Source: Sandaracinaceae bacterium (GTDB lineage: Bacteria > Myxococcota_A > Polyangia > Polyangiales > Sandaracinaceae). Taken from it: a DNA stretch of 64,000 nucleotides. How positions within the stretch are numbered: the stretch's first letter is position 1; every line of letters begins with the position of its first letter. The notes beneath the pieces are model-generated. The model saw only the letters and a list, made by a program, of their open reading frames with translations. It was not told the DNA's origin and did no database searches. Location: NCBI GenBank assembly GCA_019637095.1, contig JAHBWG010000053.1, positions 1 to 64,000 of the forward strand. The letters run 5' to 3'. Both the position numbers and the translations under genes were made by a program. This document shows, piece by piece, positions 1 to 64,000 of the stretch.

Positions 1-1202
1 TCGGGATCCGGCGTGGGGGCGATGCCCGCGTCTGCGCTCGGCGGCGCGCCGGCGTCGGCGCGCGGCGCCCCCGCGTCGGGGGAGGACGCGCCAGCGTCGG
101 GCGGCGGCGGCGGCTCCGTCCCGGGTGGCGGCGCCTCGCCGGGGAGCTCCGGGTGCGCGGCGATGAACGCGCGCAGCTCCTCGTAGGCCGGCTTCGCGCG
201 GTAGTCCGCCGGCCACGCGCGCGCGCTCGCCGTGTGCGCCCGCGTCAGCCCGAACCCGTCGATGCCGCAGTCCGGCTGGAAGGGCCGGCAGTCGACCGCC
301 TCGTAGAAGAACGTGTTCGTCCACCACGGCCTGAGGAGCTGCTCTTCGAGCGCGCGCCGCACGAACGTCGCCTGCTTCGCCTCCTCCGCCGCGTCGCCCG
401 GCCTTGCGCGAAAGCCCGTCTCGGTGATCCACACCTCGCCGGTCCAGCCGCGCCGGTCGAGCACCTCGCGCAGGCTCGCGCGCGTGAAGGACGAGCGTCG
501 CATCTCGAGCGCCTCGAGGAAGCGGTCTCCGTCCCAGACCTGGCGCCCGTTCTCGGGCCAGTCGTTGTAGATGTGGTGCGCGAGGACGTCGAAGGCGGCG
601 CTCGCGCGCTCGAGCACGCGGTCGAGGAACGTGTCGTAGCTGCCGACGTGCGCGAGGTCGGGCCCGAGCACGACGCACGTCGAGCACGCGCGGCGGATCG
701 CGGCGGCGCCCGGCAGCGCGATCTTGTCGACGTAGGAGTCGGCCGTGCCGTCCCAGAACTGCGGGAGGTTGGGCTCGTTCCAGAGGCCGAAGTGGGTGAC
801 GCCGCGCGCCGCGTAGCGGCTCACCGCGGCCTCGACGAAGGCGGCCCACTCGCCGCTGCCCGCCGGCTCGTCGTTGTGCGTCTGCCCGTCGGCGCGCCGC
901 TCCGGCACGCGCGCGACCCACGCGGGCGTGTACGCGAGCGTCATGTAGACGGATAGCCCGCGGGCGTGCGCGCGCTCCACCGCGCCGTCCATCGCCGACC
1001 AGTCGTAGCGGTCGCGCGCCGGTTGGAGCTGGAACCAGTTCGCGTCCACGCGGATCCAGTTCACGCCCGCGGCGGCGACCAGGTCCGCCACGGCGTCGTC
1101 GGGGACGTGGGCGTTGATGCCGACGCCGTTGTCGCCGAGGTCGGCGAGCGCGGGCGACGAGAGCGAGGCGAGGGCGACGCAGAGGGTGAGACGGCGGAGC
1201 AT
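1..1202 (-). CDS. Secreted glycoside hydrolase, clan GH-A type (3' end cut by window edge)
   Basis: Open reading frame on the minus strand that runs off the left edge; 400 codons are visible. It begins with a Sec signal peptide (MLRRLTLCVALASLSSPALA, cleavage about residue 20). Residues 30-350 look like a TIM-barrel glycosidase of the GH5/GH39 kind: WNEP at 141-144 supplies the expected acid/base Glu143, and WITETG near 259-263 supplies the nucleophile Glu261. From about 355 it becomes a Pro-rich, Asp-Ala-Gly repeat linker (PDAGA, RADAGAP), as in other exported proteins in this window, so a surface anchor or a second domain may lie beyond the edge. The substrate cannot be read from the sequence. 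No convincing Shine-Dalgarno was seen; the start was chosen from the signal peptide. The family level is secure, the exact GH family is not. Confidence 0.85.
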   Translation of the reverse strand, partial: MLRRLTLCVALASLSSPALADLGDNGVGINAHVPDDAVADLVAAAGVNWIRVDANWFQLQPARDRYDWSAMDGAVERAHARGLSVYMTLAYTPAWVARVPERRADGQTHNDEPAGSGEWAAFVEAAVSRYAARGVTHFGLWNEPNLPQFWDGTADSYVDKIALPGAAAIRRACSTCVVLGPDLAHVGSYDTFLDRVLERASAAFDVLAHHIYNDWPENGRQVWDGDRFLEALEMRRSSFTRASLREVLDRRGWTGEVWITETGFRARPGDAAEEAKQATFVRRALEEQLLRPWWTNTFFYEAVDCRPFQPDCGIDGFGLTRAHTASARAWPADYRAKPAYEELRAFIAAHPELPGEAPPPGTEPPPPPDAGASSPDAGAPRADAGAPPSADAGIAPTPDP

Positions 1203-1355
1203 GGGCGCCCGCCTGGGCAACCGGTGTGCCGCCGCTCCGAGGGGTCCTCGGCGGCCACACGCCGACCGCCGGCGCGGCCGGGCGTCCGGGGCGCCGTACA
1301 GCGGAGCGCGCCGTGTCGTCACACCGCGAACTGGGGGCGCCTCGCGCCGCGTCGG

Positions 1356-1361
1356 TACCCT
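1356..1361 (+). promoter_or_regulatory. -10 hexamer TACCCT, probable leaderless promoter
   Basis: The hexamer TACCCT ends 7 nt before the ATG at 1369, the spacing expected if transcription starts at or next to the start codon. It is one of many such TANNNT hexamers in this window. Confidence 0.45.
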
Positions 1362-1368
1362 GGCGACG

Positions 1369-2295
1369 ATGGCGGGTCTCGGCGACGCGCTGCTCGCGGC
1401 GCTGTGCGCGACGGGCATGCAGCTGCTCTGGCTCTTGGGGCCGGCGGCGGCGTGCGCGATCGTGCTCTCGCAGCTCGAGGGGCTCACGTCGGCGCTGCTC
1501 GCGCGCACGTTCGGCTGGCGCGCGGTCCTCGCGACGGGCTGGCTCGGCGTGCCCGTCCACGAGCTGAGCCACGTCGCCGCGTGCCTCGTGTTCATGCACG
1601 AGGTCGAGGAGGTGAAGCTCTTCTCGCCGGACCCGGAGTCCGGCCGGCTGGGCTTCGTGCGCCACCGCGCGCCGGCCGCCAACCCGTGGGCCGAGCTGGG
1701 CCGCCTGTTCATCGGCCTCGCGCCGCTCGCGGGCGGCGCCTTCGCGCTCTACCTCGTGGCGCGCGCCGCGCTGCCCGACGCGGCGCTCGCGTCGCTGCTC
1801 GACGCGCCCTCGACCGAGGTGCCCGCGCGCGAGGCGCTCGAGCGCGCGCTCTGGTCGAGCGTCGCGCTGTTCGACCCGCGCCACCTCGCCTCGTGGCGGC
1901 TCTGGGCGTTCCTCGCGGTCGCGACCTGCATCGGCGCGCACCTCGCCCCGAGCCGCAGCGATCTGCGCGGCGCCGCGCGAGGGGCGCTCGCGCTCGTGCT
2001 CCTCGCGTTCGTGGTCAACCTCGCGGCGCAGCCGTTCGGCGGCTTCGGCGAGGCGCAACTGCGCATGGTGGCCGCGTGGACGACGCCGCTGCTCGCGCTG
2101 CTCTTGCTCGCGGTCGTGCTGTCGAGCGCAGTGCTCGCGCTCGCGCTCGTGGTCACCTCGCTCGTCGAGTGGCGCCGCGGCGCCGAGGGCCACCTCGGGC
2201 GCTTCGCCCGCGAGCACTGGGCGCGCCTCGCGCTCGTCGCGGGCGCGGGGCTCGCGTTCGCGTTCGCCGCCGGCGCGCTCCCGCGCCCCTTCTGA
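1369..2295 (+). CDS. Polytopic membrane protein with HExxH motif, M50-like
   Basis: 308-residue integral membrane protein with about six hydrophobic segments. HELSH at residues 64-68, inside a membrane segment (GVPVHELSHVAACLVF), is the HExxH zinc site typical of intramembrane metalloproteases of the M50/site-2 type and of DUF3267-like relatives. A second conserved-looking stretch (FIGLAPLAGG, about 121) would suit the second half of such a protein, but I do not see the canonical NxxPxxxxDG third-ligand motif, so proteolytic activity is uncertain. The ATG was chosen because TACCCT lies 7 nt upstream; the frame stays open further upstream, but that sequence is not hydrophobic. The stop codon abuts the stop of the convergent zinc-ribbon gene (TGATCA). 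Confidence 0.7.
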   Translation: MAGLGDALLAALCATGMQLLWLLGPAAACAIVLSQLEGLTSALLARTFGWRAVLATGWLGVPVHELSHVAACLVFMHEVEEVKLFSPDPESGRLGFVRHRAPAANPWAELGRLFIGLAPLAGGAFALYLVARAALPDAALASLLDAPSTEVPAREALERALWSSVALFDPRHLASWRLWAFLAVATCIGAHLAPSRSDLRGAARGALALVLLAFVVNLAAQPFGGFGEAQLRMVAAWTTPLLALLLLAVVLSSAVLALALVVTSLVEWRRGAEGHLGRFAREHWARLALVAGAGLAFAFAAGALPRPF

Positions 2296-2721
2296 TCAAC
2301 CGAGGCCGCGGGCCCACGCGAGCGCGCGCTCGAGCCAGCCCGGCTCGGGCTCCCGCTCTCTGGGCAGCGACATCCGCGCCAGCTCCTGCCGCGAGGCCGG
2401 CGTCAGGAACACCGCGAGGCACGTCTCGCACCGCGGGAGCCGCGGCCCGTGGCCGAGGTACGCGCGCTCCACCATCGGCGACTCGCAGTCGGGGCAGGTG
2501 ATCGGGCGCTCGGGCACGAGCGGCGCGCGCGGATCGGCGCCGCCCTCCCAGGCGCGCGAGAGCGCGCTCGGCTCGCCGTCGAAGAACTCGAGGAACAGCC
2601 CGCCGCAGCGCTCGCACCGATCGATCTCCGCGTGCTCGGTGCCGCTCGGATCGGCGGCGACGGGGAGCTCCTCCATCGGGAGCGCGCACGCGGGACAGGG
2701 ACGCCGGCGGCCTCGGTACAC
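2296..2721 (-). CDS. TFIIB-type zinc-ribbon protein
   Basis: 141-residue soluble protein with two Cys4 zinc-ribbon units. The first is CPAC near residue 9 paired with CERC near 36; the second is CPDC near 76 paired with CETC near 97. Each unit is followed by an aromatic-rich strand (GGLFLEFF, LAVFLTP). This matches the zf-TFIIB domain family (COG3809 type), small bacterial proteins of unknown role often annotated as transcription-factor zinc-finger proteins. The start is GTG; TATAGG lies 7 nt upstream, so the transcript may be leaderless. Tail-to-tail with the membrane protease-like gene with no spacer. No partner gene reveals its function. Confidence 0.75.
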   Translation of the reverse strand: MYRGRRRPCPACALPMEELPVAADPSGTEHAEIDRCERCGGLFLEFFDGEPSALSRAWEGGADPRAPLVPERPITCPDCESPMVERAYLGHGPRLPRCETCLAVFLTPASRQELARMSLPREREPEPGWLERALAWARGLG

Positions 2722-2782
2722 GGCCGTGCCTATACACGGCGCGCCGCCGAGCCGCCATCGCGTCGAGGGCGAGCCGAGCAGA

Positions 2783-3427
2783 CTAGCCGAGAAGGACGCG
2801 CGCGAGCTCGCGCGCGTCGTGGGCGATCGCGTCCGCGGCGCGCAGCTCGTCGAGGCGCCCGGAGCCCCACGTGACGGCGCTGGTGTGGATCCCCGCGGCG
2901 CGGCCCGCCTCGACGTCGTGGATCGCGTCGCCGACGAACGTGATCCGGCGCGACGGCGCGAGGCCGAGGCCGGCGAGCGCGCGGTGCACCGGATCGGGAT
3001 CGGGCTTGGGGCGCGCGACCTCGTCGCCGTAGATCTCGACCGCGAACCGCCCCTCGAGCCCGAGGGCGCGCAGGCCCTCGACGCCGCCGCGGCGGCGCTT
3101 GCTCGTGACGAGCCCGAGCGGGACGCCGCGCGCGTGGAGCGCGTGGACGATCTCGCTCACGCCCTCGTAGGGCCGGACGAGCGCGTCGTGGACGCGGAGG
3201 TTGTGCTCGACGTAGGTGGCGACGAGCGCGTCGAGCTCGGCCTCGTAGCCCCACCGCCGGAACTGCGCCTCGAGCGTGGTGCCCAGCCCCGAGAGCACGT
3301 CCTCGTCGCGGCGCGGCGGCAGGCCGTGCGCGGCCAAGGTGTGGCGGTAGCTCTCGAGGATCAGCGCGATCGAGTCGAGCAAGGTGCCGTCGAGATCGAA
3401 GAGAACGGCGTCGAAGGGGCCGCGCAT
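2783..3427 (-). CDS. HAD-family hydrolase, phosphoglycolate-phosphatase-like
   Basis: 214-residue haloacid-dehalogenase-fold phosphatase. FDLDGT near the N-terminus carries the nucleophile Asp and the acid/base Asp, followed by TLLDS. VTSK supplies the motif II Thr/Ser, KPDPDP the motif III Lys, and FVGDAIHD the metal-binding acidic pair of motif IV. The cap is a small helical insertion as in the Gph/PGMB group. The frame is open upstream to 3562, but the ATG at 3427 is preceded by a strong Shine-Dalgarno (GAGGTGAG, core 7 nt away), which fixes the start. A phosphoglycolate or other small-phosphate substrate is likely; Gph itself cannot be separated from its paralogues here. Confidence 0.85.
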   Translation of the reverse strand: MRGPFDAVLFDLDGTLLDSIALILESYRHTLAAHGLPPRRDEDVLSGLGTTLEAQFRRWGYEAELDALVATYVEHNLRVHDALVRPYEGVSEIVHALHARGVPLGLVTSKRRRGGVEGLRALGLEGRFAVEIYGDEVARPKPDPDPVHRALAGLGLAPSRRITFVGDAIHDVEAGRAAGIHTSAVTWGSGRLDELRAADAIAHDARELARVLLG

Positions 3428-3633
3428 CGGCTCACCTCGACTCACGAGCACCGCGTGTCGCGCCCAGCGCAGCGCGGAGCGCACGCGCCTGCGCCATGAA
3501 GCACGCTCCCTCGCGCGCGTGATGCTCGACCGAGGCGACGCACGGCGCGAGGTCGGTGTCACCGAGCCCAGAGCTGCGACGAAACGACATGGGCGCGCAA
3601 GCTCGCGCGAAGCACGTGCCCAGGCAAGCCCGA

Positions 3634-3647
3634 ATGAGGTACCTCAT
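3634..3647. promoter_or_regulatory. Perfect 14-bp palindrome at sigma-factor stop codon
   Basis: ATGAGGTACCTCAT is a perfect palindrome overlapping the TGA of the sigma-factor gene, upstream of the HAD gene transcribed in the same direction. It could be a protein-binding site in the 216-bp spacer or a weak hairpin. There is no U-tract, so it is not a standard terminator. Confidence 0.3.
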
Positions 3648-4522
3648 GCGCCCTGGTCGCGAAGCTCGGTGAGGAGCTCCGCGAGGCGCGCCCGCAACGA
3701 TGCCGGTGCCGGATGCGCGAACGGCGACAGGCCGGAATGCGCGCCGGCGGACGCGAGGCCCTCGAGGTCGAGCTCGACCTCGGCGCGGCGGTCGAGCGCT
3801 CCCGGCGCGCCGCCGGTCGGCGCCGCGCCCTCGTCTGCGTCGCCGCTCCCGATCCCGAGCCAGCCGAGGATCCGACGGCGCCGGCCGCGCGCCGGCGCGG
3901 CCTCGAGCGCGCGCGCGGCGAGGCGCGGCGCGGCGGGAGCGGCCGCGGCGGGGGGCGGGATCGCGCCCAGGGGCGGCGGCGCCGGCGCCTCGATCGCGGC
4001 GCGCATCTTCGCGACGGCGCGGCTGATGCGCATGCGCACCGCGCCCTCCGGTACGCCGAACGCGTCCGACAGCTCGGGGTAGCCGAGCTCGTGGCCGAAG
4101 CGCAGGACGACGAGCGCGCGCTCGCGCTCGTCGAGCGCGTCGAGCCCCGCGCGCACGTCCTCGCGGCGCGCGAGCAGATCCGCGACGTCGGGCTCCTCGG
4201 TCGCGTGCGCGTCGGGCTCCTCGCCCTCGGCCCCGAGCGCGCGCCTTCGTGCGCGCAGCTCGTCGATGCAGCGGTTGCGGGCGATGCGCAGGATCCACGT
4301 GCGCACCGACGCGTCGCCGCGAAACCCGGCGAGCGCGTCGAACGCGCGCACGAACACCTCTTGGCTCAGATCCTCCGCGAGCGTCGCGTCGCGCACCATG
4401 GCGCGGCAGAGCGCGTGGACCTCGTCGGCGTAACCGCGCACGAGCAGCGCGCCGGCGGCGCGGAGCTCCCCCTCGCTCACGGCGCGGAGCAGCTCGGTGT
4501 CTCGATCGGGCGCGGCGTCCAT
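3644..4522 (-). CDS. RNA polymerase sigma factor, ECF-like, with C-terminal extension
   Basis: 292-residue sigma-70 family protein. Region 2 is clear (AEDLSQEVFVRAFD through RTWILRIARNRCIDELRARRR, about residues 55-95), and region 4 follows (LDERERALVVLRFGHELGYPELSDAFGVPEG, then RMRISRAV, about 135-175). There is no region 3, as in group IV (ECF) factors. About 110 residues rich in Ala, Pro and Arg then extend past region 4; ordinary ECF factors are about 190 residues, so this tail may replace a separate anti-sigma factor. No anti-sigma gene is adjacent. Start: the frame extends to a TTG at 4606 and an ATG at 4549; the ATG at 4522 (MDAAPD) has GGGGGAG about 12 nt upstream and begins nearest the conserved region. 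The choice between 4522 and 4549 is uncertain. Confidence 0.85.
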   Translation of the reverse strand: MDAAPDRDTELLRAVSEGELRAAGALLVRGYADEVHALCRAMVRDATLAEDLSQEVFVRAFDALAGFRGDASVRTWILRIARNRCIDELRARRRALGAEGEEPDAHATEEPDVADLLARREDVRAGLDALDERERALVVLRFGHELGYPELSDAFGVPEGAVRMRISRAVAKMRAAIEAPAPPPLGAIPPPAAAAPAAPRLAARALEAAPARGRRRRILGWLGIGSGDADEGAAPTGGAPGALDRRAEVELDLEGLASAGAHSGLSPFAHPAPASLRARLAELLTELRDQGA

Positions 4523-4671
4523 CTCCCGGCGGGGCTCCCCCGAGAGCATGGACGAACGAGCGGGCGACTTGTCACCGACTTTCTCGGCGCTCGCCGGATT
4601 GCGCAATGATCACGGCAGTCTCCACTCTTCTTCGCGCGCCCGCGTGACGCCGCACCGCCTGGTCGAGTCGA

Positions 4672-4690
4672 TCTCTCGCGAAAGGAGAGA
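4672..4690 (+). promoter_or_regulatory. Hairpin overlapping the Shine-Dalgarno of the 4697 gene
   Basis: TCTCTC (4672-4677) can pair with GAGAGA (4685-4690) around the loop GCGAAAG. The purine arm contains most of the ribosome-binding site (AAAGGAGAG) of the gene starting at 4697, so folding could mask it. Confidence 0.35.
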
Positions 4691-4696
4691 CGACCC

Positions 4697-5704
4697 ATGA
4701 ACGACGTCCACATCGAGCACGGCACCACGCTTCGCCTCGGCGAGGCCCGGATCACCTTCCAGCGCACCCTGCGCATCCCCGACGACGGCCGGAGCTACCC
4801 GCTGCCCCCCGGGCTCGGGTGCTTCCCGCTGCGCCGCGTCGCCGACTACGCCGCGCGCGTCCCCGACGGCTGGGCGGCCAAGGGCGGCGTGTTCCTGCCG
4901 ATGTACCAGCGCGAGGCGATGTGGCTGTCGTTCGGCGGCGCGGGGCCGCACGCGCTCAAGGTGGGCATCGGCAAGGTGTGCGCGGTGAGCGGCGAGCCGT
5001 GGCGCGACGGGCTGCGCTCGAGCCCGCAGGACTACGTGGTCACCGGCGCGCAGCCGTGGCTCGACGGGATCGCCAGCGACGAGGGCACGATCCGGCAGTT
5101 CGTCGCGATGCCGTTGGGCATGGGCTACACGGTCGAGGCGCAGGTCACCGGGGAGGAGACGCACGGCGGCATCCAGCTCCAGGCCTACGCGCCCAAGCCC
5201 GGGCGCTTGGTAGGGCGGGACCGCCTCTCGCGAGGCGCGGTGTTCGAGCTCGCGTGCGCGGGTCCGCCCCCGGCGTGCTCGGCTCCGACGCCGCGCCGCC
5301 GCATCGGCGCGATGGGCCTCGCCGCCGGCGGCCGCATGAAGCAGAAGGTCTACCCCGATCCCCACGGCCTCGACACGTGGGACCTCGACGCGAGCGCGCG
5401 CGTGTTCGTGCACATCGTCAACAGCGAGCTCTGGCGCGAGATCACCGGCGAGGAGCCGCCCGCGACGCCGGTCACCGCGCGCTCCTACGCGAGCGCGGGC
5501 CTGCCGTGGTTCGAGCTCTACGACGAGCGCGCGCCGACCCTCGCGCCGACCGAGACGCTGGCGAAGATCAAGAGCGTGAAGGAGCTGGACGCCGACAAGT
5601 TCGGTTCCGTACTGCAGGACGACGCGCCGGTGAGCCCGGGGCCGATCCGCAAGCTGCTCCACGCCGGCCTCGACGAGCTCCGCGTCAGCGACGGCGAGTG
5701 GTGA
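4697..5704 (+). CDS. Conserved protein of unknown function
   Basis: 335-residue soluble protein without signal peptide or membrane segment. It opens HIEHGTTLRLGEARITFQRT, then has the Pro/Gly-rich stretch YPLPPGLGCFPL and the segment GGVFLPMYQREAMWLSF. Further on come WLDGIASDEGTIRQFVAMPLGMGYTVE and the start of a conserved-looking GEETHGGIQL block. From memory the same order of motifs occurs in uncharacterised proteins of actinomycetes and other GC-rich bacteria, but I cannot assign a function. A strong Shine-Dalgarno (AAAGGAGAG) lies about 9 nt before the ATG and sits in a possible hairpin. The gene is divergent from the sigma-factor gene; a regulatory link is possible but unproven. Confidence 0.75.
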   Translation: MNDVHIEHGTTLRLGEARITFQRTLRIPDDGRSYPLPPGLGCFPLRRVADYAARVPDGWAAKGGVFLPMYQREAMWLSFGGAGPHALKVGIGKVCAVSGEPWRDGLRSSPQDYVVTGAQPWLDGIASDEGTIRQFVAMPLGMGYTVEAQVTGEETHGGIQLQAYAPKPGRLVGRDRLSRGAVFELACAGPPPACSAPTPRRRIGAMGLAAGGRMKQKVYPDPHGLDTWDLDASARVFVHIVNSELWREITGEEPPATPVTARSYASAGLPWFELYDERAPTLAPTETLAKIKSVKELDADKFGSVLQDDAPVSPGPIRKLLHAGLDELRVSDGEW

Positions 5705-5734
5705 GGCGCCGCGGACGCGGCGTGATCGCGCAGG

Positions 5735-5750
5735 TCGGGGATTTCCCCGA
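5735..5750. other. Inverted repeat touching the ATG at 5750
   Basis: TCGGGGA, TT, TCCCCGA forms a 7-bp perfect inverted repeat ending on the A of the ATG at 5750. If that ATG is used, the hairpin would hide the initiation region. This may favour the in-frame GTG at 5789 instead. Confidence 0.3.
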
Positions 5751-6577
5751 TGAGGCGCCGAGCGCGCGCGGCGCATCCTGAGATCGCAGTGCACAGAGGG
5801 TCACGCCTCACGATCCTCGTCTCGGTCCTGCTGCTGGGCAGCGCCGGGCACGTCTCCGCGCAGGACGCGCCGGCCCTCGCGCGCGGGGTGGCGCTGACCG
5901 AGGCGGCGGACTTCGAGCTCGCGCTCGAGGCGTTGAACGAGGCCGACGCGGCGGCGCTCTCGCGCGACGAGCGCGTCGCGCTCTACGGGACGCGCGCGAT
6001 GGTGTCCTTCGCGCTCGGCCGCGAGGACGGCGCGCGTGAGGACCTCGCGCGGCTCCTCGCGATGGGCGCGCACGCCTCGCTCCCGCACAGCGCGCCGCCC
6101 GAGCTGCGCGAGGCGCTCGAGGCGCTGCGGCGGGCCGGCGTGCGGCCGCCCGTCCTCGACGCCGCCGCAGTGGTCGAGGATGGCGTCGCGCGCATCGAGG
6201 CGCGCGCGGAGGGAGGCGCGGACCTCGTCCGTTCGGTGCGGATCTGGGTGCGCGAGGGCGAGTGGCGCGCGTACCCCCGCGTCGAGCGGCCGCTCGCGGG
6301 GGGCGCGGCGCTGCGCTGGTACGCGGAGGCGCTCGGGCCGGGCGAGGTCGCGCTCGCGAGCGAGGGCACGCGCGCGCAGCCCAACGTCTTGCGCGTCGAG
6401 CACGCCGCGTTCTCCCTCGCGCCCGCGCCGGCGGCGGCGGCGGCGGGCGACACTGCGCTCTTCGTCGGGCTCGGCGCGGGCGCCGCCGCGCTCGTCGCGG
6501 GCGTCGCCATCGCGCTCGCGGTGCTGCTCGCGCCGCCGAGCGGCACGACGCAGCTCTCGGGGCCCTCGCTCTGGTGA
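5750..6577 (+). CDS. Exported protein with helical repeats and C-terminal membrane segment
   Basis: 275 residues as drawn. An N-terminal signal segment (LTILVSVLLLGSAGHVSAQ) is followed by about 100 residues of Ala/Leu/Glu-rich helices of TPR-like character (FELALEALNEADAAALSRDERVALY), then a beta-rich region and a C-terminal membrane helix (about 240-260, GLGAGAAALVAGVAIALAVLL). The start is uncertain: the GTG at 5789 would give a shorter, more usual n-region, whereas the ATG at 5750 lies in a hairpin. It is first in a unit with the PEGA kinase and the lectin-like lipoprotein, with a gap of only 5 nt to the kinase ATG. In myxobacteria such exported proteins beside Hanks kinases are common; a role as envelope partner or substrate of the kinase is inference. 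Confidence 0.7.
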   Translation: MRRRARAAHPEIAVHRGSRLTILVSVLLLGSAGHVSAQDAPALARGVALTEAADFELALEALNEADAAALSRDERVALYGTRAMVSFALGREDGAREDLARLLAMGAHASLPHSAPPELREALEALRRAGVRPPVLDAAAVVEDGVARIEARAEGGADLVRSVRIWVREGEWRAYPRVERPLAGGAALRWYAEALGPGEVALASEGTRAQPNVLRVEHAAFSLAPAPAAAAAGDTALFVGLGAGAAALVAGVAIALAVLLAPPSGTTQLSGPSLW

Positions 6578-6582
6578 CCGTG

Positions 6583-8136
6583 ATGCGAGCGTCCGAGCCC
6601 GAGATCGTCCTCGATGAGATCCCCGTCCCGGAGGGGGTCGGGCGCTACCGGCTCGCCTACCCGCTCGCCACCGGCGGCATGGCGACCGTCTACGTCGCGT
6701 TCGCGGACGACGCGACGAGCCCTCGCGACGCGGTGGCGCTGAAGTACGTCCACCCTCACCTCGCGTCGCAGCGCGCCTTCGTCGAGATGTTCCTCGACGA
6801 GGCGCGGCTCGCGGCGCGCATCGAGCACCCGAACGTGGCGCGCGTCTTCGAGCTCGGCGCGGCGGGCGGCGCGCACTACCTCACGATGGAGCTCCTGCTC
6901 GGCCGGCCCCTCTCGCGGGTCGCCAAGCGCCTGCGGCGGCTGCCGCCCGAGGCGCGCGTCCCGCTCGCGATGCACGTCGTGATGCGCGCGGCCGAGGGCC
7001 TGCACGCCGCGCACGAGCTCTGCGATGCGAGCGGGGCGTCGCTCGAGGTCGTCCACCGCGACGTGTCCCCGCACAACGTGATCGTCACCTACGACGGCGC
7101 GGTGAAGGTGATCGACTTCGGCATCGCGCGCGCGCGCGGCCGGCTGCACCACACCGAGACCGGCACGGTGAAGGGCAAGTTCTCCTACATGGCGCCGGAG
7201 CAGATGCTCGGCGCGCGGGTCGACCGACGCGCGGACGTGTTCTCGCTCGGGGTGATCCTCTACGAGCTGCTGACCGGCTCGAAGCTCTTCAAGCGCGCGA
7301 CGGAGACGGAGACGGTCCTCGCGGTGACGGCGCACCGAGGGCTGGACGAGCGGACGCTGCCCGAGGGGCTGTCGCCGGGGCTCGTGAGGGTCCTCGCGGG
7401 CGCGCTCGCGCCCGAGCCGGACGCGCGGACGCCGAGCGCGGGCGCGCTGGCGGCGGGGCTCGCGCGTGAGCTCGCGGCGTACGCGCCGGTCGACCTCGAG
7501 GGCGCCATGCACGCGCTCTTCCCCGGCGCCGCCGAGGACGCGGAGGGGCGCGTGCGAGACGCGTTCGTCGACGGGCTCGCGCGCTTCGGGCAGGACGGCC
7601 CGGACCCCGAGCGGAGCTCGATCGTGCGCCGCTCGAGCGCGCCACCGCCGCGGGGCCGCGGGCTCGCCGTCCTCGCGACCGTGCTCACGCTCGGCGCGCT
7701 CGCCGGCGGCGCGTACGCGCTCCACGCGGCGCCCTGGCGCGCGACCTCGCCGGGGCCCGCCGCGCTCGCGGAACCGCCGCCCGAGCCCGCCGCCGCCGTC
7801 GAGGTCGAGCCTCCGGCGCCGGCGCCGGAGGAGGTCGCGCCGGAGGTGGAGGAGCCCGCGGCGGAGGCGCTCGTCGCCGAGGCGCCGGCCCGCCGCCGCG
7901 CCTCGCGCCGCGCCGCGCTCGCGGGGGGCGCGGGCACCGTGAACGTCGCCACCTCGGGCGGCTGGGCGGAGGTCTACCTCGACGGGCGCCGGCTCGGGAC
8001 GACGCCCGGTCGCTTCGTCGTGCCGGCCGGGCGACACACGCTCGTCGTGCGCCCGCACGGCGGCACGGAGGTGCGCCGCGTGCCCGTCGAGGTCGCCGCG
8101 GGCGAGACCGCGCGCGTGCGCGTGGAGCTCCCGTGA
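6583..8136 (+). CDS. Hanks-type Ser/Thr protein kinase with C-terminal PEGA domain
   Basis: 517-residue transmembrane kinase. The Gly-rich loop is degenerate (ATGGMATVY); the ATP Lys is in VALKYV. The catalytic loop is HRDVSPHN, in which Ser replaces the usual Lys after the catalytic Asp, a variant common in myxobacterial kinases. DFGIA follows, then YMAPEQM. A proline-rich juxtamembrane region leads to a single membrane segment (GLAVLATVLTLGALAGGAYALHA, about 360-380). An Ala/Glu/Pro linker and a C-terminal PEGA domain (VYLDGRRLGTTPGRFVVPAGRH) close the protein, presumably outside the membrane. The ATG lies 5 nt after the previous stop; an in-frame GTG at 6574 overlaps that stop as GTGA and is an equally plausible coupled start. 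Confidence 0.9.
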   Translation: MRASEPEIVLDEIPVPEGVGRYRLAYPLATGGMATVYVAFADDATSPRDAVALKYVHPHLASQRAFVEMFLDEARLAARIEHPNVARVFELGAAGGAHYLTMELLLGRPLSRVAKRLRRLPPEARVPLAMHVVMRAAEGLHAAHELCDASGASLEVVHRDVSPHNVIVTYDGAVKVIDFGIARARGRLHHTETGTVKGKFSYMAPEQMLGARVDRRADVFSLGVILYELLTGSKLFKRATETETVLAVTAHRGLDERTLPEGLSPGLVRVLAGALAPEPDARTPSAGALAAGLARELAAYAPVDLEGAMHALFPGAAEDAEGRVRDAFVDGLARFGQDGPDPERSSIVRRSSAPPPRGRGLAVLATVLTLGALAGGAYALHAAPWRATSPGPAALAEPPPEPAAAVEVEPPAPAPEEVAPEVEEPAAEALVAEAPARRRASRRAALAGGAGTVNVATSGGWAEVYLDGRRLGTTPGRFVVPAGRHTLVVRPHGGTEVRRVPVEVAAGETARVRVELP

Positions 8137-9092
8137 TGCTGCGTCCGACGGCGCGTCGTCCAGACGACTTGCTCGCTGCGATCGTCGCGCTCGGCGTGGT
8201 GCTCGGCGGCTGCGAGGGCCCTCCGCGCCAGCACGACTGGGGCCTCGCGTTCGAGGACCCGGGCGTCGCGGCGGCGAGCGCGCTCGTCGAGGCGCTCGTG
8301 CTCGCCGGCGGCTGCGCCGGGGCGCCGATCTACCGCGCCGACGTGCCGCAGGCGGGCACCGGGCCGGCGCCACCGGCGCTCGCGCCGGGGCGCTACGGTC
8401 TCGCGGGCATCGCGCGAGATGGGACGTGCCGCACGATCGCCCGCGGGTGCGTCGAGGCGGAGCTCCCGCTGCCAGAGGGCGCCCGTGTCGTCGTGCCGCT
8501 CGCGACCACCGACGAGCACCCGGCGTGCGCGGCCTCGCAGTGCCGGGCGGGGCGATGCGAGGGTGGCGCCGAGCCGGACGCGGGGTTCACGCCGGCCGAC
8601 GGAGGCGTCGAAGGCGTCGACGCCGGCGCGCTCCTCGACGCGGGGTCGATGGACGCCGGGGTCGAGCCGCTCGACGCGGGCGCGCGCGTCGACGCGGCGG
8701 CGGAGCTCCCCGACGCCGGGCCGCCCGACGCCGGGCCGGACTGCGGGCTCGAGCGCGACGGACGCTGCTATCGGCGCCTCGCCGCGGCGCTCCCGTGGGC
8801 CGCCGCGCAGCGCGCGTGCGTCGTCTGGGGCGGCCACCTCGTGATCTACGAGGACGCGGACGAGGAGCTCGCCGTCGAGGCGGCGCTCGGGCACGGGATC
8901 TGGATCGGGCTGAGCGACGAGGCGGCGGAGGGCGTGTTCGAGTGGGTCGACGGTCGCCCGCTCGGCTACGCGCGCTGGCGCTCGGACGCGCCGCGCAGCG
9001 TCCCGCCGTGGCGCGACTGCGTCGAGCACACCGCGACGGGCTGGCTCGACCGCCGCTGCGAGGACCCGCTCCCCTACGTCTGCGAGCGGTGA
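8136..9092 (+). CDS. Lipoprotein with C-type lectin-like domain
   Basis: 318 residues. A hydrophobic leader ends in the lipobox VLGGC, so the mature protein should be lipid-anchored. Residues 140-200 are an Asp-Ala-Gly/Pro linker. The last 110 residues form a C-type lectin-like domain: CYRRL, then AQRACVVWGGHLVIYEDADE, GIWIGLSD, FEWVDG, DCVEH and the terminal CEDPLPYVCER, with Cys spacing as in CTLDs. The calcium-binding EPN/QPD tripeptide is not evident, so sugar binding is not assured. The ATG overlaps the kinase stop by one base (TGATG), showing co-translation with the kinase gene. Probably displayed at the cell surface. Confidence 0.85.
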   Translation: MLRPTARRPDDLLAAIVALGVVLGGCEGPPRQHDWGLAFEDPGVAAASALVEALVLAGGCAGAPIYRADVPQAGTGPAPPALAPGRYGLAGIARDGTCRTIARGCVEAELPLPEGARVVVPLATTDEHPACAASQCRAGRCEGGAEPDAGFTPADGGVEGVDAGALLDAGSMDAGVEPLDAGARVDAAAELPDAGPPDAGPDCGLERDGRCYRRLAAALPWAAAQRACVVWGGHLVIYEDADEELAVEAALGHGIWIGLSDEAAEGVFEWVDGRPLGYARWRSDAPRSVPPWRDCVEHTATGWLDRRCEDPLPYVCER

Positions 9093-9179
9093 GCCCGCCG
9101 CCGGCGGGGGCCCGCGATGCAGCGCTCCTGCTCGCTGTTGAGAGCGCCAACGGGCGCGGCGCTCGGCGAGCGCCGCCCG

Positions 9180-9794
9180 TCACTCGCGGCGCGCGCAGAC
9201 GCAGACCTGGTCGCGGCGGTTCGCGGTGCAAGCGTCGAGGGTGGACGGCGGCGGGGGACAGAAGGTCGCGCCGTTGTCGTAGCTGCCGAGGCACCTCGAG
9301 CCCCCGCAAGCTCCGTTGCACGTCCCCATCCCGGTGGGCGCGAAGTAGAAGTGGCAGGTGGTCTCCGTCTCGAGGCAGGGTCGGTGGCCGCCCACGCCGC
9401 CGTAGATCGCCGCGCAGCTCGGCGCGCCGGCGCCGGCGTCGCTGCCCGCGTCGTGTCCCGCGTCGGTGCCCGCATCGAAGTCGGTGCCCGCATCGAAGTC
9501 GGTGCCCGCATCGAAGTCGGTGCCCGCGTCGAAGGGCGCGCCCGCGTCGAAGGGAGCGCCCGCGTCGAACGGCGCGCCCGCGTCGAGAGCGCCCGCGTCG
9601 AGAGCGCCCGCGTCGAGGGGCGCGCCCGCGTCTCGATCCGCCGCGGCGTCGGGGCCGGCGCCGCCGTCGAGCGCGCCGGCGTCGAGGCGCGTCGGGACGG
9701 ACCCGTCGCGGTCGGGCTGCGTCCCGGAGCGGTCGAGGACGCACCCGCTCGTGAGCGAGAGCACCAGCAGCGTCAGCGGCGCCAGGGTCCGCAC
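9180..9794 (-). CDS. Lipoprotein with Asp-Ala-Gly repeat stalk and Cys-rich C-terminus
   Basis: 204 residues. The signal peptide ends in LTSGC, a good lipobox. Residues 35-125 are low-complexity Asp-Ala-Gly repeats, many as the hexapeptide DAGTDF or DAGAPF. They are encoded by an 18-bp tandem repeat at 9463-9588. The C-terminal 75 residues contain about ten Cys (CAAIYGG, TTCHFYF, CNGACGGSRC, VCVCARRE), suggesting a small disulfide-bonded surface domain of unknown function. The start is GTG with TATCGT 7 nt upstream, implying a leaderless mRNA. It lies 31 bp downstream of the TetR gene on the same strand. Confidence 0.8.
   Translation of the reverse strand: MRTLAPLTLLVLSLTSGCVLDRSGTQPDRDGSVPTRLDAGALDGGAGPDAAADRDAGAPLDAGALDAGALDAGAPFDAGAPFDAGAPFDAGTDFDAGTDFDAGTDFDAGTDAGHDAGSDAGAGAPSCAAIYGGVGGHRPCLETETTCHFYFAPTGMGTCNGACGGSRCLGSYDNGATFCPPPPSTLDACTANRRDQVCVCARRE
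9463..9588. repeat. 18-bp tandem repeat, about seven units, coding
   Basis: Units begin at 9463, 9481, 9499, 9517, 9535, 9553 and 9571. The first three (TCGGTGCCCGCATCGAAG) are identical, and later ones diverge by one to six bases. The unit length is a multiple of three, so copy-number change would lengthen or shorten the DAG stalk of the lipoprotein without breaking the frame. Confidence 0.9.
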
Positions 9795-9801
9795 GAGGGC
9801 G

Positions 9802-9807
9802 ACGATA
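9802..9807 (-). promoter_or_regulatory. -10 hexamer TATCGT, probable leaderless promoter
   Basis: Read on the minus strand, TATCGT ends 7 nt before the GTG at 9794 of the DAG-repeat lipoprotein. Confidence 0.5.
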
Positions 9808-9825
9808 GTGCAGGCGCCGCCGCGT

Positions 9826-10443
9826 TCAAGGCTGGGACGGCCGCTCGACGTGCGCGCTCACGAGCGCGGCGAGCCACGCGCGGAACTCGTCGCGCACGCG
9901 CGGGTCGTCGGCGAGGCCCGCCGCGCGCAGGACGCCCTCCTCGAAGACCGAGGCACCGAGCACCACGTAGGCGAGCAGCAGCAGGACGAACGCGGTGTCC
10001 CTCGGATCGTGGCGCTGCTCCGTGCTCCGCTCCCGGACGAGGTGCGCCATCTGCGCGAGCATCTGCAGGGGCCGGCGCCGATCGAGCTCGTCTCCGGCGG
10101 GCTGCGCGAGCGCGAGGTGCGCGAGCAGCTTCCCGTAGCCTTGCCCCACCAGGACGTCGAACGCCCTGCCGATGAGCTCGCGCGAGCCCCCGGCCGGGTC
10201 GTCGAGCACCATGAGGCCGGCGGCGAGCTCCCGGTGCAGGTCGTCGATCGCGCGCTTCATCACCTCCGCGACGAGCCCCTCGCGGCTCCCGAAGTGATGG
10301 AGGATCGCCTGGTGCGAGACGCCGAGCTCCTGCGCGAGCGCCGAGAGCCGGAGCCCCTCGGGCCCGACCTCCGCGAGCCGCTGGCTCGCCGCCTCCAGGA
10401 TCCGCGCCCGCGCTTCGGGCCCCTTGAGCCGCCGTCTCGGCAC
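9826..10443 (-). CDS. TetR-family transcriptional regulator
   Basis: 205 residues. The N-terminal helix-turn-helix is typical of TetR: ARARILEAASQRLAEVG, LRLSALAQELGVSHQAILHHFGSREGLVAEVM (about residues 12-58). The remainder is an all-helical ligand-binding and dimerisation domain with no recognisable ligand signature. The GTG start has TAGAAT 7 nt upstream, so the message is probably leaderless. It is divergent from the COQ4-like gene across 88 bp that contains clustered CTTAC/GTAAG half-sites, the expected arrangement for a repressor controlling itself and its neighbour. Confidence 0.88.
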   Translation of the reverse strand: MPRRRLKGPEARARILEAASQRLAEVGPEGLRLSALAQELGVSHQAILHHFGSREGLVAEVMKRAIDDLHRELAAGLMVLDDPAGGSRELIGRAFDVLVGQGYGKLLAHLALAQPAGDELDRRRPLQMLAQMAHLVRERSTEQRHDPRDTAFVLLLLAYVVLGASVFEEGVLRAAGLADDPRVRDEFRAWLAALVSAHVERPSQP

Positions 10444-10450
10444 GGGCGCG

Positions 10451-10456
10451 ATTCTA
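10451..10456 (-). promoter_or_regulatory. -10 hexamer TAGAAT of tetR-family gene
   Basis: On the minus strand TAGAAT ends 7 nt before the GTG at 10443. It lies 30 bp from the CTTAC/GTAAG half-site cluster. Confidence 0.55.
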
Positions 10457-10481
10457 CCCCTTGACCCGCGGTCGGATCGAA

Positions 10482-10516
10482 CTTACTTACTCACACGTAA
10501 CTTACTGGAACGTAAG
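10482..10516. promoter_or_regulatory. Candidate TetR operators between tetR and coq4-like gene
   Basis: The spacer holds repeated CTTAC and GTAAG half-sites. CTTAC (10501-10505), 6 nt, GTAAG (10512-10516) is a perfect 5-bp inverted repeat. TTAC (10487-10490), 6 nt, GTAA (10497-10500) is a second with identical spacing, and a further CTTAC overlaps at 10482-10486. Two equally spaced dyads in a divergent spacer next to a TetR gene are best read as its operators. TTGACC at 10461-10466 could be the -35 of the rightward promoter. Confidence 0.6.
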
Positions 10517-10531
10517 CTACGGGAGAACATC

Positions 10532-11248
10532 ATGAATCAACACACGTTTCGCCCGCTCGAAGCCGCGCGTGCCATGCGCCGTCTGCTCGACGATCCCGAC
10601 AAGACCGAGGAGGCGTTCACGATCGTGCGCGTGATCGACGGGGGTGGGATCGACCGGCTCCATCAGCGCTTCACGAGCACCCCCGAGGGTCGGAGGCTGC
10701 TCGAGGGGCGCCCCTCGATCCTCGCGATGCTGAGCGATCGCGCCGCGCTCGCCGCGATGCCCGAGGGGAGCCTCGGCCGCGCCTACCTCGCCTACTGCGA
10801 GCGCGAGGGCGTCGACGCCGGGGGCCTCGTCGACGCCAGCGCCAACGACGAGCGCGACGAGCTCGACGACGAGCGCCGGTACATCGCCGAGCGCATGCGC
10901 GACACGCACGACCTCTACCACGTCGTCACCGGTTGCCGGACCGACCTCGCCGGAGAGCTCGGCGTGCTCGCCTTCACCACGGCGCAGACCGGCAGCCTCG
11001 GCACCGGCTTGCTCGTCGCGGCGGGCTACGCGCACAGCTACACCCTGCCCGAGAGCGGCGGCGCCGGCCGCCGGATGGCGCGCGAGATGTTCTCTCGCGG
11101 CCTGCGCGCGCGCTCGCTCCCGACCGCGCCGTGGGAGCAGCTCCTCTCGCGCCCGCTCGACGAGGTGCGCGTCGAGCTCGGGATCACCTCGGTGCCCGTC
11201 TACCAGCCGTTCTACAAGGTCGACCGCGACGCGGCGCTCGCGGCCTGA
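10532..11248 (+). CDS. COQ4-family protein (ubiquinone biosynthesis-like)
   Basis: 238 residues. MRDTHDLYHVVTG near residue 128 carries the HDxxH metal-binding signature of COQ4, and the following GELGVLAFTTAQTGSLG is also typical. Eukaryotic COQ4 is needed for ubiquinone assembly and recently for C1 decarboxylation/hydroxylation of the ring. Bacterial members outside ubiquinone gene clusters are less well understood, and no other quinone gene lies nearby. The ATG has GGGAG 6 nt upstream. Control by the adjacent TetR protein is likely from the operator-like repeats. Confidence 0.85.
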   Translation: MNQHTFRPLEAARAMRRLLDDPDKTEEAFTIVRVIDGGGIDRLHQRFTSTPEGRRLLEGRPSILAMLSDRAALAAMPEGSLGRAYLAYCEREGVDAGGLVDASANDERDELDDERRYIAERMRDTHDLYHVVTGCRTDLAGELGVLAFTTAQTGSLGTGLLVAAGYAHSYTLPESGGAGRRMAREMFSRGLRARSLPTAPWEQLLSRPLDEVRVELGITSVPVYQPFYKVDRDAALAA

Positions 11249-11261
11249 CGATCCCGACGTC

Positions 11262-12704
11262 TTACCCCACGACGCGCCCGTGCGGGGTGCCCTCGCCGAA
11301 CCCGCTCGCCGTCTGCACGCCGACGACGGCGCGTGCGTGGAGCTCCTCGAGGTCCTGCGCGCCGACGTAGGTCAGCGCCGACGAGAGCCCGGTGATGAAG
11401 TCGACGAGGATCGCCCCGACCGACTCGCGCCCAGGCTGGATGTAGATGCGCGACGTGCTGATGCCCTCGCGGAAGAAGCCCTTCTTCGCGCGCTCGAACG
11501 CGTCGAGCCCGGCGGTGCGCTCGGCCACCGCCCGCGCCGAGGCCATGCCGTAGTTCTGCTTGTAGATGCGCCCCTCGGCGTCCACGAGCACGTCGCCCGG
11601 CGACTCGAACGTGCCCGCGAGCATCGTCCCGACCATCACGCGCGCCGCGCCGGCCGCGCAGTAGAGCGCCACGTCGCGCGGGTGGCGTACGCCGCCGTCC
11701 GCCCAGACGTGCTTGCCGAGCCGGCGCGCCTCGGCGGCGCACGCGCGCACCGCGCTGAACGTCGGCCGGCCCACCCCCGTCTGCATCCGCGTGGTGCACA
11801 TCGCGCCCGGGCCCACGTTCACCTTCACGACGTCGGCGCCGGCCTCGATCAGCTCGCGCGTGCCCTCCGCGGTGCAGACGTTGCCGGCGATCAGCGGCAG
11901 GCGGCAGTCCGCGCGCACGGCCCGCAGCGCCTCGGTCATGCGTCGCTGGTGTCCGTGCGCCGTGTCGAGCACGAGCGCGTCCACGCCGAGCTCGCGCAGC
12001 GCCCCCGCGCGCGCGGCCGCCTCGCTCGAGATCCCGACCGCCGCCGCCACCATGAGCTCGCCGCGCGCGTTGACGCTCGCGCTCAAGAGCTCGAGCCGCA
12101 CCGCGTCGTCGCGCGTGAGGATCCCGGCGAGCTGCCCGGCCTCGTCGATCACGGGGACCGCCTTCAGGCGCTCCCGCTCCATCACGAGGAAGCCGTCGTG
12201 GTTGCTCGTCCCGGTCGGGATCGTCACGACGCCGCGCTGCATGAAGTGACGGACGGCCGAGTACTGATCGCGATCGCGCAGGTCCGCCGGCGTGACGACG
12301 CCGACCGGGCGGCGCGCGTCGTCGACCACCACGACCATGTGGTGGGCGCGCTTGCGCAAGATCCCTTCCACGTCGCGGAGCGTCGCGTCGGGCGAGACCG
12401 AGAGCGGCGTGTCGTAGCGCGGGTCGGCGGCCTTGATGTGCCGGACGATGCGCTCGACCGTCTCGAGGCTCATGTCCTGGGGCAGGACGCCGAGCCCGCC
12501 GAAGCGCGCGACCGTCTCGGCCATGCGCTTGCCGGTGACCGCGTTCATGTTCGCCGTCACGACCGGGTGGCTCCCGCCCGGGAAGTCCTGGGGGGTCAGG
12601 TTCACCTCGAGGCGCGAGAGCCCGTCGAAGCGTTGGGGGACCAAGAAGACGTCCTCGAGGGCGAGCTCGAGCCGTTCGTCGCGTTCGGGATGGAGGAAGC
12701 GCAT
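11262..12704 (-). CDS. GuaB1-type IMP dehydrogenase/GMP reductase with CBS domains
   Basis: 480 residues, the usual length of GuaB1-family proteins. The barrel is split by two CBS domains at about 95-210 (PLSVSPDATLRDVEGILRKR; GVVTPADLRDRDQY; VPVIDEAGQLAGILTRDDA). The catalytic loop reads VGPGAMCTTRMQTGVGRP near residue 295-312, with the active-site Cys in AMCTTR, where IMPDH has SICTTR. Mycobacterial GuaB1 proteins with this loop have been shown to act as GMP reductases rather than IMPDHs, so conversion of GMP to IMP is the better guess. The start MRFLHPERDERL matches the family N-terminus; an upstream ATG at 12725 is in frame. It is divergent from the gene at 12732 with only 27 bp between starts. 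Confidence 0.88.
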   Translation of the reverse strand: MRFLHPERDERLELALEDVFLVPQRFDGLSRLEVNLTPQDFPGGSHPVVTANMNAVTGKRMAETVARFGGLGVLPQDMSLETVERIVRHIKAADPRYDTPLSVSPDATLRDVEGILRKRAHHMVVVVDDARRPVGVVTPADLRDRDQYSAVRHFMQRGVVTIPTGTSNHDGFLVMERERLKAVPVIDEAGQLAGILTRDDAVRLELLSASVNARGELMVAAAVGISSEAAARAGALRELGVDALVLDTAHGHQRRMTEALRAVRADCRLPLIAGNVCTAEGTRELIEAGADVVKVNVGPGAMCTTRMQTGVGRPTFSAVRACAAEARRLGKHVWADGGVRHPRDVALYCAAGAARVMVGTMLAGTFESPGDVLVDAEGRIYKQNYGMASARAVAERTAGLDAFERAKKGFFREGISTSRIYIQPGRESVGAILVDFITGLSSALTYVGAQDLEELHARAVVGVQTASGFGEGTPHGRVVG

Positions 12705-12719
12705 CGGCGCCGAGGGTTC

Positions 12720-12725
12720 TATCAT
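12720..12725 (+). promoter_or_regulatory. -10 hexamer TATCAT, probable leaderless promoter
   Basis: TATCAT ends 6 nt before the GTG at 12732. It also overlaps the upstream alternative start of the divergent guaB1-type gene, supporting the shorter GuaB1 start. Confidence 0.5.
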
Positions 12726-12731
12726 CGCGCC

Positions 12732-13349
12732 GTGTCGAAGGAAGCGTTCCGTATGCAGGTCGTCAGCCGCGCGCGCGCGTTCAAGCGCTCGTGGGTCGAT
12801 ATGGCCGAGGCGTTGTGCAAGGTCCGCGACGAGGGGCTGTTCCAGCGCTGGGGCTACGAGTCCCTCCACGCCTACGCGCTCGAGGAGCTGAACATCAAGC
12901 GCGCGACCTGCGACAAGCTCACCGTGAGCTACTCGGCGATGGAGCAGCACGTGCCGCACGTCCTCGAGTGGGACGGCGTCGCCCAGGAGCTGCCCACCAT
13001 CGACGCGGTGGACTACTTCGCGCGCGCGCTCGACCCGCGCCCGCGGCGTCACGGCGAGCCGCCGCCGCCGCCGCCGGACGACGAGGTCGTCGCCGAGCTC
13101 AAGACCGCCATCTTCGACGACCTCGCGGGCGCGCCCGCGCTGCGGCGTCGGTTCAACGAGGTCCTGCACCCCAAGAGCGACGACGAGCACCGCCGCGAGC
13201 TCCTCGGGCGAGTGCGCTCGACCGCCGACCGCCTCGAGAGCCTCGTCGGCGGGACCGGCCTGCTCGCCGAGGCCCGCGTCGAGGACGTCGCGCGCTGCAT
13301 GGAACAGCTCCGGGAGGACCTCGACCGGCTCGCCGGCGAGAGTCCTTGA
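12732..13349 (+). CDS. Unassigned helical protein
   Basis: 205-residue soluble protein without recognised domain. The N-terminal 75 residues are helical and basic (RARAFKRSWVDMAEALCKVRDEGLFQ, then WGYESLHAYALEELNIKRATCDKL), reminiscent in style of small DNA-binding or adaptor modules, but I cannot name a family. A proline run (PPPPPP) at about 115 separates a charged C-terminal helix region (LLGRVRSTADRLESLV). The start is GTG with TATCAT 6 nt upstream; an in-frame ATG lies at 12753. The gene is divergent from the guaB1-type gene and 130 bp upstream of a kinase gene. Confidence 0.7.
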   Translation: MSKEAFRMQVVSRARAFKRSWVDMAEALCKVRDEGLFQRWGYESLHAYALEELNIKRATCDKLTVSYSAMEQHVPHVLEWDGVAQELPTIDAVDYFARALDPRPRRHGEPPPPPPDDEVVAELKTAIFDDLAGAPALRRRFNEVLHPKSDDEHRRELLGRVRSTADRLESLVGGTGLLAEARVEDVARCMEQLREDLDRLAGESP

Positions 13350-13479
13350 AGTCTGGGGCCCACCCCGCCACAGTAGACGGGCATCTCTTCAGCGTCTGCG
13401 CGTCCGGCGCCAAGCTCAGGGCCGCCGCGTGGTCCCAGGGCCGTGAGGTCCCCTGTGGGAACCCACCCCGCGAGCACGA

Positions 13480-15216
<1,737 letters not shown>

Positions 15217-15286
15217 GCTGAGTTGGCTGGAGGGGCTGTTCCAGCGATGGGGCCCCCTCGACCGACGCCCGTCGCTGCGCGACGGT

Positions 15287-15404
15287 CAGAGTCGCCAAGA
15301 CCGATCTGTTGGCGTCTTGGCGCCTCGGCGCGAGCTCATCGCGCGCGAAGGCGCAGAGTCGCCAAGACCGATCTGTTGGCGCCTCGGCGCGAGCTCCTCG
15401 CGCA
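15287..15404. repeat. Direct repeat with internal hairpins in intergenic region
   Basis: Two copies of a 28-bp sequence beginning CAGAGTCGCCAAGACC start at 15287 and 15354. Each is followed by CCTCGGCGCGAGCTC[A/C]TCGCG. Copy 1 has an extra 8 bp (TCTTGGCG), which completes a 9-bp perfect hairpin (CGCCAAGAC 15293-15301 with GTCTTGGCG 15314-15322). Copy 2 keeps a 6-bp version (CGCCAA/TTGGCG). This lies in the 269-bp gap between a kinase and an SDR gene and looks like an intergenic repeat element rather than a gene. No U-tract follows, so terminator function is uncertain. Confidence 0.75.
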
Positions 15405-15485
15405 CGGCGCGGACCCCGACGGTTCAGGTCTGCGGTCTTCGAGAGCATCGAAAGTCGGACGCGTGGGCGGTAGGCTCGCGCGGTC

Positions 15486-16418
15486 GTGAAGTACCGGAGC
15501 GCGTTCACCGCCACGCTCGTCGCCGTGCGCGACCGCGTGGCTCGGCCCAACCGCCCGCTCGCGCTGTCGCCCGCCGACCGGCTCGACGGCGTCGACGCGC
15601 TCGTCACCGGCGCGACGGGCGGGCTCGGCCGGCCGATCGCGGAGAAGCTCGCCGCGCGCGGCGCGCGCGTGACGTGCGCCGCGCGGAGCTCGGCCGCGGC
15701 GATCGTCTCCGGCATCGAGGCGCGCGGCGGCCGCGCGGTCGATCGCCCGGTCGATCTCGAGGACCTGCGCTCGATCGACGCGCTCGTCGCCTCGATCGAC
15801 GCGCCGCTCGGGCTCGTCGTGCTCTGCGCCGGGATCGTCCCCGCGCGCGCGCGCCCGACCGCGCAGGGGTTCGACGTGATGATCGGCGTGAACTACCTCG
15901 CGAGCGCGTACCTCGTGGAGCGCCTGCGCGCGGCGGGCAAGCTCGACCACGGCCGCATCGTCGTCGTCGCGTCCGAGAGCCACCGCTCGGCGGAGCACGT
16001 CGACTTCGAGGGGCTCGGCGTGGCCGACGACTACGGGATGGGCGGCGTCATGCGCCGCTACGGCTACTCGAAGGCGCTGCTCCTCGCGTGGGCGCAGGAG
16101 TCGGCGCGGCGCCTCCGGCCCGCGATCGCCGTCCACTCGATCTGCCCGGGGCCCGTCGAGTCGCGCATCGCGCGCGAGGCGCCGCGGTGGGCGCACGCGC
16201 TGCTCGACCCCACCATGAAGGCGTTCTTCTCGCCCGCGGACCTCGCGGCCGAGCCGGTCGTCTACCTCGCGTGCGCTTCGGCGCTCGAGGGGCGCACGGG
16301 CGTCTACTTCCATCGCTGGATCGAGAAGCGGCCGAGCGAGCTCGCGTGTGACGAGGCGGTCGCGTCCCGCCTCTACGACGCGACGTACGAGCTCTTGGCC
16401 CGAAGGAGCGCGCCGTGA
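15486..16418 (+). CDS. Short-chain dehydrogenase/reductase
   Basis: 310 residues, classical SDR with an N-terminal extension. The cofactor loop is TGATGGLG near residue 39-46, followed by the strand VVLCAGI in place of NNAG. The catalytic Tyr and Lys are in YGYSK near 194-198, with the preceding Ser in VASESH. CPGPVES follows, as in family members. It is first in a tightly coupled trio: its stop TGA overlaps the GTG of the DUF1214 gene (GTGA). The substrate is unknown; the sulfotransferase two genes on hints at a hydroxylated lipid, sterol or secondary metabolite. The start is GTG with TAGGCT 9 nt upstream. Confidence 0.85.
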   Translation: MKYRSAFTATLVAVRDRVARPNRPLALSPADRLDGVDALVTGATGGLGRPIAEKLAARGARVTCAARSSAAAIVSGIEARGGRAVDRPVDLEDLRSIDALVASIDAPLGLVVLCAGIVPARARPTAQGFDVMIGVNYLASAYLVERLRAAGKLDHGRIVVVASESHRSAEHVDFEGLGVADDYGMGGVMRRYGYSKALLLAWAQESARRLRPAIAVHSICPGPVESRIAREAPRWAHALLDPTMKAFFSPADLAAEPVVYLACASALEGRTGVYFHRWIEKRPSELACDEAVASRLYDATYELLARRSAP

Positions 16419-17515
16419 CGAGCCGAAGCGAGAAGCGAATCCTCGAAGGCAAGACCTGGGAAGAGTTCTGCGAGCGCCTGCGCGCCGCGGGGCAGGTCGT
16501 CCTCGACGGCCCCGACGACGCGTTCGATCGCGCCGAGGGCTTCCGCTACCTCAGCCGGATCACCCGCGCCGCGCTCGAGACGTTCGTCGAGCACGCCGAC
16601 CCGCTCGCCCCCGTGCTGCAACGCGTCGTGCACGAGACGGCGAAGATGGGCGCCGACAACCCGGACAACTTCTACCAGAACGCGGCGATCTCGGGCGCGC
16701 ACCGCTACCGCGTCTTCGGGCACCGCGGCACGGTGCACTACCTCAGCTTCAGCACGATGATCGGCCACTATGGCAAGGGCGCCGCGATGCCCCCGTCGGG
16801 CTCGCTCGACGCCTCGCAGATGCACGTCGAGGACGACGGGACCTTCGAGATCGCGCTCGCCGCCGAGCGCCCCGAGGGCGCGGCGAACTGGCTGCCGATG
16901 AAGCCGGAGACCGGCACCCTGATCGTGCGCCAGACGCGCCTCGCGCGGGACGAGACGCTCGCGCGCATCCACGTCGAGCCGGTCGGCGGCGTGCGCGCGC
17001 CCACCCCCGTGAGCGCGGCGTCGATCGACGAAGGGCTGACGCAGGCGGGCAACCTCGTGTTCTTCGCCGCGAACATGTTCGGCGCGTGGGCCAAGGGCTT
17101 CGAGGCGCACACCAACACGCTCCCCGAGTTCGACCGCGAGCGCGCGCGCATGGCCGGCGGCGACCCGAACATCGTCTACTACCACTCCTACTGGCGGCTC
17201 GGGCCGGACGAGGCGCTCGTGATCGACGCGACCCCGCCGCCCTGCGACCACTGGAACTTCCAGCTCAACAACCACTGGATGGAGTCGCTCGACTACCGCT
17301 ACTTCCGCATCCACGTGAGCTCGAAGACCGCCACCTACCGCCCCGACGGCTCGGTGCGCATCGTCGTCGCGCACGAGGACCCGGGCGTGCCGAACTGGAT
17401 CCAGACGGTCGGGCACGCGCGCGGGACGATGTGCTTCCGCTGGGTCCGCGCCGAGCAGCACCCGCAGCCCGCCACCCGCGTCGTCGCGCTGCGCGACGTC
17501 GCCTCGCTGCCGTGA
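16415..17515 (+). CDS. DUF1214-domain protein
   Basis: 366 residues, soluble. The C-terminal third fits DUF1214: HWNFQLNNHWMESLDYR, then SSKTATYRPDGSVRIVVAHEDPGVPNW, ending in MCFRWVRAE. The N-terminal part (TWEEFCERLRAAGQ) and the middle (NPDNFYQNAAISG) are also of the type found in longer DUF1214 proteins. The biochemical role of the family is unknown; relatives occur beside sulfotransferases and dehydrogenases in actinobacteria and proteobacteria. It overlaps both neighbours by 4 bp through GTGA junctions, so the three proteins are probably made in fixed ratio. Confidence 0.78.
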   Translation: MTSRSEKRILEGKTWEEFCERLRAAGQVVLDGPDDAFDRAEGFRYLSRITRAALETFVEHADPLAPVLQRVVHETAKMGADNPDNFYQNAAISGAHRYRVFGHRGTVHYLSFSTMIGHYGKGAAMPPSGSLDASQMHVEDDGTFEIALAAERPEGAANWLPMKPETGTLIVRQTRLARDETLARIHVEPVGGVRAPTPVSAASIDEGLTQAGNLVFFAANMFGAWAKGFEAHTNTLPEFDRERARMAGGDPNIVYYHSYWRLGPDEALVIDATPPPCDHWNFQLNNHWMESLDYRYFRIHVSSKTATYRPDGSVRIVVAHEDPGVPNWIQTVGHARGTMCFRWVRAEQHPQPATRVVALRDVASLP

Positions 17516-18732
17516 GCGCGCGGACGACCTCGCGCGACTACGCGCGCCCCTACCGCCCGCGCGCCGTGCGCGTGGCGAACCGCGTGCTCCCGCGCCCGCG
17601 GCGGCTCGAGCGCGACGCGCTCCTCGACGCGGCGCGCGCCCGCGCGAAGCTCGACGACTTCGGCCCGCCGGACTTCCTCGAGCCGCTCGACGTGCTGCTC
17701 GACTCGATCGCGCGCGAGGCGCGCCTGACGCCGGTCGGTCACCTGATCACGCGCGAGCGCCTCGTCGGCGTGCTCGTGAACCGGCTGCGGGTGTTCGCCG
17801 CGCACCGGCCGTGGACGCGCCCGCTCGAGCTCGCCCCGCCGGTCGTGATCACCGGCCTGCAGCGGACGGGCACGACGCTCCTGCAGCGCCTGCTCGCGGC
17901 CGACCCGGCGCGCCGCTGGCTCGCCTCGTGGGAGGCCCTCTCGCCGGCGCCGTCGGGCGCCCGCTCCGGCGCCGACCCGCGCGTCGCCGCGGCCGAGCGG
18001 GCCGAGCGCGCGCTCGCCTACCTCGCGCCGGACTTCTTCGCCGTGCACCCGGTCCACGCGCACGCGCCCGAGGAAGACGTCTTGCTCCTCGACCAGGCGT
18101 TCCGCAGCACCGTCCCCGAGGCGACGCTGCGCGTGCCGACCTACTCGCGCTGGCTCGAGTCGGCCGACCAGACCCCCGCGTATCGCCACGAGCGCCTCTT
18201 GCTCTCGCTCCTGTCGCGCCAGCGCGGCGCGGACAAGCGCTGGTTGCTCAAGACGCCGCACCACCTCGAGTGGCTCGACGTGCTCTTCGACGTGTTCCAG
18301 GGCGCGCGCGTGGTGTGGACGCACCGCGACCCGGTCGTGACGGTGGCCTCGTTCTGCTCGATGGTCGCGCACGGGCGCGGCGTGTTCAGCGACGCGGTCG
18401 ACCCGCGCGAGGTCGGGCGCGACTGGGGTGCGAAGGTCGCGCGCATGGTCGATCGCGCGCTCGCCACGCGGGCGCGCGGCCACGAGGACGCGTTCATCGA
18501 CGTCTTCTACGACGACCTCGTGCGCGACCCGCTCGCGGAGGTGCGCCGGATCTACGCGGCGCTCGGCGAGCCGCTCCGCCCCGAGGCCGAGCGCCGGATG
18601 CGGCGCGTGCTCGCCGAGCAGCCGCAGCATCAGCACGGCGTCCACCGCTACGCGCTCGAGGACTTCGGCCTCGAGGCGGGCGCGCTCGCCGAGCGCTTCG
18701 CGGCCTACCGCGCGCGGTTCGTGCGCCCGTAG
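17512..18732 (+). CDS. Sulfotransferase-family protein
   Basis: 406 residues. TGLQRTGTTLLQRLLA near residue 120 is the 5'-phosphosulfate-binding loop of PAPS-dependent sulfotransferases. WLLKTPHHL and VVWTHRDPV (about 240-275) match the region that binds the 3'-phosphate of PAPS. The C-terminal part resembles the Sulfotransfer_3 group of bacterial enzymes acting on lipids or small molecules. The start GTG overlaps the DUF1214 stop (GTGA). With the SDR and DUF1214 genes it probably modifies a common hydroxylated substrate; which one is not shown. Confidence 0.85.
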   Translation: MSARTTSRDYARPYRPRAVRVANRVLPRPRRLERDALLDAARARAKLDDFGPPDFLEPLDVLLDSIAREARLTPVGHLITRERLVGVLVNRLRVFAAHRPWTRPLELAPPVVITGLQRTGTTLLQRLLAADPARRWLASWEALSPAPSGARSGADPRVAAAERAERALAYLAPDFFAVHPVHAHAPEEDVLLLDQAFRSTVPEATLRVPTYSRWLESADQTPAYRHERLLLSLLSRQRGADKRWLLKTPHHLEWLDVLFDVFQGARVVWTHRDPVVTVASFCSMVAHGRGVFSDAVDPREVGRDWGAKVARMVDRALATRARGHEDAFIDVFYDDLVRDPLAEVRRIYAALGEPLRPEAERRMRRVLAEQPQHQHGVHRYALEDFGLEAGALAERFAAYRARFVRP

Positions 18733-18763
18733 AACGACAGGTGTGGCGGCGCGTGCCGCGGCG

Positions 18764-18769
18764 TAAGAT
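18764..18769 (+). promoter_or_regulatory. -10 hexamer TAAGAT, probable leaderless promoter
   Basis: TAAGAT ends 8 nt before the GTG at 18778 of the channel gene. The ATG at 18768 inside it is out of frame. Confidence 0.5.
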
Positions 18770-18777
18770 GCCCGGCG

Positions 18778-20310
18778 GTGCCCGGCGCCGACGACGTCTA
18801 CACGCTCTTCTCGGGCAGCGTGACGCCCTTCATGGCGTTCGGGTTCGCGTTCGGGCTCGCGCTCTTGCTGCTCGTGCGCCTGATCGTGCCGCCGACGTGC
18901 AAGTCCGTCGTGCGCGCGCCGCTGCTCATGCTGCTCGGCTCCCTCGCGCTCGCCGTCGTCGAGGGCCTGCTCCCGCCGAGCGACATGGACCAGGCCCTGC
19001 GGCTGACCCAACAGGCGCTGCTCCTCTTCTCGATCGCGCGCAGCCTCTACCTCGCGCTGCTCTACGGGATCTTCGAGAGCCGCCGCCGGACGCGCTCGCG
19101 CGTCTTCTCCGGGATCTTCCGCGACGTCGTCCAGGTCGGCATGTACGTCGTCGCGGTGTTCGTCTTGCTCGGCGAGGCGGGCGTCGAGCCGGGGAGCCTG
19201 CTGACGAGCTCCGTCCTGTTGACGGCGGTCATCGGCCTCTCGCTCCAGGACACGCTCGGCAACCTGTTCGCCGGGATCGCGATCCAGGTGCAGCAGCCCT
19301 TCGAGGTCGGCGACTGGATCCAGTTCGACGAGGACCCCAGCAAGGCCGGCGAGGTCGTCGAGATCAACTGGCGCGCCACGCGCCTCATGACGATCGATCG
19401 CGTCGAGGTCACCGTCCCCAACAACACGCTGGCGCGCGCGGCGATCCGCAACTTCAGCCGCCCGACGCACGCGGTCCGCCGCCAGGTGCGCGTCGTGGCG
19501 CCGATGGCCACGCCGCCGGCGCGCGTGCACCGCCTGCTCGCGGAGGCGGTGACCGAGGTGGACGGCGTGCTCGACGAGCCCTCGCCCGACATCCAGACGC
19601 TCGACTTCAACGAGCGCGGCGTCGAGTACCGCGTCCGCTACTTCCTGCAGGCGTACGACCAGCGAGAGGTGATCGACAGCCGCGTGCGCGATCGGATCTG
19701 GTACGCGCTCCGGCGCGCGGCGCTCGCGATCCCACCGCCGCAGCGCACGGTCACGATGATCGAGCACAACGCGGCGAGCGCGCAGCTCGAGCACGCGGCG
19801 CAGATCGTGGACATCGAGAAGGCGCTCGCGCGCGTGACGCTGTTCGCGCCGCTCCCCGACGTGCTCCTGCACGAGGTCGCGATGCACACCGAGCGGCGGC
19901 TCTACGCGCCCGGCGAGGTCGTCATCCAGCAGGGCGACGTGGGCCACGAGCTGTTCATCGTGGAGCGCGGCGCGCTCGACGTGCTCGTCGACGTGCACGA
20001 CGGGATGGAGCACATCGCCTCCGTCGGCGTCGGCGACGTCTTCGGCGAGATGAGCCTGATGACGGGCGCGGAGCGCTCCGCGACGGTCCGCACCACCGCG
20101 GAGTCGACGCTGCTCGTCGTCTCCAAGGAGACGCTCCAGCCGGTGCTCGAGGCCTCGCCGGAGCTCGCCGAGAAGTTCAGCCAGATCCTCGCCGCGCGCG
20201 AGGCCGCGCTCGGCGATCACTCCCGCGGCTCGATGGCGCCCTCGCGCGAGCGCGTCGAGCAGCGCTCGAGCGAGCTGCTCACGCGGATCCGGGAGTTCTT
20301 CTCGATCTGA
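18778..20310 (+). CDS. MscS-family channel with C-terminal cyclic-nucleotide-binding domain
   Basis: 510 residues. Three to four membrane helices are followed by the MscS pore/beta region (TAVIGLSLQDTLGNLFAGIAIQVQQPFEVGDWIQ, about 150-185) and an alpha-beta C-terminal vestibule (ITSVPNN-like VTVPNNTLARAAIRNFSRP). Residues about 360-475 form a cNMP-binding domain: RLYAPGEVVIQQGDVGHELFIV, VGDVFGEMSLMTGAERSATVRT. The phosphate-binding cassette reads FGEMSLMTGAERSATV, close to the FGExALL-R(S/T)A consensus. The architecture is that of the bacterial cyclic-nucleotide-gated MscS relatives (bCNG), which respond to ligand rather than tension. No nucleotide cyclase gene is in the window. GTG start, TAAGAT 8 nt upstream. 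Confidence 0.9.
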   Translation: MPGADDVYTLFSGSVTPFMAFGFAFGLALLLLVRLIVPPTCKSVVRAPLLMLLGSLALAVVEGLLPPSDMDQALRLTQQALLLFSIARSLYLALLYGIFESRRRTRSRVFSGIFRDVVQVGMYVVAVFVLLGEAGVEPGSLLTSSVLLTAVIGLSLQDTLGNLFAGIAIQVQQPFEVGDWIQFDEDPSKAGEVVEINWRATRLMTIDRVEVTVPNNTLARAAIRNFSRPTHAVRRQVRVVAPMATPPARVHRLLAEAVTEVDGVLDEPSPDIQTLDFNERGVEYRVRYFLQAYDQREVIDSRVRDRIWYALRRAALAIPPPQRTVTMIEHNAASAQLEHAAQIVDIEKALARVTLFAPLPDVLLHEVAMHTERRLYAPGEVVIQQGDVGHELFIVERGALDVLVDVHDGMEHIASVGVGDVFGEMSLMTGAERSATVRTTAESTLLVVSKETLQPVLEASPELAEKFSQILAAREAALGDHSRGSMAPSRERVEQRSSELLTRIREFFSI

Positions 20311-20315
20311 GGCGG

Positions 20316-21200
20316 TTACTCGTCGGTCTCGAGGTCGACGTGGACGAACGCGTGGCTGATGTCTGGCTCGGCGCACAGGCGCGCCTCGACCGCGTGCCCG
20401 ATGTCGTGCGCGGCGCGCAGCGTCAGGCTCGGATCGACGACGACGTGGAGGGTGACCTCCACCTCGACCCCGTGGTGCACCGCGCGCACTTGGTGGACTG
20501 AGCGCACGCCCTCGACGCCGGCGGCGATCGCGGCGAGCGCCTCCTTGCGCGCCGGCTCGACGCTCGCGCCCATGACGAAGCCCAGGTTCTCTCGGGCGAG
20601 CGCCAGCCCAGCCCAGCCGATCCACGCGCCGACGGGCAGCGCGAGCCACGCGTCGAGGCCCGTCCAGCCGTAGCGCGCCGCGAAGAAGCCGCCGACGGCG
20701 AGCGCGCCGACCGCCACGTCGTTGCGCGCGTCGACGAAGAGCGCGCGCAGCGCGGGGCTCGGGGTGCGCCGGTCGCTCGCGCGGGCGCTCAACGCGATCG
20801 CGATCTTTCCGACCAGCTTGACCCCGAAGATCGCCGCGAGCGGCCAGCCGAGCTCGACGCGCGACTCGCCGAGGATCGCCCCGAGCGCCTCGCGCACCAC
20901 CTCGAGCGCCAGCCCGCCCGCCACCACGGCGGTCAAGAGCGCGGCGAGCGGCTCCGCGCGGTGGTGCCCGGCGGGGTGGCTGGCGTCCGGGGGCCGCGCG
21001 GCCACCCGGACGGCCCACGCGAGCGCCGCCGCGGTGAGCACGTCGAGCAGGCTGTCGGCCGCCTGCGCGAGCGCGAGCTGGCTCGAGAACACCACGTGCG
21101 CCGCGCCGAGCGCGCCCGCGAGCAGGACGGAGAGCGCCGCGCTCGCGGCGGTGAGCCGCAGGATCGGCCGGCTGCGCTCGGCATGCCGCGGCGCCTGCAT
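20316..21200 (-). CDS. Cation diffusion facilitator (CDF) transporter
   Basis: 294 residues with six membrane helices and a C-terminal cytoplasmic domain ending in His/Asp-rich sequence. The first metal-site motif is ADSLLDV (Asp-x3-Asp). HPAGHHRAEPL is the conserved loop after helix 2. The helix-5 motif is FVDARNDV, with Asp where zinc-type CDFs have His, giving an all-Asp transport site more like iron or manganese exporters. The C-terminal fold (VRSVHQVRAVHHGVEVEVTLHVVVDPSLT) is the usual ferredoxin-like dimerisation domain. It is tail-to-tail with the channel gene (5 bp apart) and divergent from the receiver-domain gene at 21273. CAAGCT 8 nt upstream of the ATG resembles the local -10 hexamer. 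Confidence 0.88.
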   Translation of the reverse strand: MQAPRHAERSRPILRLTAASAALSVLLAGALGAAHVVFSSQLALAQAADSLLDVLTAAALAWAVRVAARPPDASHPAGHHRAEPLAALLTAVVAGGLALEVVREALGAILGESRVELGWPLAAIFGVKLVGKIAIALSARASDRRTPSPALRALFVDARNDVAVGALAVGGFFAARYGWTGLDAWLALPVGAWIGWAGLALARENLGFVMGASVEPARKEALAAIAAGVEGVRSVHQVRAVHHGVEVEVTLHVVVDPSLTLRAAHDIGHAVEARLCAEPDISHAFVHVDLETDE

Positions 21201-21258
21201 CGCGCGCAGCTTGGCACGCGCGCGCGCCGAAACGAACGGCCCCGCCCGCCTTCGGCGT

Positions 21259-21264
21259 TATCAT
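21259..21264 (+). promoter_or_regulatory. -10 hexamer TATCAT, probable leaderless promoter
   Basis: TATCAT ends 8 nt before the ATG at 21273. Confidence 0.5.
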
Positions 21265-21272
21265 CTGCGGCG

Positions 21273-21629
21273 ATGCCGTACCAAGGTGGACCGATCCTCG
21301 TCATCGACGACGACCCCGACCTCTGCGAGATCCTGCGAAGGACGCTGACCCACGCCGGCTATCGCGTCGTCACGGCGAGCGACGGGATGGAGGCGATCCG
21401 CGCGTTCGAGCTCAACCGTCCGTCGATGCTCTTCGTGGACCTCATGATGCCCCACCTCGACGGCGAGGAGCTCCTGCGCGTGCTCGGCCAGCCGCGCCCG
21501 CCCGTCGTGCTCATCACCGCGAGCGTGCGCCGCGAGGAGGTCGCCGAGAAGTTCGGCGTCGCGGACGCCCTCGAGAAGCCGTTCGACATCGAAGAAGTGA
21601 AAGCGCTCGCCAAGAAGTACGTCGGTTGA
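21273..21629 (+). CDS. Single-domain response regulator
   Basis: 118 residues, a receiver domain alone. ILVIDDDPDLCE has the acidic pair, LFVDLMMP the phospho-acceptor Asp near residue 55, VLITAS the switch Ser/Thr region, and LEKPFD the conserved Lys-Pro. No output domain, so it acts through protein contacts, as with CheY-like proteins. No histidine kinase gene is near. It is 14 bp upstream of the HAD-IG nucleotidase gene, probably the same transcript. Confidence 0.9.
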   Translation: MPYQGGPILVIDDDPDLCEILRRTLTHAGYRVVTASDGMEAIRAFELNRPSMLFVDLMMPHLDGEELLRVLGQPRPPVVLITASVRREEVAEKFGVADALEKPFDIEEVKALAKKYVG

Positions 21630-21643
21630 GGTAAGAACCTCGG

Positions 21644-23077
21644 ATGGCGTACGACGAGGAGCTCGAGCTGCCCCCGGCCCGGCGCCGGATCTTCTGCAAC
21701 CGGACGCTGAACCTCCGGTCGATCCGCGCGGTCGGCTTCGACATGGACTACACGCTCATCCACTACCGGGTGGAGGCGTGGGAGGACCACGCCTACCGGC
21801 ACGTGAAGGACCGGCTCGCGGCGCGCGGCTGGCCGGTCGACGGGCTCGCGTTCGACCACGAGTCCGTGCGGCTCGGGCTCATCCTCGACCTCGAGCACGG
21901 CAACATCGTGAAGGCCAACCGCTTCGGCTACGTGAAGCGCGCGGTCCACGGCACGCGGCCGCTCCCCTACGAGGAGCAGCGCACGCTGTACGCGCGCGAT
22001 CGCGTCGACCTGAGCTCGCCTCGCTGGGTGTTCCTCAACACCCTCTTCTCACTCTCCGAAGCGTGCATGTACGGGCAGATGGTCGACCGCCTCGACGACG
22101 GGAGCCTCCCCGGTCCGATGGGCTACGCCGACCTCTACGGGCACATCCGCGCGAGCCTCGACGAGGCGCACGTCGAGGGGCAGCTCAAGGCCGAGATCCT
22201 CGCGGACCCGGCGCGCTTCGTGGTCCTCGACGAGGAGCTGCCGCTCGCGCTGCGCGACCTGCGCGAGGCGGGCAAGAAGCTGTTGCTGATCACGAACAGC
22301 GAGTGGCCGTACACGCGCGACCTGATGGCGTACGCGTTCGACCGCTTCCTGCCCGAGGGCACGACGTGGCGCGCCTTGTTCGACATGGTGATCGTGTCGG
22401 CGCGCAAGCCGTCGTTCTTCGAGCTGCGCGACCCGTGCTTCGAGGTGATCGACGAGGAGGGACGGCTCCTGCCCGTCCTGCGCCCCGAGCTCGGCGGCAT
22501 CTACCTCGGCTCGCACGCCGCGGCGGTCGAGACCTCGCTCGGGCTGAGCGGCGGGGAGATCCTCTACGTCGGCGATCACATCTTCAGCGACGTGCGGGTG
22601 TCGCGGAGCCTGTTGCGGTGGCGGACGGCGCTCGTGTTGCGCGACCTCGAGCCCGAGCTCGACGCGATCGCGGGCTTCGAGGCGGACCAACGCGAGCTGT
22701 CGTCGCTGATGGACGAGAAGGAGCGGCTCGAGCACCAGTTCTCGCGGCTGCGCCTGGGCAAGCAGCGGCTCGAGCGCGGCTACGGCCCACGGCCGGACTC
22801 GAGCGTCGCGGCGCTCGAGGCGCGCATGCGGGCGCTGCGCGATCAGCTCGTCGCGCTCGACGCCCGCATCGGGCCGCTCGCGGCGCGGGCGGGCGAGCTG
22901 TCGAACGAGCGCTGGGGGCTCTTGCTGCGCACCGGCAACGACAAGAGCCACCTCGCGCGGCAGATCGAGCGCTACGCGGACATCTACACGTCCCGCGTGT
23001 CCAACTTCCTCGCGCTGACGCCGTTCGTCTACCTGCGCTCGCCGCGCGGCAGCTTGCCCCACGACCCGGGGCCGTAG
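21644..23077 (+). CDS. HAD-IG family 5'-nucleotidase
   Basis: 477 residues. VGFDMDYTLIHY near 31-42 is the nucleophile motif with the D-M-D-Y-T form characteristic of the cytosolic purine 5'-nucleotidase (NT5C2) group of HAD enzymes, subfamily IG. LLLITNSEW is motif II, and ILYVGDHIFSDV carries the motif IV acids. The long cap (VRLGLILDLEHGNIVKANRFGYVKRAVHG) is also characteristic of this family. The C-terminal 120 residues are helical and charged (EKERLEHQFSRLRLGKQRLERG), likely coiled coil. Predicted to dephosphorylate purine nucleoside monophosphates in the cytoplasm, which would fit the purine-oxidation genes found later in the window. Function in bacteria is inferred from eukaryotic homologues. 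Confidence 0.85.
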   Translation: MAYDEELELPPARRRIFCNRTLNLRSIRAVGFDMDYTLIHYRVEAWEDHAYRHVKDRLAARGWPVDGLAFDHESVRLGLILDLEHGNIVKANRFGYVKRAVHGTRPLPYEEQRTLYARDRVDLSSPRWVFLNTLFSLSEACMYGQMVDRLDDGSLPGPMGYADLYGHIRASLDEAHVEGQLKAEILADPARFVVLDEELPLALRDLREAGKKLLLITNSEWPYTRDLMAYAFDRFLPEGTTWRALFDMVIVSARKPSFFELRDPCFEVIDEEGRLLPVLRPELGGIYLGSHAAAVETSLGLSGGEILYVGDHIFSDVRVSRSLLRWRTALVLRDLEPELDAIAGFEADQRELSSLMDEKERLEHQFSRLRLGKQRLERGYGPRPDSSVAALEARMRALRDQLVALDARIGPLAARAGELSNERWGLLLRTGNDKSHLARQIERYADIYTSRVSNFLALTPFVYLRSPRGSLPHDPGP

Positions 23078-23084
23078 ACGGCCC

Positions 23085-24047
23085 GTGCGCGACGTCGTGG
23101 TGCGCTACGTCGAGGTGCGAGGCGATCGCGTGGAGATCCGCGAGTCCGCGCGCGATCACGTCGTGCGCGGCGCGCTCGCGCTCTTCGTCGCGCCGTGGAT
23201 CGTCGCGGGCCTCGGCTGGGGGCTCTTCGCCCTCTTCGCGGAGCGCGGCGCCACGAGCGCGCTGGTGATCACCGGATCGGGGGTCGCGCTCGGGGCCGCG
23301 CTCGGTGGCCTCTACGGGCTCGTGACGATCGCGCGCGCGAGCCGCCGCGCGGAACGGAGCCGCGTCGTCGTCGACCTCGGCGAGCGGCTCGTCGAGCGCG
23401 TCGGGCGCGCGCCCGAGGTCTACCGCCGGCCCTCGCGCGTGAGCGTGGCGCGCGCGGGCCTGCTCGGCTGGTCGCTCCGGCTCGAGGGCGAGGTTCCCGC
23501 GGTGCTCGTCCGCCGCGTGCCGCACGGCTCCGGCCGGGCGCTCGCCGAGGCGGCCGACGTGCTCGCCGAGGCGCTCGGGGTCGAGGCGCGCGTGCCCTCG
23601 GCGGCGCGCGGCGCGCTGGGCCTCGTCCCTCACGACGAGGATCGCTGGGCCGCGCTCGCGTACGCGCCGCTCGACGGCGTCAACGCGGCGTACGCGCTCC
23701 TCGCGCTCCTCACCTCGCGGCACGCGCGCCTGCGCTTCGCCGCCAAGCAGAGCCTCGTGCTCCTCGCGGTCGAGGGGTTCCTCGCGCTCGCGCTCGGCAC
23801 GTGCCTCGCCATCCCGCTCGCCGTCGCGTCGGCGCCGGCTGCGCTCGAGGCCGCGGCGTTCCTCTGTCCGTTCGTCATCCTCGCGCTCGTGCGCGTCGTC
23901 GTCCGGATGGTCGCCGCGTGGCGCGCGAACCGGCGCGAGGTGTGGGTGATGCCGTGGCTCGCGCCGGTCGTCCGCCGATGGGTGCCTCCGCCGCCGCCCC
24001 CGCCTCCTCAGCGGAAGACGTCGCGCAACGACCCGTGGTCGAAGTAG
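23085..24047 (+). CDS. Membrane protein of unknown function
   Basis: 320 residues. Two membrane helices near the N-terminus (ALALFVAPWIVAGLGWGLFALFA; ALVITGSGVALGAALGGLYGLV), a central soluble part of about 130 residues, then two more helices (LVLLAVEGFLALALGTCLAIPLAV; AFLCPFVILALVRVVVRMVA). It ends in a Pro run and a basic tail. No known domain seen. GTG start 7 bp after the nucleotidase stop, so probably co-transcribed. Its last 40 bp overlap the 3' end of the convergent lipoprotein gene. Confidence 0.65.
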   Translation: MRDVVVRYVEVRGDRVEIRESARDHVVRGALALFVAPWIVAGLGWGLFALFAERGATSALVITGSGVALGAALGGLYGLVTIARASRRAERSRVVVDLGERLVERVGRAPEVYRRPSRVSVARAGLLGWSLRLEGEVPAVLVRRVPHGSGRALAEAADVLAEALGVEARVPSAARGALGLVPHDEDRWAALAYAPLDGVNAAYALLALLTSRHARLRFAAKQSLVLLAVEGFLALALGTCLAIPLAVASAPAALEAAAFLCPFVILALVRVVVRMVAAWRANRREVWVMPWLAPVVRRWVPPPPPPPPQRKTSRNDPWSK

Positions 24048-24838
24048 GCGACGCCGGCCATCCGCCCGCCGAGCGCCCGCGCGAGCGCCTCCTCGAGCGC
24101 GGCGATCGATCGCTGCGCCAGCCACGGGCGCAGGTGCGCGTCGCCGCGCGTGTAGACGATCGGCCAGATCGGGACGCGCCCGTCGAAGTAGCCGTGCCGC
24201 GCGCGGTGGCTGCGCAGGCCCTCGCCCCACTCGAGCGCGCGCGCCGGGTCGGGGACCGCGAAGCTCAGGTAGACGCGATCCACGTGCGCCGCGATCCACG
24301 CGGCCTCCTCGGCGCTCGGGTAGCCGAGGTAGCAGGCGATCCAGCCGTCGCGCTTGGCGGCCCGCATGGCCGTCAAGAGCGCTTGCAGTTGCTCGAAGTG
24401 GTGAGGCCGCTCGTTCGGGGGCGCGTTCCAGTACTCGAGCTCGGTGGACCAGCCGTCGAAGCGGCCCTCGGGGTGCGCGGCCTCGTAGCGCGCGAGGGCC
24501 TCGACGCGATCGAGGCCGGCGATCGGCGCGGCGACCGCGAGGCCGCGCGCGCGCGCCTCGGCGACGAACGCGGCGAGGGCGGCCGGCTCCGCGCCGAGCG
24601 CGCGGCCGAGCCCGTAGAGCGTGAGCTCGGACACGCCGTGCTCGAGCGCGAACGCGAGCGCCGCCTCGCGCTCGTCGAAGCTCGCGACGTAGAGCGAGCG
24701 CGCGGGCGGCGCGCTCGGCGCCGCGCTCGCGGCGGGGCCGACCGGCCGGGGCGACGCGAGCGGGGCGCGGCGCACCGCGAAGGCGCCGCAGGCGGTGAGC
24801 AGCGCGCCGGCGAGCGCGAGGATCCAGCGTCGACGCAT
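24008..24838 (-). CDS. Lipoprotein, TIM-barrel-like
   Basis: 276 residues. MRRRWILALAGALLTACG gives a clean lipobox (LTAC) at about residue 17. After an Ala/Pro-rich linker, alternating beta and alpha segments (SLYVASFDEREAALAFALEHGVSELTLYG; GLAVAAPIAGLDRVEALARYEAAHP; GWIACYLGYPSAEEAAWIAAHVDRVYLSF) look like a (beta/alpha)8 barrel of the glycosidase or phosphodiesterase kind. I cannot identify catalytic residues with confidence. It is the last gene of a minus-strand run starting at 26768. Its stop lies within the end of the opposite-strand membrane-protein gene (40-bp overlap). Confidence 0.65.
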   Translation of the reverse strand: MRRRWILALAGALLTACGAFAVRRAPLASPRPVGPAASAAPSAPPARSLYVASFDEREAALAFALEHGVSELTLYGLGRALGAEPAALAAFVAEARARGLAVAAPIAGLDRVEALARYEAAHPEGRFDGWSTELEYWNAPPNERPHHFEQLQALLTAMRAAKRDGWIACYLGYPSAEEAAWIAAHVDRVYLSFAVPDPARALEWGEGLRSHRARHGYFDGRVPIWPIVYTRGDAHLRPWLAQRSIAALEEALARALGGRMAGVAYFDHGSLRDVFR

Positions 24839-24868
24839 CCCGCATCTTGCCGCGCCCGCGCGCGCCCA

Positions 24869-25546
24869 TCAAAGGAGCCGCAGCGTGAGCTCGAACGGGG
24901 CGACGCCGTCGCCCTCGTCCGAGACGTGGACCTCATCGAGCGCGAGCTCGAGGCGCAGGCGCGGATCGCCGTCGAGCGCGCTGTGCCCCGCGTCCTCGAT
25001 CCGCCCGAAGCCGCCCTCGTCGTCGCGCTCGCAGCGGACGTACCCGGCGGTCTGCGTCGGGTTGGGGTAGACGACGTGATCGCCGCAGCGCACGCGCACG
25101 AGGCAGTCGAACGCGCCAGAGCGCACCGGCAGGACGCGCACGTCGCAGGCGGCTGCGCGTCCGAACGGGAGCTGCCCGCGCAGCGAAGTGATGCGGGCGC
25201 TGCGCTCGATCGGCGCGAAGGGCAGCGCGTCGCCTGCGTCGCCCGCGAGCCCGAACGCGCGCACCATCGCCCAGCGCTGCGGGTCGTACACCTCGTCCTG
25301 CGCCGGCGGCGCGAGCGGCGCGACGGGCGGCGGCGGCGCGAGCGGCGCCGCGCCGGCGTCGGGGATCCACGCGTGGTGCACCCACGTCGTGGGGTCGGCG
25401 TCGCTCGCCTCGAGCGCGGGGCGTGGCCGCGGCGGCGGCGGGTCCACGAGCGCGCGGTGCGTCTGGTACGCGACGTACGAGCTGCCCGCGAGGAACACGA
25501 GCAGCACCGCGAGCTCGGGCCAGCCGGCGCGGCGCCGCTCACGCAT
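24869..25546 (-). CDS. Membrane-anchored protein of unknown function
   Basis: 225 residues. One N-terminal membrane helix (ELAVLLVFLAGSSYVAYQTHRAL) leaves about 195 residues outside the cytoplasm. A Pro/Ala-rich linker precedes a C-terminal domain with four spaced Cys (AACDVRV, FDCLVRVRCGDHVVY, YVRCERDD) that could form disulfides. No family recognised. Its ATG lies inside the end of the preceding PhnD-like gene (8-bp overlap), so the two are translationally coupled and probably work together at the envelope. Confidence 0.65.
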   Translation of the reverse strand: MRERRRAGWPELAVLLVFLAGSSYVAYQTHRALVDPPPPRPRPALEASDADPTTWVHHAWIPDAGAAPLAPPPPVAPLAPPAQDEVYDPQRWAMVRAFGLAGDAGDALPFAPIERSARITSLRGQLPFGRAAACDVRVLPVRSGAFDCLVRVRCGDHVVYPNPTQTAGYVRCERDDEGGFGRIEDAGHSALDGDPRLRLELALDEVHVSDEGDGVAPFELTLRLL

Positions 25547-26312
25547 GGGTGAGCAGCCGGCGCAGCTCCGCGTACTCGCCGGGCACCGCGCGGACGAAGC
25601 CCTCCGCGTCGAGGGCCAGACAGAACGCTGCGCGCGCGCGCGCGCGCTCGTTCTCGAACACGCGCCGCGCGAGCCGGTCCGCGGCGCGCGGCTCGACCGC
25701 GCGGGTCACGCCGACCGCGTCGTTCGGCGTGTCGCCGGTGACGAACAGGCACGCGAGCGCGTCGACCGCGACCTTGCCGACGTACGCGGCCAGCGCCTCG
25801 CGCAGCGCGGCCGCCGAGTCGTCGCGCACCGCGACGGCGGCGAAGTCGGCCTCGTGGTCGAGCACCGCCTCGAGCGCGGCGGGGTAGCTCCCGAAGAACC
25901 GCGGCTCTCGCAGCGTGTCGGCGAGGCCGCGCGCGGCGAGCGCGGCGCGCGCGAGGAGGTGACCGCCGACGGAGAGCCGGTCGACCCACGCCGGTCTCGC
26001 GTCGCGCAGCTCGTCGAGCGTCGCGTGCGTACCCCGCTTCGCGACGATCGCGGAGCGATAGGACGTGCTCCCCTGCCGGACGCACTTGAACGCGCTCGCG
26101 AGGCTCGGCTCGAGGCGCGCGCACACCGTCGGCGGCATCCACACGACGTCCGCCTCGCCCCGCTCGGCGCGCTCGGCGAGCTCCGCGTACCCGTCGGCGA
26201 CCTCGATCGTGAGCGTCTCGCCGAGGTCGGCGCGCAGCGACTGGTCGAGGAGCTCCGCGCGCGCGCGCGCTCGCGCCGCGCCGACCGAGGGTGGGAGGAG
26301 GAGCCGCAGCAC
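25539..26312 (-). CDS. PhnD/type 2 periplasmic-binding-fold protein lacking a signal peptide
   Basis: 257 residues. The pattern LRLLLPPSVGAARARA, EVADGYAELAERAERGEADVVWMPPTV, YRSAIVAKRGTHATLDELRDARPAWVD and FGSYPAALEAVLDHEADFAAVAV is that of PhnD-like phosphonate/phosphite-binding proteins (type 2 solute-binding fold). There is no signal peptide or ABC permease, so it is probably a cytoplasmic ligand sensor or stand-alone binding protein. The GTG start has TAGACT 6 nt upstream, inside the end of the receiver-domain gene. It is followed by coupled envelope-protein genes. Confidence 0.75.
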   Translation of the reverse strand: MLRLLLPPSVGAARARARAELLDQSLRADLGETLTIEVADGYAELAERAERGEADVVWMPPTVCARLEPSLASAFKCVRQGSTSYRSAIVAKRGTHATLDELRDARPAWVDRLSVGGHLLARAALAARGLADTLREPRFFGSYPAALEAVLDHEADFAAVAVRDDSAAALREALAAYVGKVAVDALACLFVTGDTPNDAVGVTRAVEPRAADRLARRVFENERARARAAFCLALDAEGFVRAVPGEYAELRRLLTHA

Positions 26313-26318
26313 GGGCGC

Positions 26319-26324
26319 AGTCTA
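26319..26324 (-). promoter_or_regulatory. -10 hexamer TAGACT, probable leaderless promoter
   Basis: On the minus strand TAGACT ends 6 nt before the GTG at 26312. It overlaps the last codons of the upstream receiver gene, suggesting an internal promoter. Confidence 0.5.
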
Positions 26325-26768
26325 CTCCGAGGCGCGCTCGCCCCCGCCGCCGTCGTCGGCCGCGCGCAGGAAGCCCGAGCGCGAGCCGGGGCGCTGCGTC
26401 GCGAGCGCGACGAGCGCGTCGACGAGCGCGGCCGGGTCGGTGTCCTTCGAGCGCGCGAGGTCGAACGATCCGAGCTCGCGATCCGGCACGCTCGCGAGCT
26501 GCGCGGTGAGCAGCGCGAGCGGCGGGCACGAGCTCCGCAGCGCCTCGCGCAGCCGAGCGGCGAGCCCGGCGCCCGTGCCGTGCGCGCCGAGGTCGTAGTC
26601 GAGGACGAAGAGGTCGGGGACGCCGTCTTCGAGCCGCGCGAGCGCGTCGTCGGGTCGCTCGAGCGTGTCGACCTCCGCGCCCGCCTGCCGCAGCAGCCGA
26701 GCCAGCGCGCGCAGCCAGGTCGGGTCGTCGTCGACCAGCACGATCCGCGGGTTGTCTCGGTCGCCCAT
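26322..26768 (-). CDS. Receiver-domain protein
   Basis: 148 residues. IVLVDDDPTW has the acidic pocket, LFVLDYDLG the phospho-acceptor Asp near residue 56, and LALLTAQ the switch Thr. The usual Lys-Pro is replaced by RSKDTDP, and the last alpha-beta unit is altered, so it may be an atypical receiver. A Gly/Asp/Glu-rich tail follows. No output domain. TATCGT lies 11 nt upstream of the ATG. Nine bp separate it from the PhnD-like gene, hinting at a shared sensory role. Confidence 0.8.
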   Translation of the reverse strand: MGDRDNPRIVLVDDDPTWLRALARLLRQAGAEVDTLERPDDALARLEDGVPDLFVLDYDLGAHGTGAGLAARLREALRSSCPPLALLTAQLASVPDRELGSFDLARSKDTDPAALVDALVALATQRPGSRSGFLRAADDGGGGERASE

Positions 26769-26804
26769 CGAGTCACCGGACGATAGCAGCGAACCCGACG
26801 CGCT

Positions 26805-27989
26805 TCACGGCCCGGGCGCGCCGCGCCGGAACCAGGCGCCGAGGATCGCGCGCTCCTCGTCGGTCATGCCGGTCAGGTTCGAGAGCGGCATCTGCTGCGT
26901 CACCACGACCTGGTTGTGGATGCGCGCCGCGCGATCGACGATCTCGGTCGGCTGGTCGAACACGATGCCCTGCGGCGCCACCGGGTAGAGCGTCGAGGTC
27001 GGCTGCGCGCTGTGGCACTCGACGCACCGGCGCTCGACGATGTCGCGCACCATCGCGAAGGTCACCTCGCCCTCGTACGCGGTGCTGCGCGGCGCGCTCA
27101 CGAGCGCGAGCCCGAGCATCCCCGCCGCCGCGACGGGCAGGATCCACACGTTCTTCTTCCCCTGCCCGCGCAGGTTGAACCAGTGGCGCACCCCCGCGCC
27201 GACGAGGCTGATCCCGGCGAGCAGGGCCCAGCCCCACGCGTGCTGGAACGTCATCGGGTAGTGGTTGCTCACCATGATGAAGAGCACGGGGAGCGTGAGG
27301 TAGTTGTTGTGCAAAGAACGTTGCGCCGCGTCGCGCCCGAGCGCCGGGTCGGGCCCCTCGCCCTTCGTCATCGCCTCCACCGAGCGCTTCTGGTTCGGGA
27401 TGATCACGAAGAAGACGTTCCACGCCATGATCGTGCCGATGAGGGCGCCGACGTGCATGTACGCGGCCCGCGCGCCGAAGACCTCGCTGAGCCCGTACGC
27501 GACGCCGGTCATCAGCGAGAAGCCCAGGACGGCGAAGGGCACCGGGTAGCGCCCGAGCGGGCTCTTGCAGAGGGCGTGATAGACGAGCCAGCCCGCGATC
27601 AGCGTGCCGACGCCGACGCCGATCGCGACCGCGGGATCCAGGTTCGCGACGCGACGGTCGACGAGGTACGCGGTCGGCTCGAGGTAGTAGACGAGCACGA
27701 GCAGCGCCGCGCCGGTGACCCAGGTGAAGTACGCCTCGTACTTGAACCAGTGAAGGAGCTTCGGCAGCGCGGGCGGCGCGACCTCGTACTTCACCACCTG
27801 GTAGAAGTGACCGCCGTGGATCGACCACAGCTCGCCCGCGACGCCCGGCGGTGGCTTGTCGCTCAGCACGGGGCGGACGTGGTTGTTGAGCCAGTTGAAG
27901 TAGAACGAGGTGCCGATCCACGCGGCGCCGAAGATGATGTGCAGCCAGCGCGTGACGAGCGCGAGCCAGTCGACGACCTGTACGTCCAT
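26805..27989 (-). CDS. puuD: Urate hydroxylase PuuD (membrane, cytochrome c-linked)
   Basis: 394 residues. The N-terminal region (WLALVTRWLHIIFGAAWIGTSFYFNWLNNHV) and about eight membrane helices match PuuD (COG3748), which oxidises urate to 5-hydroxyisourate in bacteria lacking soluble uricase. A C-terminal cytochrome c domain carries CVECH near residue 320 and a downstream QQMPL that supplies the axial Met, so electrons leave through a c-type haem on the periplasmic face. The ATG at 27989 starts just before the family N-terminus; a GTG at 28019 is in frame. TACGCT on the minus strand ends 13 nt upstream. Pairs functionally with the xanthine dehydrogenase genes at 32445-37056. Confidence 0.9.
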   Translation of the reverse strand: MDVQVVDWLALVTRWLHIIFGAAWIGTSFYFNWLNNHVRPVLSDKPPPGVAGELWSIHGGHFYQVVKYEVAPPALPKLLHWFKYEAYFTWVTGAALLVLVYYLEPTAYLVDRRVANLDPAVAIGVGVGTLIAGWLVYHALCKSPLGRYPVPFAVLGFSLMTGVAYGLSEVFGARAAYMHVGALIGTIMAWNVFFVIIPNQKRSVEAMTKGEGPDPALGRDAAQRSLHNNYLTLPVLFIMVSNHYPMTFQHAWGWALLAGISLVGAGVRHWFNLRGQGKKNVWILPVAAAGMLGLALVSAPRSTAYEGEVTFAMVRDIVERRCVECHSAQPTSTLYPVAPQGIVFDQPTEIVDRAARIHNQVVVTQQMPLSNLTGMTDEERAILGAWFRRGAPGP

Positions 27990-28129
27990 GGAGGCGGGGA
28001 CGAGCGTACCATCCCGCACGCTCGGGACGCCGCGAGATGGGGACCAGAGACCCGTGCGTGGTGCTCCTCGCGTCGCGGTTCGGGGCTGGTCCGATCACTG
28101 CTACGCTGGCTCCGATCGGAGGTCTTCGA

Positions 28130-29296
28130 ATGCACGCACGCTGGCTCGCGGCGCTGGCGCTCGCCGCCCTGGGAACGACGCCGATCGTCGGCTGCGACTG
28201 CTCGGCCTCGCCGATCCGACCCGGCTGCACCGCGGGTGAGGCCGACTGTCCCTGCGCGAGCGGCGATCGCTGCCTGACCGGCCTCGAGTGCGTTGGGGGG
28301 ATCTGCACCGACCCGACGGGCACCGGGCGCGATGCTGGCGGTGGCGGCCCGATGGACGGGTCGCTGCCGCGCGCGGACGCGGGCCCCGAGGGGCCGCCCG
28401 ACGTGGGCCCGAACCCGGACGCGTTCTTCGCGGACGACCCGCCGCCGATGGTCTGCCTCGAGGACGGCGGGATGGGGCCGCCGGTCGATCCGCCGGGCGG
28501 CACGCCGGAGTGCCCCGACGACAAGAACCGCGAGGGCTGCCGGTGCGACACCCCGGGCGAGACCGCGGCGTGCTGGCCGGGCCTCCGCGCGAACCGCAAC
28601 CGCGGGATCTGCCGCGACGGCACGACGACCTGCGAGGCGTTCGACGAGTTCACCGGCCGCTGGGGCGCCTGCCGCGGCTACGTCCTGCCGACCGAGGGCG
28701 CGACCCGCGGGCCCGCCGCGTGCCGCTGCTTCTCGATGGGCCAGTGGCAGATCGACAACCTCAGCCCGTGCTTCGTCGACTACGGCGCGCGCGGCGTCTA
28801 CGCGGTGAGCACCTACGTCGACGGCGCCGGCCGGTCGCAGTGTCCGACCCTTCCGTCCGGCGCGAGCCCGCCGCCCGCGCCGCAGGCCGGGACGAGCTGG
28901 AGCACCGATCGGCTCACCGTCGACTGCGAGGGCCGCTTCGAGCTCTGCTACACGCTGCGCGCGGGTAACGCGGACACGGCGAGCCCGAGCGACTGCGTGC
29001 TCGCGCGCGTGTGTACGGGGGACTTCTGGTACTCCACCCGCGACGCCCTCCAAGAGCTGCCGCCGCTGCCGTCGTGGACGAGCCCCGACTCGGCGTGCGC
29101 GCGCAGCTTCCGCGACTCGGGCGGCTACGGCGAGATGAGCGTGCTCGGCCTGAGCGTGGAGTGCGACCCCGTCGACGACGGCAGCGGCGCCGAGTACGTG
29201 TTCAACCGCGTCAACTACTGCCCGCTGAGCTGCAACACCAACCCGACGGCGCCCGGCTGCGAGCGCTGCATGATGGGCGGCTCGGGCACGTTCTGA
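28130..29296 (+). CDS. Cys-rich secreted lipoprotein
   Basis: 388 residues. The signal peptide (MHARWLAALALAALGTTPIVGCDC) ends in a lipobox at VGC. The mature part is rich in Cys (over 25) in short loops (CTAGEADCPCASGDRC, CVGGIC, CRCDTPGETAACW, CSMGQ-like CFSMGQW) and ends CERCMMGGSGTF. An Asp/Gly/Pro linker follows the first Cys cluster. No enzymatic motif recognised; probably a disulfide-stabilised surface protein. The start is decided by GGAGG 7 nt before the ATG at 28130; TACGCT 22 nt upstream of the ATG may be the -10. An in-frame ATG at 28037 lacks these signals. Confidence 0.75.
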   Translation: MHARWLAALALAALGTTPIVGCDCSASPIRPGCTAGEADCPCASGDRCLTGLECVGGICTDPTGTGRDAGGGGPMDGSLPRADAGPEGPPDVGPNPDAFFADDPPPMVCLEDGGMGPPVDPPGGTPECPDDKNREGCRCDTPGETAACWPGLRANRNRGICRDGTTTCEAFDEFTGRWGACRGYVLPTEGATRGPAACRCFSMGQWQIDNLSPCFVDYGARGVYAVSTYVDGAGRSQCPTLPSGASPPPAPQAGTSWSTDRLTVDCEGRFELCYTLRAGNADTASPSDCVLARVCTGDFWYSTRDALQELPPLPSWTSPDSACARSFRDSGGYGEMSVLGLSVECDPVDDGSGAEYVFNRVNYCPLSCNTNPTAPGCERCMMGGSGTF

Positions 29297-29303
29297 CGCG
29301 CGC

Positions 29304-30566
29304 TCAGAACCGCCGCTGCGGGCCCGGCGGCGGGAGGTGATCGTAGAAGCCGACGTCGCGTAGGAAGCGCGCGATGTACCGGAGGTAGCTGCCGCGATCG
29401 AGGTGCAGGAGGTGGCTCCCCGGGAACCAGTGGATCCGGCAGCGCCCCCAGTGGTCCCACAAGAGGCGCGAGTGCTTGGGCGGCGCGAGCCGGTCGCCGA
29501 CGCCGCCGATCACGAACAGGCGCTCGCGCGCGATCCGCGGCGCGTAGCTGAGCGGGCAGCTCACGGCGAGCATGTGCCGCACGTCCTCGACACCGACGCC
29601 GAGCAGCCTCATGCCGGTGCGCACCGCGAGCCCGATCGGCTCCCACTCGTGCACGAGGTCCGCGACGCTCGCGACCGGCACGTTCGGGATCGCGAAGCGC
29701 AGGCGCGGCTCGGCGGCCGCGAGGAGCGCCGCGGTGTGGCCGCCGAGGCTCACGCCCATCACGCCGACCTGCGTGACGCCGAGCTCGCGCTCGAAGTGGT
29801 CGAGGAAGATGCGGAAGTCGTGGACCGCTTGTCCGAAGGCCTCGTTGATGTGGTTGACGCCCCCGGAGAAGAAGCCGTGGCCCGAGAACGGCGAGTAGCG
29901 CGTCTGGCGCCGCCCGTGGAACGGCAGCGTGTAGAGCGCGACGTCGAAGCCCATGTGGTAGAGCCACGGCAGCGCGAAGAACCACTCGTTGATCAGCGCG
30001 AGGTCGGCGGAGAAGCCATGGATCGCGACGATCAGCGGGCGACCTCCGTCCGGGTGGCGCCAGTGCCGCAGGTGCGCGACGCGGTTGTCGCGGTGCCGCA
30101 GGTAGTCGGCTCGCTCGCGCGGGTTCGCGGGCACGTACGGGCTCTCGAACGAGAGGTCCTGTGTCACGCCCGGACCGAGCGGCCGCACACGCGAGAAGCG
30201 CGCGCTGCGCGTCGCGACGCGGACGCCGGCGGGCGGCGTGCGGAAGAAGCGCGTCGGGTCGCCGCTCTCCGCCATCGGGCCGTAGAACGAGCGATCGGCG
30301 AGCGCGCCCGAGAGCTTCCTGGGCGTGAACCCGAGCGGCAGCGCGGTCGTGCCGACGAGGCACGCGCCCACGGTGCGGATCACCACGTCGCTCGCCGCCG
30401 TCGCGCGGACCTGCACGCGGTCGGCGAGGGCGAGCTCGAACGGCTCTTCGCGCCGGTGGAAGTCGCGGTCGAGGTGCTCCCACCACCGCGCGCCCTCCGG
30501 CATCATCACCGGCGCGTCTTTGCTTTTCTCGTGAGCGATGCGCGAAACGACCGACGCCTTACTCAT
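29304..30566 (-). CDS. Alpha/beta hydrolase
   Basis: 420 residues. LIVAIHGFSADL near 180-190 gives the oxyanion region, GVMGVSLGGH near 268-277 the nucleophile elbow with Ser in GVSLGG, VIGGVGDRLAPP the probable catalytic Asp, and FPGSHLLHLD the catalytic His. The first 170 residues precede the core and are not recognised; such long N-terminal parts occur in the abhydrolase_18/DUF2048-like group. No signal peptide. The ATG at 30566 has TATCCT 8 nt upstream on its strand. It is divergent from the membrane kinase gene. Substrate unknown. Confidence 0.8.
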   Translation of the reverse strand: MSKASVVSRIAHEKSKDAPVMMPEGARWWEHLDRDFHRREEPFELALADRVQVRATAASDVVIRTVGACLVGTTALPLGFTPRKLSGALADRSFYGPMAESGDPTRFFRTPPAGVRVATRSARFSRVRPLGPGVTQDLSFESPYVPANPRERADYLRHRDNRVAHLRHWRHPDGGRPLIVAIHGFSADLALINEWFFALPWLYHMGFDVALYTLPFHGRRQTRYSPFSGHGFFSGGVNHINEAFGQAVHDFRIFLDHFERELGVTQVGVMGVSLGGHTAALLAAAEPRLRFAIPNVPVASVADLVHEWEPIGLAVRTGMRLLGVGVEDVRHMLAVSCPLSYAPRIARERLFVIGGVGDRLAPPKHSRLLWDHWGRCRIHWFPGSHLLHLDRGSYLRYIARFLRDVGFYDHLPPPGPQRRF

Positions 30567-30574
30567 TCGTCCCG

Positions 30575-30580
30575 AGGATA
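30575..30580 (-). promoter_or_regulatory. -10 hexamer TATCCT, probable leaderless promoter
   Basis: On the minus strand TATCCT ends 8 nt before the ATG at 30566 of the alpha/beta hydrolase gene. Confidence 0.5.
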
Positions 30581-30622
30581 GCGTGACGGACGGGTGACCG
30601 CTTTTTTTCGGCCGAGTGTGTG

Positions 30623-30628
30623 TATCGT
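30623..30628 (+). promoter_or_regulatory. -10 hexamer TATCGT, probable leaderless promoter
   Basis: TATCGT ends 6 nt before the GTG at 30635. This favours that GTG over the in-frame GTG at 30620, which lies upstream of the hexamer. Confidence 0.5.
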
Positions 30629-30634
30629 GCCGCA

Positions 30635-32431
30635 GTGGACGAGACGCTCGATGCGCGGCTCGCGAGCGCGGGGGTGGACGCGACGACGTCGATCGGCGCG
30701 ACGATCCGACCCACCCTCGCCGACGCCTCGCTCGGCGCGACGCTCGAGAGCGCGCCGAGCGCCGCGGCGCTACCGCGGCTGAGCGTCGATCTCGACGGGC
30801 TCGAGGGCGGGGCCCGCGAGGCGCCGCCTTCGCTCGGCTCGGACCTCGAGGTCCGCGGCGTGCTCGGCGAGGGCGGCATGGGGCGCGTGCTCGTCGCGCG
30901 CCAGCGCTCGCTCGCGCGCGACGTCGCGCTCAAGACGACGAAGGACCCACAGAACACCGTCGCGGCGAGCGCGCTCCTCGCGGAGGGCGCGATCACCGGC
31001 CAGCTCGAGCACCCCGCCATCGTGCCCGTCCACCTGCTCGGCCTCGACGCGGGCGGGCGCCCGACGATCGTGATGAAGCGCATCGAGGGCGTCGCCTGGC
31101 GCGCGCTGTGGGAGCGCGCGGATCACGAGGTCTGGGACGACTGGCCCGGCAAGCCCGACGACCGGCTCCCGGGGCACCTGGCGATCCTGATGCAGGTCGC
31201 CAACGCGCTGCACTTCGCGCACAGCCGCGGGTTCGTGCACCGCGACGTGAAGCTCGACAACGTCTTGATCGGGCGCTTCGGCGACGTCTACCTCGCGGAC
31301 TGGGGCGTCGCGACGCGCGTCGGCACGCGCGAGCCGCACCTCGTCGGCACGCCGGGCTACATGGCGCGCGAGATGGCGGGCGGCGGTCTCGTCGACGAGC
31401 GGACGGACGTGTACCTCTTGGGCGCGACGCTGCACGAGATCTTGACGGGTCGGCAGCGCCACGACCGCGACACCGTCGCGCAGGCGATCCTGTGCGCATG
31501 GCTCTCCGAGCCCTACGCGTACGGCCCCGAGGTCCCCGCCGACCTCGCCGCGCTCGCGAACGCCGCGTGCGATCCGGACCCCGCGAAGCGGCCCCAGAGC
31601 CCGCGCGCGTTCCGCGACGCGATCGCCGCCCACCTCGCGCACCGCGAGCTCGCCGCGCTCGCGCGGGACGCGACGGCGCGGGTCGACCGGCTCGAGGCGC
31701 TCGCGGCGCTGAGCGAGCCGACCCTCGAGGAGCGCGCGGAGCTCGATCGGCTCGCCGCCGAGGCGAGCTTCGCGTTCGAGCGCGCGTTCGCGGGCTGGCC
31801 GGGCGACGAGCCCTCGCGCGCGGCCCACGCCCGGCTCGAGGCCCTCTTGCGCGCGCGGCGCGAGCGCGCGGCCGCCCTCGAGCGTGACGCACACCAGCGC
31901 GACCCGCGCGTCTCGGCGATGAAGCGCGCGCTCGGGCTCGCCCTGCTCGCCCTCGCGGGCGGCGCCATCTCGGCCGTCGCCCTCGCGCAGGCTCGGGAGC
32001 CGACACCGATCGAGGCGGTGCTCTATCCGGTCGCGACCCTCGTGGCGCTCGTCGTCGGGACCGCGGTGTTCCGGCGCGCCGCCTTCCGTACCCGCGTGAA
32101 CCGCGACCTCACGCTGATCCTGCACGTGCTGATGCTGCTCGTCCTGCTCGGCCGCGCGCTCGGGCTGCTCGTCGAGGTCCCGCTCGCGCACCACTTCGCG
32201 CGCGACAGCTTCGCGCTCGCCGCCGCCGGGCTCATCGCGGCGATCGCCTACCTGCGCTGGTTCGCGTGGGTCGCGCTCTTCTACGCTGCTTGCGGCGTCG
32301 TGTGTACGCTCGTCCCGAGCGCGGCGCTGCCCGCCTTCGCGCTCACGACGGCGTTCTCGATCGCGGTCGCGGCCGTGTTCCAGTGGCTCGAGGCGCGCGC
32401 CGCGGTCGGTCCGCGCGCGCCGCCGTCATGA
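30635..32431 (+). CDS. Ser/Thr protein kinase with polytopic C-terminal membrane domain
   Basis: 598 residues from the GTG at 30635 (an upstream GTG at 30620 is also in frame). The kinase domain has LGEGGMGRVL, Lys in VALKTT, HRDVKLDN and a DWG (LADWGVAT) in place of DFG, with YMAREM replacing the APE motif. DWG forms occur in active bacterial kinases, so activity is likely. A charged helical segment (about 345-430) is followed by about six membrane helices (RALGLALLALAGGAISAVALA, AVLYPVATLVALVVGTAVF, and four more) filling the C-terminal 170 residues. No extracellular sensor domain: signal perception would be within the membrane. It is divergent from the alpha/beta hydrolase and 13 bp before xdhC. 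Confidence 0.85.
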   Translation: MDETLDARLASAGVDATTSIGATIRPTLADASLGATLESAPSAAALPRLSVDLDGLEGGAREAPPSLGSDLEVRGVLGEGGMGRVLVARQRSLARDVALKTTKDPQNTVAASALLAEGAITGQLEHPAIVPVHLLGLDAGGRPTIVMKRIEGVAWRALWERADHEVWDDWPGKPDDRLPGHLAILMQVANALHFAHSRGFVHRDVKLDNVLIGRFGDVYLADWGVATRVGTREPHLVGTPGYMAREMAGGGLVDERTDVYLLGATLHEILTGRQRHDRDTVAQAILCAWLSEPYAYGPEVPADLAALANAACDPDPAKRPQSPRAFRDAIAAHLAHRELAALARDATARVDRLEALAALSEPTLEERAELDRLAAEASFAFERAFAGWPGDEPSRAAHARLEALLRARRERAAALERDAHQRDPRVSAMKRALGLALLALAGGAISAVALAQAREPTPIEAVLYPVATLVALVVGTAVFRRAAFRTRVNRDLTLILHVLMLLVLLGRALGLLVEVPLAHHFARDSFALAAAGLIAAIAYLRWFAWVALFYAACGVVCTLVPSAALPAFALTTAFSIAVAAVFQWLEARAAVGPRAPPS

Positions 32432-32444
32432 GCTAAGCTGCGGC

Positions 32445-33308
32445 ATGCGCGAGGTGACCGAGGCGACCCTGCGGCTGCTCGACGAGGGCGGCCGAGGCGC
32501 GCTCGCCACGGTGATCCGCTCGAGCGGCTCGACGCCCCAAGAGCCGGGGGCGCGCATGCTGCTCCTGCCCGACGGAACGAGCGTCGGGACGATCGGCGGC
32601 GGCGCGATCGAGCACCACGTGCTCGAGGAGCTGCGCGCGTGCCTCGCCGACGGGCGGCCGCGCGTCGTGCAGAAGGACCTCGTGCGCGACCTCGCCATGT
32701 GCTGCGGAGGCCGGATGGAGGTGTTCGTGGAGCCGATCGAGGGGAGGCCCCGCCTCGTGGTGTTCGGCGCCGGCCACGTGGGCAAGGCCACCGCGGCGCT
32801 CGCCCAGACGCTCGGCTTCCGCGTGCTCGTCGTCGACGACCGCGAGGAGCTCAACAGCGAGGCTCGCTTCTCGGGCTGTCAACGGGTCTTGCTCGAGCCG
32901 TCCGAGGCCGCCGCCGCCGTGGCGCCGACCGACCGCGACTGGCTGCTCGTGGTAACGCACGACCACCGCCTCGACGAGGAGGCGGTCGACGTGTTCGCGC
33001 GCCTGCCGCACCGCTACCTCGGCCTGATCGGCAGCCGGCGCAAGATCTACCGCATCCTCTCCCGTATCGCGGCGCGCCGCGGCCTGCCGGATCTGTCGCG
33101 CACGTACGCGCCCGTCGGGCTCGACCTCGGCGCGGTGAGCCCCGAGGAGATCGCCGTGAGCATCGCGGCCGAGCTCGTCGCGCTGCGCCACGGGCACGCC
33201 GCCGCGCACCTGCGCGCCCTCGACGATCCGGCGCTCGCGCGCGTGCTCGGCGGCGAGCTCTGTGCCGAAGCCGCCGCCGAGCTCCCGCCCGGCGCGTCGA
33301 GCAAGTGA
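32445..33308 (+). CDS. xdhC: XdhC, molybdenum cofactor insertion/sulfuration factor
   Basis: 287 residues. The N-terminal XdhC/CoxI domain (ALATVIRSSGSTPQEPGARMLLLPDG, then GTIGGGAIE) is followed by a Rossmann-like C-terminal domain (RLVVFGAGHVGKATAALA, VVDDREE, YLGLIGSRRK). XdhC binds the molybdenum cofactor, promotes its sulfuration and delivers it to xanthine dehydrogenase. CCGG in LAMCCGGRMEVFVEP holds the conserved Cys of the family. It precedes xdhA by 35 bp. TAAGCT ends 5 nt before the ATG and overlaps the region just after the kinase stop. Confidence 0.92.
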   Translation: MREVTEATLRLLDEGGRGALATVIRSSGSTPQEPGARMLLLPDGTSVGTIGGGAIEHHVLEELRACLADGRPRVVQKDLVRDLAMCCGGRMEVFVEPIEGRPRLVVFGAGHVGKATAALAQTLGFRVLVVDDREELNSEARFSGCQRVLLEPSEAAAAVAPTDRDWLLVVTHDHRLDEEAVDVFARLPHRYLGLIGSRRKIYRILSRIAARRGLPDLSRTYAPVGLDLGAVSPEEIAVSIAAELVALRHGHAAAHLRALDDPALARVLGGELCAEAAAELPPGASSK

Positions 33309-33331
33309 CGCCCCGCGCGGCGGGGATGCGA

Positions 33332-33337
33332 TAAGCT
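33332..33337 (+). promoter_or_regulatory. -10 hexamer TAAGCT, probable leaderless promoter for xdhA
   Basis: TAAGCT ends 6 nt before the ATG at 33344, so xdhA can be transcribed separately from xdhC. Confidence 0.5.
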
Positions 33338-33343
33338 GCCCCG

Positions 33344-34744
33344 ATGGCGAGCCTGCGGTTCACGCTCAACGGGCGCGAGGTCGACGCGTCGGGGGCCGAC
33401 CCGAACACGACGCTCCTCGCGTGGCTGCGCGAGCGCGGCCTGACCGGGACCAAGGAGGGGTGCGCGGAGGGCGAGTGCGGCGCGTGCGCCGTGGTGCTCG
33501 TCGAGCCGGGCCCCGACGGACGCGCGCGCTACGTGCCGGTCAACTCGTGCCTGCTGTTGCTCGCGTCGGCGGCGGGCCGCGAGGTGCTCAGCGTCGAGGG
33601 CGTGGCGCCGGGCGGCGCGCTGCACCCGGCGCAGCGCGCGATGGTCGAGCTCGGCGGCTCGCAGTGCGGCTACTGCACGCCGGGCTTCGTGATGAGCCTC
33701 TTCGCCGAGCACTACCGGCCGGGCCGCGCCGAGGGAGGCTTCGACCTCGAGGCGATCGCGGGCAACCTCTGCCGCTGCACCGGCTACCGCCCGATCCGCG
33801 ACGCGGGCCGCGCGCTGCCGATGGTGGACGCCGCCGATCCGCACGCGGCGCGGCTCGCGCGCCCCGCCCCTTCCCCGAGCGCGCTCGACTACACCGCGGG
33901 CGCGCGGCGGTTCCTGCGCCCGACCTCGCTCGCCGAGGCGTGCGTGCTCCGCGCCGCGCACCCGGACGCGCGCCTCGTCGCGGGCGGCACCGACCTCGTG
34001 GTCGAGCTGAACCAGCGCCACGCGCGCTTCGAGACGATCCTCTCGCTCGAGGCGGTCGAGGAGCTGCGCTGCTTCGAGGACGCGCGCGACGCGCTCGTGA
34101 TCGGCGCCGCGGTCCCGCTCAGCGAGGTCGAGGCCCGCGTCGGCGGAGCGCCGCCGCTGCTCGGCGCGCTCTTCCCGCTCTTCTCGTCGCGCCTCATCCG
34201 CAACCGCGCCACGCTCGGCGGCAACCTCGCGACCGCCTCGCCGATCGGCGACTCACCGCCCGTCCTGCTCGCGCTCGGCGCGGAGGTCGTCGCGGCGAGC
34301 GCGCGAGGCGAGCGCGCGATCCCGCTCGACGCGTTCTTCACCGGCTATCGCGCGACCGCGCTCGCGCCCGACGAGCTGATCGCGCGGGTGCGCATCCCCA
34401 AGCCGTACCCGTCGATCGGCCGCTTCTACAAGGTGAGCAAGCGCGTGCACGACGACATCAGCACGGTGGCGGCGGGCTTCGCGATCGACCTCGACGAGGC
34501 GGGCACGGTGCGCGCGGCGCGCCTCGCGTACGGCGGCGTCGCGGCGACGCCGGTGCGCGCCCTCGAGGCGGAGAAGGCGCTCGTCGGCAAGCCGTTCGGG
34601 GCCCGCGCGATCGAGGACGCCAAGGCCAAGGCCCAGGGCGCCTTCACCCCGATGACGGATCAGCGCGGGAGCGCCGCGTACCGCGCGGCGATGGTGACGA
34701 GCTTGCTCGACAAGCTCTGGGCGGACGTGGGGGCGAGCCGATGA
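33344..34744 (+). CDS. xdhA: Xanthine dehydrogenase small subunit (2Fe-2S and FAD)
   Basis: 466 residues. The plant-type 2Fe-2S domain has GCAEGECGACAVVL (Cys40, 45, 48), and the second cluster domain has CGYCTPGF and CRCTGYRPI. The FAD domain follows with VAGGTDLVVELN near residue 210 and TLGGNLATASPIGD near 288. Size and domain order are those of XdhA, which passes electrons from the molybdenum site to NAD. Its stop overlaps the ATG of xdhB (ATGA). Confidence 0.93.
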   Translation: MASLRFTLNGREVDASGADPNTTLLAWLRERGLTGTKEGCAEGECGACAVVLVEPGPDGRARYVPVNSCLLLLASAAGREVLSVEGVAPGGALHPAQRAMVELGGSQCGYCTPGFVMSLFAEHYRPGRAEGGFDLEAIAGNLCRCTGYRPIRDAGRALPMVDAADPHAARLARPAPSPSALDYTAGARRFLRPTSLAEACVLRAAHPDARLVAGGTDLVVELNQRHARFETILSLEAVEELRCFEDARDALVIGAAVPLSEVEARVGGAPPLLGALFPLFSSRLIRNRATLGGNLATASPIGDSPPVLLALGAEVVAASARGERAIPLDAFFTGYRATALAPDELIARVRIPKPYPSIGRFYKVSKRVHDDISTVAAGFAIDLDEAGTVRAARLAYGGVAATPVRALEAEKALVGKPFGARAIEDAKAKAQGAFTPMTDQRGSAAYRAAMVTSLLDKLWADVGASR

Positions 34745-37056
34745 GCGTCGGGGAGGCGGTCAGTCACGAGAGCGCGATCGGGCACGTCACCGGCGCGGCC
34801 CTCTACACGGACGATCTCGTCGGCCGCTATCCCGGCTGCCTGCACGCGTGGCCCGTGCAGGTGCTGCACGCCCACGCCCGCGTGCGCGCGGTCGACGCCC
34901 GCGCGGCGCGCGCGATGGACGGCGTCGTCGCCGTGCTCGACGCCTCGTGCGTGCCCGGCGTCAACGACGTCGGCGCGGCCAAGCTCGACGAGACGCTGTT
35001 CCCCGACGAGATCGTCTACTGGGGCCAGCCGGTGGTGTGGGTGCTCGCCGAGACGGAGGAGCAGGCGAAGCGGGCCGCGCTCGCGGTGGCGGTCGACGTC
35101 GAGCCGCTGGCCGCGATCACCTCGATCGAGCAGGCGATCGAGGCGGAGAGCTTCCACGCCGAGCCCAAGACGATCGCGCGCGGCGACGCGGAGGGCGCGC
35201 TCTCTCGCGCGCGGCACGTCGCCTCGGGCGAGCTCTTCGTCGGCGGCCAGGAGCACTTCTACCTCGAGACGCACGCGTCGATCGCGAGCGTCGACGAGGC
35301 GGGCAGCGTGCTCGTGCAGTCCTCGACGCAGCACCCGACCGAGACGCAGGAGATCGTGGCGCGGGTGCTCGCGCTGCCGAAGAACCAGGTCGTCGTGCAG
35401 TCGCTGCGGATGGGCGGCGCGTTCGGCGGCAAGGAGACGCAGGCGAACACGTTCGCCGCGGTCGCCGCGATCGGCTGCCACGTCACCGGCCGGCCGGTGC
35501 GCGTGCGCCTCGACCGCATGCGCGACTTCGCGCTGAGCGGCAAGCGCCACCCGTTCCTCGGCCGCTACCGGATCGGCTTCGACGACGACGGGCGCGTCGA
35601 GGCGTTCGATCTCGCGCTCTACAGCGACGGCGGCTACTCGCTCGACTTGAGCGTGCCCGTGCTCTACCGCGCGCTGTTCCATGCCGACAACGCGTATTTC
35701 CTGCCGCACGTGCGGGTGGTCGGCCGTGTCTGCAAGACGAATTCCTGCTCGCACACCGCGTTCCGCGGCTTCGGCGGCCCGCAGGGCATGATCATGATCG
35801 AGGACGCGCTCGACCGCGTGGCGCGCTCGCTCGGCCTCGCGCCCCACGCGGTGCGCGAGGCGAACCTCTACCGCGAGGGGCACACCACGCACTACGAGCA
35901 GCCCGTCTCGCAGGCGGATCGCGTCGCGCGGATCTGGACCGAGCTCAAGGCCTCCAGCGACTTCGACGCGCGCCTCGCGGCGGTCCGCGCGCACAACGCG
36001 GGCTCGCCGAACGCCAAGCGCGGCCTCGCGATCACGCCGGTCAAGTTCGGCATCAGCTTCACGGCCAAGTGGTACAACCAGGCCGGCGCGCTGGTGCTCG
36101 TCTACAAGGACGGAAGCGTCCAGGTGAGCCACGGCGGCACCGAGATGGGCCAGGGCCTGCACACCAAGATGCAGCAGGTCGCGGCGTTCACCCTCGGCGT
36201 CCCGCTCGCGGCGGTGCGCGTGATGCCGACGCGCACGGACAAGGTGCCCAACACCAGCGCGACGGCGGCCTCGAGCGGCGCCGACCTCAACGGCGCCGCG
36301 ATCCGCGCCGCGTGCGAGACGCTGCGCGAGCGGCTCGCGTCCGTCGCCGCGCGGCTGCTCCAGGTCGATCCGGGCGAGCTCGTCTTCGCGCGCGGAGAGG
36401 TCGGCCGCCGGGACGGCAAGGGCGCGCGGCTCCCCTTCGCCGAGGTCGCGAGCCGCGCCTACTACGATCGCGTGCAGCTGAGCGCGACCGGCTACTACCG
36501 CACGCCCGGCCTGCACTTCGACGAGGCGAGCGGGCGCGGCCACCCGTTCCACTACTTCGCGTACGGCGCGGCGGTCGCCGAGGTCGAGATCGACCGCTTC
36601 ACCGGCATGTACGCCCTGCGGCGCGTCGATCTGCTGCACGACGTCGGCGACTCGCTCTCGCCGCTCGTCGACCGCGGCCAGGTCGAGGGCGGCTTCGCGC
36701 AGGGCGTCGGGTGGCTCACCCAAGAGGAGCTCGTCTGGGCGCCCGACGGACGGCTCGCCACCCTCAACGCCTCGACCTACAAGCTCCCGACCTTGCACGA
36801 GTGTCCTGAAGAAATGCACGTCACCTTGCTCCCCATGGCCACCGAGCCCGGCGTCGTCTACGGCAGCAAGGCGGTCGGCGAGCCGCCGTTCATGCTCGCG
36901 TTCAGCGTGCGCGAGGCCCTGCGCGAGGCGGTCGCCGCGTTCGGCGAGGCGCCGCGCGTGGTCGAGCTCGCCTCGCCCGCGACGGCCGAGCAGGTGTACT
37001 GGGCGATCGAGCGAGTGACGCGCGCGGCGCGGGCGCGCGAGGAGGCGGCGCAGTGA
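34741..37056 (+). CDS. xdhB: Xanthine dehydrogenase molybdopterin-binding subunit
   Basis: 771 residues. Signatures of the molybdopterin subunit are GGQEHFYLETH, MGGAFGGKE, FRGFGGPQG, GGTEMGQGLHTKMQQ, ATAASSGADLNG and GSKAVGEPP, the last containing the catalytic Glu. Together with XdhA it oxidises hypoxanthine to xanthine and urate, which PuuD at 26805-27989 could oxidise further. Translationally coupled at both ends: ATGA with xdhA, and GTGA with the TerB-like gene downstream. Confidence 0.94.
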   Translation: MSVGEAVSHESAIGHVTGAALYTDDLVGRYPGCLHAWPVQVLHAHARVRAVDARAARAMDGVVAVLDASCVPGVNDVGAAKLDETLFPDEIVYWGQPVVWVLAETEEQAKRAALAVAVDVEPLAAITSIEQAIEAESFHAEPKTIARGDAEGALSRARHVASGELFVGGQEHFYLETHASIASVDEAGSVLVQSSTQHPTETQEIVARVLALPKNQVVVQSLRMGGAFGGKETQANTFAAVAAIGCHVTGRPVRVRLDRMRDFALSGKRHPFLGRYRIGFDDDGRVEAFDLALYSDGGYSLDLSVPVLYRALFHADNAYFLPHVRVVGRVCKTNSCSHTAFRGFGGPQGMIMIEDALDRVARSLGLAPHAVREANLYREGHTTHYEQPVSQADRVARIWTELKASSDFDARLAAVRAHNAGSPNAKRGLAITPVKFGISFTAKWYNQAGALVLVYKDGSVQVSHGGTEMGQGLHTKMQQVAAFTLGVPLAAVRVMPTRTDKVPNTSATAASSGADLNGAAIRAACETLRERLASVAARLLQVDPGELVFARGEVGRRDGKGARLPFAEVASRAYYDRVQLSATGYYRTPGLHFDEASGRGHPFHYFAYGAAVAEVEIDRFTGMYALRRVDLLHDVGDSLSPLVDRGQVEGGFAQGVGWLTQEELVWAPDGRLATLNASTYKLPTLHECPEEMHVTLLPMATEPGVVYGSKAVGEPPFMLAFSVREALREAVAAFGEAPRVVELASPATAEQVYWAIERVTRAARAREEAAQ

Positions 37057-37496
37057 CTCGCCCGCTCGACCCGGCGACGCGCCGCGCGATCTTCGAGGCG
37101 CTGCTCGCGATGGCGTGGGCGGACGCGCGGCTCGAGCGCGAGGAGATCCTCGCGATCCAGGCGGCGGGCCGCGTGCTCGCCCTACCCGACGACGTGCTCG
37201 ACGCGCTCGACGCGGGGCCCCCGCCGGTCGCGAAGATCGCGGCGGCCGGGATCGACGCGCGCTCCCGCGAGCTCGTGTACTTGTGCGCGGCGTGGCTCGC
37301 GTCGGTCGACGGCCGCGAGGACGTGAGCGAGGCGGGCCTGCTCTCGGAGCTGCGCGGCGCGCTCGGCATCGCGCCGGCGCGCGCGCAAGCGCTCCACGAC
37401 GACGCGCGCGTCCTGCACGCCACGGTGCCCGCGAGCATGCCGTGGTGGCAGGAGCTCGAGCGCCTCATCGACAGCGCGAACGGCCGCTTGCGTTGA
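37053..37496 (+). CDS. TerB-like protein coupled to xdhB
   Basis: 147 residues, all helical. FEALLAMAWADARLEREEILAIQ and YLCAAWLASVDGREDVSEAGLLSEL give two repeats with the acidic-residue pattern of TerB/DUF533-type domains (tellurite-resistance B fold). In this family the acidic residues bind metal; the physiological role is unclear. The GTG start overlaps the xdhB stop (GTGA), so it is made together with xanthine dehydrogenase. A link to molybdoenzyme assembly is inference. Confidence 0.75.
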   Translation: MTRPLDPATRRAIFEALLAMAWADARLEREEILAIQAAGRVLALPDDVLDALDAGPPPVAKIAAAGIDARSRELVYLCAAWLASVDGREDVSEAGLLSELRGALGIAPARAQALHDDARVLHATVPASMPWWQELERLIDSANGRLR

Positions 37497-37501
37497 GTCG
37501 C

Positions 37502-37517
37502 GCGCTCGCGCGAGCGC
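37502..37517. terminator. 16-bp GC palindrome between convergent genes
   Basis: GCGCTCGCGCGAGCGC is a perfect palindrome in the 34-bp gap between the TerB-like gene and the convergent MYXO-CTERM-like gene. It could form a hairpin for both transcripts, but there is no U-tract, and GC palindromes are frequent in DNA of this composition. Confidence 0.3.
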
Positions 37518-37530
37518 CCTGGACGCCGGG

Positions 37531-37800
37531 TCAGCGACGCGCGCGGCGCGCGAGCAGGGCCGCGCCGGCGAGCGCGCCGAAGATCGCGAACGCGGCGCCG
37601 CCGGTCGGCGCGACCGCGCAGCCGCCTCCGCCGCCGTCCCCGCTGCCGGCGTCGGTGCCGGGCGTCCCGCCGGCGTCGGTGCCGGGCGTCTCGCCCGCGT
37701 CCTCGCCGGAGGCGGCGTCGGGGGGCACGACGTCGGCGGAGGCGGCGAGCGGCAGACCGAGGGTGAGGAGCACCGAGAGCACCAATCCACGAAGCGTCAT
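37531..37800 (-). CDS. Small exported protein with MYXO-CTERM-like tail
   Basis: 89 residues. Signal peptide MTLRGLVLSVLLTLGLPLAASA, then an Asp/Gly/Pro/Thr spacer with repeated GTDAGG, then GGGGGC, a hydrophobic helix (FAIFGALAGAALLA) and a final RRARR. Cys followed by a membrane helix and an Arg cluster is the layout of the MYXO-CTERM sorting tail, which leads to processing at the Cys and surface anchoring in myxobacteria. Nothing but the linker remains between signal and tail, so it is either a minimal surface protein or a remnant. TATCCT lies 7 nt before the ATG. Confidence 0.75.
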   Translation of the reverse strand: MTLRGLVLSVLLTLGLPLAASADVVPPDAASGEDAGETPGTDAGGTPGTDAGSGDGGGGGCAVAPTGGAAFAIFGALAGAALLARRARR

Positions 37801-37807
37801 GGCGCGC

Positions 37808-37813
37808 AGGATA
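37808..37813 (-). promoter_or_regulatory. -10 hexamer TATCCT, probable leaderless promoter
   Basis: On the minus strand TATCCT ends 7 nt before the ATG at 37800. Confidence 0.5.
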
Positions 37814-37846
37814 GCTCCGGCGCCGCCGCTCGGCGAGAGAACGGGG

Positions 37847-37852
37847 TATGCT
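37847..37852 (+). promoter_or_regulatory. -10 hexamer TATGCT, probable leaderless promoter
   Basis: TATGCT ends 7 nt before the ATG at 37860. The in-frame ATG at 37848 lies inside the hexamer and is unlikely to be used. Confidence 0.55.
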
Positions 37853-37859
37853 CCCCCCG

Positions 37860-39689
<1,830 letters not shown>

Positions 39690-39811
39690 TCCGCGCGCGC
39701 CCGGCACGTGGGGCGCCCCCTGACACCGATGTCGCAGCGCATGGACCCGGCCCCCCGCGACGCCCCCGCAATTGGGCTCACTCCGCGCCGCATGGGACGA
39801 TGTGGCGTTCG

Positions 39812-39827
39812 TGGCACCGTGCTTGCA
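39812..39827 (+). promoter_or_regulatory. Sigma-54 (-24/-12) promoter
   Basis: TGGCAC at 39812-39817 and TTGCA at 39823-39827 match the consensus TGGCAC-N5-TTGCA, with GG and GC exactly 12 bp apart. The predicted transcript start is near 39838, only 2 nt before the ATG at 39840, so the message is nearly leaderless. GACA-CCGA-TGTC at 39742-39753 is a weak dyad that might be the activator site. Confidence 0.8.
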
Positions 39828-39839
39828 CTCGGATCGCGG

Positions 39840-40385
39840 ATGAGCCGAGCGACCCTCGCGCTCCTCTGCGGTTGCTCCCTCATGGGCTGTATCCTGACGC
39901 GAAACCCCACCTACGAATCTCCGGAGAACACGCCCGCCGTGGTGCTCGAAGATCCGGACTTCCGCATGGGGACCTTCCATCGGGTCAACCTCAGCGGCGA
40001 CAGCCCGGCGGACGGCGGCGTGGAGATGCAGCTCGAGGTCCGCGCGATCGTGCGCGACCCCGACCTCGAGCAGCCGCTCGTGGGCCTCGTGTTCCAGGAC
40101 TACGACCTCGACGCGAGCGAGAACCGCACGATCACGAACGACATCGCGATCCCGCCGAGCGCGCGCGACACGCGCGACGTCCGCTTCTTCATCGACTACA
40201 GCGAGCTGCGCCGCGGCTGCCGCGTGATCGAGCTGCACGTCTCGGAGGCGTTCGTCAACACGCGCAACCCCACGCCGCGGCGGTCGGGCGACCTCGGGCG
40301 CGGCTTCTGGTTCGTGCGCGTGTTCGAGAACGCAGACGACGAGATCTCGCTCGAAGAGTGCGTGACCCCGGGGAGGACCCCGTGA
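39840..40385 (+). CDS. Lipoprotein, sigma-54 controlled
   Basis: 181 residues. MSRATLALLCGCSLMGCIL gives a lipobox at LMGC. The mature protein is a beta-rich domain (VEMQLEVRAIVRDPDLEQPLVGLVFQDYD; DVRFFIDYSELRRGCRVIELHVSE) of no recognised family. The ATG was chosen because it follows the sigma-54 promoter start by 2 nt; the frame is open upstream but includes the promoter. The stop overlaps the GTG of the next lipoprotein gene (GTGA), making a two-gene operon. Confidence 0.78.
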   Translation: MSRATLALLCGCSLMGCILTRNPTYESPENTPAVVLEDPDFRMGTFHRVNLSGDSPADGGVEMQLEVRAIVRDPDLEQPLVGLVFQDYDLDASENRTITNDIAIPPSARDTRDVRFFIDYSELRRGCRVIELHVSEAFVNTRNPTPRRSGDLGRGFWFVRVFENADDEISLEECVTPGRTP

Positions 40386-42115
40386 GGCGGGCGATCCTCC
40401 TCCCGCTCGTCGGGCTCTTCGCGCTGAGCGCGGGGTGCGAGTCGATCACCGGCGGCCCTCCGTCCAACCACTGCGTGAGCGACGACGAGTGCGTCGCGGC
40501 GCGCTGCGACACCGCGCTCGGGATGTGCGTGACGGAGTCGCGCCGCCCGATGCGGCTCGCGCTCGAGGTGCGGCCGATGACCGAGCCGTACGGCGGCAGC
40601 GTGCAGGCGATCCCGTTCGCGCCGTTCGCGCTCGACGGCGCCGGCCCGCAGGAGCTCGAGCTCGAGCCCGGCGTGCTCGTCCAAGGGCTCGTGCGCGGCG
40701 GCGGCGCGCCGATCGCGGCCGAGCTCACCTTCAGCCGCCAGAGCCCGATCCCCGGCCGCGCGCCGAGCACGATCACGGTGGAGGCGAGCGGCGCGACGCC
40801 GGTGCGCCTCGAGGCAGGGCGCGAGGCCGCGTTCCTCACCCAGCTCCTGCCCGGCCGGCACGAGCTCACCGTGTCGCCGACCGGCGAGTGGCGCGCGCTC
40901 TTCCCGCCGCTCTACCGCGCGTACGAGACGCCCGCCGAGGGGAACGGGTTCCTGCCGCTCGACTACCCGCCGCTCTGCGCGGATCCGGCGGCGGACACCG
41001 ACTGCCTCGCGACGTTCGAGGGCCAGGTCGTCGACCGCGCGGGCGTCGGACAGGCCGGCGTCGTCGTGCGCTTGGTGGACCGCCTCACGGGTCGCCCGCT
41101 CTCCTCGCGCTACGTGACCGCGTCGGACCTCGAGCGCGATCCCGGCTACTTCCGCCTCGTGTTCCCCGTCGAGCACTGGCGCGCGACCGACGGGTGGTTC
41201 CTGCGGGTCTCGCCGGCGCCCCACCGCGTGGAGGAGGTCGGGCCGAGCCCGATCTACACGCGCCCCGCCGAGGCGCTGACCGAGCTCGACGGGATGATCC
41301 GCGTGCTGTCGCCGAACGTGGACGCGATGCGCCTGACCTACGCGGGCACCGTCGAGGACGCGGACGGGCGGCCGCTCGAGGGCGCGAGCGTGCAGTTCAC
41401 CTCGACGGACGTGACGGACCCGACGACGAACATCACGGGCACCTACACGGCCAGCGTGCGCACCGACGCGTCGGGCGCGTTCAGCGTCGAGCTGCTCGGC
41501 CACGCGGACTCGCCGGCCACGTACGACATCGTCGTGACCCCGAGCCAGAGCGAGGGGAGCTCCGGGGTCCTGCGGGTCAGCCGGGTGCTCGGCAGCAGCG
41601 CGAACGGCCAGCTCTTCACCGCCCCGCCCCGCGCTCGCTTCGGCGGCACCGTGCAGACGCTCACGGGCGAGCGGATGCTCGACGCCCGCGTCGAGGCGCG
41701 CACGCGCGGCAGCGACCGCGACGGCGCGCTCGACCCGGCCGCCTTCCTCGCGCGCTCCAACCAGACGAGCACCGACGCGAACGGGCTCTTCGACCTGCGG
41801 CTCGACGTCGGGCTCTACGACGTCGTGATCGAGCCTCCCGCGGGGACGAACTTCCCGTGGCGGATCGAGCGCGACGTCGCGATCGGGAGCTCCGGCGCGC
41901 CCTTCACGAGCGTGTACGAGCTCGAGCATCCGGTCCCGGTGACGGGCGTCGCGCGCTGGCGCGTCGACGACACGACGCAGCCCGTCGTCGACGGCGAGGT
42001 CCGCGCCTACGCGCTCGTCGAGGGCTCCGACGGGAGCATGCGCGCGCTGCTCGTGGCGCGGGCGACGACCGACGCGCGCGGCGCCTACACGCTGCTCGTG
42101 CCGCCGTCGCCGTAG
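40382..42115 (+). CDS. Large lipoprotein with carboxypeptidase-regulatory-like beta domains
   Basis: 577 residues. The leader RRAILLPLVGLFALSAGC ends in a lipobox. A small Cys-rich motif follows (CVSDDECVAARCDTALGMCV). The rest is a series of beta-sandwich repeats of the carboxypeptidase-regulatory-like/transthyretin type: FEGQVVDRAGVGQAGVVVRLVD, YAGTVEDADGRPLEGASVQF, FGGTVQTLTGERMLDARVEA and VTGVARWRVDDTTQPVVDGEV. Each is followed by a TDASGAFSV- or TDANGLFDL-like turn. Such domains are structural and surface exposed. Coupled to the previous lipoprotein through GTGA and driven by the same sigma-54 promoter. The open frame continues far upstream, but only as a shadow of other genes. Confidence 0.82.
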   Translation: MRRAILLPLVGLFALSAGCESITGGPPSNHCVSDDECVAARCDTALGMCVTESRRPMRLALEVRPMTEPYGGSVQAIPFAPFALDGAGPQELELEPGVLVQGLVRGGGAPIAAELTFSRQSPIPGRAPSTITVEASGATPVRLEAGREAAFLTQLLPGRHELTVSPTGEWRALFPPLYRAYETPAEGNGFLPLDYPPLCADPAADTDCLATFEGQVVDRAGVGQAGVVVRLVDRLTGRPLSSRYVTASDLERDPGYFRLVFPVEHWRATDGWFLRVSPAPHRVEEVGPSPIYTRPAEALTELDGMIRVLSPNVDAMRLTYAGTVEDADGRPLEGASVQFTSTDVTDPTTNITGTYTASVRTDASGAFSVELLGHADSPATYDIVVTPSQSEGSSGVLRVSRVLGSSANGQLFTAPPRARFGGTVQTLTGERMLDARVEARTRGSDRDGALDPAAFLARSNQTSTDANGLFDLRLDVGLYDVVIEPPAGTNFPWRIERDVAIGSSGAPFTSVYELEHPVPVTGVARWRVDDTTQPVVDGEVRAYALVEGSDGSMRALLVARATTDARGAYTLLVPPSP

Positions 42116-42185
42116 CCGGAGCGCCGCTCGAGCCACCGGATCTCGCCTCGATTCCCGTGGGTTCCCGCGCACGGTGGCAAGAGAC

Positions 42186-42213
42186 TTGTAACTTCCGGTG
42201 GGCGGGATACTAT
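42186..42213 (+). promoter_or_regulatory. Sigma-70-type promoter of the RiPP precursor gene
   Basis: TTGTAA (42186-42191) and TACTAT (42208-42213), 16 bp apart, each match the sigma-70 consensus at four of six positions and stand out in this GC-rich DNA. Transcription from near 42220 would leave a leader of about 84 nt before the ATG at 42304, unusually long for this window. Confidence 0.5.
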
Positions 42214-42244
42214 GCGCCTCGACCTCAGGTGAACGTCGCCGGCT

Positions 42245-42256
42245 CGAAACGTTTCG
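42245..42256. promoter_or_regulatory. Perfect 12-bp palindrome in leader of RiPP precursor gene
   Basis: CGAAACGTTTCG is a perfect palindrome with a central CG, resembling operators of LacI/GalR-family repressors. It lies about 25-37 nt downstream of the predicted transcript start and 47 nt before the ATG. No LacI-type gene is in the window. Confidence 0.4.
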
Positions 42257-42303
42257 CGGCGACCCAATTCGAGTCCAGGTAGGGACTTGGGGAGAGAATA
42301 GGA

Positions 42304-42546
42304 ATGAAGACGATGCTCAAGACCCAGCTGGTCGCGATCGCGGCGGCCACCCTCGGCCTCACGGCTTACGGTTGCGGTGGTGGCAGCGCCGACGACTCCG
42401 GCGGCAGCGAGACCGGTGGCGGCGAGGCGTCCTGCAGCGGCAGCGGCGAGGGCGGCGAAGGCGGCGGCGAGGGCGGCGGCGAGGGTGGGGGCGAGAGCTC
42501 CTGCGGCGCCGGCAGCTGCGGCGGCGAAGGCGGCGACGGCGAGTGA
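42304..42546 (+). CDS. Candidate MNIO-type RiPP precursor (Cys/Gly/Glu-rich exported peptide)
   Basis: 80 residues. The N-terminus is a Sec-type signal (MKTMLKTQLVAIAAATLGLTAYGC). The mature part consists almost wholly of Gly, Glu, Ser and Cys: EASCSG with Cys44, then GEGGEGGGEGGGEGGGE, then ESSCGAGSCGGEGGDGE with Cys67 and Cys72. ESSCG and GSCGG resemble the EGKCG repeats of HvfA/bufferin precursors, whose Cys residues are modified by MNIO enzymes to bind copper. Cys24 follows A-Y-G, a relaxed lipobox, so the peptide may be lipid-anchored. GGGGAGAG lies 7 nt before the ATG. The MNIO and DUF2063 genes follow at 42739. Role inferred from context and composition. Confidence 0.75.
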   Translation: MKTMLKTQLVAIAAATLGLTAYGCGGGSADDSGGSETGGGEASCSGSGEGGEGGGEGGGEGGGESSCGAGSCGGEGGDGE

Positions 42547-42589
42547 GCTGCTGAGGCGGGCGCGCCCGTCGCCCGAGGCCTCGCGCGCG

Positions 42590-42611
42590 CGAGCCGGTCT
42601 TCTCCGGCTCG
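42590..42611 (+). terminator. Hairpin after RiPP precursor gene
   Basis: CGAGCCGG (42590-42597) and CCGGCTCG (42604-42611) form a perfect 8-bp stem with loop TCTTCT. No U-tract; it may stabilise the 3' end of the precursor mRNA. Confidence 0.45.
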
Positions 42612-42672
42612 CACGTCGCGCGTGATGACCCGCGCGCAGGCGAGCGCCCGCTTCATGGCTCGAGGATCGCAG

Positions 42673-42710
42673 ACGCGGGAGCTTCCGGTGGAGGCTCCCG
42701 CGTTTCGTTC
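42673..42710 (+). terminator. Intrinsic terminator between precursor and MNIO genes
   Basis: ACGCGGGAGC (42673-42682) pairs perfectly with GCTCCCGCGT (42694-42703) to give a 10-bp stem and an 11-nt loop. The stem is followed by TTCGTTCG. In this GC-rich DNA that is a convincing rho-independent terminator, so the precursor is probably transcribed alone. Confidence 0.7.
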
Positions 42711-42711
42711 G

Positions 42712-42717
42712 TAAGCT
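42712..42717 (+). promoter_or_regulatory. -10 hexamer TAAGCT upstream of MNIO gene
   Basis: TAAGCT lies directly after the terminator, 21 nt before the ATG at 42739, with AGGAG (42723-42727) and GGAG (42731-42734) between. This gives the enzyme genes their own promoter and a short leader. Confidence 0.45.
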
Positions 42718-42738
42718 GTCGCAGGAGCTCGGAGCCGC

Positions 42739-43593
42739 ATGAACACGCGCGTCGAAGGCGTCGGCCTCGGCCTCAGGCACGACCTCGCTCGGGAGCTGCT
42801 CGAGCGGCGGCCCGACGAGGTGCGCTGGCTCGAGATCCACCCCGAGAACTACGTGGCGCGCGGGGGTCGCTTCGAGCTGAACCTCGAGGAGGCGCGGGCC
42901 CACTGGCCGATCGTCACCCACGGGCTGACGTGCGGAGTCGGCACCGCGAGCCCGTTCGAGCCGAGCTACACGCGCGAGCTGCGCGAGCTGCTCGAGGCGG
43001 TCGGCGCGCCGTTCCACAGCGAGCACCTCTGCTTCGGTGGCGTCGACGACACGTTCCTGCACGACCTGCTGCCCTTGCCGTTCAACCGCGAGGCCGTCCG
43101 CACCGCGGCGGCGCGGGCGCGCGAGCTGCGCGACGCGATCGAGCGCCCGCTCGCGATCGAGAACATCAGCTACTACGCCGACCCCCTCGACCCCGGCGGC
43201 TGGACCGAGCCGGACTTCCTGCTCGAGGTCCTCGACGCGGCGGACGCGGCGCTCCTGCTCGACGTCAACAACGTCTACGTCAACTCCCTCAACCACGGGT
43301 TCGATCCGCGCGCGTACATCGACCGCATCCCGCGCGAGCGGGTCGTGCAGATCCACGTCGCCGGCCACTTCACCGGGAAGGACGGCGTGATCATCGACAC
43401 GCACGGCGAGCCGGTGTGCGAGGGCGTGTACGACCTGCTCGGCTACACGATCGCGCGGCTCGGGCCCGTGCCCGTCTTGCTCGAGCGCGATCAGAACGTG
43501 CCTCCGCTCGACGACCTGCTCGCGGAGGTCCGGCGCCTGAGCGCGATCTACGAGCGCGGCGTCGCCGCGTTCGAGGCGGAGCGGGCCGCGTGA
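42739..43593 (+). CDS. MNIO (DUF692) family peptide-modifying oxidase
   Basis: 284 residues, full length for the multinuclear non-haem iron oxidases (MbnB/TglH/HvfB/BufB type). The TIM-barrel metal ligands are in place: EIHPENY near 32-38, THG (His61), FHSEHL (His93, Glu95, His96), IENIS (Glu141), DVNN (Asp175, Asn177/178), IHVAGH (His206, His210), IDTHGE (Asp220, His222) and LLERD (Glu249). These enzymes use a di- or tri-iron site and O2 to convert Cys in precursor peptides to oxazolone/thioamide, thiooxazole or related groups. The likely substrate is the peptide at 42304. The stop overlaps the GTG of the DUF2063 gene (GTGA). Confidence 0.93.
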   Translation: MNTRVEGVGLGLRHDLARELLERRPDEVRWLEIHPENYVARGGRFELNLEEARAHWPIVTHGLTCGVGTASPFEPSYTRELRELLEAVGAPFHSEHLCFGGVDDTFLHDLLPLPFNREAVRTAAARARELRDAIERPLAIENISYYADPLDPGGWTEPDFLLEVLDAADAALLLDVNNVYVNSLNHGFDPRAYIDRIPRERVVQIHVAGHFTGKDGVIIDTHGEPVCEGVYDLLGYTIARLGPVPVLLERDQNVPPLDDLLAEVRRLSAIYERGVAAFEAERAA

Positions 43594-44348
43594 CCGAGCC
43601 GAGCCTCGTCGAGGTCCAGCGCGCGTTCTCGCGGATCTGCTTGGACGCGACGCCGGCGGAGGCGGACCTCGCGCTGCTCCACGGGCCCCGGGAGCGCTGG
43701 CTGCTCTACCGCCGCATGGTGCGCTCGCGCCTCTTCGGGATGGTGCGCAGCGGCCTGCCGCGGACCGTCGCGACGGTCGGCGAGGCGCGCCTCGACGCGG
43801 CGATGCGCGCGTACCTCGCGGAGCGCGGGGTGACGAGCCGCTACATCCGCGACTGCGTCCAGGAGCTCGCCGCGCACGCGCTCCCGACCTGGAGCGCCGA
43901 TCCGGCGTTGCCGCCGCACCTCGCCGACCTCGTGCGTTACGAGGCGACGAAGTGGCAGGTCGGCAGCCTCGAGTGGGTCGAGCCCGCGCCGGTCGTCGAG
44001 CCCTTCGACTTCGAGGGCGTCCCGGTCCACAACCCCACGGTCCGCGCCGTCGAGGTGCGCTTCCGCGTCGACCGCGACGACGCGCGCCGCGACGAGCCGG
44101 TCGCCGAGCCGCATCGGGTGCTCCTCTACCGCCGGCCGCGCGACGCGCGCGTGTTCGGCTACGCGCTCGACGCGCGCGCGAGCGCGCTCTACGACGCGTG
44201 GTGCGTGCCCGAGCGCACGTTCGCCGACGGCGCGCGCGCGGTCCTCGCGGCGCGCGGCGCGGCGCCCGAGCCGACCTTCGTCGACGCGCTCGCGGGGCTG
44301 CTCGCGGACCTCGTCGAGCGCGCGATCATCGTCGGTTCGCGAAGGTGA
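43590..44348 (+). CDS. DUF2063-family partner protein of MNIO enzyme
   Basis: 252 residues. The N-terminal helical DUF2063 domain is recognisable (LVEVQRAFSRICLDATPAE, YRRMVRSRLFGMVRSGLPRTVATVG, YIRDCVQELAAHALPTW, PPHLADLVRYEATKW). The C-terminal half is a winged-helix-like region with the alternating strands expected of an RRE-type peptide-binding module. In HvfC, BufC and related proteins this domain recruits the precursor leader to the MNIO enzyme. GTG start overlaps the MNIO stop, and its own stop overlaps the GTG of the peptidase gene. Confidence 0.88.
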   Translation: MTEPSLVEVQRAFSRICLDATPAEADLALLHGPRERWLLYRRMVRSRLFGMVRSGLPRTVATVGEARLDAAMRAYLAERGVTSRYIRDCVQELAAHALPTWSADPALPPHLADLVRYEATKWQVGSLEWVEPAPVVEPFDFEGVPVHNPTVRAVEVRFRVDRDDARRDEPVAEPHRVLLYRRPRDARVFGYALDARASALYDAWCVPERTFADGARAVLAARGAAPEPTFVDALAGLLADLVERAIIVGSRR

Positions 44349-45835
44349 GGGGCGAGGGCCTCGCCCTCTCCACCGGCTCGTGGGCGCTCGCGTGCTGCCT
44401 CGCGTCGTGCGGCGGCCTCGCCCTCGGCGCGGAGCGCGGGCCCGAGGCGCGCGCGTGGCGCTACGAGCTGCGCATCGACGACGCGCTCAGCCGCCTCGAG
44501 GTCGACGTCTGCTTCGAGGGCCCCGCGCCCCCCGTCCTCGCGCCGATCGACCGGCGCGGTCGCCGCTTCCTGCGGAGCGCCGACGGCCCGCTCGGTCCAG
44601 ACGCCGCCCCGCTCCCGCGCGACGCCGACGTCGTCTTCACCGCCCACCTGCCGCCCGACGCGTGCGTCCGCTACGTCGTGGACCTCGACGCGGCCGCGCG
44701 GCAGCGAGGGGGCATCACCGGCGCGTACCGCGTGGGCGACGATCTGATCGCGTCCACCACGGTGTGGCTCTGGGCGCCCCGCCCGCGCGCGCCCGACGCC
44801 CGCGCCAGCGCGCGCTTCACGCTCCCCGAGGGCGTCGTGGTCTCGCCGCTCTGGCCGCGCGACGCGGAGCGCTGGTACCTCGACGCGCGCGCGTTCGAGC
44901 TCGAGGCCTTCGCCGCGTTCGGTCGCTTCGAGGTGCGGCACGTCGGCGTACCGGGTGCCTGCCTGCACGTGAGCCTCCTGGGCCGCCGGGTCGCGATGGG
45001 CCACGACGCGCTCAGCGCGTCGCTCGCGCGCAGCGCCGGGGCGGCCGCGCTCCTGTTCGGCCGCTTCCCGGTGAGCGAGGCGAGCATCCTCGCCGTGCCC
45101 ACGCCGCTGTCCACCACGTCTCCGTTCGGCGTCGTAGGCCGCGGCACGCTGCCGACGGTGGCGATCCTCGTCGGCGAGCAGGCGGCGCCCGAGCGGCTCG
45201 AGCGCGCGTGGGTCCCCGTCCACGAGTTCAGCCACCTCGCGGTGCCGCTCATCGAGCGCGACGACGCGTGGCTCTCCGAGGGCCTCGCCACGTACTATCA
45301 AGAGATCTTGCGGGCGCGCGCCGGGCTCATCGCGCCGGAGGAGGCGTGGCGCAACCTCGACGACGGCTTCGCCCGCGGGCGCGCCGGAGGTACGGGCCGC
45401 TCGCTCGCCGACGAGAGCCGCGACATGCGCCGCACGGCCGCGTACCGCCGCGTCTACTGGGCGGGCGCCGCGATCGCGCTCGCCGCGGACGTGGAGCTGC
45501 GCGCGCGCGGCGCGCGGAGCCTCGACGACGCGCTCGCCGAGCTGCACGCGTGCTGCCATGGCGGCGCGCGGCCCATGCCCGGTCGCGACGCGATCGAGCG
45601 GCTCGACGCGGCGAGCGACGGCGTGTTCGGCCGCGTCGCGCGCGCGGCGCTCGGGAGCTCCGAGCTGCTGCCGCTCGAGCGGACCTACCGGCGGCTCGGT
45701 CTCTCGCACCGCGCCGACGGCAGCCTCGCCTTCGACGACGCGCCCGACGCGCGCGCGCTCCGCGACGCGATCACGAGCCCGCCGGCGGCGCTCGACGACG
45801 TCCCGCCGTGCGGACCTTGGTACGCGCGGCCGTGA
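44345..45835 (+). CDS. Lipoprotein gluzincin metallopeptidase coupled to the MNIO genes
   Basis: 496 residues. The leader ends in the lipobox LASC at Cys22, so the protein should be anchored in an envelope membrane. An N-terminal beta-rich domain (about 35-215) precedes a zinc peptidase domain with HEFSH at 293-297 and WLSEGLATYYQ, whose Glu312 would be the third ligand. This is the HExxH...E arrangement of gluzincins (M1/M61-like), with 14 residues between His297 and Glu312. The GTG at 44345 overlaps the DUF2063 stop (GTGA), so it is made with the maturation proteins. It may trim or process the modified peptide outside the cytoplasm, or act on something else; that link is inference. Confidence 0.82.
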   Translation: MRGEGLALSTGSWALACCLASCGGLALGAERGPEARAWRYELRIDDALSRLEVDVCFEGPAPPVLAPIDRRGRRFLRSADGPLGPDAAPLPRDADVVFTAHLPPDACVRYVVDLDAAARQRGGITGAYRVGDDLIASTTVWLWAPRPRAPDARASARFTLPEGVVVSPLWPRDAERWYLDARAFELEAFAAFGRFEVRHVGVPGACLHVSLLGRRVAMGHDALSASLARSAGAAALLFGRFPVSEASILAVPTPLSTTSPFGVVGRGTLPTVAILVGEQAAPERLERAWVPVHEFSHLAVPLIERDDAWLSEGLATYYQEILRARAGLIAPEEAWRNLDDGFARGRAGGTGRSLADESRDMRRTAAYRRVYWAGAAIALAADVELRARGARSLDDALAELHACCHGGARPMPGRDAIERLDAASDGVFGRVARAALGSSELLPLERTYRRLGLSHRADGSLAFDDAPDARALRDAITSPPAALDDVPPCGPWYARP

Positions 45836-45945
45836 TCGCGTAACGTGCCGCTCACGGGGTCGTATGCACGGGCGTCCCAGGCCCGATCTGAATGCCAGCC
45901 ACGCCTCGTCCGTCGAGGTCGGGCGTGTCGACGAAGGAGCCGCTC

Positions 45946-46572
45946 ATGCGAATCGTCAATGTCCTCTGCGCCGCCGTCCTCTTCGCGGGCGCCGGCTTGG
46001 CCGCGAACGCGGAGGCCCAGGCCCGCACCTTCCGCATCCGCAACGACGGCGGCAGCCGCATCCAGTTCATCTCGGACGCGCCCCTCGAGACGATCACCGG
46101 CGTGAGCACGCACGTGACCGGTGAGCTCGAGGCGGACGTGAACGACGCCACGGCGATGCGCGGCACCGTGCGCGTGCGCGTCGCGAGCCTGCGCACCGGC
46201 ATCGACCTGCGCGACGAGCACCTGCGCGCACCGAACTGGCTCGACGCCAACCGCTGGCCCGACGTGACGTTCGAGGTCACCCGCATCGAGGGCGCGAGCC
46301 GGCTCGCGCCCAACCAGGTCGCGAACCTCCGCGTCCACGGCCGGTTCAGCCTCCACGGCGTGACGCGAGAGATCGTCGCCAACGCGCAGGTCCGTTACAT
46401 CCCGCTCACCGACGAGCTGCGCGCCAACCACGTCGACGGGGACGTGATCCGCGTGCAAGCGAGCTTCCGCGTGCTCCTGACCGACTACAACGTGTCGGTG
46501 CCGCTGCCCGTCCGGCTCAAGGTCGCGAACGAGATCCGCGTCAACGTGACGCTCCGCGCGATCGCGAGTTGA
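45946..46572 (+). CDS. YceI-family exported protein
   Basis: 208 residues. Signal peptide MRIVNVLCAAVLFAGAGLAANAEAQA, then the YceI lipocalin-like beta barrel: IQFISDAPLETITGVSTHVTGELE, LRTGIDLRDEHLRAPNWLDANRWPDVTFE, FSLHGVTREI. YceI proteins bind polyisoprenoid or other hydrophobic ligands in the periplasm. AAGGAG 6 nt before the ATG fixes the start. It lies 110 bp after the peptidase gene on the same strand; a shared transcript is possible but not shown. Confidence 0.9.
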   Translation: MRIVNVLCAAVLFAGAGLAANAEAQARTFRIRNDGGSRIQFISDAPLETITGVSTHVTGELEADVNDATAMRGTVRVRVASLRTGIDLRDEHLRAPNWLDANRWPDVTFEVTRIEGASRLAPNQVANLRVHGRFSLHGVTREIVANAQVRYIPLTDELRANHVDGDVIRVQASFRVLLTDYNVSVPLPVRLKVANEIRVNVTLRAIAS

Positions 46573-46615
46573 TCCTCGCCTTCGGAGGGGTCGTTCCGAC
46601 GTTCCAGCTCCTCGT

Positions 46616-46634
46616 CTCCCGCGAAAGACGGGAG
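46616..46634. terminator. Hairpin between convergent genes
   Basis: CTCCCG (46616-46621) and CGGGAG (46629-46634) enclose a CGAAAGA loop in the 120-bp gap between yceI-like and the convergent lipoprotein gene. Possible bidirectional terminator without U-tract. Confidence 0.35.
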
Positions 46635-46692
46635 GCGAAGAGAGTGCGCCTACGGCGCCGGGGGGAAGGTCTTCGAGTCGCGTCGCCGAGGG

Positions 46693-47571
46693 TCAGAGGG
46701 CGGAGCGGACGCTGACGGCGCGGCCGGTGGTGGAGGCGTGCTGGACCCACGGGGCGACGTCGCCGAAGTCGAGGTTCGGCGAGACCTCGATCGTGACGTG
46801 GTCCGAGGGCAGCTCGCGCAGGCACGCGGTGAGCGTGGCGGGCGCGACCTCGCCGCAGCGCGGGTCGCCGCGCACGAGCACCCGCGCGCCCGCGTCCGTG
46901 ATCCGCACGCGCACCTCGCTCGCCGCCGGATCGGCGAGCCCCGGGGGCTCGCCGCGCCGCATCGCCTCGAGCGCGGCGCGCACGTCCGCTTCGCTCGGCG
47001 CGCTCGCGGGCGGGGCGCGGGGCCACTCGAACGCGACGAGCGCGTCGTCCTCGCCGAACAGGACGCGCGGGCTGCCGTACCCGGCGCGCCCGCTGGACAC
47101 GAGGACCGCCTCGAACGCCTCGAACGACACCTCGGCGGCGACGCGCAGATCGCAGACGTTCGCGCCGGTCCCCGCGCCGGAGGCGGCCCGCTCGGCGTGG
47201 CGCGTCGCGGCCAAGGCGGCGACGAGGCCCGACGCGTCGCCGGGCTCGAGCCGCGCGCGCACGCGCGGCCACTCCGGGTGCGACGGATCGGGGTCGGCCC
47301 GGGCGCGCTCGATCGCGGCGTGCGGCCACGTGCGGACGAGCGCGCCGTTGTCGACCTCGAGCCCGTCCGGTCGCACGACCACGCGCGTCGCCGGGGGTCG
47401 CGTGGCGAGCGCGATCACGGCGTCGGGCCACGTCACGCTCAGGGCGGTCGCGACCGGCGCAGGGGCCGGCTCGATCGGCTCGGCCGGCTCGAGCGGCGCG
47501 GCGTGCTCGCACGTGCAGCCCGCGGCGAGCAGCGCGGTCGCGGCGGCGCGCGTCAGAAGCAGGCGGACCAC
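46693..47571 (-). CDS. Lipoprotein of unknown function
   Basis: 292 residues. VVRLLLTRAAATALLAAGC gives a clear lipobox, followed by a Pro/Glu linker (EPAEPIEPAPAPVA). The rest contains strands and helices with four Cys in the second half (VCDLRV, DPRCGEV, LTACLREL) and ends ...TGRAVSVRSAL. The C-terminal region (TLTACLRELPSDHVTIEVSPNLDFGDVAPWVQ) resembles ExbD/TolR-like periplasmic domains in style, but I cannot assign it. The GTG start overlaps the last 19 bp of the nuclease gene upstream, so the two are co-transcribed. Confidence 0.7.
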   Translation of the reverse strand: MVRLLLTRAAATALLAAGCTCEHAAPLEPAEPIEPAPAPVATALSVTWPDAVIALATRPPATRVVVRPDGLEVDNGALVRTWPHAAIERARADPDPSHPEWPRVRARLEPGDASGLVAALAATRHAERAASGAGTGANVCDLRVAAEVSFEAFEAVLVSSGRAGYGSPRVLFGEDDALVAFEWPRAPPASAPSEADVRAALEAMRRGEPPGLADPAASEVRVRITDAGARVLVRGDPRCGEVAPATLTACLRELPSDHVTIEVSPNLDFGDVAPWVQHASTTGRAVSVRSAL

Positions 47572-48191
47572 AGGCCGGCTCCGGCGCCCATCGCCGCCGA
47601 CTCGTCCTCTTCGAAGAGCGCGCGGTACTGGCGGTTGCCGCCGATCGTCAGCACGCGGGCGAAGCCGCGGCGCAGGAGCTGCCGCTGGAAGAAGTCGCCG
47701 CTGCCCGCGCCGACGTGCACGTACGCGAGCATGCGCCCGAACGAGTCGGTGCAGTCCGCGTCGAACGTCAGCCAGACCTGCCGGTCGAGCAGCCCGCTCG
47801 TGAACGCCGCCGCTTCCGTCCCGTAACACTGGGCCGGCATCCCGTCGTGCGCGAGCTCCGGCGTGTCGACGCCGATCATCCGCACGCGCGCGTCGATCGA
47901 GCCGTCCGCGGCGGTGAAGAGGAACGTGTCTCCGTCGATGACGCGATAGAGCCGCCCGCGGATCGGCGCGCGGCACGGCGAGGGGCCGGCGCGCAGCCCC
48001 GACGGATCGATGCGCGCGAGGCGCTCGTCATCGAGCAGGAGCGGACCATCGAACGCGTTGCCGAGCACGGGATCGTACCCGCCTCCGTCCCGCGGCCCGT
48101 CGCCTGCGTCCGTGCCGGCGTCGCCGCCCCCGACGTGGCGCGGACAGCCCGCGAGCGAGAGCGCGAGCGCGAACGACATCATCCACCGCAC
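47553..48191 (-). CDS. Staphylococcal-nuclease-like lipoprotein
   Basis: 212 residues. The signal sequence ends in the lipobox SLAGC; a DAG-type linker follows (DAGTDAGDGPRDGG). The SNase domain is complete: RVIDGDTF (calcium-binding Asp), VRMIGVDTPEL (catalytic Arg and Glu with the Asp-Thr metal ligands) and FGRMLAYV (second catalytic Arg). Expected to cut DNA and RNA at the cell surface with calcium. The GTG at 48191 is chosen because TACGCT lies 7 nt upstream; the frame extends further but loses signal-peptide character. Confidence 0.87.
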   Translation of the reverse strand: MRWMMSFALALSLAGCPRHVGGGDAGTDAGDGPRDGGGYDPVLGNAFDGPLLLDDERLARIDPSGLRAGPSPCRAPIRGRLYRVIDGDTFLFTAADGSIDARVRMIGVDTPELAHDGMPAQCYGTEAAAFTSGLLDRQVWLTFDADCTDSFGRMLAYVHVGAGSGDFFQRQLLRRGFARVLTIGGNRQYRALFEEDESAAMGAGAGLWSACF

Positions 48192-48198
48192 GGCGTAC

Positions 48199-48204
48199 AG
48201 CGTA
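48199..48204 (-). promoter_or_regulatory. -10 hexamer TACGCT, probable leaderless promoter
   Basis: On the minus strand TACGCT ends 7 nt before the GTG at 48191. Confidence 0.5.
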
Positions 48205-48303
48205 GCGAGGAGGCGCCGCCCGGTCGCGCGCTTTCGACGCGGCGGATCGGGCGGATCGAGCGTCGACGAGTCGAGCGCCCACGTCGAACGCACTATCGAG
48301 GCG

Positions 48304-48409
48304 CCCCATCGCCCCGCGATGGGGTCGAACGCGGCTTCGCCGCGTTCGGACTGGGGTGGGGCCCCCGCTGCGGCTTTGCCGTAGCGGGGGAGGGGTGCGA
48401 AGCACCCCT
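48304..48409. repeat. Array of four consecutive hairpins
   Basis: Four stem-loops follow one another. CCCCATCG/CGATGGGG spans 48304-48324. CGAACGCGGC/GCCGCGTTCG with loop TTC spans 48326-48348. A 13-bp stem with one mismatch and loop TTT spans 48362-48390. AGGGGTGC/GCACCCCT with loop GAA spans 48391-48409. They fill the gap just after the stop of the barrel-protein gene. They may terminate its transcript or be a palindromic repeat element; three have three-base loops. Confidence 0.8.
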
Positions 48410-48417
48410 CAGAAACA

Positions 48418-50160
48418 TCAGAACCGGAACTGCGTCTCGAGCCGGATCTCGTGCTCGGTGAGGTTCGCGTCGGGCGTCGCGTCGGCGGTGCGGCACTCGT
48501 CCGCGAACACGCCGCTCGCGAGCGGCGCGCTCTGCGTGTCGCGCACGCAGAACATGTGCATCGAGTACATCAGGCTCATGAGGCCGATGTTGCGGAAGTA
48601 GTACCAGTGCAGCGCGGCGCGCACCTGGAACTCCTCGACCGGCTGGCGGAAGAGCGAGCTGAAGCCGCCGGAGGGCCCGAGCACCGCCGGGTCGTACTCC
48701 ACCGGCACGAAGAAGCCGCCGACGTCGGCCGCGAGGACGAGCGTGCGCGGCACGAGGAGCAATGTGAATTGCACGTTCCACGCTTGCTGCACGCCGTCGA
48801 AGTCGATCACGTAGCGGCCGTACGCCTCCGCGCGCATGGCGAAGATGGAGTAGCGGAAGGTCGCGAACGCGTTCCACGCGACGAAGCGCTCGATCGGGCG
48901 CTGGTCGAAGCGTGCGCCGGCCATGAACGCGAGGGTCAGCGGCACGGGCACGTAGAGGAACGGCGTGTCGAAGCGGTCGTAGAAGCCGATCGCGTTGATG
49001 TGGAGCTGCGCGCCGCCCGAGTACGAGAAGTTGCGCGCCTCCTCGCCGGGGCGGAAGAACACGCCGCCGACGTTGCCCGTCCGCTCGCCCGAGCCGCCCA
49101 TCGCGAACACACGGAAGCGCAGCACGTTGTCGCTCGTGATCGGGCCGCCGACCTCGAGCGCCGCGCCGTTGGCCTGCTCGAACGCGTTGAACAGGTAGAA
49201 CGGCGGATCGAGCAGCGGCTGCTTGGCGGTCGACACGACGAGGCCCGGGCTCAGGCCGCCCGAGCCGGTGTTGACGGAGAGGTAGTGGCCCTCGTTGCCG
49301 AGCGGGATGTTGAACGTCGCGAAGGTCAGACGCAGCGAGCGCTCCGCGCGCACGTTGATCAAGAAGAACGAGTTCTGGATCAGCGGGATCGGGCCGAGCG
49401 CGCGCAGCTGCAGGCGCTGCACGCGGACGTCGCCGATCGGATCGCTGTACTCGCTGAAGCCGTCACCGTCGATGTCCGGCGTCTCGTTGATCCGGAGGCT
49501 CCCCGAGAGGCCGGCGACCACGCTGAAGCGGATCCCGGGGGCGCCGGAGCACACCGTGACCGAGGGATCGAAGCGGCACCCGAAGTCCTGGCAGTCGATG
49601 CGTCCGTCGCCGTCGTTGTCGATGCCGTCGGAGCAGAGGTAGTCGTTGCGCTCGCCGTCGACGTCGCCGCCGCGGCCGATGAGGTCCTCGACGCTCATCC
49701 CGCCCGACAGCTCCGGCACGTCGCCGGCGCCCGGCGCGTCCGCGGGGCCGGGGTTCGCCACGCCGCCCTGCCAGGAGCCGCGGCACACCGTGATGTGCGG
49801 CGCCTGGCAGTCGTCGTCCTCGCAGTCGATCGCGCCGTCGCCGTCGTTGTCGATCCAGTCGCTGCAGGCCTCGTTCGTGCGCTCTTCGCGCCCGCCCGCC
49901 TCGCAGTGCGGGTGCCCGAAGCAGTCCGCGTCCGCGCAGTCGGTCAGCCCGTCGCCGTCGTTGTCGATGCGATCGTCGCAGATCGTCTCGCGCGCCGGCG
50001 GCGCCGGCTGCATCGGCGGTGACGCCGGCTGGCCCGGAACCGGCGGATCGATCGAGGGCGCGGGCGGATCGTCGTCGTCCTGCGCGACGGCGAGCGCGCA
50101 CGGCCCGAGCGCGACGAGCGCGGCGAGCACACCCAGGATGCAATGGTCGAGACCCCTCAT
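48418..50160 (-). CDS. Outer-membrane beta-barrel protein with N-terminal calcium-loop repeats
   Basis: 580 residues. Signal peptide ending ALAVAQ, then three DNDGDGxxDCxDxxC units (RIDNDGDGLTDC, WIDNDGDGAIDC, GIDNDGDGRIDC) of calcium-binding-loop type. The last 370 residues alternate strands rich in aromatic residues and end in LETQFRF, a C-terminal Phe as in outer-membrane barrels, with repeated girdle aromatics (LHWYYFRN, FRYSIFAMRAEAYGRYV). The ATG at 50160 has AGGAAGG 6 nt upstream; an ATG two codons earlier is possible. It is third in a minus-strand unit after an SNase-like protein and a calcium-repeat lipoprotein. It might be a transporter or anchor for these; no family could be named. 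Confidence 0.78.
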   Translation of the reverse strand: MRGLDHCILGVLAALVALGPCALAVAQDDDDPPAPSIDPPVPGQPASPPMQPAPPARETICDDRIDNDGDGLTDCADADCFGHPHCEAGGREERTNEACSDWIDNDGDGAIDCEDDDCQAPHITVCRGSWQGGVANPGPADAPGAGDVPELSGGMSVEDLIGRGGDVDGERNDYLCSDGIDNDGDGRIDCQDFGCRFDPSVTVCSGAPGIRFSVVAGLSGSLRINETPDIDGDGFSEYSDPIGDVRVQRLQLRALGPIPLIQNSFFLINVRAERSLRLTFATFNIPLGNEGHYLSVNTGSGGLSPGLVVSTAKQPLLDPPFYLFNAFEQANGAALEVGGPITSDNVLRFRVFAMGGSGERTGNVGGVFFRPGEEARNFSYSGGAQLHINAIGFYDRFDTPFLYVPVPLTLAFMAGARFDQRPIERFVAWNAFATFRYSIFAMRAEAYGRYVIDFDGVQQAWNVQFTLLLVPRTLVLAADVGGFFVPVEYDPAVLGPSGGFSSLFRQPVEEFQVRAALHWYYFRNIGLMSLMYSMHMFCVRDTQSAPLASGVFADECRTADATPDANLTEHEIRLETQFRF

Positions 50161-50185
50161 CCCCATCCTTCCTTCTCGGAGCCCG

Positions 50186-51859
50186 CTACGGGCAGACGAA
50201 CGCGCGGCCCGCGCGGCCTCCCGGCCGGGCGCACGCCCCCGTGTACGCGATCCTGCAGTCCTCGTCGCCCGAGCACGCCCGGCCCGCGAACGGGCCCGCG
50301 ATGCACGTGCGCCCCGTCTGCCGGCGGCAGATCGGGTTGCCCTCGGCGTCGACCACGAGCGGGTTGTGGTTGCACTCCCAGTCCTCGCAGTCGGTGAACC
50401 CGTCTCGGTCGTTGTCGATCCCGTCCGTGCAGCTGCGCACCGCCATCGCGATGCGCTCCGCCATCGTGGTGTCCGTCGGGATGGACCGATCCTCGTTGCC
50501 CTGCGTCACCGTGGTGCGCTCGAGCCACATGCTCTCGATGCACGGGCTCTCGAGCCGCAGGCAGCTGCCGCGGTAGCAGCTCTGGCCGGCGGGGCACTCC
50601 TCGTGCGTCGCGCACAGGCCCGTGCGCGAGACGCGCGTGAAGCGGCAGCTGAAGTCCCCGCAGTCGGTGAAGCCGTTGCGGTCGTTGTCGCGCCCGTCCG
50701 TGCAGAGCTCGAACGTGCCCTCGGTGAGGCGGCGGCAGAGCTCTGCGACTTCGACGTTGGTCGAGCGGCTGCAGGAGAAGTCGTTGCAGTCGGTGAAGCC
50801 GTTTCCGTCGTTGTCGATGCCGTCGGTGCAGCGCTCGAGCGTGTTCTCCGCGATGCTCTCGCAGTACATGAGCACGTCGGGCATCGAGGAGCGGCTGCAG
50901 GAGAAGTCGTTGCAGTCGGTGAAGCCGTTTCCGTCGTTGTCGATGCCGTCGGAGCACTGCGCGAGCGTCGTCTCGGTCACCGTCGCGCAGTAGGCGAGGA
51001 TGTCGGGGTTGGTCGAGCGCGAGCAGCCGAAGTCGGCGCAGTCGACGAAGCCGTTGCGGTCGTTGTCGATGCGGTCCATGCAGCGCGCGAGCGTGTTCTC
51101 GGGCCCGAGGCACGCGGCCGAGCTCCAGCAGTCCGGGTCGCGGCAGTCGGTCAGGCCGTCGGCGTCGTCGTCGATGCCGTTGTCGCAGATCGACTCGGGC
51201 GGCGGGCAGCCTTGCTCCACCGTGCACGAGGGGTCCGCGCAGTCGGTGAAGCCGTTGCCGTCGTTGTCGATGCCGTCGCTGCAGTTCGACTCGCGGCACG
51301 CGTGGAACTCGCGGCAGTCCGGGTCGCGGCAGTCGATCAGGCGGTCGCCGTCGTCGTCGCGCCCGTTCGCGCAGTCGAACTCGAACGCGCAGACGGTCAC
51401 GTAGGGGTTGTTGCGGCACCCGAAGTCCCGGCAGTCGGCCTGGCCGTTGCCGTCGTTGTCGATGCCGTCGCTGCACGTCGCGTCGTTGAACTCCGCCGCG
51501 CAGCAGAGCTCGAGGATGCTCTGGCAGTCCCGGTCGCCGCAGTCGAACGTGCCGTCGAGGTCGTCGTCGATCCCGTTCGTGCAGAGCTCGTAGGTGTTCT
51601 CGATGCCGAGCGGCGAGGTGTCCGGGATGATCTCGGCGCAGAAGCCGCGCATGATGCAGTCGGGGTCGCGGCAGTCGGTGAGGCCGTCGAGGTCGTCGTC
51701 GCGGCCGTTGCGGCAGCTCACCTCGTCGGTCTCGTAGCCGGCGACCGGGCCGCGGTCGGGGAAGCCGTCGCCGTTGAAGTCGAGCGTGTAGCAGCCCGGC
51801 CCGAGCGCGAGCGCGAGCCCGAGCGCGAAGAGGAGGTGACGCCGCGACAGGCTCGTCAC
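50186..51859 (-). CDS. Lipoprotein with eleven Cys-flanked calcium-loop repeats
   Basis: 557 residues. The leader MTSLSRRHLLFALGLALALGPGC ends at a lipobox Cys. Eleven copies of a unit C-x-(D/N)G(I/R)D(N/D)D-x-(D/N)G-x-x-DC-x-D-x-x-C fill most of the protein. The acidic DxDNDG-type loop matches calcium-binding repeats such as those in MopE-like and thrombospondin-type proteins, and paired Cys brace each unit. The C-terminal 150 residues are Cys-rich but less regular. Predicted rod-like, calcium-dependent surface protein. The start is GTG, one base after the stop of the SNase-like gene (TGATGTG), so it is tightly coupled. Confidence 0.82.
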   Translation of the reverse strand: MTSLSRRHLLFALGLALALGPGCYTLDFNGDGFPDRGPVAGYETDEVSCRNGRDDDLDGLTDCRDPDCIMRGFCAEIIPDTSPLGIENTYELCTNGIDDDLDGTFDCGDRDCQSILELCCAAEFNDATCSDGIDNDGNGQADCRDFGCRNNPYVTVCAFEFDCANGRDDDGDRLIDCRDPDCREFHACRESNCSDGIDNDGNGFTDCADPSCTVEQGCPPPESICDNGIDDDADGLTDCRDPDCWSSAACLGPENTLARCMDRIDNDRNGFVDCADFGCSRSTNPDILAYCATVTETTLAQCSDGIDNDGNGFTDCNDFSCSRSSMPDVLMYCESIAENTLERCTDGIDNDGNGFTDCNDFSCSRSTNVEVAELCRRLTEGTFELCTDGRDNDRNGFTDCGDFSCRFTRVSRTGLCATHEECPAGQSCYRGSCLRLESPCIESMWLERTTVTQGNEDRSIPTDTTMAERIAMAVRSCTDGIDNDRDGFTDCEDWECNHNPLVVDAEGNPICRRQTGRTCIAGPFAGRACSGDEDCRIAYTGACARPGGRAGRAFVCP

Positions 51860-51860
51860 A

Positions 51861-52877
51861 TCAGTGCTCCCCGCCGGGGCCGTCCCACGTGCCGTGGCCG
51901 CGCAGGCACCGCGCCTGGCGCTGCCCGTAGCGGCGCTCGAACGGCACGTGGATCATGCACGAGCCGCGCTCGGTCCGGGTCGCGCCGAGCTGGCCGGCGC
52001 TCTGCTCGCGCGCGAGGCGCCGCGCGACGCGCTCGCGCGCGGGGCCGGTGAGGTACTCGGGCAGCTCGCCGAGCCGGCGGTAGCGCGAGACGAACTCGAT
52101 CAGGTGCAGGTTGAAGAAGTCGGCGAGGTGCGGCGCGATCTCGGGGTCCGCGCGCAGTCGCCGCGCGGCCTCGCGCACCGGGCCGAGCTCGACGCGCAGC
52201 TCGTCGTTGCACACCCACTCGCACTCTCGGTAGGTGTCGCGGTGGCGCATGCTCTCGCTGTGGCCGTCGCGCACCGAGACGAGGCGGTTGTAGTGCCACT
52301 CGCGCGAGGGGTTCTCGTCGGCCGAGTGGATGCTCGTCATCACGTAGTCGGGCACGCCGTGCGCCCACATGCCGCGGCGCTCGCGGATCGCCTCCTGCTG
52401 CGCCCGCAGGTACGCGGGGCGCGAGGGCGTGTCGTCGATCTGCATCGCGTGCGCGAGCCCGCGCCGGATCTGATCGGTCGCGAGGTCCGGGCAGTCCATG
52501 AGCACGCGGCCGTAGGTGTCGGTCGAGCCGTCGCTCGTGCAGTGCCAGGTGCCGCGGCGCCCGTTCAGGGTCGCCATCTTCGCGTTGATGTAGAGCTCGT
52601 AGGGGTGGAAGTCCCCCCACTGGTGCGCGGGCCCGAAGCTCTCCAGCGTGTTGAAGCCGCCGAGCCGGCACTGCGCGCCGCGGAACTCGCCCGCCTGCAC
52701 GCGGAAGCTGTCGCCGTCGTTGAAGGAGACGGGGACCGGGACGCCGTTGACGTAGACGCGCGTGAACGAGTCCCCCGCCGCGCCGAGCGGCACGAGGGCG
52801 AGGGCGGCGACGGTCCCCAACCCGAAAAGAAGACTGACGAAACGGCGCGTCACGAAGGTCCGGCCATCGAACGCCAT
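51861..52877 (-). CDS. Exported nuclease-like protein, divergent SNase fold
   Basis: 338 residues. A signal anchor (FVSLLFGLGTVAALALVPLGAAG) is followed by an SNase-type core: SFNDGDSF, CRLGGFNTLES and YGRVLMDC. These keep the catalytic Arg, Glu and second Arg, while the metal-ligand Asp of DTPE is Asn (FNTLE). Further parts (ERRGMWAHG, REWHYNRLVSVRDGH) are also found in extracellular SNase relatives. About 130 extra C-terminal residues are not recognised. It is first of a three-gene minus-strand unit with the calcium-repeat lipoprotein and the barrel protein; SNase activity needs calcium, so the grouping is suggestive. Activity is uncertain. Confidence 0.75.
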   Translation of the reverse strand: MAFDGRTFVTRRFVSLLFGLGTVAALALVPLGAAGDSFTRVYVNGVPVPVSFNDGDSFRVQAGEFRGAQCRLGGFNTLESFGPAHQWGDFHPYELYINAKMATLNGRRGTWHCTSDGSTDTYGRVLMDCPDLATDQIRRGLAHAMQIDDTPSRPAYLRAQQEAIRERRGMWAHGVPDYVMTSIHSADENPSREWHYNRLVSVRDGHSESMRHRDTYRECEWVCNDELRVELGPVREAARRLRADPEIAPHLADFFNLHLIEFVSRYRRLGELPEYLTGPARERVARRLAREQSAGQLGATRTERGSCMIHVPFERRYGQRQARCLRGHGTWDGPGGEH

Positions 52878-52921
52878 GCACGGCGAGCTGTCAATGGGCA
52901 GGGCGTGACGAGCGGGCGACG

Positions 52922-53743
52922 TCAGCGCGCCGCCGCCTCCGGCTCGTGCGCGGCGACGTGTCGCCGGAGGTGCCCCGCGAGGACCGGCGCGCACTGGAAG
53001 ATCACGCCGTGCCCGGCCTCGTCGAGGTGCACGTGGCGGGCGCCCGGGATCCGCGCGGCGAGCTCGCGCTGGCGCGCGGGCCGGACGAGGAGGTCGCGCC
53101 CGCAGCTCACGACGAGGGTCGGGACGGCGAGGCCGGCGAGCCGGGCCCGGGTGTCGTGCCTCATCACGGCGCGCATCTGGAGCTGGCGCGTGCGCGCCGG
53201 CGCGCGCCCGCCGAGGTGCTCGCGCATCCGCGCGAGGAGCGCCTCGCGCTCGAACGATCGCAAGAAATCTCGAGGGTAGAGGAGCGCGGCGAGGGCGCCG
53301 AAGCGCTCGTCGTCCCGGCCGAGGTTCACCGCGAGGAAGCGCGCGAGCCCGCCGAGCGGGATGCGCCAGGCGCCGGCCCCGCCCGCGTGCGTCGCGATCA
53401 GCGCGAGCGAGCGCACGCGCTCCGGGGCGGCGAGCGCGAGCTCCTGCGCGACCATCCCGCCCATCGAGACGCCGACGACGTGCGCGCTCGACCAGCCGAG
53501 CGCGTCGAGCACGCGCAGCGCGTCGCCGGCGAGCTCGGCGAGCGTGAACGAGCCCGGCGCCGGATCGCTCTCGCCGACGCCCCGGTGGTCGAAGGTCGCG
53601 ACGCGGTGGTCGGCGCGCAGCGCGTCGACCTGCGGCCGCCACACGCGCCCTCGCATGCCGAGCCCCATGACGAGGAGCACCGGCGGGCCCTCGGTCCCGA
53701 CGAGCTCGTACGCGAGGCGCGGGGTCCCCGGGGTGCGCCGCAT
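52922..53743 (-). CDS. Alpha/beta hydrolase
   Basis: 273 residues, compact alpha/beta-hydrolase fold. VLLVMGLGMRG carries the oxyanion loop, FDHRGVGESD is typical, GVSMGGMVAQ contains the nucleophile Ser near residue 93, VVSCGRDLLV the acid and DEAGHGVI the catalytic His. Similar to 3-oxoadipate enol-lactonase and esterase types, which cannot be distinguished here. No signal peptide. ATG start without clear Shine-Dalgarno or -10 hexamer; it lies 19 bp from the OmpA gene upstream and is likely co-transcribed. Confidence 0.85.
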   Translation of the reverse strand: MRRTPGTPRLAYELVGTEGPPVLLVMGLGMRGRVWRPQVDALRADHRVATFDHRGVGESDPAPGSFTLAELAGDALRVLDALGWSSAHVVGVSMGGMVAQELALAAPERVRSLALIATHAGGAGAWRIPLGGLARFLAVNLGRDDERFGALAALLYPRDFLRSFEREALLARMREHLGGRAPARTRQLQMRAVMRHDTRARLAGLAVPTLVVSCGRDLLVRPARQRELAARIPGARHVHLDEAGHGVIFQCAPVLAGHLRRHVAAHEPEAAAR

Positions 53744-53762
53744 CGCCGCCGTCGACAGACCT

Positions 53763-55583
53763 TCAGCGGTCGATGGTGTCGGAACCGGCGCCGCCGCGGC
53801 GCTGCTCGATGCCGGAGACGTTCGGGATGTTGAACTCGACGCGCCGGTTCTGCGCGTGCTCCTCGGCCGTGCTCGCGTTCTCGACGACGGGGCGGTCGGG
53901 GCCGTAGCCGTGGGCCTCGAGCCGAGACGCGTCGACGCCGCCCTGCGTGGTCAGGAAGCGCACGACCGACTCGGCGCGCTGCTGGCTCAGCCGGACGTTG
54001 TTCGCGCGCCGGCCGCGCGAGTCGGTGTGGCCCTCGACCCGCACGAGCTGGATCTCGGGGTGCGCGTTCAGCACGCGCGCCACGTTCTGCAGCAGGGGGA
54101 AGCTCCGCGCGAGGATCGTCGCGCGGTTGGTCTGGAAGTAGACCATGTCGAGGATCTCGAGGCGGCCCTCCTGCAAGACGACTTGCTGAGGCTCGGGGCA
54201 GCCCTGGTTCTCGGGAGGGCCGGGCTCGTCGGGGCAGTTGTCGACGCGATCGACGACGGTGTCGCCGTCGCGGTCGGGGTCCGGGCAGCCCTGGTTCGAG
54301 CGCGGCCCGGGCTCGTTCGGGCACGCGTCCTGGGTGTCCGGGATGCCGTCGCCGTCGTTGTCGGGATCGGGGCAGCCGTTCTCGTCCTCGAACCCGTCGA
54401 AGTCCTCCGGCTCGTCCGGGCACTGGTCGACGTGGTCGAGGAGGCCGTCGCCGTCGCGGTCGCCGGTCGGGCAGCCCTGCGTCTCCGGCGGACCGGGCTC
54501 GTTCGGGCAGCGATCCTCGACGTCGAGGATGCCGTCCCCGTCGTTGTCCGGATCGGGGCAGCCGTCCTCGTCCTGGAACTGGTCGAAGTCCTCCGGCTCG
54601 TCGGGGCACTGGTCGACGTCGTCGTAGAGGCCGTCGCCGTCGCGGTCGCGGGCGGCGAGCTCGCGCGGCATCATCCAGCCGATGTTCAGCACCGCGCGCA
54701 GGTCGGGCGAGCCGAACCCGCGGTTGAGGCCGGGCCCCATCGCGAGGCCGGCCACGATCCCGCTCTCGTGGAAGAGCTTGAGGCCGGCGAGCGCCTCGAG
54801 CGCCGTGCCCTCGCGCTCGCCGACGAGCGCGAACGCGCTCGCGCCGTAGAGCTGCACGTGGCCGTCGAGGTGCGTGCGCGGGTCCGCCGCGTCCGTCCAG
54901 AACGGGATCGCGAAGCCGATCGCGTAGGTGAGCTCGTGGCGGAACTGGAGGTTGTTCGCCATGCTCACGGTCTCTTCCCGCAAGCGCGCGCCCACGTTGA
55001 TGACGATGCGCGCCCCGGCCCCCGGCCGCAGCTCCGCGAGCAGCTCGGGGTGGATCGTGAGGAAGGGGTCGCCGCGGTACGTCGAGTCGACCGAGGTCGG
55101 GAACGTGCCCGTCACCTGCAGCGCCAGCGCGCCGACGTCCTCCGCCTCCCCGAACAGCCGCACGCGACCGCCGAGGTAGAGGTCGCCGAGGCCCCCGCCG
55201 TCGGCCGGCGCGACGCCCGCCGGCACCATCGAGTCGCCTTCGTTGAGGAACACGACCGGCAGCCCCGCGAAGATCACCACGCGATCCGCGAGCCCGAGCG
55301 CGAGCCCGAGCGTCCCGGTCAAGAGGTGCTCGACGACGGAGTGCGACTCGCTCGACGGATCGCCCAGGATCCCTTCGTACACGAGCGGGTTGAACGCGTA
55401 GTCCATCGTGAGCTGCGCGCCGAACCGCATGTCACCGAAGTCCGAGGCGCGGCTCAGCTCGAAGTCGTCCTCGTTCGTCTCGGACGCGCGAAAGCGATTG
55501 AGCGTCCCCGTCTGGGCCGCGGCGCTCGATGCGCCGAGCACGCACAGCGCGAGCGCGACGCGCGCGATTCCGATGCGGGTCAA
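53763..55583 (-). CDS. OmpA-family protein with thrombospondin type 3 repeats
   Basis: 606 residues. Signal peptide (LTRIGIARVALALCVLGASSAAAQ), then a beta-barrel-like region to about 300. Four to five thrombospondin type 3 calcium repeats follow (DRDGDGLYDDVDQCPDEPED, DNDGDGILDVEDRCPNEPGP and others, about 305-430). An OmpA peptidoglycan-binding domain ends the protein (YFQTNRATIL, VEGHTDSRGR, NVRLSQQRAESV, NRRVEF). It bridges outer membrane and peptidoglycan. Start: TTG at 55583 with GGAGG 5 nt upstream; the frame continues to another TTG at 55601, but the Shine-Dalgarno decides for 55583. Confidence 0.9.
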   Translation of the reverse strand: MTRIGIARVALALCVLGASSAAAQTGTLNRFRASETNEDDFELSRASDFGDMRFGAQLTMDYAFNPLVYEGILGDPSSESHSVVEHLLTGTLGLALGLADRVVIFAGLPVVFLNEGDSMVPAGVAPADGGGLGDLYLGGRVRLFGEAEDVGALALQVTGTFPTSVDSTYRGDPFLTIHPELLAELRPGAGARIVINVGARLREETVSMANNLQFRHELTYAIGFAIPFWTDAADPRTHLDGHVQLYGASAFALVGEREGTALEALAGLKLFHESGIVAGLAMGPGLNRGFGSPDLRAVLNIGWMMPRELAARDRDGDGLYDDVDQCPDEPEDFDQFQDEDGCPDPDNDGDGILDVEDRCPNEPGPPETQGCPTGDRDGDGLLDHVDQCPDEPEDFDGFEDENGCPDPDNDGDGIPDTQDACPNEPGPRSNQGCPDPDRDGDTVVDRVDNCPDEPGPPENQGCPEPQQVVLQEGRLEILDMVYFQTNRATILARSFPLLQNVARVLNAHPEIQLVRVEGHTDSRGRRANNVRLSQQRAESVVRFLTTQGGVDASRLEAHGYGPDRPVVENASTAEEHAQNRRVEFNIPNVSGIEQRRGGAGSDTIDR

Positions 55584-55664
55584 GGGATCCTCCGAAGGCA
55601 AATCAATCCGTTCATCGTGGAACGCGGGGAGCGTACCTCAGTTCACCGGCCCCGGCGCAACGAT

Positions 55665-57398
55665 CTACGCGCCGTCTTCCTCGCGTCGCGCGGGGTCGCG
55701 CGCGGGCGAGGCCTCGGCCGGCGTCGGCGCCTCGCGCGGGCCGCGCCGCCCGACGAGGCCGAGGTAGGCCATCGCGGCGAGGGCGATCCAGCCCGGCCAG
55801 TCGCCGGCGTGCTGGTAGACGCTCGTGCCCTCCATCATCCGCACCTCGCCGCGCAGGCTCGCGCGCTCGTAGGTCTCGGAGTGCGTCACCACGCGGCCGA
55901 GCGGGTCGACGATCGCGCTGACGCCGGTGAGCGTCGCGCGCACGAGGTAGCGGTGGTGCTCGACCGCGCGCATCTTCGCGAGCGCGAGGTGGACCCAGGG
56001 CTCGTGCGTGTCGCCGAACCATCCGTCGTTCGTGATGTTCACGAGCATGTGCGGCGCGTCCTCGCGCATCAGCGAGCGCACGAAGCGCGGCAGGATGTCC
56101 TCGTAGCAGACGAGCGCGCCGATGCGGTCGTCGCCCAGGCGCAGCGCGTGGACGCGGTCGCCCGGCGTGAAGCGGCCGCTGTGCGGCGACCACTCGTGGA
56201 GGATCGGGAACGTCTCGCCGAACGGCAGGTACTCGCCGAACGCGAGCAGGTAGGTCTTGTCGTAGAAGTCCGCGATCCGGCCCTCGGCGTCCGTGAGGAA
56301 CGCGGTGTTGTAGTGGCGGAGCCGGTCCTCGCCGCGCTCCGCGCTCTGCCCTCCGAAGAGGAGCGGCGCGGCGGGGAAGCCGGGATCCTCGAGCCGGTAG
56401 AACTCGAGCGCGCGGCGCAGCGTGCCGGGGATCGGCGCGCCGGGCGTGCGCGGCAACCCGAAGCCGACCGACGACTCCGGCCACACCAAGAGGTCGAGCG
56501 GGCCCTGCCGCTCGAGCTCGAGCGACTGCTCGAGGTGCCGCCGCAGCACCTCGCCGCGATCGTCGCGCATCTCGAAGATCCCCATGTTGATCTGGACGAC
56601 GCCGATCTGACGCGCGGGCGCGGCGGCCATGCGCTCCTCCACCTCCGCGATGCGGAAGGCGCCGTAGCCGAGGTACGCGGCGAGCGCGCCGGCGAAGAGC
56701 GCGGGCGCGAGCCTGGGCCAGCGCTCGCGCGGCCGGGCGAGCGCGCGGACGAGCTCGTAGAGCGCGCCGTTGCCGAGCATCGCGATCGCGCTCAAGAGCA
56801 GCGGGCCGCCGAGGTCCGCGACCTGCACGAGGTACGGCAGCATGTGGAAGCTGTTGCCGTAGAAGTTGTCGAACAGGTGCGGGAACACCGCCTCGACCGC
56901 GACGAACGCGACGACGAGCGAGAGCGTCGGCCCGAACCCGCGCTCGCGCGCGCGCCGGTAGAGCCACAGCACGAGCACGTACTGCAGCGCCTGGTAGAGG
57001 AAGTAGACCGAGGCGAAGGCCGCGGCGAGCGCGTAGGGGAAGCCGCCGTAGTCCGCGATGGTGTCGGCGACCCAGTAGAAGCCGCCGTACCACGCGACGT
57101 AGCCGAAGAAGAGCGCGCGCCGGAAGAACGCCCAGCCCTTCACCGGGTGCTCGTCCATCACCCAGAGCGCCGGGATCATGCCGACGAACGCGAGCGGCCA
57201 GATCCCGAAGCCGGCGAAGCCGAGGAACATGAGCACCGCGCTCGCGAAGAGGAGGGCGTAGCACCGGCCGATCTCGCCCCAGTCTCGCCGGGCCGGCCGC
57301 GGGGCGCTCGCCTCGGCCGGCGCCGCTTCGGTCGCGGCCTCGGTGGACGCCGCGGCCGCCGCGGCCGCCCGAGGCTGCCGCTTCTTCTTGCGCGTCAT
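55665..57398 (-). CDS. lnt: Apolipoprotein N-acyltransferase
   Basis: 577 residues. An Ala-rich N-terminal extension precedes about seven membrane helices and the periplasmic nitrilase-like domain. Catalytic residues are visible: Glu in LLVWPESS, Lys in YDKTYLLAFGEYLPF and Cys in ALVCYEDILP; NITNDGWFGD is also diagnostic. Lnt adds the third acyl chain to lipoproteins, consistent with the many lipoproteins here. Its ATG overlaps the stop of the receiver-domain gene (ATGA). Confidence 0.93.
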   Translation of the reverse strand: MTRKKKRQPRAAAAAAASTEAATEAAPAEASAPRPARRDWGEIGRCYALLFASAVLMFLGFAGFGIWPLAFVGMIPALWVMDEHPVKGWAFFRRALFFGYVAWYGGFYWVADTIADYGGFPYALAAAFASVYFLYQALQYVLVLWLYRRARERGFGPTLSLVVAFVAVEAVFPHLFDNFYGNSFHMLPYLVQVADLGGPLLLSAIAMLGNGALYELVRALARPRERWPRLAPALFAGALAAYLGYGAFRIAEVEERMAAAPARQIGVVQINMGIFEMRDDRGEVLRRHLEQSLELERQGPLDLLVWPESSVGFGLPRTPGAPIPGTLRRALEFYRLEDPGFPAAPLLFGGQSAERGEDRLRHYNTAFLTDAEGRIADFYDKTYLLAFGEYLPFGETFPILHEWSPHSGRFTPGDRVHALRLGDDRIGALVCYEDILPRFVRSLMREDAPHMLVNITNDGWFGDTHEPWVHLALAKMRAVEHHRYLVRATLTGVSAIVDPLGRVVTHSETYERASLRGEVRMMEGTSVYQHAGDWPGWIALAAMAYLGLVGRRGPREAPTPAEASPARDPARREEDGA

Positions 57399-57781
57399 GC
57401 GGCGGGCTTGGCGGCGAGCGCCTTGCGCACCTTCGCGACGAGCTCCTCGGTCTTGAAGGGCTTGGTCACGTAGAAGCGTGCGCCGGCGTTGATCCCGGCG
57501 ATCACGTCGCGCGGGCCGGTCCTCGCCGTCAGCATCACCACCGGGACGTTCGCGAGCGCCGGCGTCTCCTTGAGCTGCTTGGCGAGCGTGACGCCGTCCA
57601 TGCGCGGCATCATCACGTCCGTCACGATCACGTCGGGGCGGCTCGCGCGCGCCTTCTCCAGCGCGTCGAGCCCGTCGATCGCGGTCACGACGTCGCCGAT
57701 GGCGCGCATCACGTGCTCGAGCATCCGGAGCAGATCGGGGTCGTCCTCGGCGACGAGGATGCGAGGCCGTGCTGCCGACAT
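57395..57781 (-). CDS. Single-domain response regulator coupled to lnt
   Basis: 128 residues, receiver domain only. ILVAEDDPDLL is the acidic pocket, VIVTDVMMPRMDG holds the phospho-acceptor Asp near 57, VVMLTART the switch Thr, and YVTKPFK the Lys. No output domain. The ATG at 57781 has TAGCTT 7 nt upstream; a longer frame to 57817 exists but starts before that hexamer. The stop overlaps the lnt start (ATGA). The functional link to lipoprotein acylation is unexplained. Confidence 0.9.
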   Translation of the reverse strand: MSAARPRILVAEDDPDLLRMLEHVMRAIGDVVTAIDGLDALEKARASRPDVIVTDVMMPRMDGVTLAKQLKETPALANVPVVMLTARTGPRDVIAGINAGARFYVTKPFKTEELVAKVRKALAAKPAA

Positions 57782-57788
57782 CGCGCGC

Positions 57789-57794
57789 AAGCTA
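57789..57794 (-). promoter_or_regulatory. -10 hexamer TAGCTT, probable leaderless promoter
   Basis: On the minus strand TAGCTT ends 7 nt before the ATG at 57781. Confidence 0.45.
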
Positions 57795-57823
57795 GTCCAA
57801 GAGTCGCCCGTTTGCACGGGCGA

Positions 57824-60454
57824 CTACTCTTCTTCGGGGCTCGCGCCCGCGGGCGCCCCGGCGGCGGGGCGCTTCGAGGCGTGTTTGCGGCGGAAGCGGT
57901 TGGGCGGCGTCGCCGGCGCGAACACGGCGAGGAGCGCCGGCTGCACGATCAGCGTCGAGAGCAGGCACATCCCCACCGTCACCCCGACCAGCTCGCCGAA
58001 GCGCTGCACCGGCACGAACGAGCTCAGCAGCATCACGCCGAAGCCGACCATCAAGGTCACGCACGAGATCACCACGGCGCGCCCCGTCCCGCGGGCGGCG
58101 CGCAAGAGCGCCGCGTCGCGGTCGAGCCCGAGCCCGATCTCCTCGCGATAGCGCGCGAGCACGTGGATCGATCCGTCGACCGCGAGCCCGAGGCTGATCG
58201 AGAAGACGATCACGGTCGAGGCGTTGAGGTGCATGCCGCGCATCGACATCCACGCGAGCGTGCCGACGAGCGGGATCACGTTCGGCGGGATGCTCAAGAG
58301 CCCGAGGCGCCAGCTCCCGAGCAGCACGACGAGCATGCCGAAGATGATGAGGACGGCGGTCGAGAGGCTGCCGAGCAGGTCGTTGACCACCGCGGTGAGC
58401 CCGACCGAGCCGGTGTAGCCCTCTCCCGTCAGCGCGACGCGCACGCCGAGCGGGCGGAAGCGCTCGTCGAGCTCGAGGCGCAGCTCCTCGATCAGCCGCA
58501 GGCTCGCCGCCGCGCCGACGTCGGCGAGCCGCACCTGGATCCGCGCGGCGCGGCGGTCCGTCGTGACGAACGGCGCGACCGGATCGCGGGGCAGGGTCGC
58601 GAACACGTCGAGCAGCGCGCCGACCTGCTCCTCGCTGCGGAACGGCTCGCGCGCCGCCGCAGGATCGCCGGCGAGCCGGGCGTAGAACGCGTGGAGGTAG
58701 TCCGTCGACGAGGCGGTGCTCAGGACGGCGCGCTCGCGCTCGAGGTGCGCCTGCACCGCGTCGATCGCCGCGAGCACCGCGGGGTCCGTCATCGCTCCGG
58801 GGCGCTCGCTCTCGAGCATGATCTCGAGCGGGCGCACTCCGTCGAGCTGGTCCTCCATGAGGCGCGTGGTGACGTACGCGGCGTCGTCCTCGTCGAACTC
58901 GTCGAGCAGCGCGCTGTCGACGGTGATCCGCAGCGCCGTCCAGACGAAGAGCCCGACGAGCACGAGCGCCCCCGCGAGGAAGCGCCAGGGGTGCGCGAGG
59001 ATCTGGCTGGTGAGCCAGACGATCGCGCTCTCGAGCAGCCCGCGGTCCGCCGCCGGCACGTCGCGCTCGGCCGGATCGCGGTAGGGCGACTTCTCGCGCG
59101 AGAGCGGCGGCGGCCGGAAGTAGGTCATCGCGCTCGGCAAGAACCCGATCGTGACCACGTACGCGATCATCACGCCGATCGCGGCGATGACGCCGAAGCG
59201 CTGGAGCATCTCGGTGCGGCTCACGATCAGCGACGCGAGCCCGACCGAGGTGGTGATCGAGGTGAGGAAGCACGCCACCGCCATGGAGCGCACGGTGTTG
59301 CGCGCCGCCACGAGCGGGCTCGGCGCGTGCTCGAGCTCCTCGCGGTAGCGACCGATGAGGTGGATCGAGTCGCTGACGCCGATGATGATCAAGAGCGAGG
59401 GGACGATGTTGTTCAGCACCGTCATCGTCTCGCCGACCATCGCCATGGCGCCCAGGACGATCACCGCGCTGATGCCCACCGCGACGACGGGGAGCAGCGT
59501 GCCCGGGAGCCAGCGGAACGAGACGTAGAGCAGGACGAGGCACACGAGCAGCGTCAGCGGGACGATGCGGAAGTTGTCCTCCTCCATCTTGTCGATGATG
59601 GAGTTGAACAGGTGCGGCAGGCCGCCCGTCGTCACGCGCACGCCGGCCGGCGGCGGCAGGCTCGCCACCACGCGGTCGATCTCCTCGACCGTCCGCTCCA
59701 TCACGCGGTGATCCTCGACGCGCGCGTCGAGGAACAGCGCGACCGCGGTGACGCGCCGGTCGCGGCTGATGAGGCGGCCGGTGACCATCGGCGCGTCCTC
59801 GAGCACGCGCATCAGGCGCGTGTGGTCCGCCTCGGTGACGAGGTCTCCGGAGACGACGGGGCCGTAGCGGTAGGCGCCGACGCGGTCGGCGACGGTCGCG
59901 AGCCCGAGCGGGAAGCGCGCGGGGTCGCTGCGCACGATGACGCCGAGCGCGTCCTCGAGCGCGGGGTCGACCTCGGGCTCGTCCGGCGCCGCGGGCGGGC
60001 CCTCGTCGCCGCTCTCGCCCGCGTCCTCGTCGGCCCCGTCCTCGTCGAGGTCGTCGAGGTCGTCGAGCGTGCCCGCGTCGGGCGGCGCCTCGTCGGCGTC
60101 GATGGGGATCGGGAGCGGCGTGACGGTGATCCCCTCGACGCGCGTGACGTACTCGGCCTGCTCGAAGCGGCGCGCGAGGCCGTGCACGTACGCGAGCGGC
60201 GCGGGCGCGAGGACGTCGTCGGCCTCGACGAGCAGCACGACGACGTGGTCCGGGTTGCCGAAGCGCTCGGCGAAGAGCGCGTTGATCGCGTTCTGGTCCT
60301 CGATGCTGCTCGTCGTGAGCTGCTGCGGCCGCGGGTCCGCGACGAGACTGGGGATGAAGGCGCCCGCCGCCAGCGTCACCACGACGATCGCCCCCAGCAC
60401 CGCGCCGCGGCGCCGGGTCACGAGCTCCGCGATCGCGTCGATCAAGGCGGGCAC
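57824..60454 (-). CDS. MMPL/RND-family exporter
   Basis: 876 residues with two similar halves, each a membrane helix, a large extracytoplasmic loop and five further helices (PLTLLVCLVLLYVSFRWLPGTLLPVVAVGISAVIVLGAMAM; VLIIFGMLVVLLGSWRLGLLSIPPNVIPLVGTLAW). Conserved helix motifs are GVSDSIHLIGRYREE and the second-half SLGLAVDGSIHVLARYREE, with the proton-relay Asp of MMPL-type transporters. The first loop has a strongly acidic insert (DEAPPDAGTLDDLDDLDEDGADEDAGE). Family members export lipids or hopanoid-like hydrophobic molecules; the cargo is unknown. GTG start with TAGACT 8 nt upstream. Confidence 0.9.
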   Translation of the reverse strand: MPALIDAIAELVTRRRGAVLGAIVVVTLAAGAFIPSLVADPRPQQLTTSSIEDQNAINALFAERFGNPDHVVVLLVEADDVLAPAPLAYVHGLARRFEQAEYVTRVEGITVTPLPIPIDADEAPPDAGTLDDLDDLDEDGADEDAGESGDEGPPAAPDEPEVDPALEDALGVIVRSDPARFPLGLATVADRVGAYRYGPVVSGDLVTEADHTRLMRVLEDAPMVTGRLISRDRRVTAVALFLDARVEDHRVMERTVEEIDRVVASLPPPAGVRVTTGGLPHLFNSIIDKMEEDNFRIVPLTLLVCLVLLYVSFRWLPGTLLPVVAVGISAVIVLGAMAMVGETMTVLNNIVPSLLIIIGVSDSIHLIGRYREELEHAPSPLVAARNTVRSMAVACFLTSITTSVGLASLIVSRTEMLQRFGVIAAIGVMIAYVVTIGFLPSAMTYFRPPPLSREKSPYRDPAERDVPAADRGLLESAIVWLTSQILAHPWRFLAGALVLVGLFVWTALRITVDSALLDEFDEDDAAYVTTRLMEDQLDGVRPLEIMLESERPGAMTDPAVLAAIDAVQAHLERERAVLSTASSTDYLHAFYARLAGDPAAAREPFRSEEQVGALLDVFATLPRDPVAPFVTTDRRAARIQVRLADVGAAASLRLIEELRLELDERFRPLGVRVALTGEGYTGSVGLTAVVNDLLGSLSTAVLIIFGMLVVLLGSWRLGLLSIPPNVIPLVGTLAWMSMRGMHLNASTVIVFSISLGLAVDGSIHVLARYREEIGLGLDRDAALLRAARGTGRAVVISCVTLMVGFGVMLLSSFVPVQRFGELVGVTVGMCLLSTLIVQPALLAVFAPATPPNRFRRKHASKRPAAGAPAGASPEEE

Positions 60455-60462
60455 TGGGCGTG

Positions 60463-60468
60463 AGTCTA
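60463..60468 (-). promoter_or_regulatory. -10 hexamer TAGACT, probable leaderless promoter
   Basis: On the minus strand TAGACT ends 8 nt before the GTG at 60454. Confidence 0.5.
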
Positions 60469-60502
60469 CGATTAGAGACGTGACGGGGGGCAGAAAGCCG
60501 TG

Positions 60503-61813
60503 TCAGCGCATGACCGACCTCACGCTCTCTTCGAGCGCGTCGAGAAGGAACGCGAGCTCCTCGTCCGTCGCGTTGAGCGCAGGGGTCACGTACACCACGT
60601 CGCCGAGGGGACGCAGGAACACGCCGCGCGCGAGGGCCGCCTCGAACACGCGCCAGCCGACGTCGCCGCCGTAGCCGCCGCCGCCGACCTCCGCCGCGCC
60701 GACGAGCCCCATCGCGCGCACGCGGCGCACGCCGGGGATGGCCGAGAGCCGCTCGAACGCGGCGGCGAGCTGGGGCGCGCGCGCCGCGACGTTCGCGAGC
60801 ACGCCCTCGTCGCGGTAGATGGCGAGCACCTCGCGCGCGACGGCGGCGCCGAGCGGGTTGCCGCAGAAGGTGTGGCCGTGCATCAGCGCGCGCTCGCTCC
60901 CGCCGCGGAAGCCGTCGTAGACGCGCGGCGTCGCGATCGTCGCGGCCATCGGCAGCACACCCGCGGTGAAGCCCTTGGCCGTGCACAGCAGATCGGGCAC
61001 CACGCCCGCGCGCTCGCACGCCCACATCGCGCCGGTGCGGCCGTAGCCGGTGAACACCTCGTCGGCGATGAGGAACGTGTCGAGCTCGCGCGTCGCGTCG
61101 GCGAGCGCGCGCAGGAGCTCGGGCGCGTACATCTGCATGCCCGCCGCGCCCTGGATCAGCGGCTCCACGATCACGCCCGCGATCTCGTCCGGCCGCGCGC
61201 GGAGCAGGGCGATCGCCGCCTCGAACACGCGCTCCCAGCCCCCCGCCTCGCCGAGCGCGGGCGGCCGGATCACGTCGAAGAGGATCGGCGAAAAGACGCG
61301 GTGGAACTCGGTCAGCGCCGCCAGGCTCGCGGCCCCGAGGGTGTCGCCGTGGTAGGCGCCGCTCAGCGCGACGAAGCGCGTGCGGCGCGGCCGGCCGTTC
61401 TGCTGCCAGTACTGGAACGCCGCCTTGACGGCGACCTCGACGGCCGTCGAGCCGTCGTCGGAGAAGTGGACGCGCGCGAGGTCACCGGGCGCGATCGCCG
61501 CGAGCTCCTCGGCGAGCAGCGCCACCGGCGCGTGCGTGATGCCGCCGGCCGCGACGTGCATGAGCGCCTCGCTCTGTCGCGCCAGCGCGGCGCGCAGGCG
61601 GCGGTGCCCGTGGCCGAGGGTGCACGTCCACCAGCTCGCGTTGGCGTCGTAGAGGCGGCGACCGTCGGCGTCGAACAGCCACGGGCCCTGTGCGCCGACC
61701 ACGACGAGCGGGTCCACGCGCTCGTGCCGCTCGCTCGACGTGTACGGCGGCCAGACGTGCGCGCGCTCCCGGGCGACCACGCCGGCTCGGGTGAGGTCGG
61801 GCGGGAGCTGCAT
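60503..61813 (-). CDS. bioA: Adenosylmethionine-8-amino-7-oxononanoate aminotransferase
   Basis: 436 residues, class III PLP aminotransferase. [12 protein letters not shown] near residue 60 holds the Trp pair typical of Bio[10 protein letters not shown] is the family N-terminal motif, [16 protein letters not shown] the phosphate-binding region, [14 protein letters not shown] the PLP-binding Asp, and CTAKGFTAG the Schiff-base Lys near 281. It makes 7,8-diaminononanoate in biotin synthesis using S-adenosylmethionine. No other bio genes lie in the window. It sits 13 bp after the PpiD-like gene and is probably read through from it. Confidence 0.92.
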
Positions 61814-61826
61814 CGCGCCGCCGAGC

Positions 61827-63536
61827 TCAGCGAGAGGCGGTCTCTTCGGGGACGCCCCCGTCCGCGCCCGCCGTGCCGTAGCTGCGGATCGCCTCGTTGA
61901 TGCGGATCTGGCCCTCGGCCTCCGCCTGGCGGCGGAGCCGGCCGATGTACGCGCTCAGCGTCTCGCGGCGCTTCTGCGCGAGCAGCCGCGTCCGCAGGCG
62001 CTCCTGGTTCGCCTCGTCGAACGCGTCGCGGTCCGGCGTCGAGCGGCTGATGAGCTGGTAGACGAACCAGCTGTCACCGAGCTGGATCGGCGCCTCCGGC
62101 AGCGGCGCTTCGAGCGTCATCTCGAACGCCGCCTGGGTGAGCGGGCCGCTGTCGAACGGGCCCGAGATCGCCCGCTCCGCGCGGCTGAAGTTCAGCGTCT
62201 CGCGGACCTGCGGCGCGCGCGAGTCGCGGGCGGGCGGCGGCGGCTCGTCCTCGCTCGGCGCCTCCGGCGCCTCCGCGGGCTCCGCCCAGTCGTTCGCGAG
62301 GCGCGCGTCGAGCTCGGCCGGCGTGTGCCCGTCGCGCAGGAACGCGAGCGCGCGGTCGGCCTCTTCGCGGGCGAGCTCGCCGGCGCGTGCCTCGCGGTAG
62401 AGGCGCTCCGCGATCTCGCGCTTGGCCTCTTGCTCCGGCACGTCGCCCGAGCGGCGCCCGAGCACCTCGATGATGTGGTAGCCGTACTGCGTCTCGACGA
62501 GCGAGTCGACGAGCGTGCCGGGCTCCGCGCCGAAGGCCGCCTGCTCGAACGGCGGCACCATGCGACCGCGGCCGAACCAGTCGAGCTCGCCACCCCGCGC
62601 GGCGCTACCCACGTCCTCGCTGTGCGCGCGCGCGATCGCCGCGAAGTCGCCGCCCTCGCGGACCTGCGCGAGGAGCGCCTCCGCCTCCGTGCGCTTGGCC
62701 GCGCGGACCTCGTCGGTCGCGCCGTCGGGGAAGCGCACGAGGATGTGCCGGGCGCGCGTCTGCTCCTCGAGCCCCGTGTACTGGTGGCGCTGCCGGCGGT
62801 ACTCCTCGTCGACCGCCGCGTCGTTCGCGCGCATCCACACGCCGACCGCCGCGTCCGTCACCTCGACGCGCGACGCGTAGTGCGCCGGGTCGAAGCGCAC
62901 GTAGCTGAGCTGCGCGCGGTCGGTCTCCTGCACGTACGCGTCCCACACCTCGCGCGGGCTCACCGTCACCGACGACGTCACCATGTCGCGCACGCGGTTC
63001 GCGCGGGCCTCCGACACCTGCCACTCGACGAACTCGTCGATGCTGCGCCGCAGGTAGTTCTGCACGAAGCGCTCGAAGAACTCGGCGCTGAAGCGGCCGT
63101 CGCGGTCGCGGAAGCTCTGCGGCAGCTCGCCGCCCGGGTAGCCGTCGGGCGCGTCGATCGGCCCGCCGAGGCGGACGATCTCGCGGCGCGCGATCTCGCG
63201 CATGAGCTCCTCCGAGTCGACCTGGATGCCGAGCCGGTTCGCCTCACGCACGAGCAGCTCACGCTCGATCAGGCCGTCGAGCGTGTACTCGCGCAGCCGC
63301 AGCGCCTGCGCGCGGTCGACCGGGTAGCGGCTGAAGCCGGTCAGCGTGTACGCGGCGCGGAACTCACCCTCGGAGATCGTCTCGCCGTACACCTTCGCGG
63401 CGTAGCCCGGGCCCTCGGTGTTGCAGCCCTCGCCGGTGGGCGTGCCGAAGCCGATCACGCCCATCACCAAGCTCAAGAGCACGACGATGAAGACCAGAAA
63501 GAACGTCTGGATCTTCTTGCTGAGATTGTCCCACAT
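61827..63536 (-). CDS. PpiD/SurA-like peptidyl-prolyl isomerase foldase
   Basis: 569 residues. MWDNLSKKIQTFFLVFIVVLLSLVMGVIGFG is a single N-terminal membrane anchor as in PpiD. A SurA_N-type chaperone domain follows (VYGETISEGEFRAAY; LDGLIERELLVREANRLGIQV). The parvulin domain covers about 255-365 (TRARHILVRFPDG, GDFAAIARAHSEDVGSAARGGELDWFGRGRMVPPFEQAAF, YGYHIIEV). The C-terminal helical region is charged. It assists folding of exported proteins at the periplasmic face. The frame opens 17 codons earlier, but the ATG at 63536 fits the family N-terminus. Confidence 0.9.
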   Translation of the reverse strand: MWDNLSKKIQTFFLVFIVVLLSLVMGVIGFGTPTGEGCNTEGPGYAAKVYGETISEGEFRAAYTLTGFSRYPVDRAQALRLREYTLDGLIERELLVREANRLGIQVDSEELMREIARREIVRLGGPIDAPDGYPGGELPQSFRDRDGRFSAEFFERFVQNYLRRSIDEFVEWQVSEARANRVRDMVTSSVTVSPREVWDAYVQETDRAQLSYVRFDPAHYASRVEVTDAAVGVWMRANDAAVDEEYRRQRHQYTGLEEQTRARHILVRFPDGATDEVRAAKRTEAEALLAQVREGGDFAAIARAHSEDVGSAARGGELDWFGRGRMVPPFEQAAFGAEPGTLVDSLVETQYGYHIIEVLGRRSGDVPEQEAKREIAERLYREARAGELAREEADRALAFLRDGHTPAELDARLANDWAEPAEAPEAPSEDEPPPPARDSRAPQVRETLNFSRAERAISGPFDSGPLTQAAFEMTLEAPLPEAPIQLGDSWFVYQLISRSTPDRDAFDEANQERLRTRLLAQKRRETLSAYIGRLRRQAEAEGQIRINEAIRSYGTAGADGGVPEETASR

Positions 63537-63670
63537 GATTCGAGCGCGCCCTCCGCGAGCGGGCGCGAACCATAGAGGAGGCGCCACAGCGGGGCAACCA
63601 GCCCCCGCACCTACGATTTTCCGCCGAGATCCTGGCGATCGGCCGGCGGCTGCTATGCTGGGCGCGGGCG

Positions 63671-64000
63671 ATGAGCAAGAAGAAGACGAAGCGCGACCAG
63701 CGGCGCGAGGAGCGCGACGCCGCGGTCGAAGAGGAGCGCGCGGCCACCGAGGTGTTCGAGGAGCGGCGGCGCCGCTTCCGCATCGCGGCGGCGGTGCTCC
63801 CGGTGGTGGCCCTCGCGGCGGCGATCGGGGTATACCTGGCGACGGACGACAAACAGCTCGCGGGGCTGACCGGGCTGGTCGGCGTCGCGATCTGGATCCC
63901 GCTCTTCCTCGGCGCGATCGGCTCGCAGGTGACGCCGCGCGACCGCACGCGCGCGGGCGCCATCGACTTCGGGGGCGGCAACCGCAGCGACAAGCGCCGC
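63671..64000 (+). CDS. Small membrane protein, cut by window edge
   Basis: 110 codons visible, no stop before the edge. A very basic and acidic N-terminal helix (MSKKKTKRDQRREERDAAVEEERA) is probably coiled coil. Two membrane segments follow (FRIAAAVLPVVALAAAIGVYLA; LAGLTGLVGVAIWIPLFLGAIGS) and a Gly/Arg/Asp-rich tail. Not assigned to a family. TATGCT ends 10 nt before the ATG. It is divergent from the PpiD-like gene. Confidence 0.7.
   Translation, partial: MSKKKTKRDQRREERDAAVEEERAATEVFEERRRRFRIAAAVLPVVALAAAIGVYLATDDKQLAGLTGLVGVAIWIPLFLGAIGSQVTPRDRTRAGAIDFGGGNRSDKRR

Follow-up and report, generated by a model that had tools for sequence, protein, structure and literature searches.

What does a four-gene cluster in a Sandaracinaceae genome make, and does the peptidase encoded at its end take part in making it? 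The cluster occupies positions 42304–45835 of the window, by which we mean the whole 64,000-nucleotide stretch of DNA analysed, and encodes a precursor peptide, an MNIO, a DUF2063 partner and an M61-like lipoprotein (Table 1). The original prediction had placed these four genes here, with GTGA overlaps linking the last three. The ORF coordinates and both overlaps, at 43590–43593 (MNIO/DUF2063) and 44345–44348 (DUF2063/M61), were confirmed. The GC-rich DNA of the window gives rise to many long spurious ORFs.

Table 1. Features of the locus, in window coordinates.
Feature	Position	Strand	Basis
Candidate promoter TTGTAA-16-TACTAT, upstream of precursor	42186..42213	+	read by eye; weak
Gene for the 80-aa precursor peptide, with lipoprotein-type leader and Gly/Glu/Ser/Cys core	42304..42546	+	ORF, family alignment, genome-wide model
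Cys24, predicted lipidation site (AYGC lipobox)	42373..42375	+	sequence
Cys44 in EASCS, candidate modification site	42433..42435	+	sequence; SC context
Candidate modification sites Cys67 and Cys72, within SSCGAGSCGG	42502..42519	+	invariant in family alignment
MNIO (DUF692) oxidase, HvfB/BufB-like, 284 aa	42739..43593	+	PF05114; ligand motifs
DUF2063 and RRE-like partner (PME1), 252 aa, start codon GTG within the GTGA overlap	43590..44348	+	PF09836; 3dee
Gluzincin lipoprotein of M61 type, 496 aa, LASC lipobox, start codon GTG within the GTGA overlap	44345..45835	+	PF05299; HExxH; fold

The precursor is a predicted lipoprotein, and its family is characterized by a leader of the form LKxTLVAMATAALG, a lipobox Cys and SCG repeats. 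In the family alignment of 21 sequences, K6, A13 and the lipobox C24 are invariant, as is the C-terminal SCG...SC element (S66, C67, G68, S71 and C72). The window precursor contains four Cys, with the motifs ASCSG, SSCG and AGSCGG. A lipobox, called by pattern match and not by SignalP, is found in 25 of the 26 M61-linked precursors and reads AYGC in the window. Ser precedes 91 and Gly follows 72 of the 102 core Cys in the precursors of M61-linked loci. An exported 80-residue peptide of Gly, Glu, Ser and Cys had been proposed; its size and composition stand, but the peptide is not simply exported, being a predicted lipoprotein with its lipobox Cys at position 24. In profile searches, the window precursor matched no curated precursor family, Pfam included. 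The NCBIfam HvfA model NF050137 was weakly matched by 5 of 21 precursor relatives, the window precursor showing no match, and EGKCG repeats occur in the precursors of some loci (L099 and L124). A precursor family model recovered the window precursor in a genome-wide search (E-value 4.8e-14) and found matches in all 19 whole genomes tested, including genomes outside the training set. These matches fall mostly beside MNIO or M61 genes, and the precursor is therefore no chance ORF. An ungapped comparison between the signal sequences of the precursor and the M61 protein (28% vs 20%) is uninformative because the lipobox distance varies.

The MNIO is the sole PF05114 match in the genome (E-value 1.6e-90; 303 bits against a cut-off of 25), and its metal-ligand motifs are conserved and align with those of 3bww. 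The nearest curated NCBIfam families are HvfB and BufB. It scores 284 bits with the HvfB equivalog NF003818 (cut-off 360; linked relatives 277–300 bits) and 268 bits with the BufB model (cut-off 310), so that its chemistry cannot be read off from either family. Other loci of the same phylum, with Cys-Lys precursors, pass the BufB cut-off. At the position after the catalytic Asp, known from FonB to be a specificity site (PMC13097082), most linked MNIOs have N, G, Q or H, 3bww has F, and the Cys-Lys loci mostly have D or E. The DUF2063 partner matches PF09836 with 35.3 bits (cut-off 27.2) and the HvfC model with 57 bits, below the equivalog cut-off of 142. It is similar to 3dee (NGO1945) by profile (E-value 1.1e-9), and its fold resembles those of 3dee and TglI (Foldseek E-value 3.4e-6). 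These family assignments support an MNIO and DUF2063 RiPP-type locus, as originally predicted, with a DUF692 enzyme retaining its metal ligands and a DUF2063 protein at its side.

The peptidase matches PF05299 with 25.4 bits (cut-off 22). H271, E272, H275 and E290, which form the HExxH motif and the downstream Glu, are invariant in 37 of 37 sequences, in line with the gluzincin lipoprotein that had been claimed. The structure model (pLDDT 93.5) has its top Foldseek match in 7xyo, an M61 protein of Myxococcus fulvus with 24% identity, which is probably the structure of MfuP. Automatic lipobox calls on the M61 proteins proved overly strict, the LASC of the window's own protein being among those missed. 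On visual inspection, the hydrophobic stretch ends in [AGS]C in nearly all MNIO-linked M61 proteins and also in most unlinked ones, so lipidation does not separate the two groups. A generic M61 protein in locus L129 was rejected as the same peptidase on account of its long branch in the tree.

The linkage between M61 and MNIO genes was counted within Myxococcota. A total of 27 of 79 M61 homologues lie ≤6 kb from an MNIO gene, against about 0.003 expected per gene, and the linkage is seen in four gene arrangements and about eight families. One family (f3), in which wider synteny is shared, contributes about half of the linked loci. In the close relatives G150 and G330, no M61 gene adjoins the precursor and MNIO genes. 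A contig scan with the window's peptidase retrieved one relative only, in locus L032. The four-gene module is real and conserved across many Myxococcota. The search suggested with the original prediction, for an HExxH lipoprotein beside DUF692-DUF2063 genes across the phylum, was thus strongly positive; the Cys-containing peptide and the peptidase are both present beside DUF692 genes in relatives, and the lack of conservation that would have spoken against the prediction was absent. Clustering of neighbouring genes across loci was dominated by antisense ORFs and by the synteny of family f3, and revealed no further conserved biosynthetic gene. One locus of this family carries a gene read as rpoC.

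Among known systems, HvfABC/oxazolin and FonABC/fontiphorin (captophorins; PMC13097082, PMC12452194) resemble the locus in that a Cys-containing precursor exported by Sec is encoded ahead of an MNIO with its DUF2063-RRE partner, and in the Cys-Gly dyad; the window MNIO is nearest to HvfB. They differ in the residue before the dyad, with Lys-Cys-Gly in those systems (the EGKCG group) and Ser-Cys-Gly in most members here. The MNIO, partner and precursor all fall below the curated cut-offs of these systems, and the M61 partner and the lipoprotein leader also set the locus apart. DoxX is frequent, though not obligatory, with HvfABC, whereas none is found in the cluster here; the sole DoxX gene of the genome is on contig C182 and the locus on C147. 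The accessible text on NedABC from Neisseria dentiae (PMC12636315) likewise describes an MNIO-modified lipobox precursor, and reports the isolation of NedA, a lipidated oxazolin, in the form of a lipopeptide that is tri-acylated and shows a mass change of −4 Da for each motif; here the lipobox is predicted from sequence. That text gives EGKCG motifs and a pseudomonadotal origin and mentions no peptidase partner, whereas the present locus combines SCG motifs, Myxococcota and M61. Because NedA is known from it, lipidation alone is not new. Bufferins, both Buf1 (DUF2282) and Buf2 (6 or 12 Cys; PMC12452194), share the MNIO, the DUF2063-RRE partner and a Sec precursor, and among Buf2 about 16% are predicted to be lipoproteins (PMC12452194). 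The locus differs from them in having no DUF2282 match, no six- or twelve-Cys pattern and an MNIO below the BufB cut-off. Methanobactin membership was rejected, with 34 bits for MbnB TIGR04159 against a cut-off of 325. MfuP, the M61 protein of a class II lanthipeptide cluster of Myxococcus fulvus, is an endopeptidase that cuts the modified core (PMC10885120). It is alike in M61 fold and myxobacterial RiPP context; its substrate is a lanthipeptide and not an MNIO product, and the M61 family here is smaller and distantly related in sequence.

Judged by profile scores and motifs, the enzyme pair and the precursor are distant relatives of HvfA, HvfB and HvfC. The MNIO papers examined do not mention a peptidase partner of MNIO clusters in their main texts, and the SCG-type precursor/MNIO subgroup with its M61 partner appears to be new. 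The proposal of a related system with a differing precursor and peptidase is partly supported and appears to hold for this subgroup and its partner, but 'new system' was an overstatement because of the weak HvfA matches, the EGKCG loci and the lipidated oxazolins known from experiment (PMC12636315).

On balance, and with modest confidence, we favour the reading that the product of the locus is a lipid-anchored peptide which is modified by the MNIO and binds metal, probably a copper-handling thiooxazole, and that the M61 enzyme processes it. By homology, the DUF2063/RRE protein would bind the conserved leader of the precursor, which is also the signal peptide, in the cytoplasm and present the Ser-Cys cysteines Cys44, Cys67 and Cys72 to the diiron MNIO. 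The MNIO would oxidise these residues, with 5-thiooxazoles, known from HvfABC and FonABC, as the likeliest product. Given the lipobox, the modified peptide would then be exported by Sec and lipidated on Cys24, and the membrane-anchored, Gly/Glu-rich peptide may act as a soft-metal ligand, probably for copper. The conserved linkage suggests that the M61 gluzincin, itself a predicted lipoprotein, may cut the peptide for trimming, anchor release or turnover. A more specific version, which we offer tentatively and consider rather unlikely, is that the M61 lipoprotein is an endopeptidase akin to MfuP whose target is the SCG peptide of a lipid-anchored thiooxazole metallophore in its modified and perhaps metal-bound state; cleavage would free this peptide from its membrane anchor, giving a shed or re-usable metallophore. 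If true, this would be a peptidase-gated captophorin branch in Myxococcota, with a membrane-bound copper sponge made mobile by proteolysis.

In another reading, the lipid-anchored metal peptide is made but the M61 enzyme does not act on it, being instead a general periplasmic peptidase or a housekeeping protein that answers the same metal stress and stays nearby through co-regulation. This would fit the 52 of 79 M61 homologues located away from MNIO, including a second copy in the window's own genome, the SCG-type loci without an adjacent M61 gene (L123, L128 and L138–L142), and the tree, in which the M61 family is older than its link with MNIO. We regard it as doubtful, since the linkage recurs across families and arrangements and the DUF2063 and M61 genes overlap in the window. 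In genome G169, moreover, the M61 gene adjoins the precursor with no adjacent MNIO, pointing to the peptide as their shared partner.

Processing by M61 could alternatively mean turnover and not maturation, with the enzyme degrading metal-bound or damaged exported peptide and so recycling Gly/Glu or freeing metal. M61 proteins are glycyl aminopeptidases according to the Pfam description and the peptide is very Gly-rich; in many loci, the M61 gene is divergent from the precursor and not co-transcribed with it, as expected if separately regulated. The segment in which an aminopeptidase anchor would be expected, as located by its distance to HExxH and not by aligning structures residue by residue, reads RGGGxSV with no acidic residue, which may speak against plain aminopeptidase action. 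The translational coupling of M61 to the biosynthetic genes in the window also counts against turnover, which we judge unlikely.

To a third alternative, in which the MNIO converts the SCG cysteines differently (by oxazolone-thioamide formation, for example, or another oxidation) and the product is no copper ligand but has a role with another metal, in redox stress or in signalling, we likewise give little credence. The sub-threshold HvfB and BufB scores favour it, as do the joint change of substrate context and specificity-site residue and the lack of a copper gene among the flanking genes scanned. Against it, the best NCBIfam matches, HvfB and BufB, are both reported 5-thiooxazole makers (PMC13097082), the PME1 partner marks the captophorin group (PMC13097082), and the precursors grade into EGKCG types. 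That unrelated neighbours and a low-complexity ORF were mistaken for a module, as spurious ORFs and the low-complexity core might lead one to suspect, is extremely improbable and already contradicted by conservation, given the leader and lipobox kept across families, the specificity of the precursor model in whole genomes and the excess of M61 genes near MNIO.

RiPP loci of the MNIO-PME1 type are very common, and in the papers examined they are described mainly from Pseudomonadota. In the Myxococcota branch the Cys context is changed, a known specificity site of the enzyme is changed to match, and a peptidase is linked; the branch thereby opens a direct test of which Cys an MNIO modifies and of the fate of the peptide after export. 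With MfuP as a second case, it further suggests that modified peptides of myxobacteria are recurrent targets of M61 peptidases.

Sigma-70 and terminator scans of the locus gave no match. The candidate promoter agrees with the consensus at 8 of 12 positions, below the scan threshold, and CTTGTAAC in its region is kept in loci L032 and L123.

The four genes that the original prediction had placed in series, the last three joined by GTGA overlaps, are borne out by their coordinates and, for the last three, by Pfam matches. The overlaps between the MNIO (DUF692), DUF2063 and metallopeptidase genes suggest translational coupling. The MNIO is the sole PF05114 match in the window's genome. A YceI-family protein gene (45946-46572; PF04264, 1.7e-24) lies 3' of the peptidase gene on the same strand, and a gene encoding an FHA-GAF-sigma54-activator-HTH regulator (37848-39689) is located a few kb upstream of the locus.

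Genes of the locus in the window
Feature	Position	Strand	Pfam match
Precursor ORF, 80 aa	42304-42546	+	none
MNIO	42739-43593	+	MbnB_TglH_ChrH, 1.6e-90, above gathering score
DUF2063	43590-44348	+	DUF2063, 1.4e-8, above gathering score
Metallopeptidase	44345-45835	+	Peptidase_M61, 2e-5, above gathering score

Peptidase homologues (roughly E < 1e-20) were compared with MNIO matches over Myxococcota genomes. An MNIO lies within 6 kb of 27 of the 79 homologues, against a chance expectation of approximately 0.003 per gene that disregards shared ancestry; gene arrangement therefore weighs more. The predicted synteny of an HExxH peptidase with MNIO loci is thus conserved in the phylum, with linkage spread over about eight families and four layouts. 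The independent cases are fewer than 27, since about half belong to one family (f3), whose loci share wider synteny. The peptidase is downstream of the MNIO on the same strand in the window and loci L032, L064, L065, L075 and L098, upstream and divergent in the f3 loci and L101, upstream on the same strand in L071, L084, L091, L093 and L096, and convergent in L077 and L099. To judge from gene order, these layouts imply that the locus has been rearranged more than once while keeping the pair together. In the closest relative found, L032/L063 from a Polyangia bin, all four genes recur in unchanged order, with a 94-aa precursor of matching design. Contig breaks may conceal further links. In genome G361, the precursor and peptidase are at the end of one contig and the MNIO is close to the end of another. 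In L083 (genome G169), the precursor (2528-2755, -) and M61 (3172-4503, +) are divergent neighbours, with no MNIO in the 2.5 kb beyond them up to the contig start; this genome's MNIO is at the edge of a different contig.

Precursors collected upstream of every MNIO form a coherent set. The alignment of 21 sequences (A3) shows invariant K6, A13, lipobox Cys (Cys24 of the window precursor) and C-terminal SCG...SC. In 26 M61-linked loci, Ser precedes 91 of 102 core cysteines and Gly follows 72 of 102. A lipobox occurs in 25 of the 26 precursors. This set was picked via the peptidase, and its proportions are not phylum frequencies. Many MNIO loci without the peptidase have precursors of Cys-Lys or Gly-Cys-Pro repeat type. 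About a dozen unlinked loci also carry SCG precursors (L123, L125, L128, L132, L136, L138-L142), so the SCG type goes with the peptidase without being confined to peptidase-linked loci. The A3 profile matched in 19/19 whole genomes tried and in 26/360 of a wider draw, where 24 of 33 matches were beside an MNIO and one further beside an M61, including genomes outside the profile (G318, G330, G260, G135, G122, G108 and G100). HvfA model NF050137 is weakly matched by 5/21 A3 members, NF050188 is matched by 2/21, and the L099 and L124 precursors contain EGKCG repeats; by sequence, the family thus grades into HvfA-type oxazolins.

Orphan precursor copies distant from any MNIO occur in genus g5 (G013:C6:408512-408739, in the L090 genome; G018:C24:26612-26839; G135:C11:15963-16184; G173:C182:8557-8775). 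Modification in trans is one possible explanation, loss of function as a relic another; no MNIO was found genome-wide in G173. Tandem precursor pairs share a single MNIO/M61 locus in L069 (7610-7858 and 8016-8291) and L072 (5738-6004 and 5322-5588). The Gly-Cys-Pro-repeat precursors upstream of 862 in L126 (18 Cys, TDAAGGCPAGC) and upstream (-) in L134 (AGCPG) differ from the motif classes described in the available part of the MNIO literature.

The nearest NCBIfam models to the window MNIO are HvfB (284 bits vs cut-off 360) and, next, BufB (268 vs 310). The SCG-type MNIOs tested fall below both cut-offs; those of L099, L105 and L109 exceed that of BufB. The top PDB match, 3bww (1e-54), shares the motifs HGL, S[DE]HL, EN, DVNN, HVAGH, DTHG and ERD and is closely related to HvfB (PMC13419390). 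In FonB, Phe250 follows the catalytic Asp and touches the substrate Lys; Cys-Lys enzymes have Asp there (PMC13097082). At this position the window MNIO carries Gln and most linked loci carry N, G, Q or H; 3bww has F, and most Cys-Lys loci have D or E. The changed site fits a substrate Ser replacing Lys, as a correlation along a tree. The DUF2063 partner is nearest to HvfC (57 bits vs cut-off 142); its profile search finds 3dee (1.1e-9), and its model (pLDDT 93.5) matches 3dee and TglI in fold. Single frames matching both MNIO and DUF2063 profiles (L115:5471-7417; L127:4662-8642, -; L130:5207-7312) suggest fused enzyme-partner proteins.

The core idea is already covered by HvfABC/captophorins (PMC13097082), bufferins and Buf_EGKCG/oxazolins (PMC12452194) and the lipidated oxazolin NedA (PMC12636315). 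The original prediction of a candidate new system is overstated; the apparent novelty lies in the SCG-type precursor/MNIO subgroup and its M61 partner. The main texts of PMC12452194 and PMC13097082 contain no word starting with "peptidase". Hundreds of unclassified signal-peptide precursors precede MNIO genes (PMC12452194), so window-type precursors may already be tabulated there. Conserved Myxococcota clusters have been surveyed (PMC12766979), with no mention of RiPPs. In the proposed mechanism, the MNIO and partner would act in the cytoplasm, oxidising the SCG cysteines; the modified peptide would be exported and then lipidated, and the peptidase, likewise a predicted lipoprotein, would cleave it. 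By analogy, copper would be the likeliest metal handled.

The AlphaFold model of the peptidase (pLDDT 93.5, pTM 0.92) resembles M61/M1 gluzincins, and 37/37 sequences keep HExxH and the Glu downstream of it. In M1/M61 aminopeptidases, an acidic residue holds the substrate N-terminus. The family has RGGGxSV at the inferred position of this residue, so endopeptidase activity is put forward as a hypothesis. The top VIA-align match is 4fgm (Z 27.1, rmsd 3.4, 421 residues), and the top Foldseek match is 7xyo (4.4e-21), a Myxococcus fulvus M61 that is probably MfuP. MfuP, an M61 from a lanthipeptide cluster of M. fulvus, is an endopeptidase cutting the modified core (PMC10885120). The window's genome encodes another M61 homologue (L073; G000:C177:37978-39321; 42% identity), which has no lipobox and no MNIO nearby. 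Downstream of an MNIO-DUF2063 pair whose precursor has SCGAKKDG repeats, L129 carries a different, generic M61 (2457-4433, -), possibly an independent recruitment.
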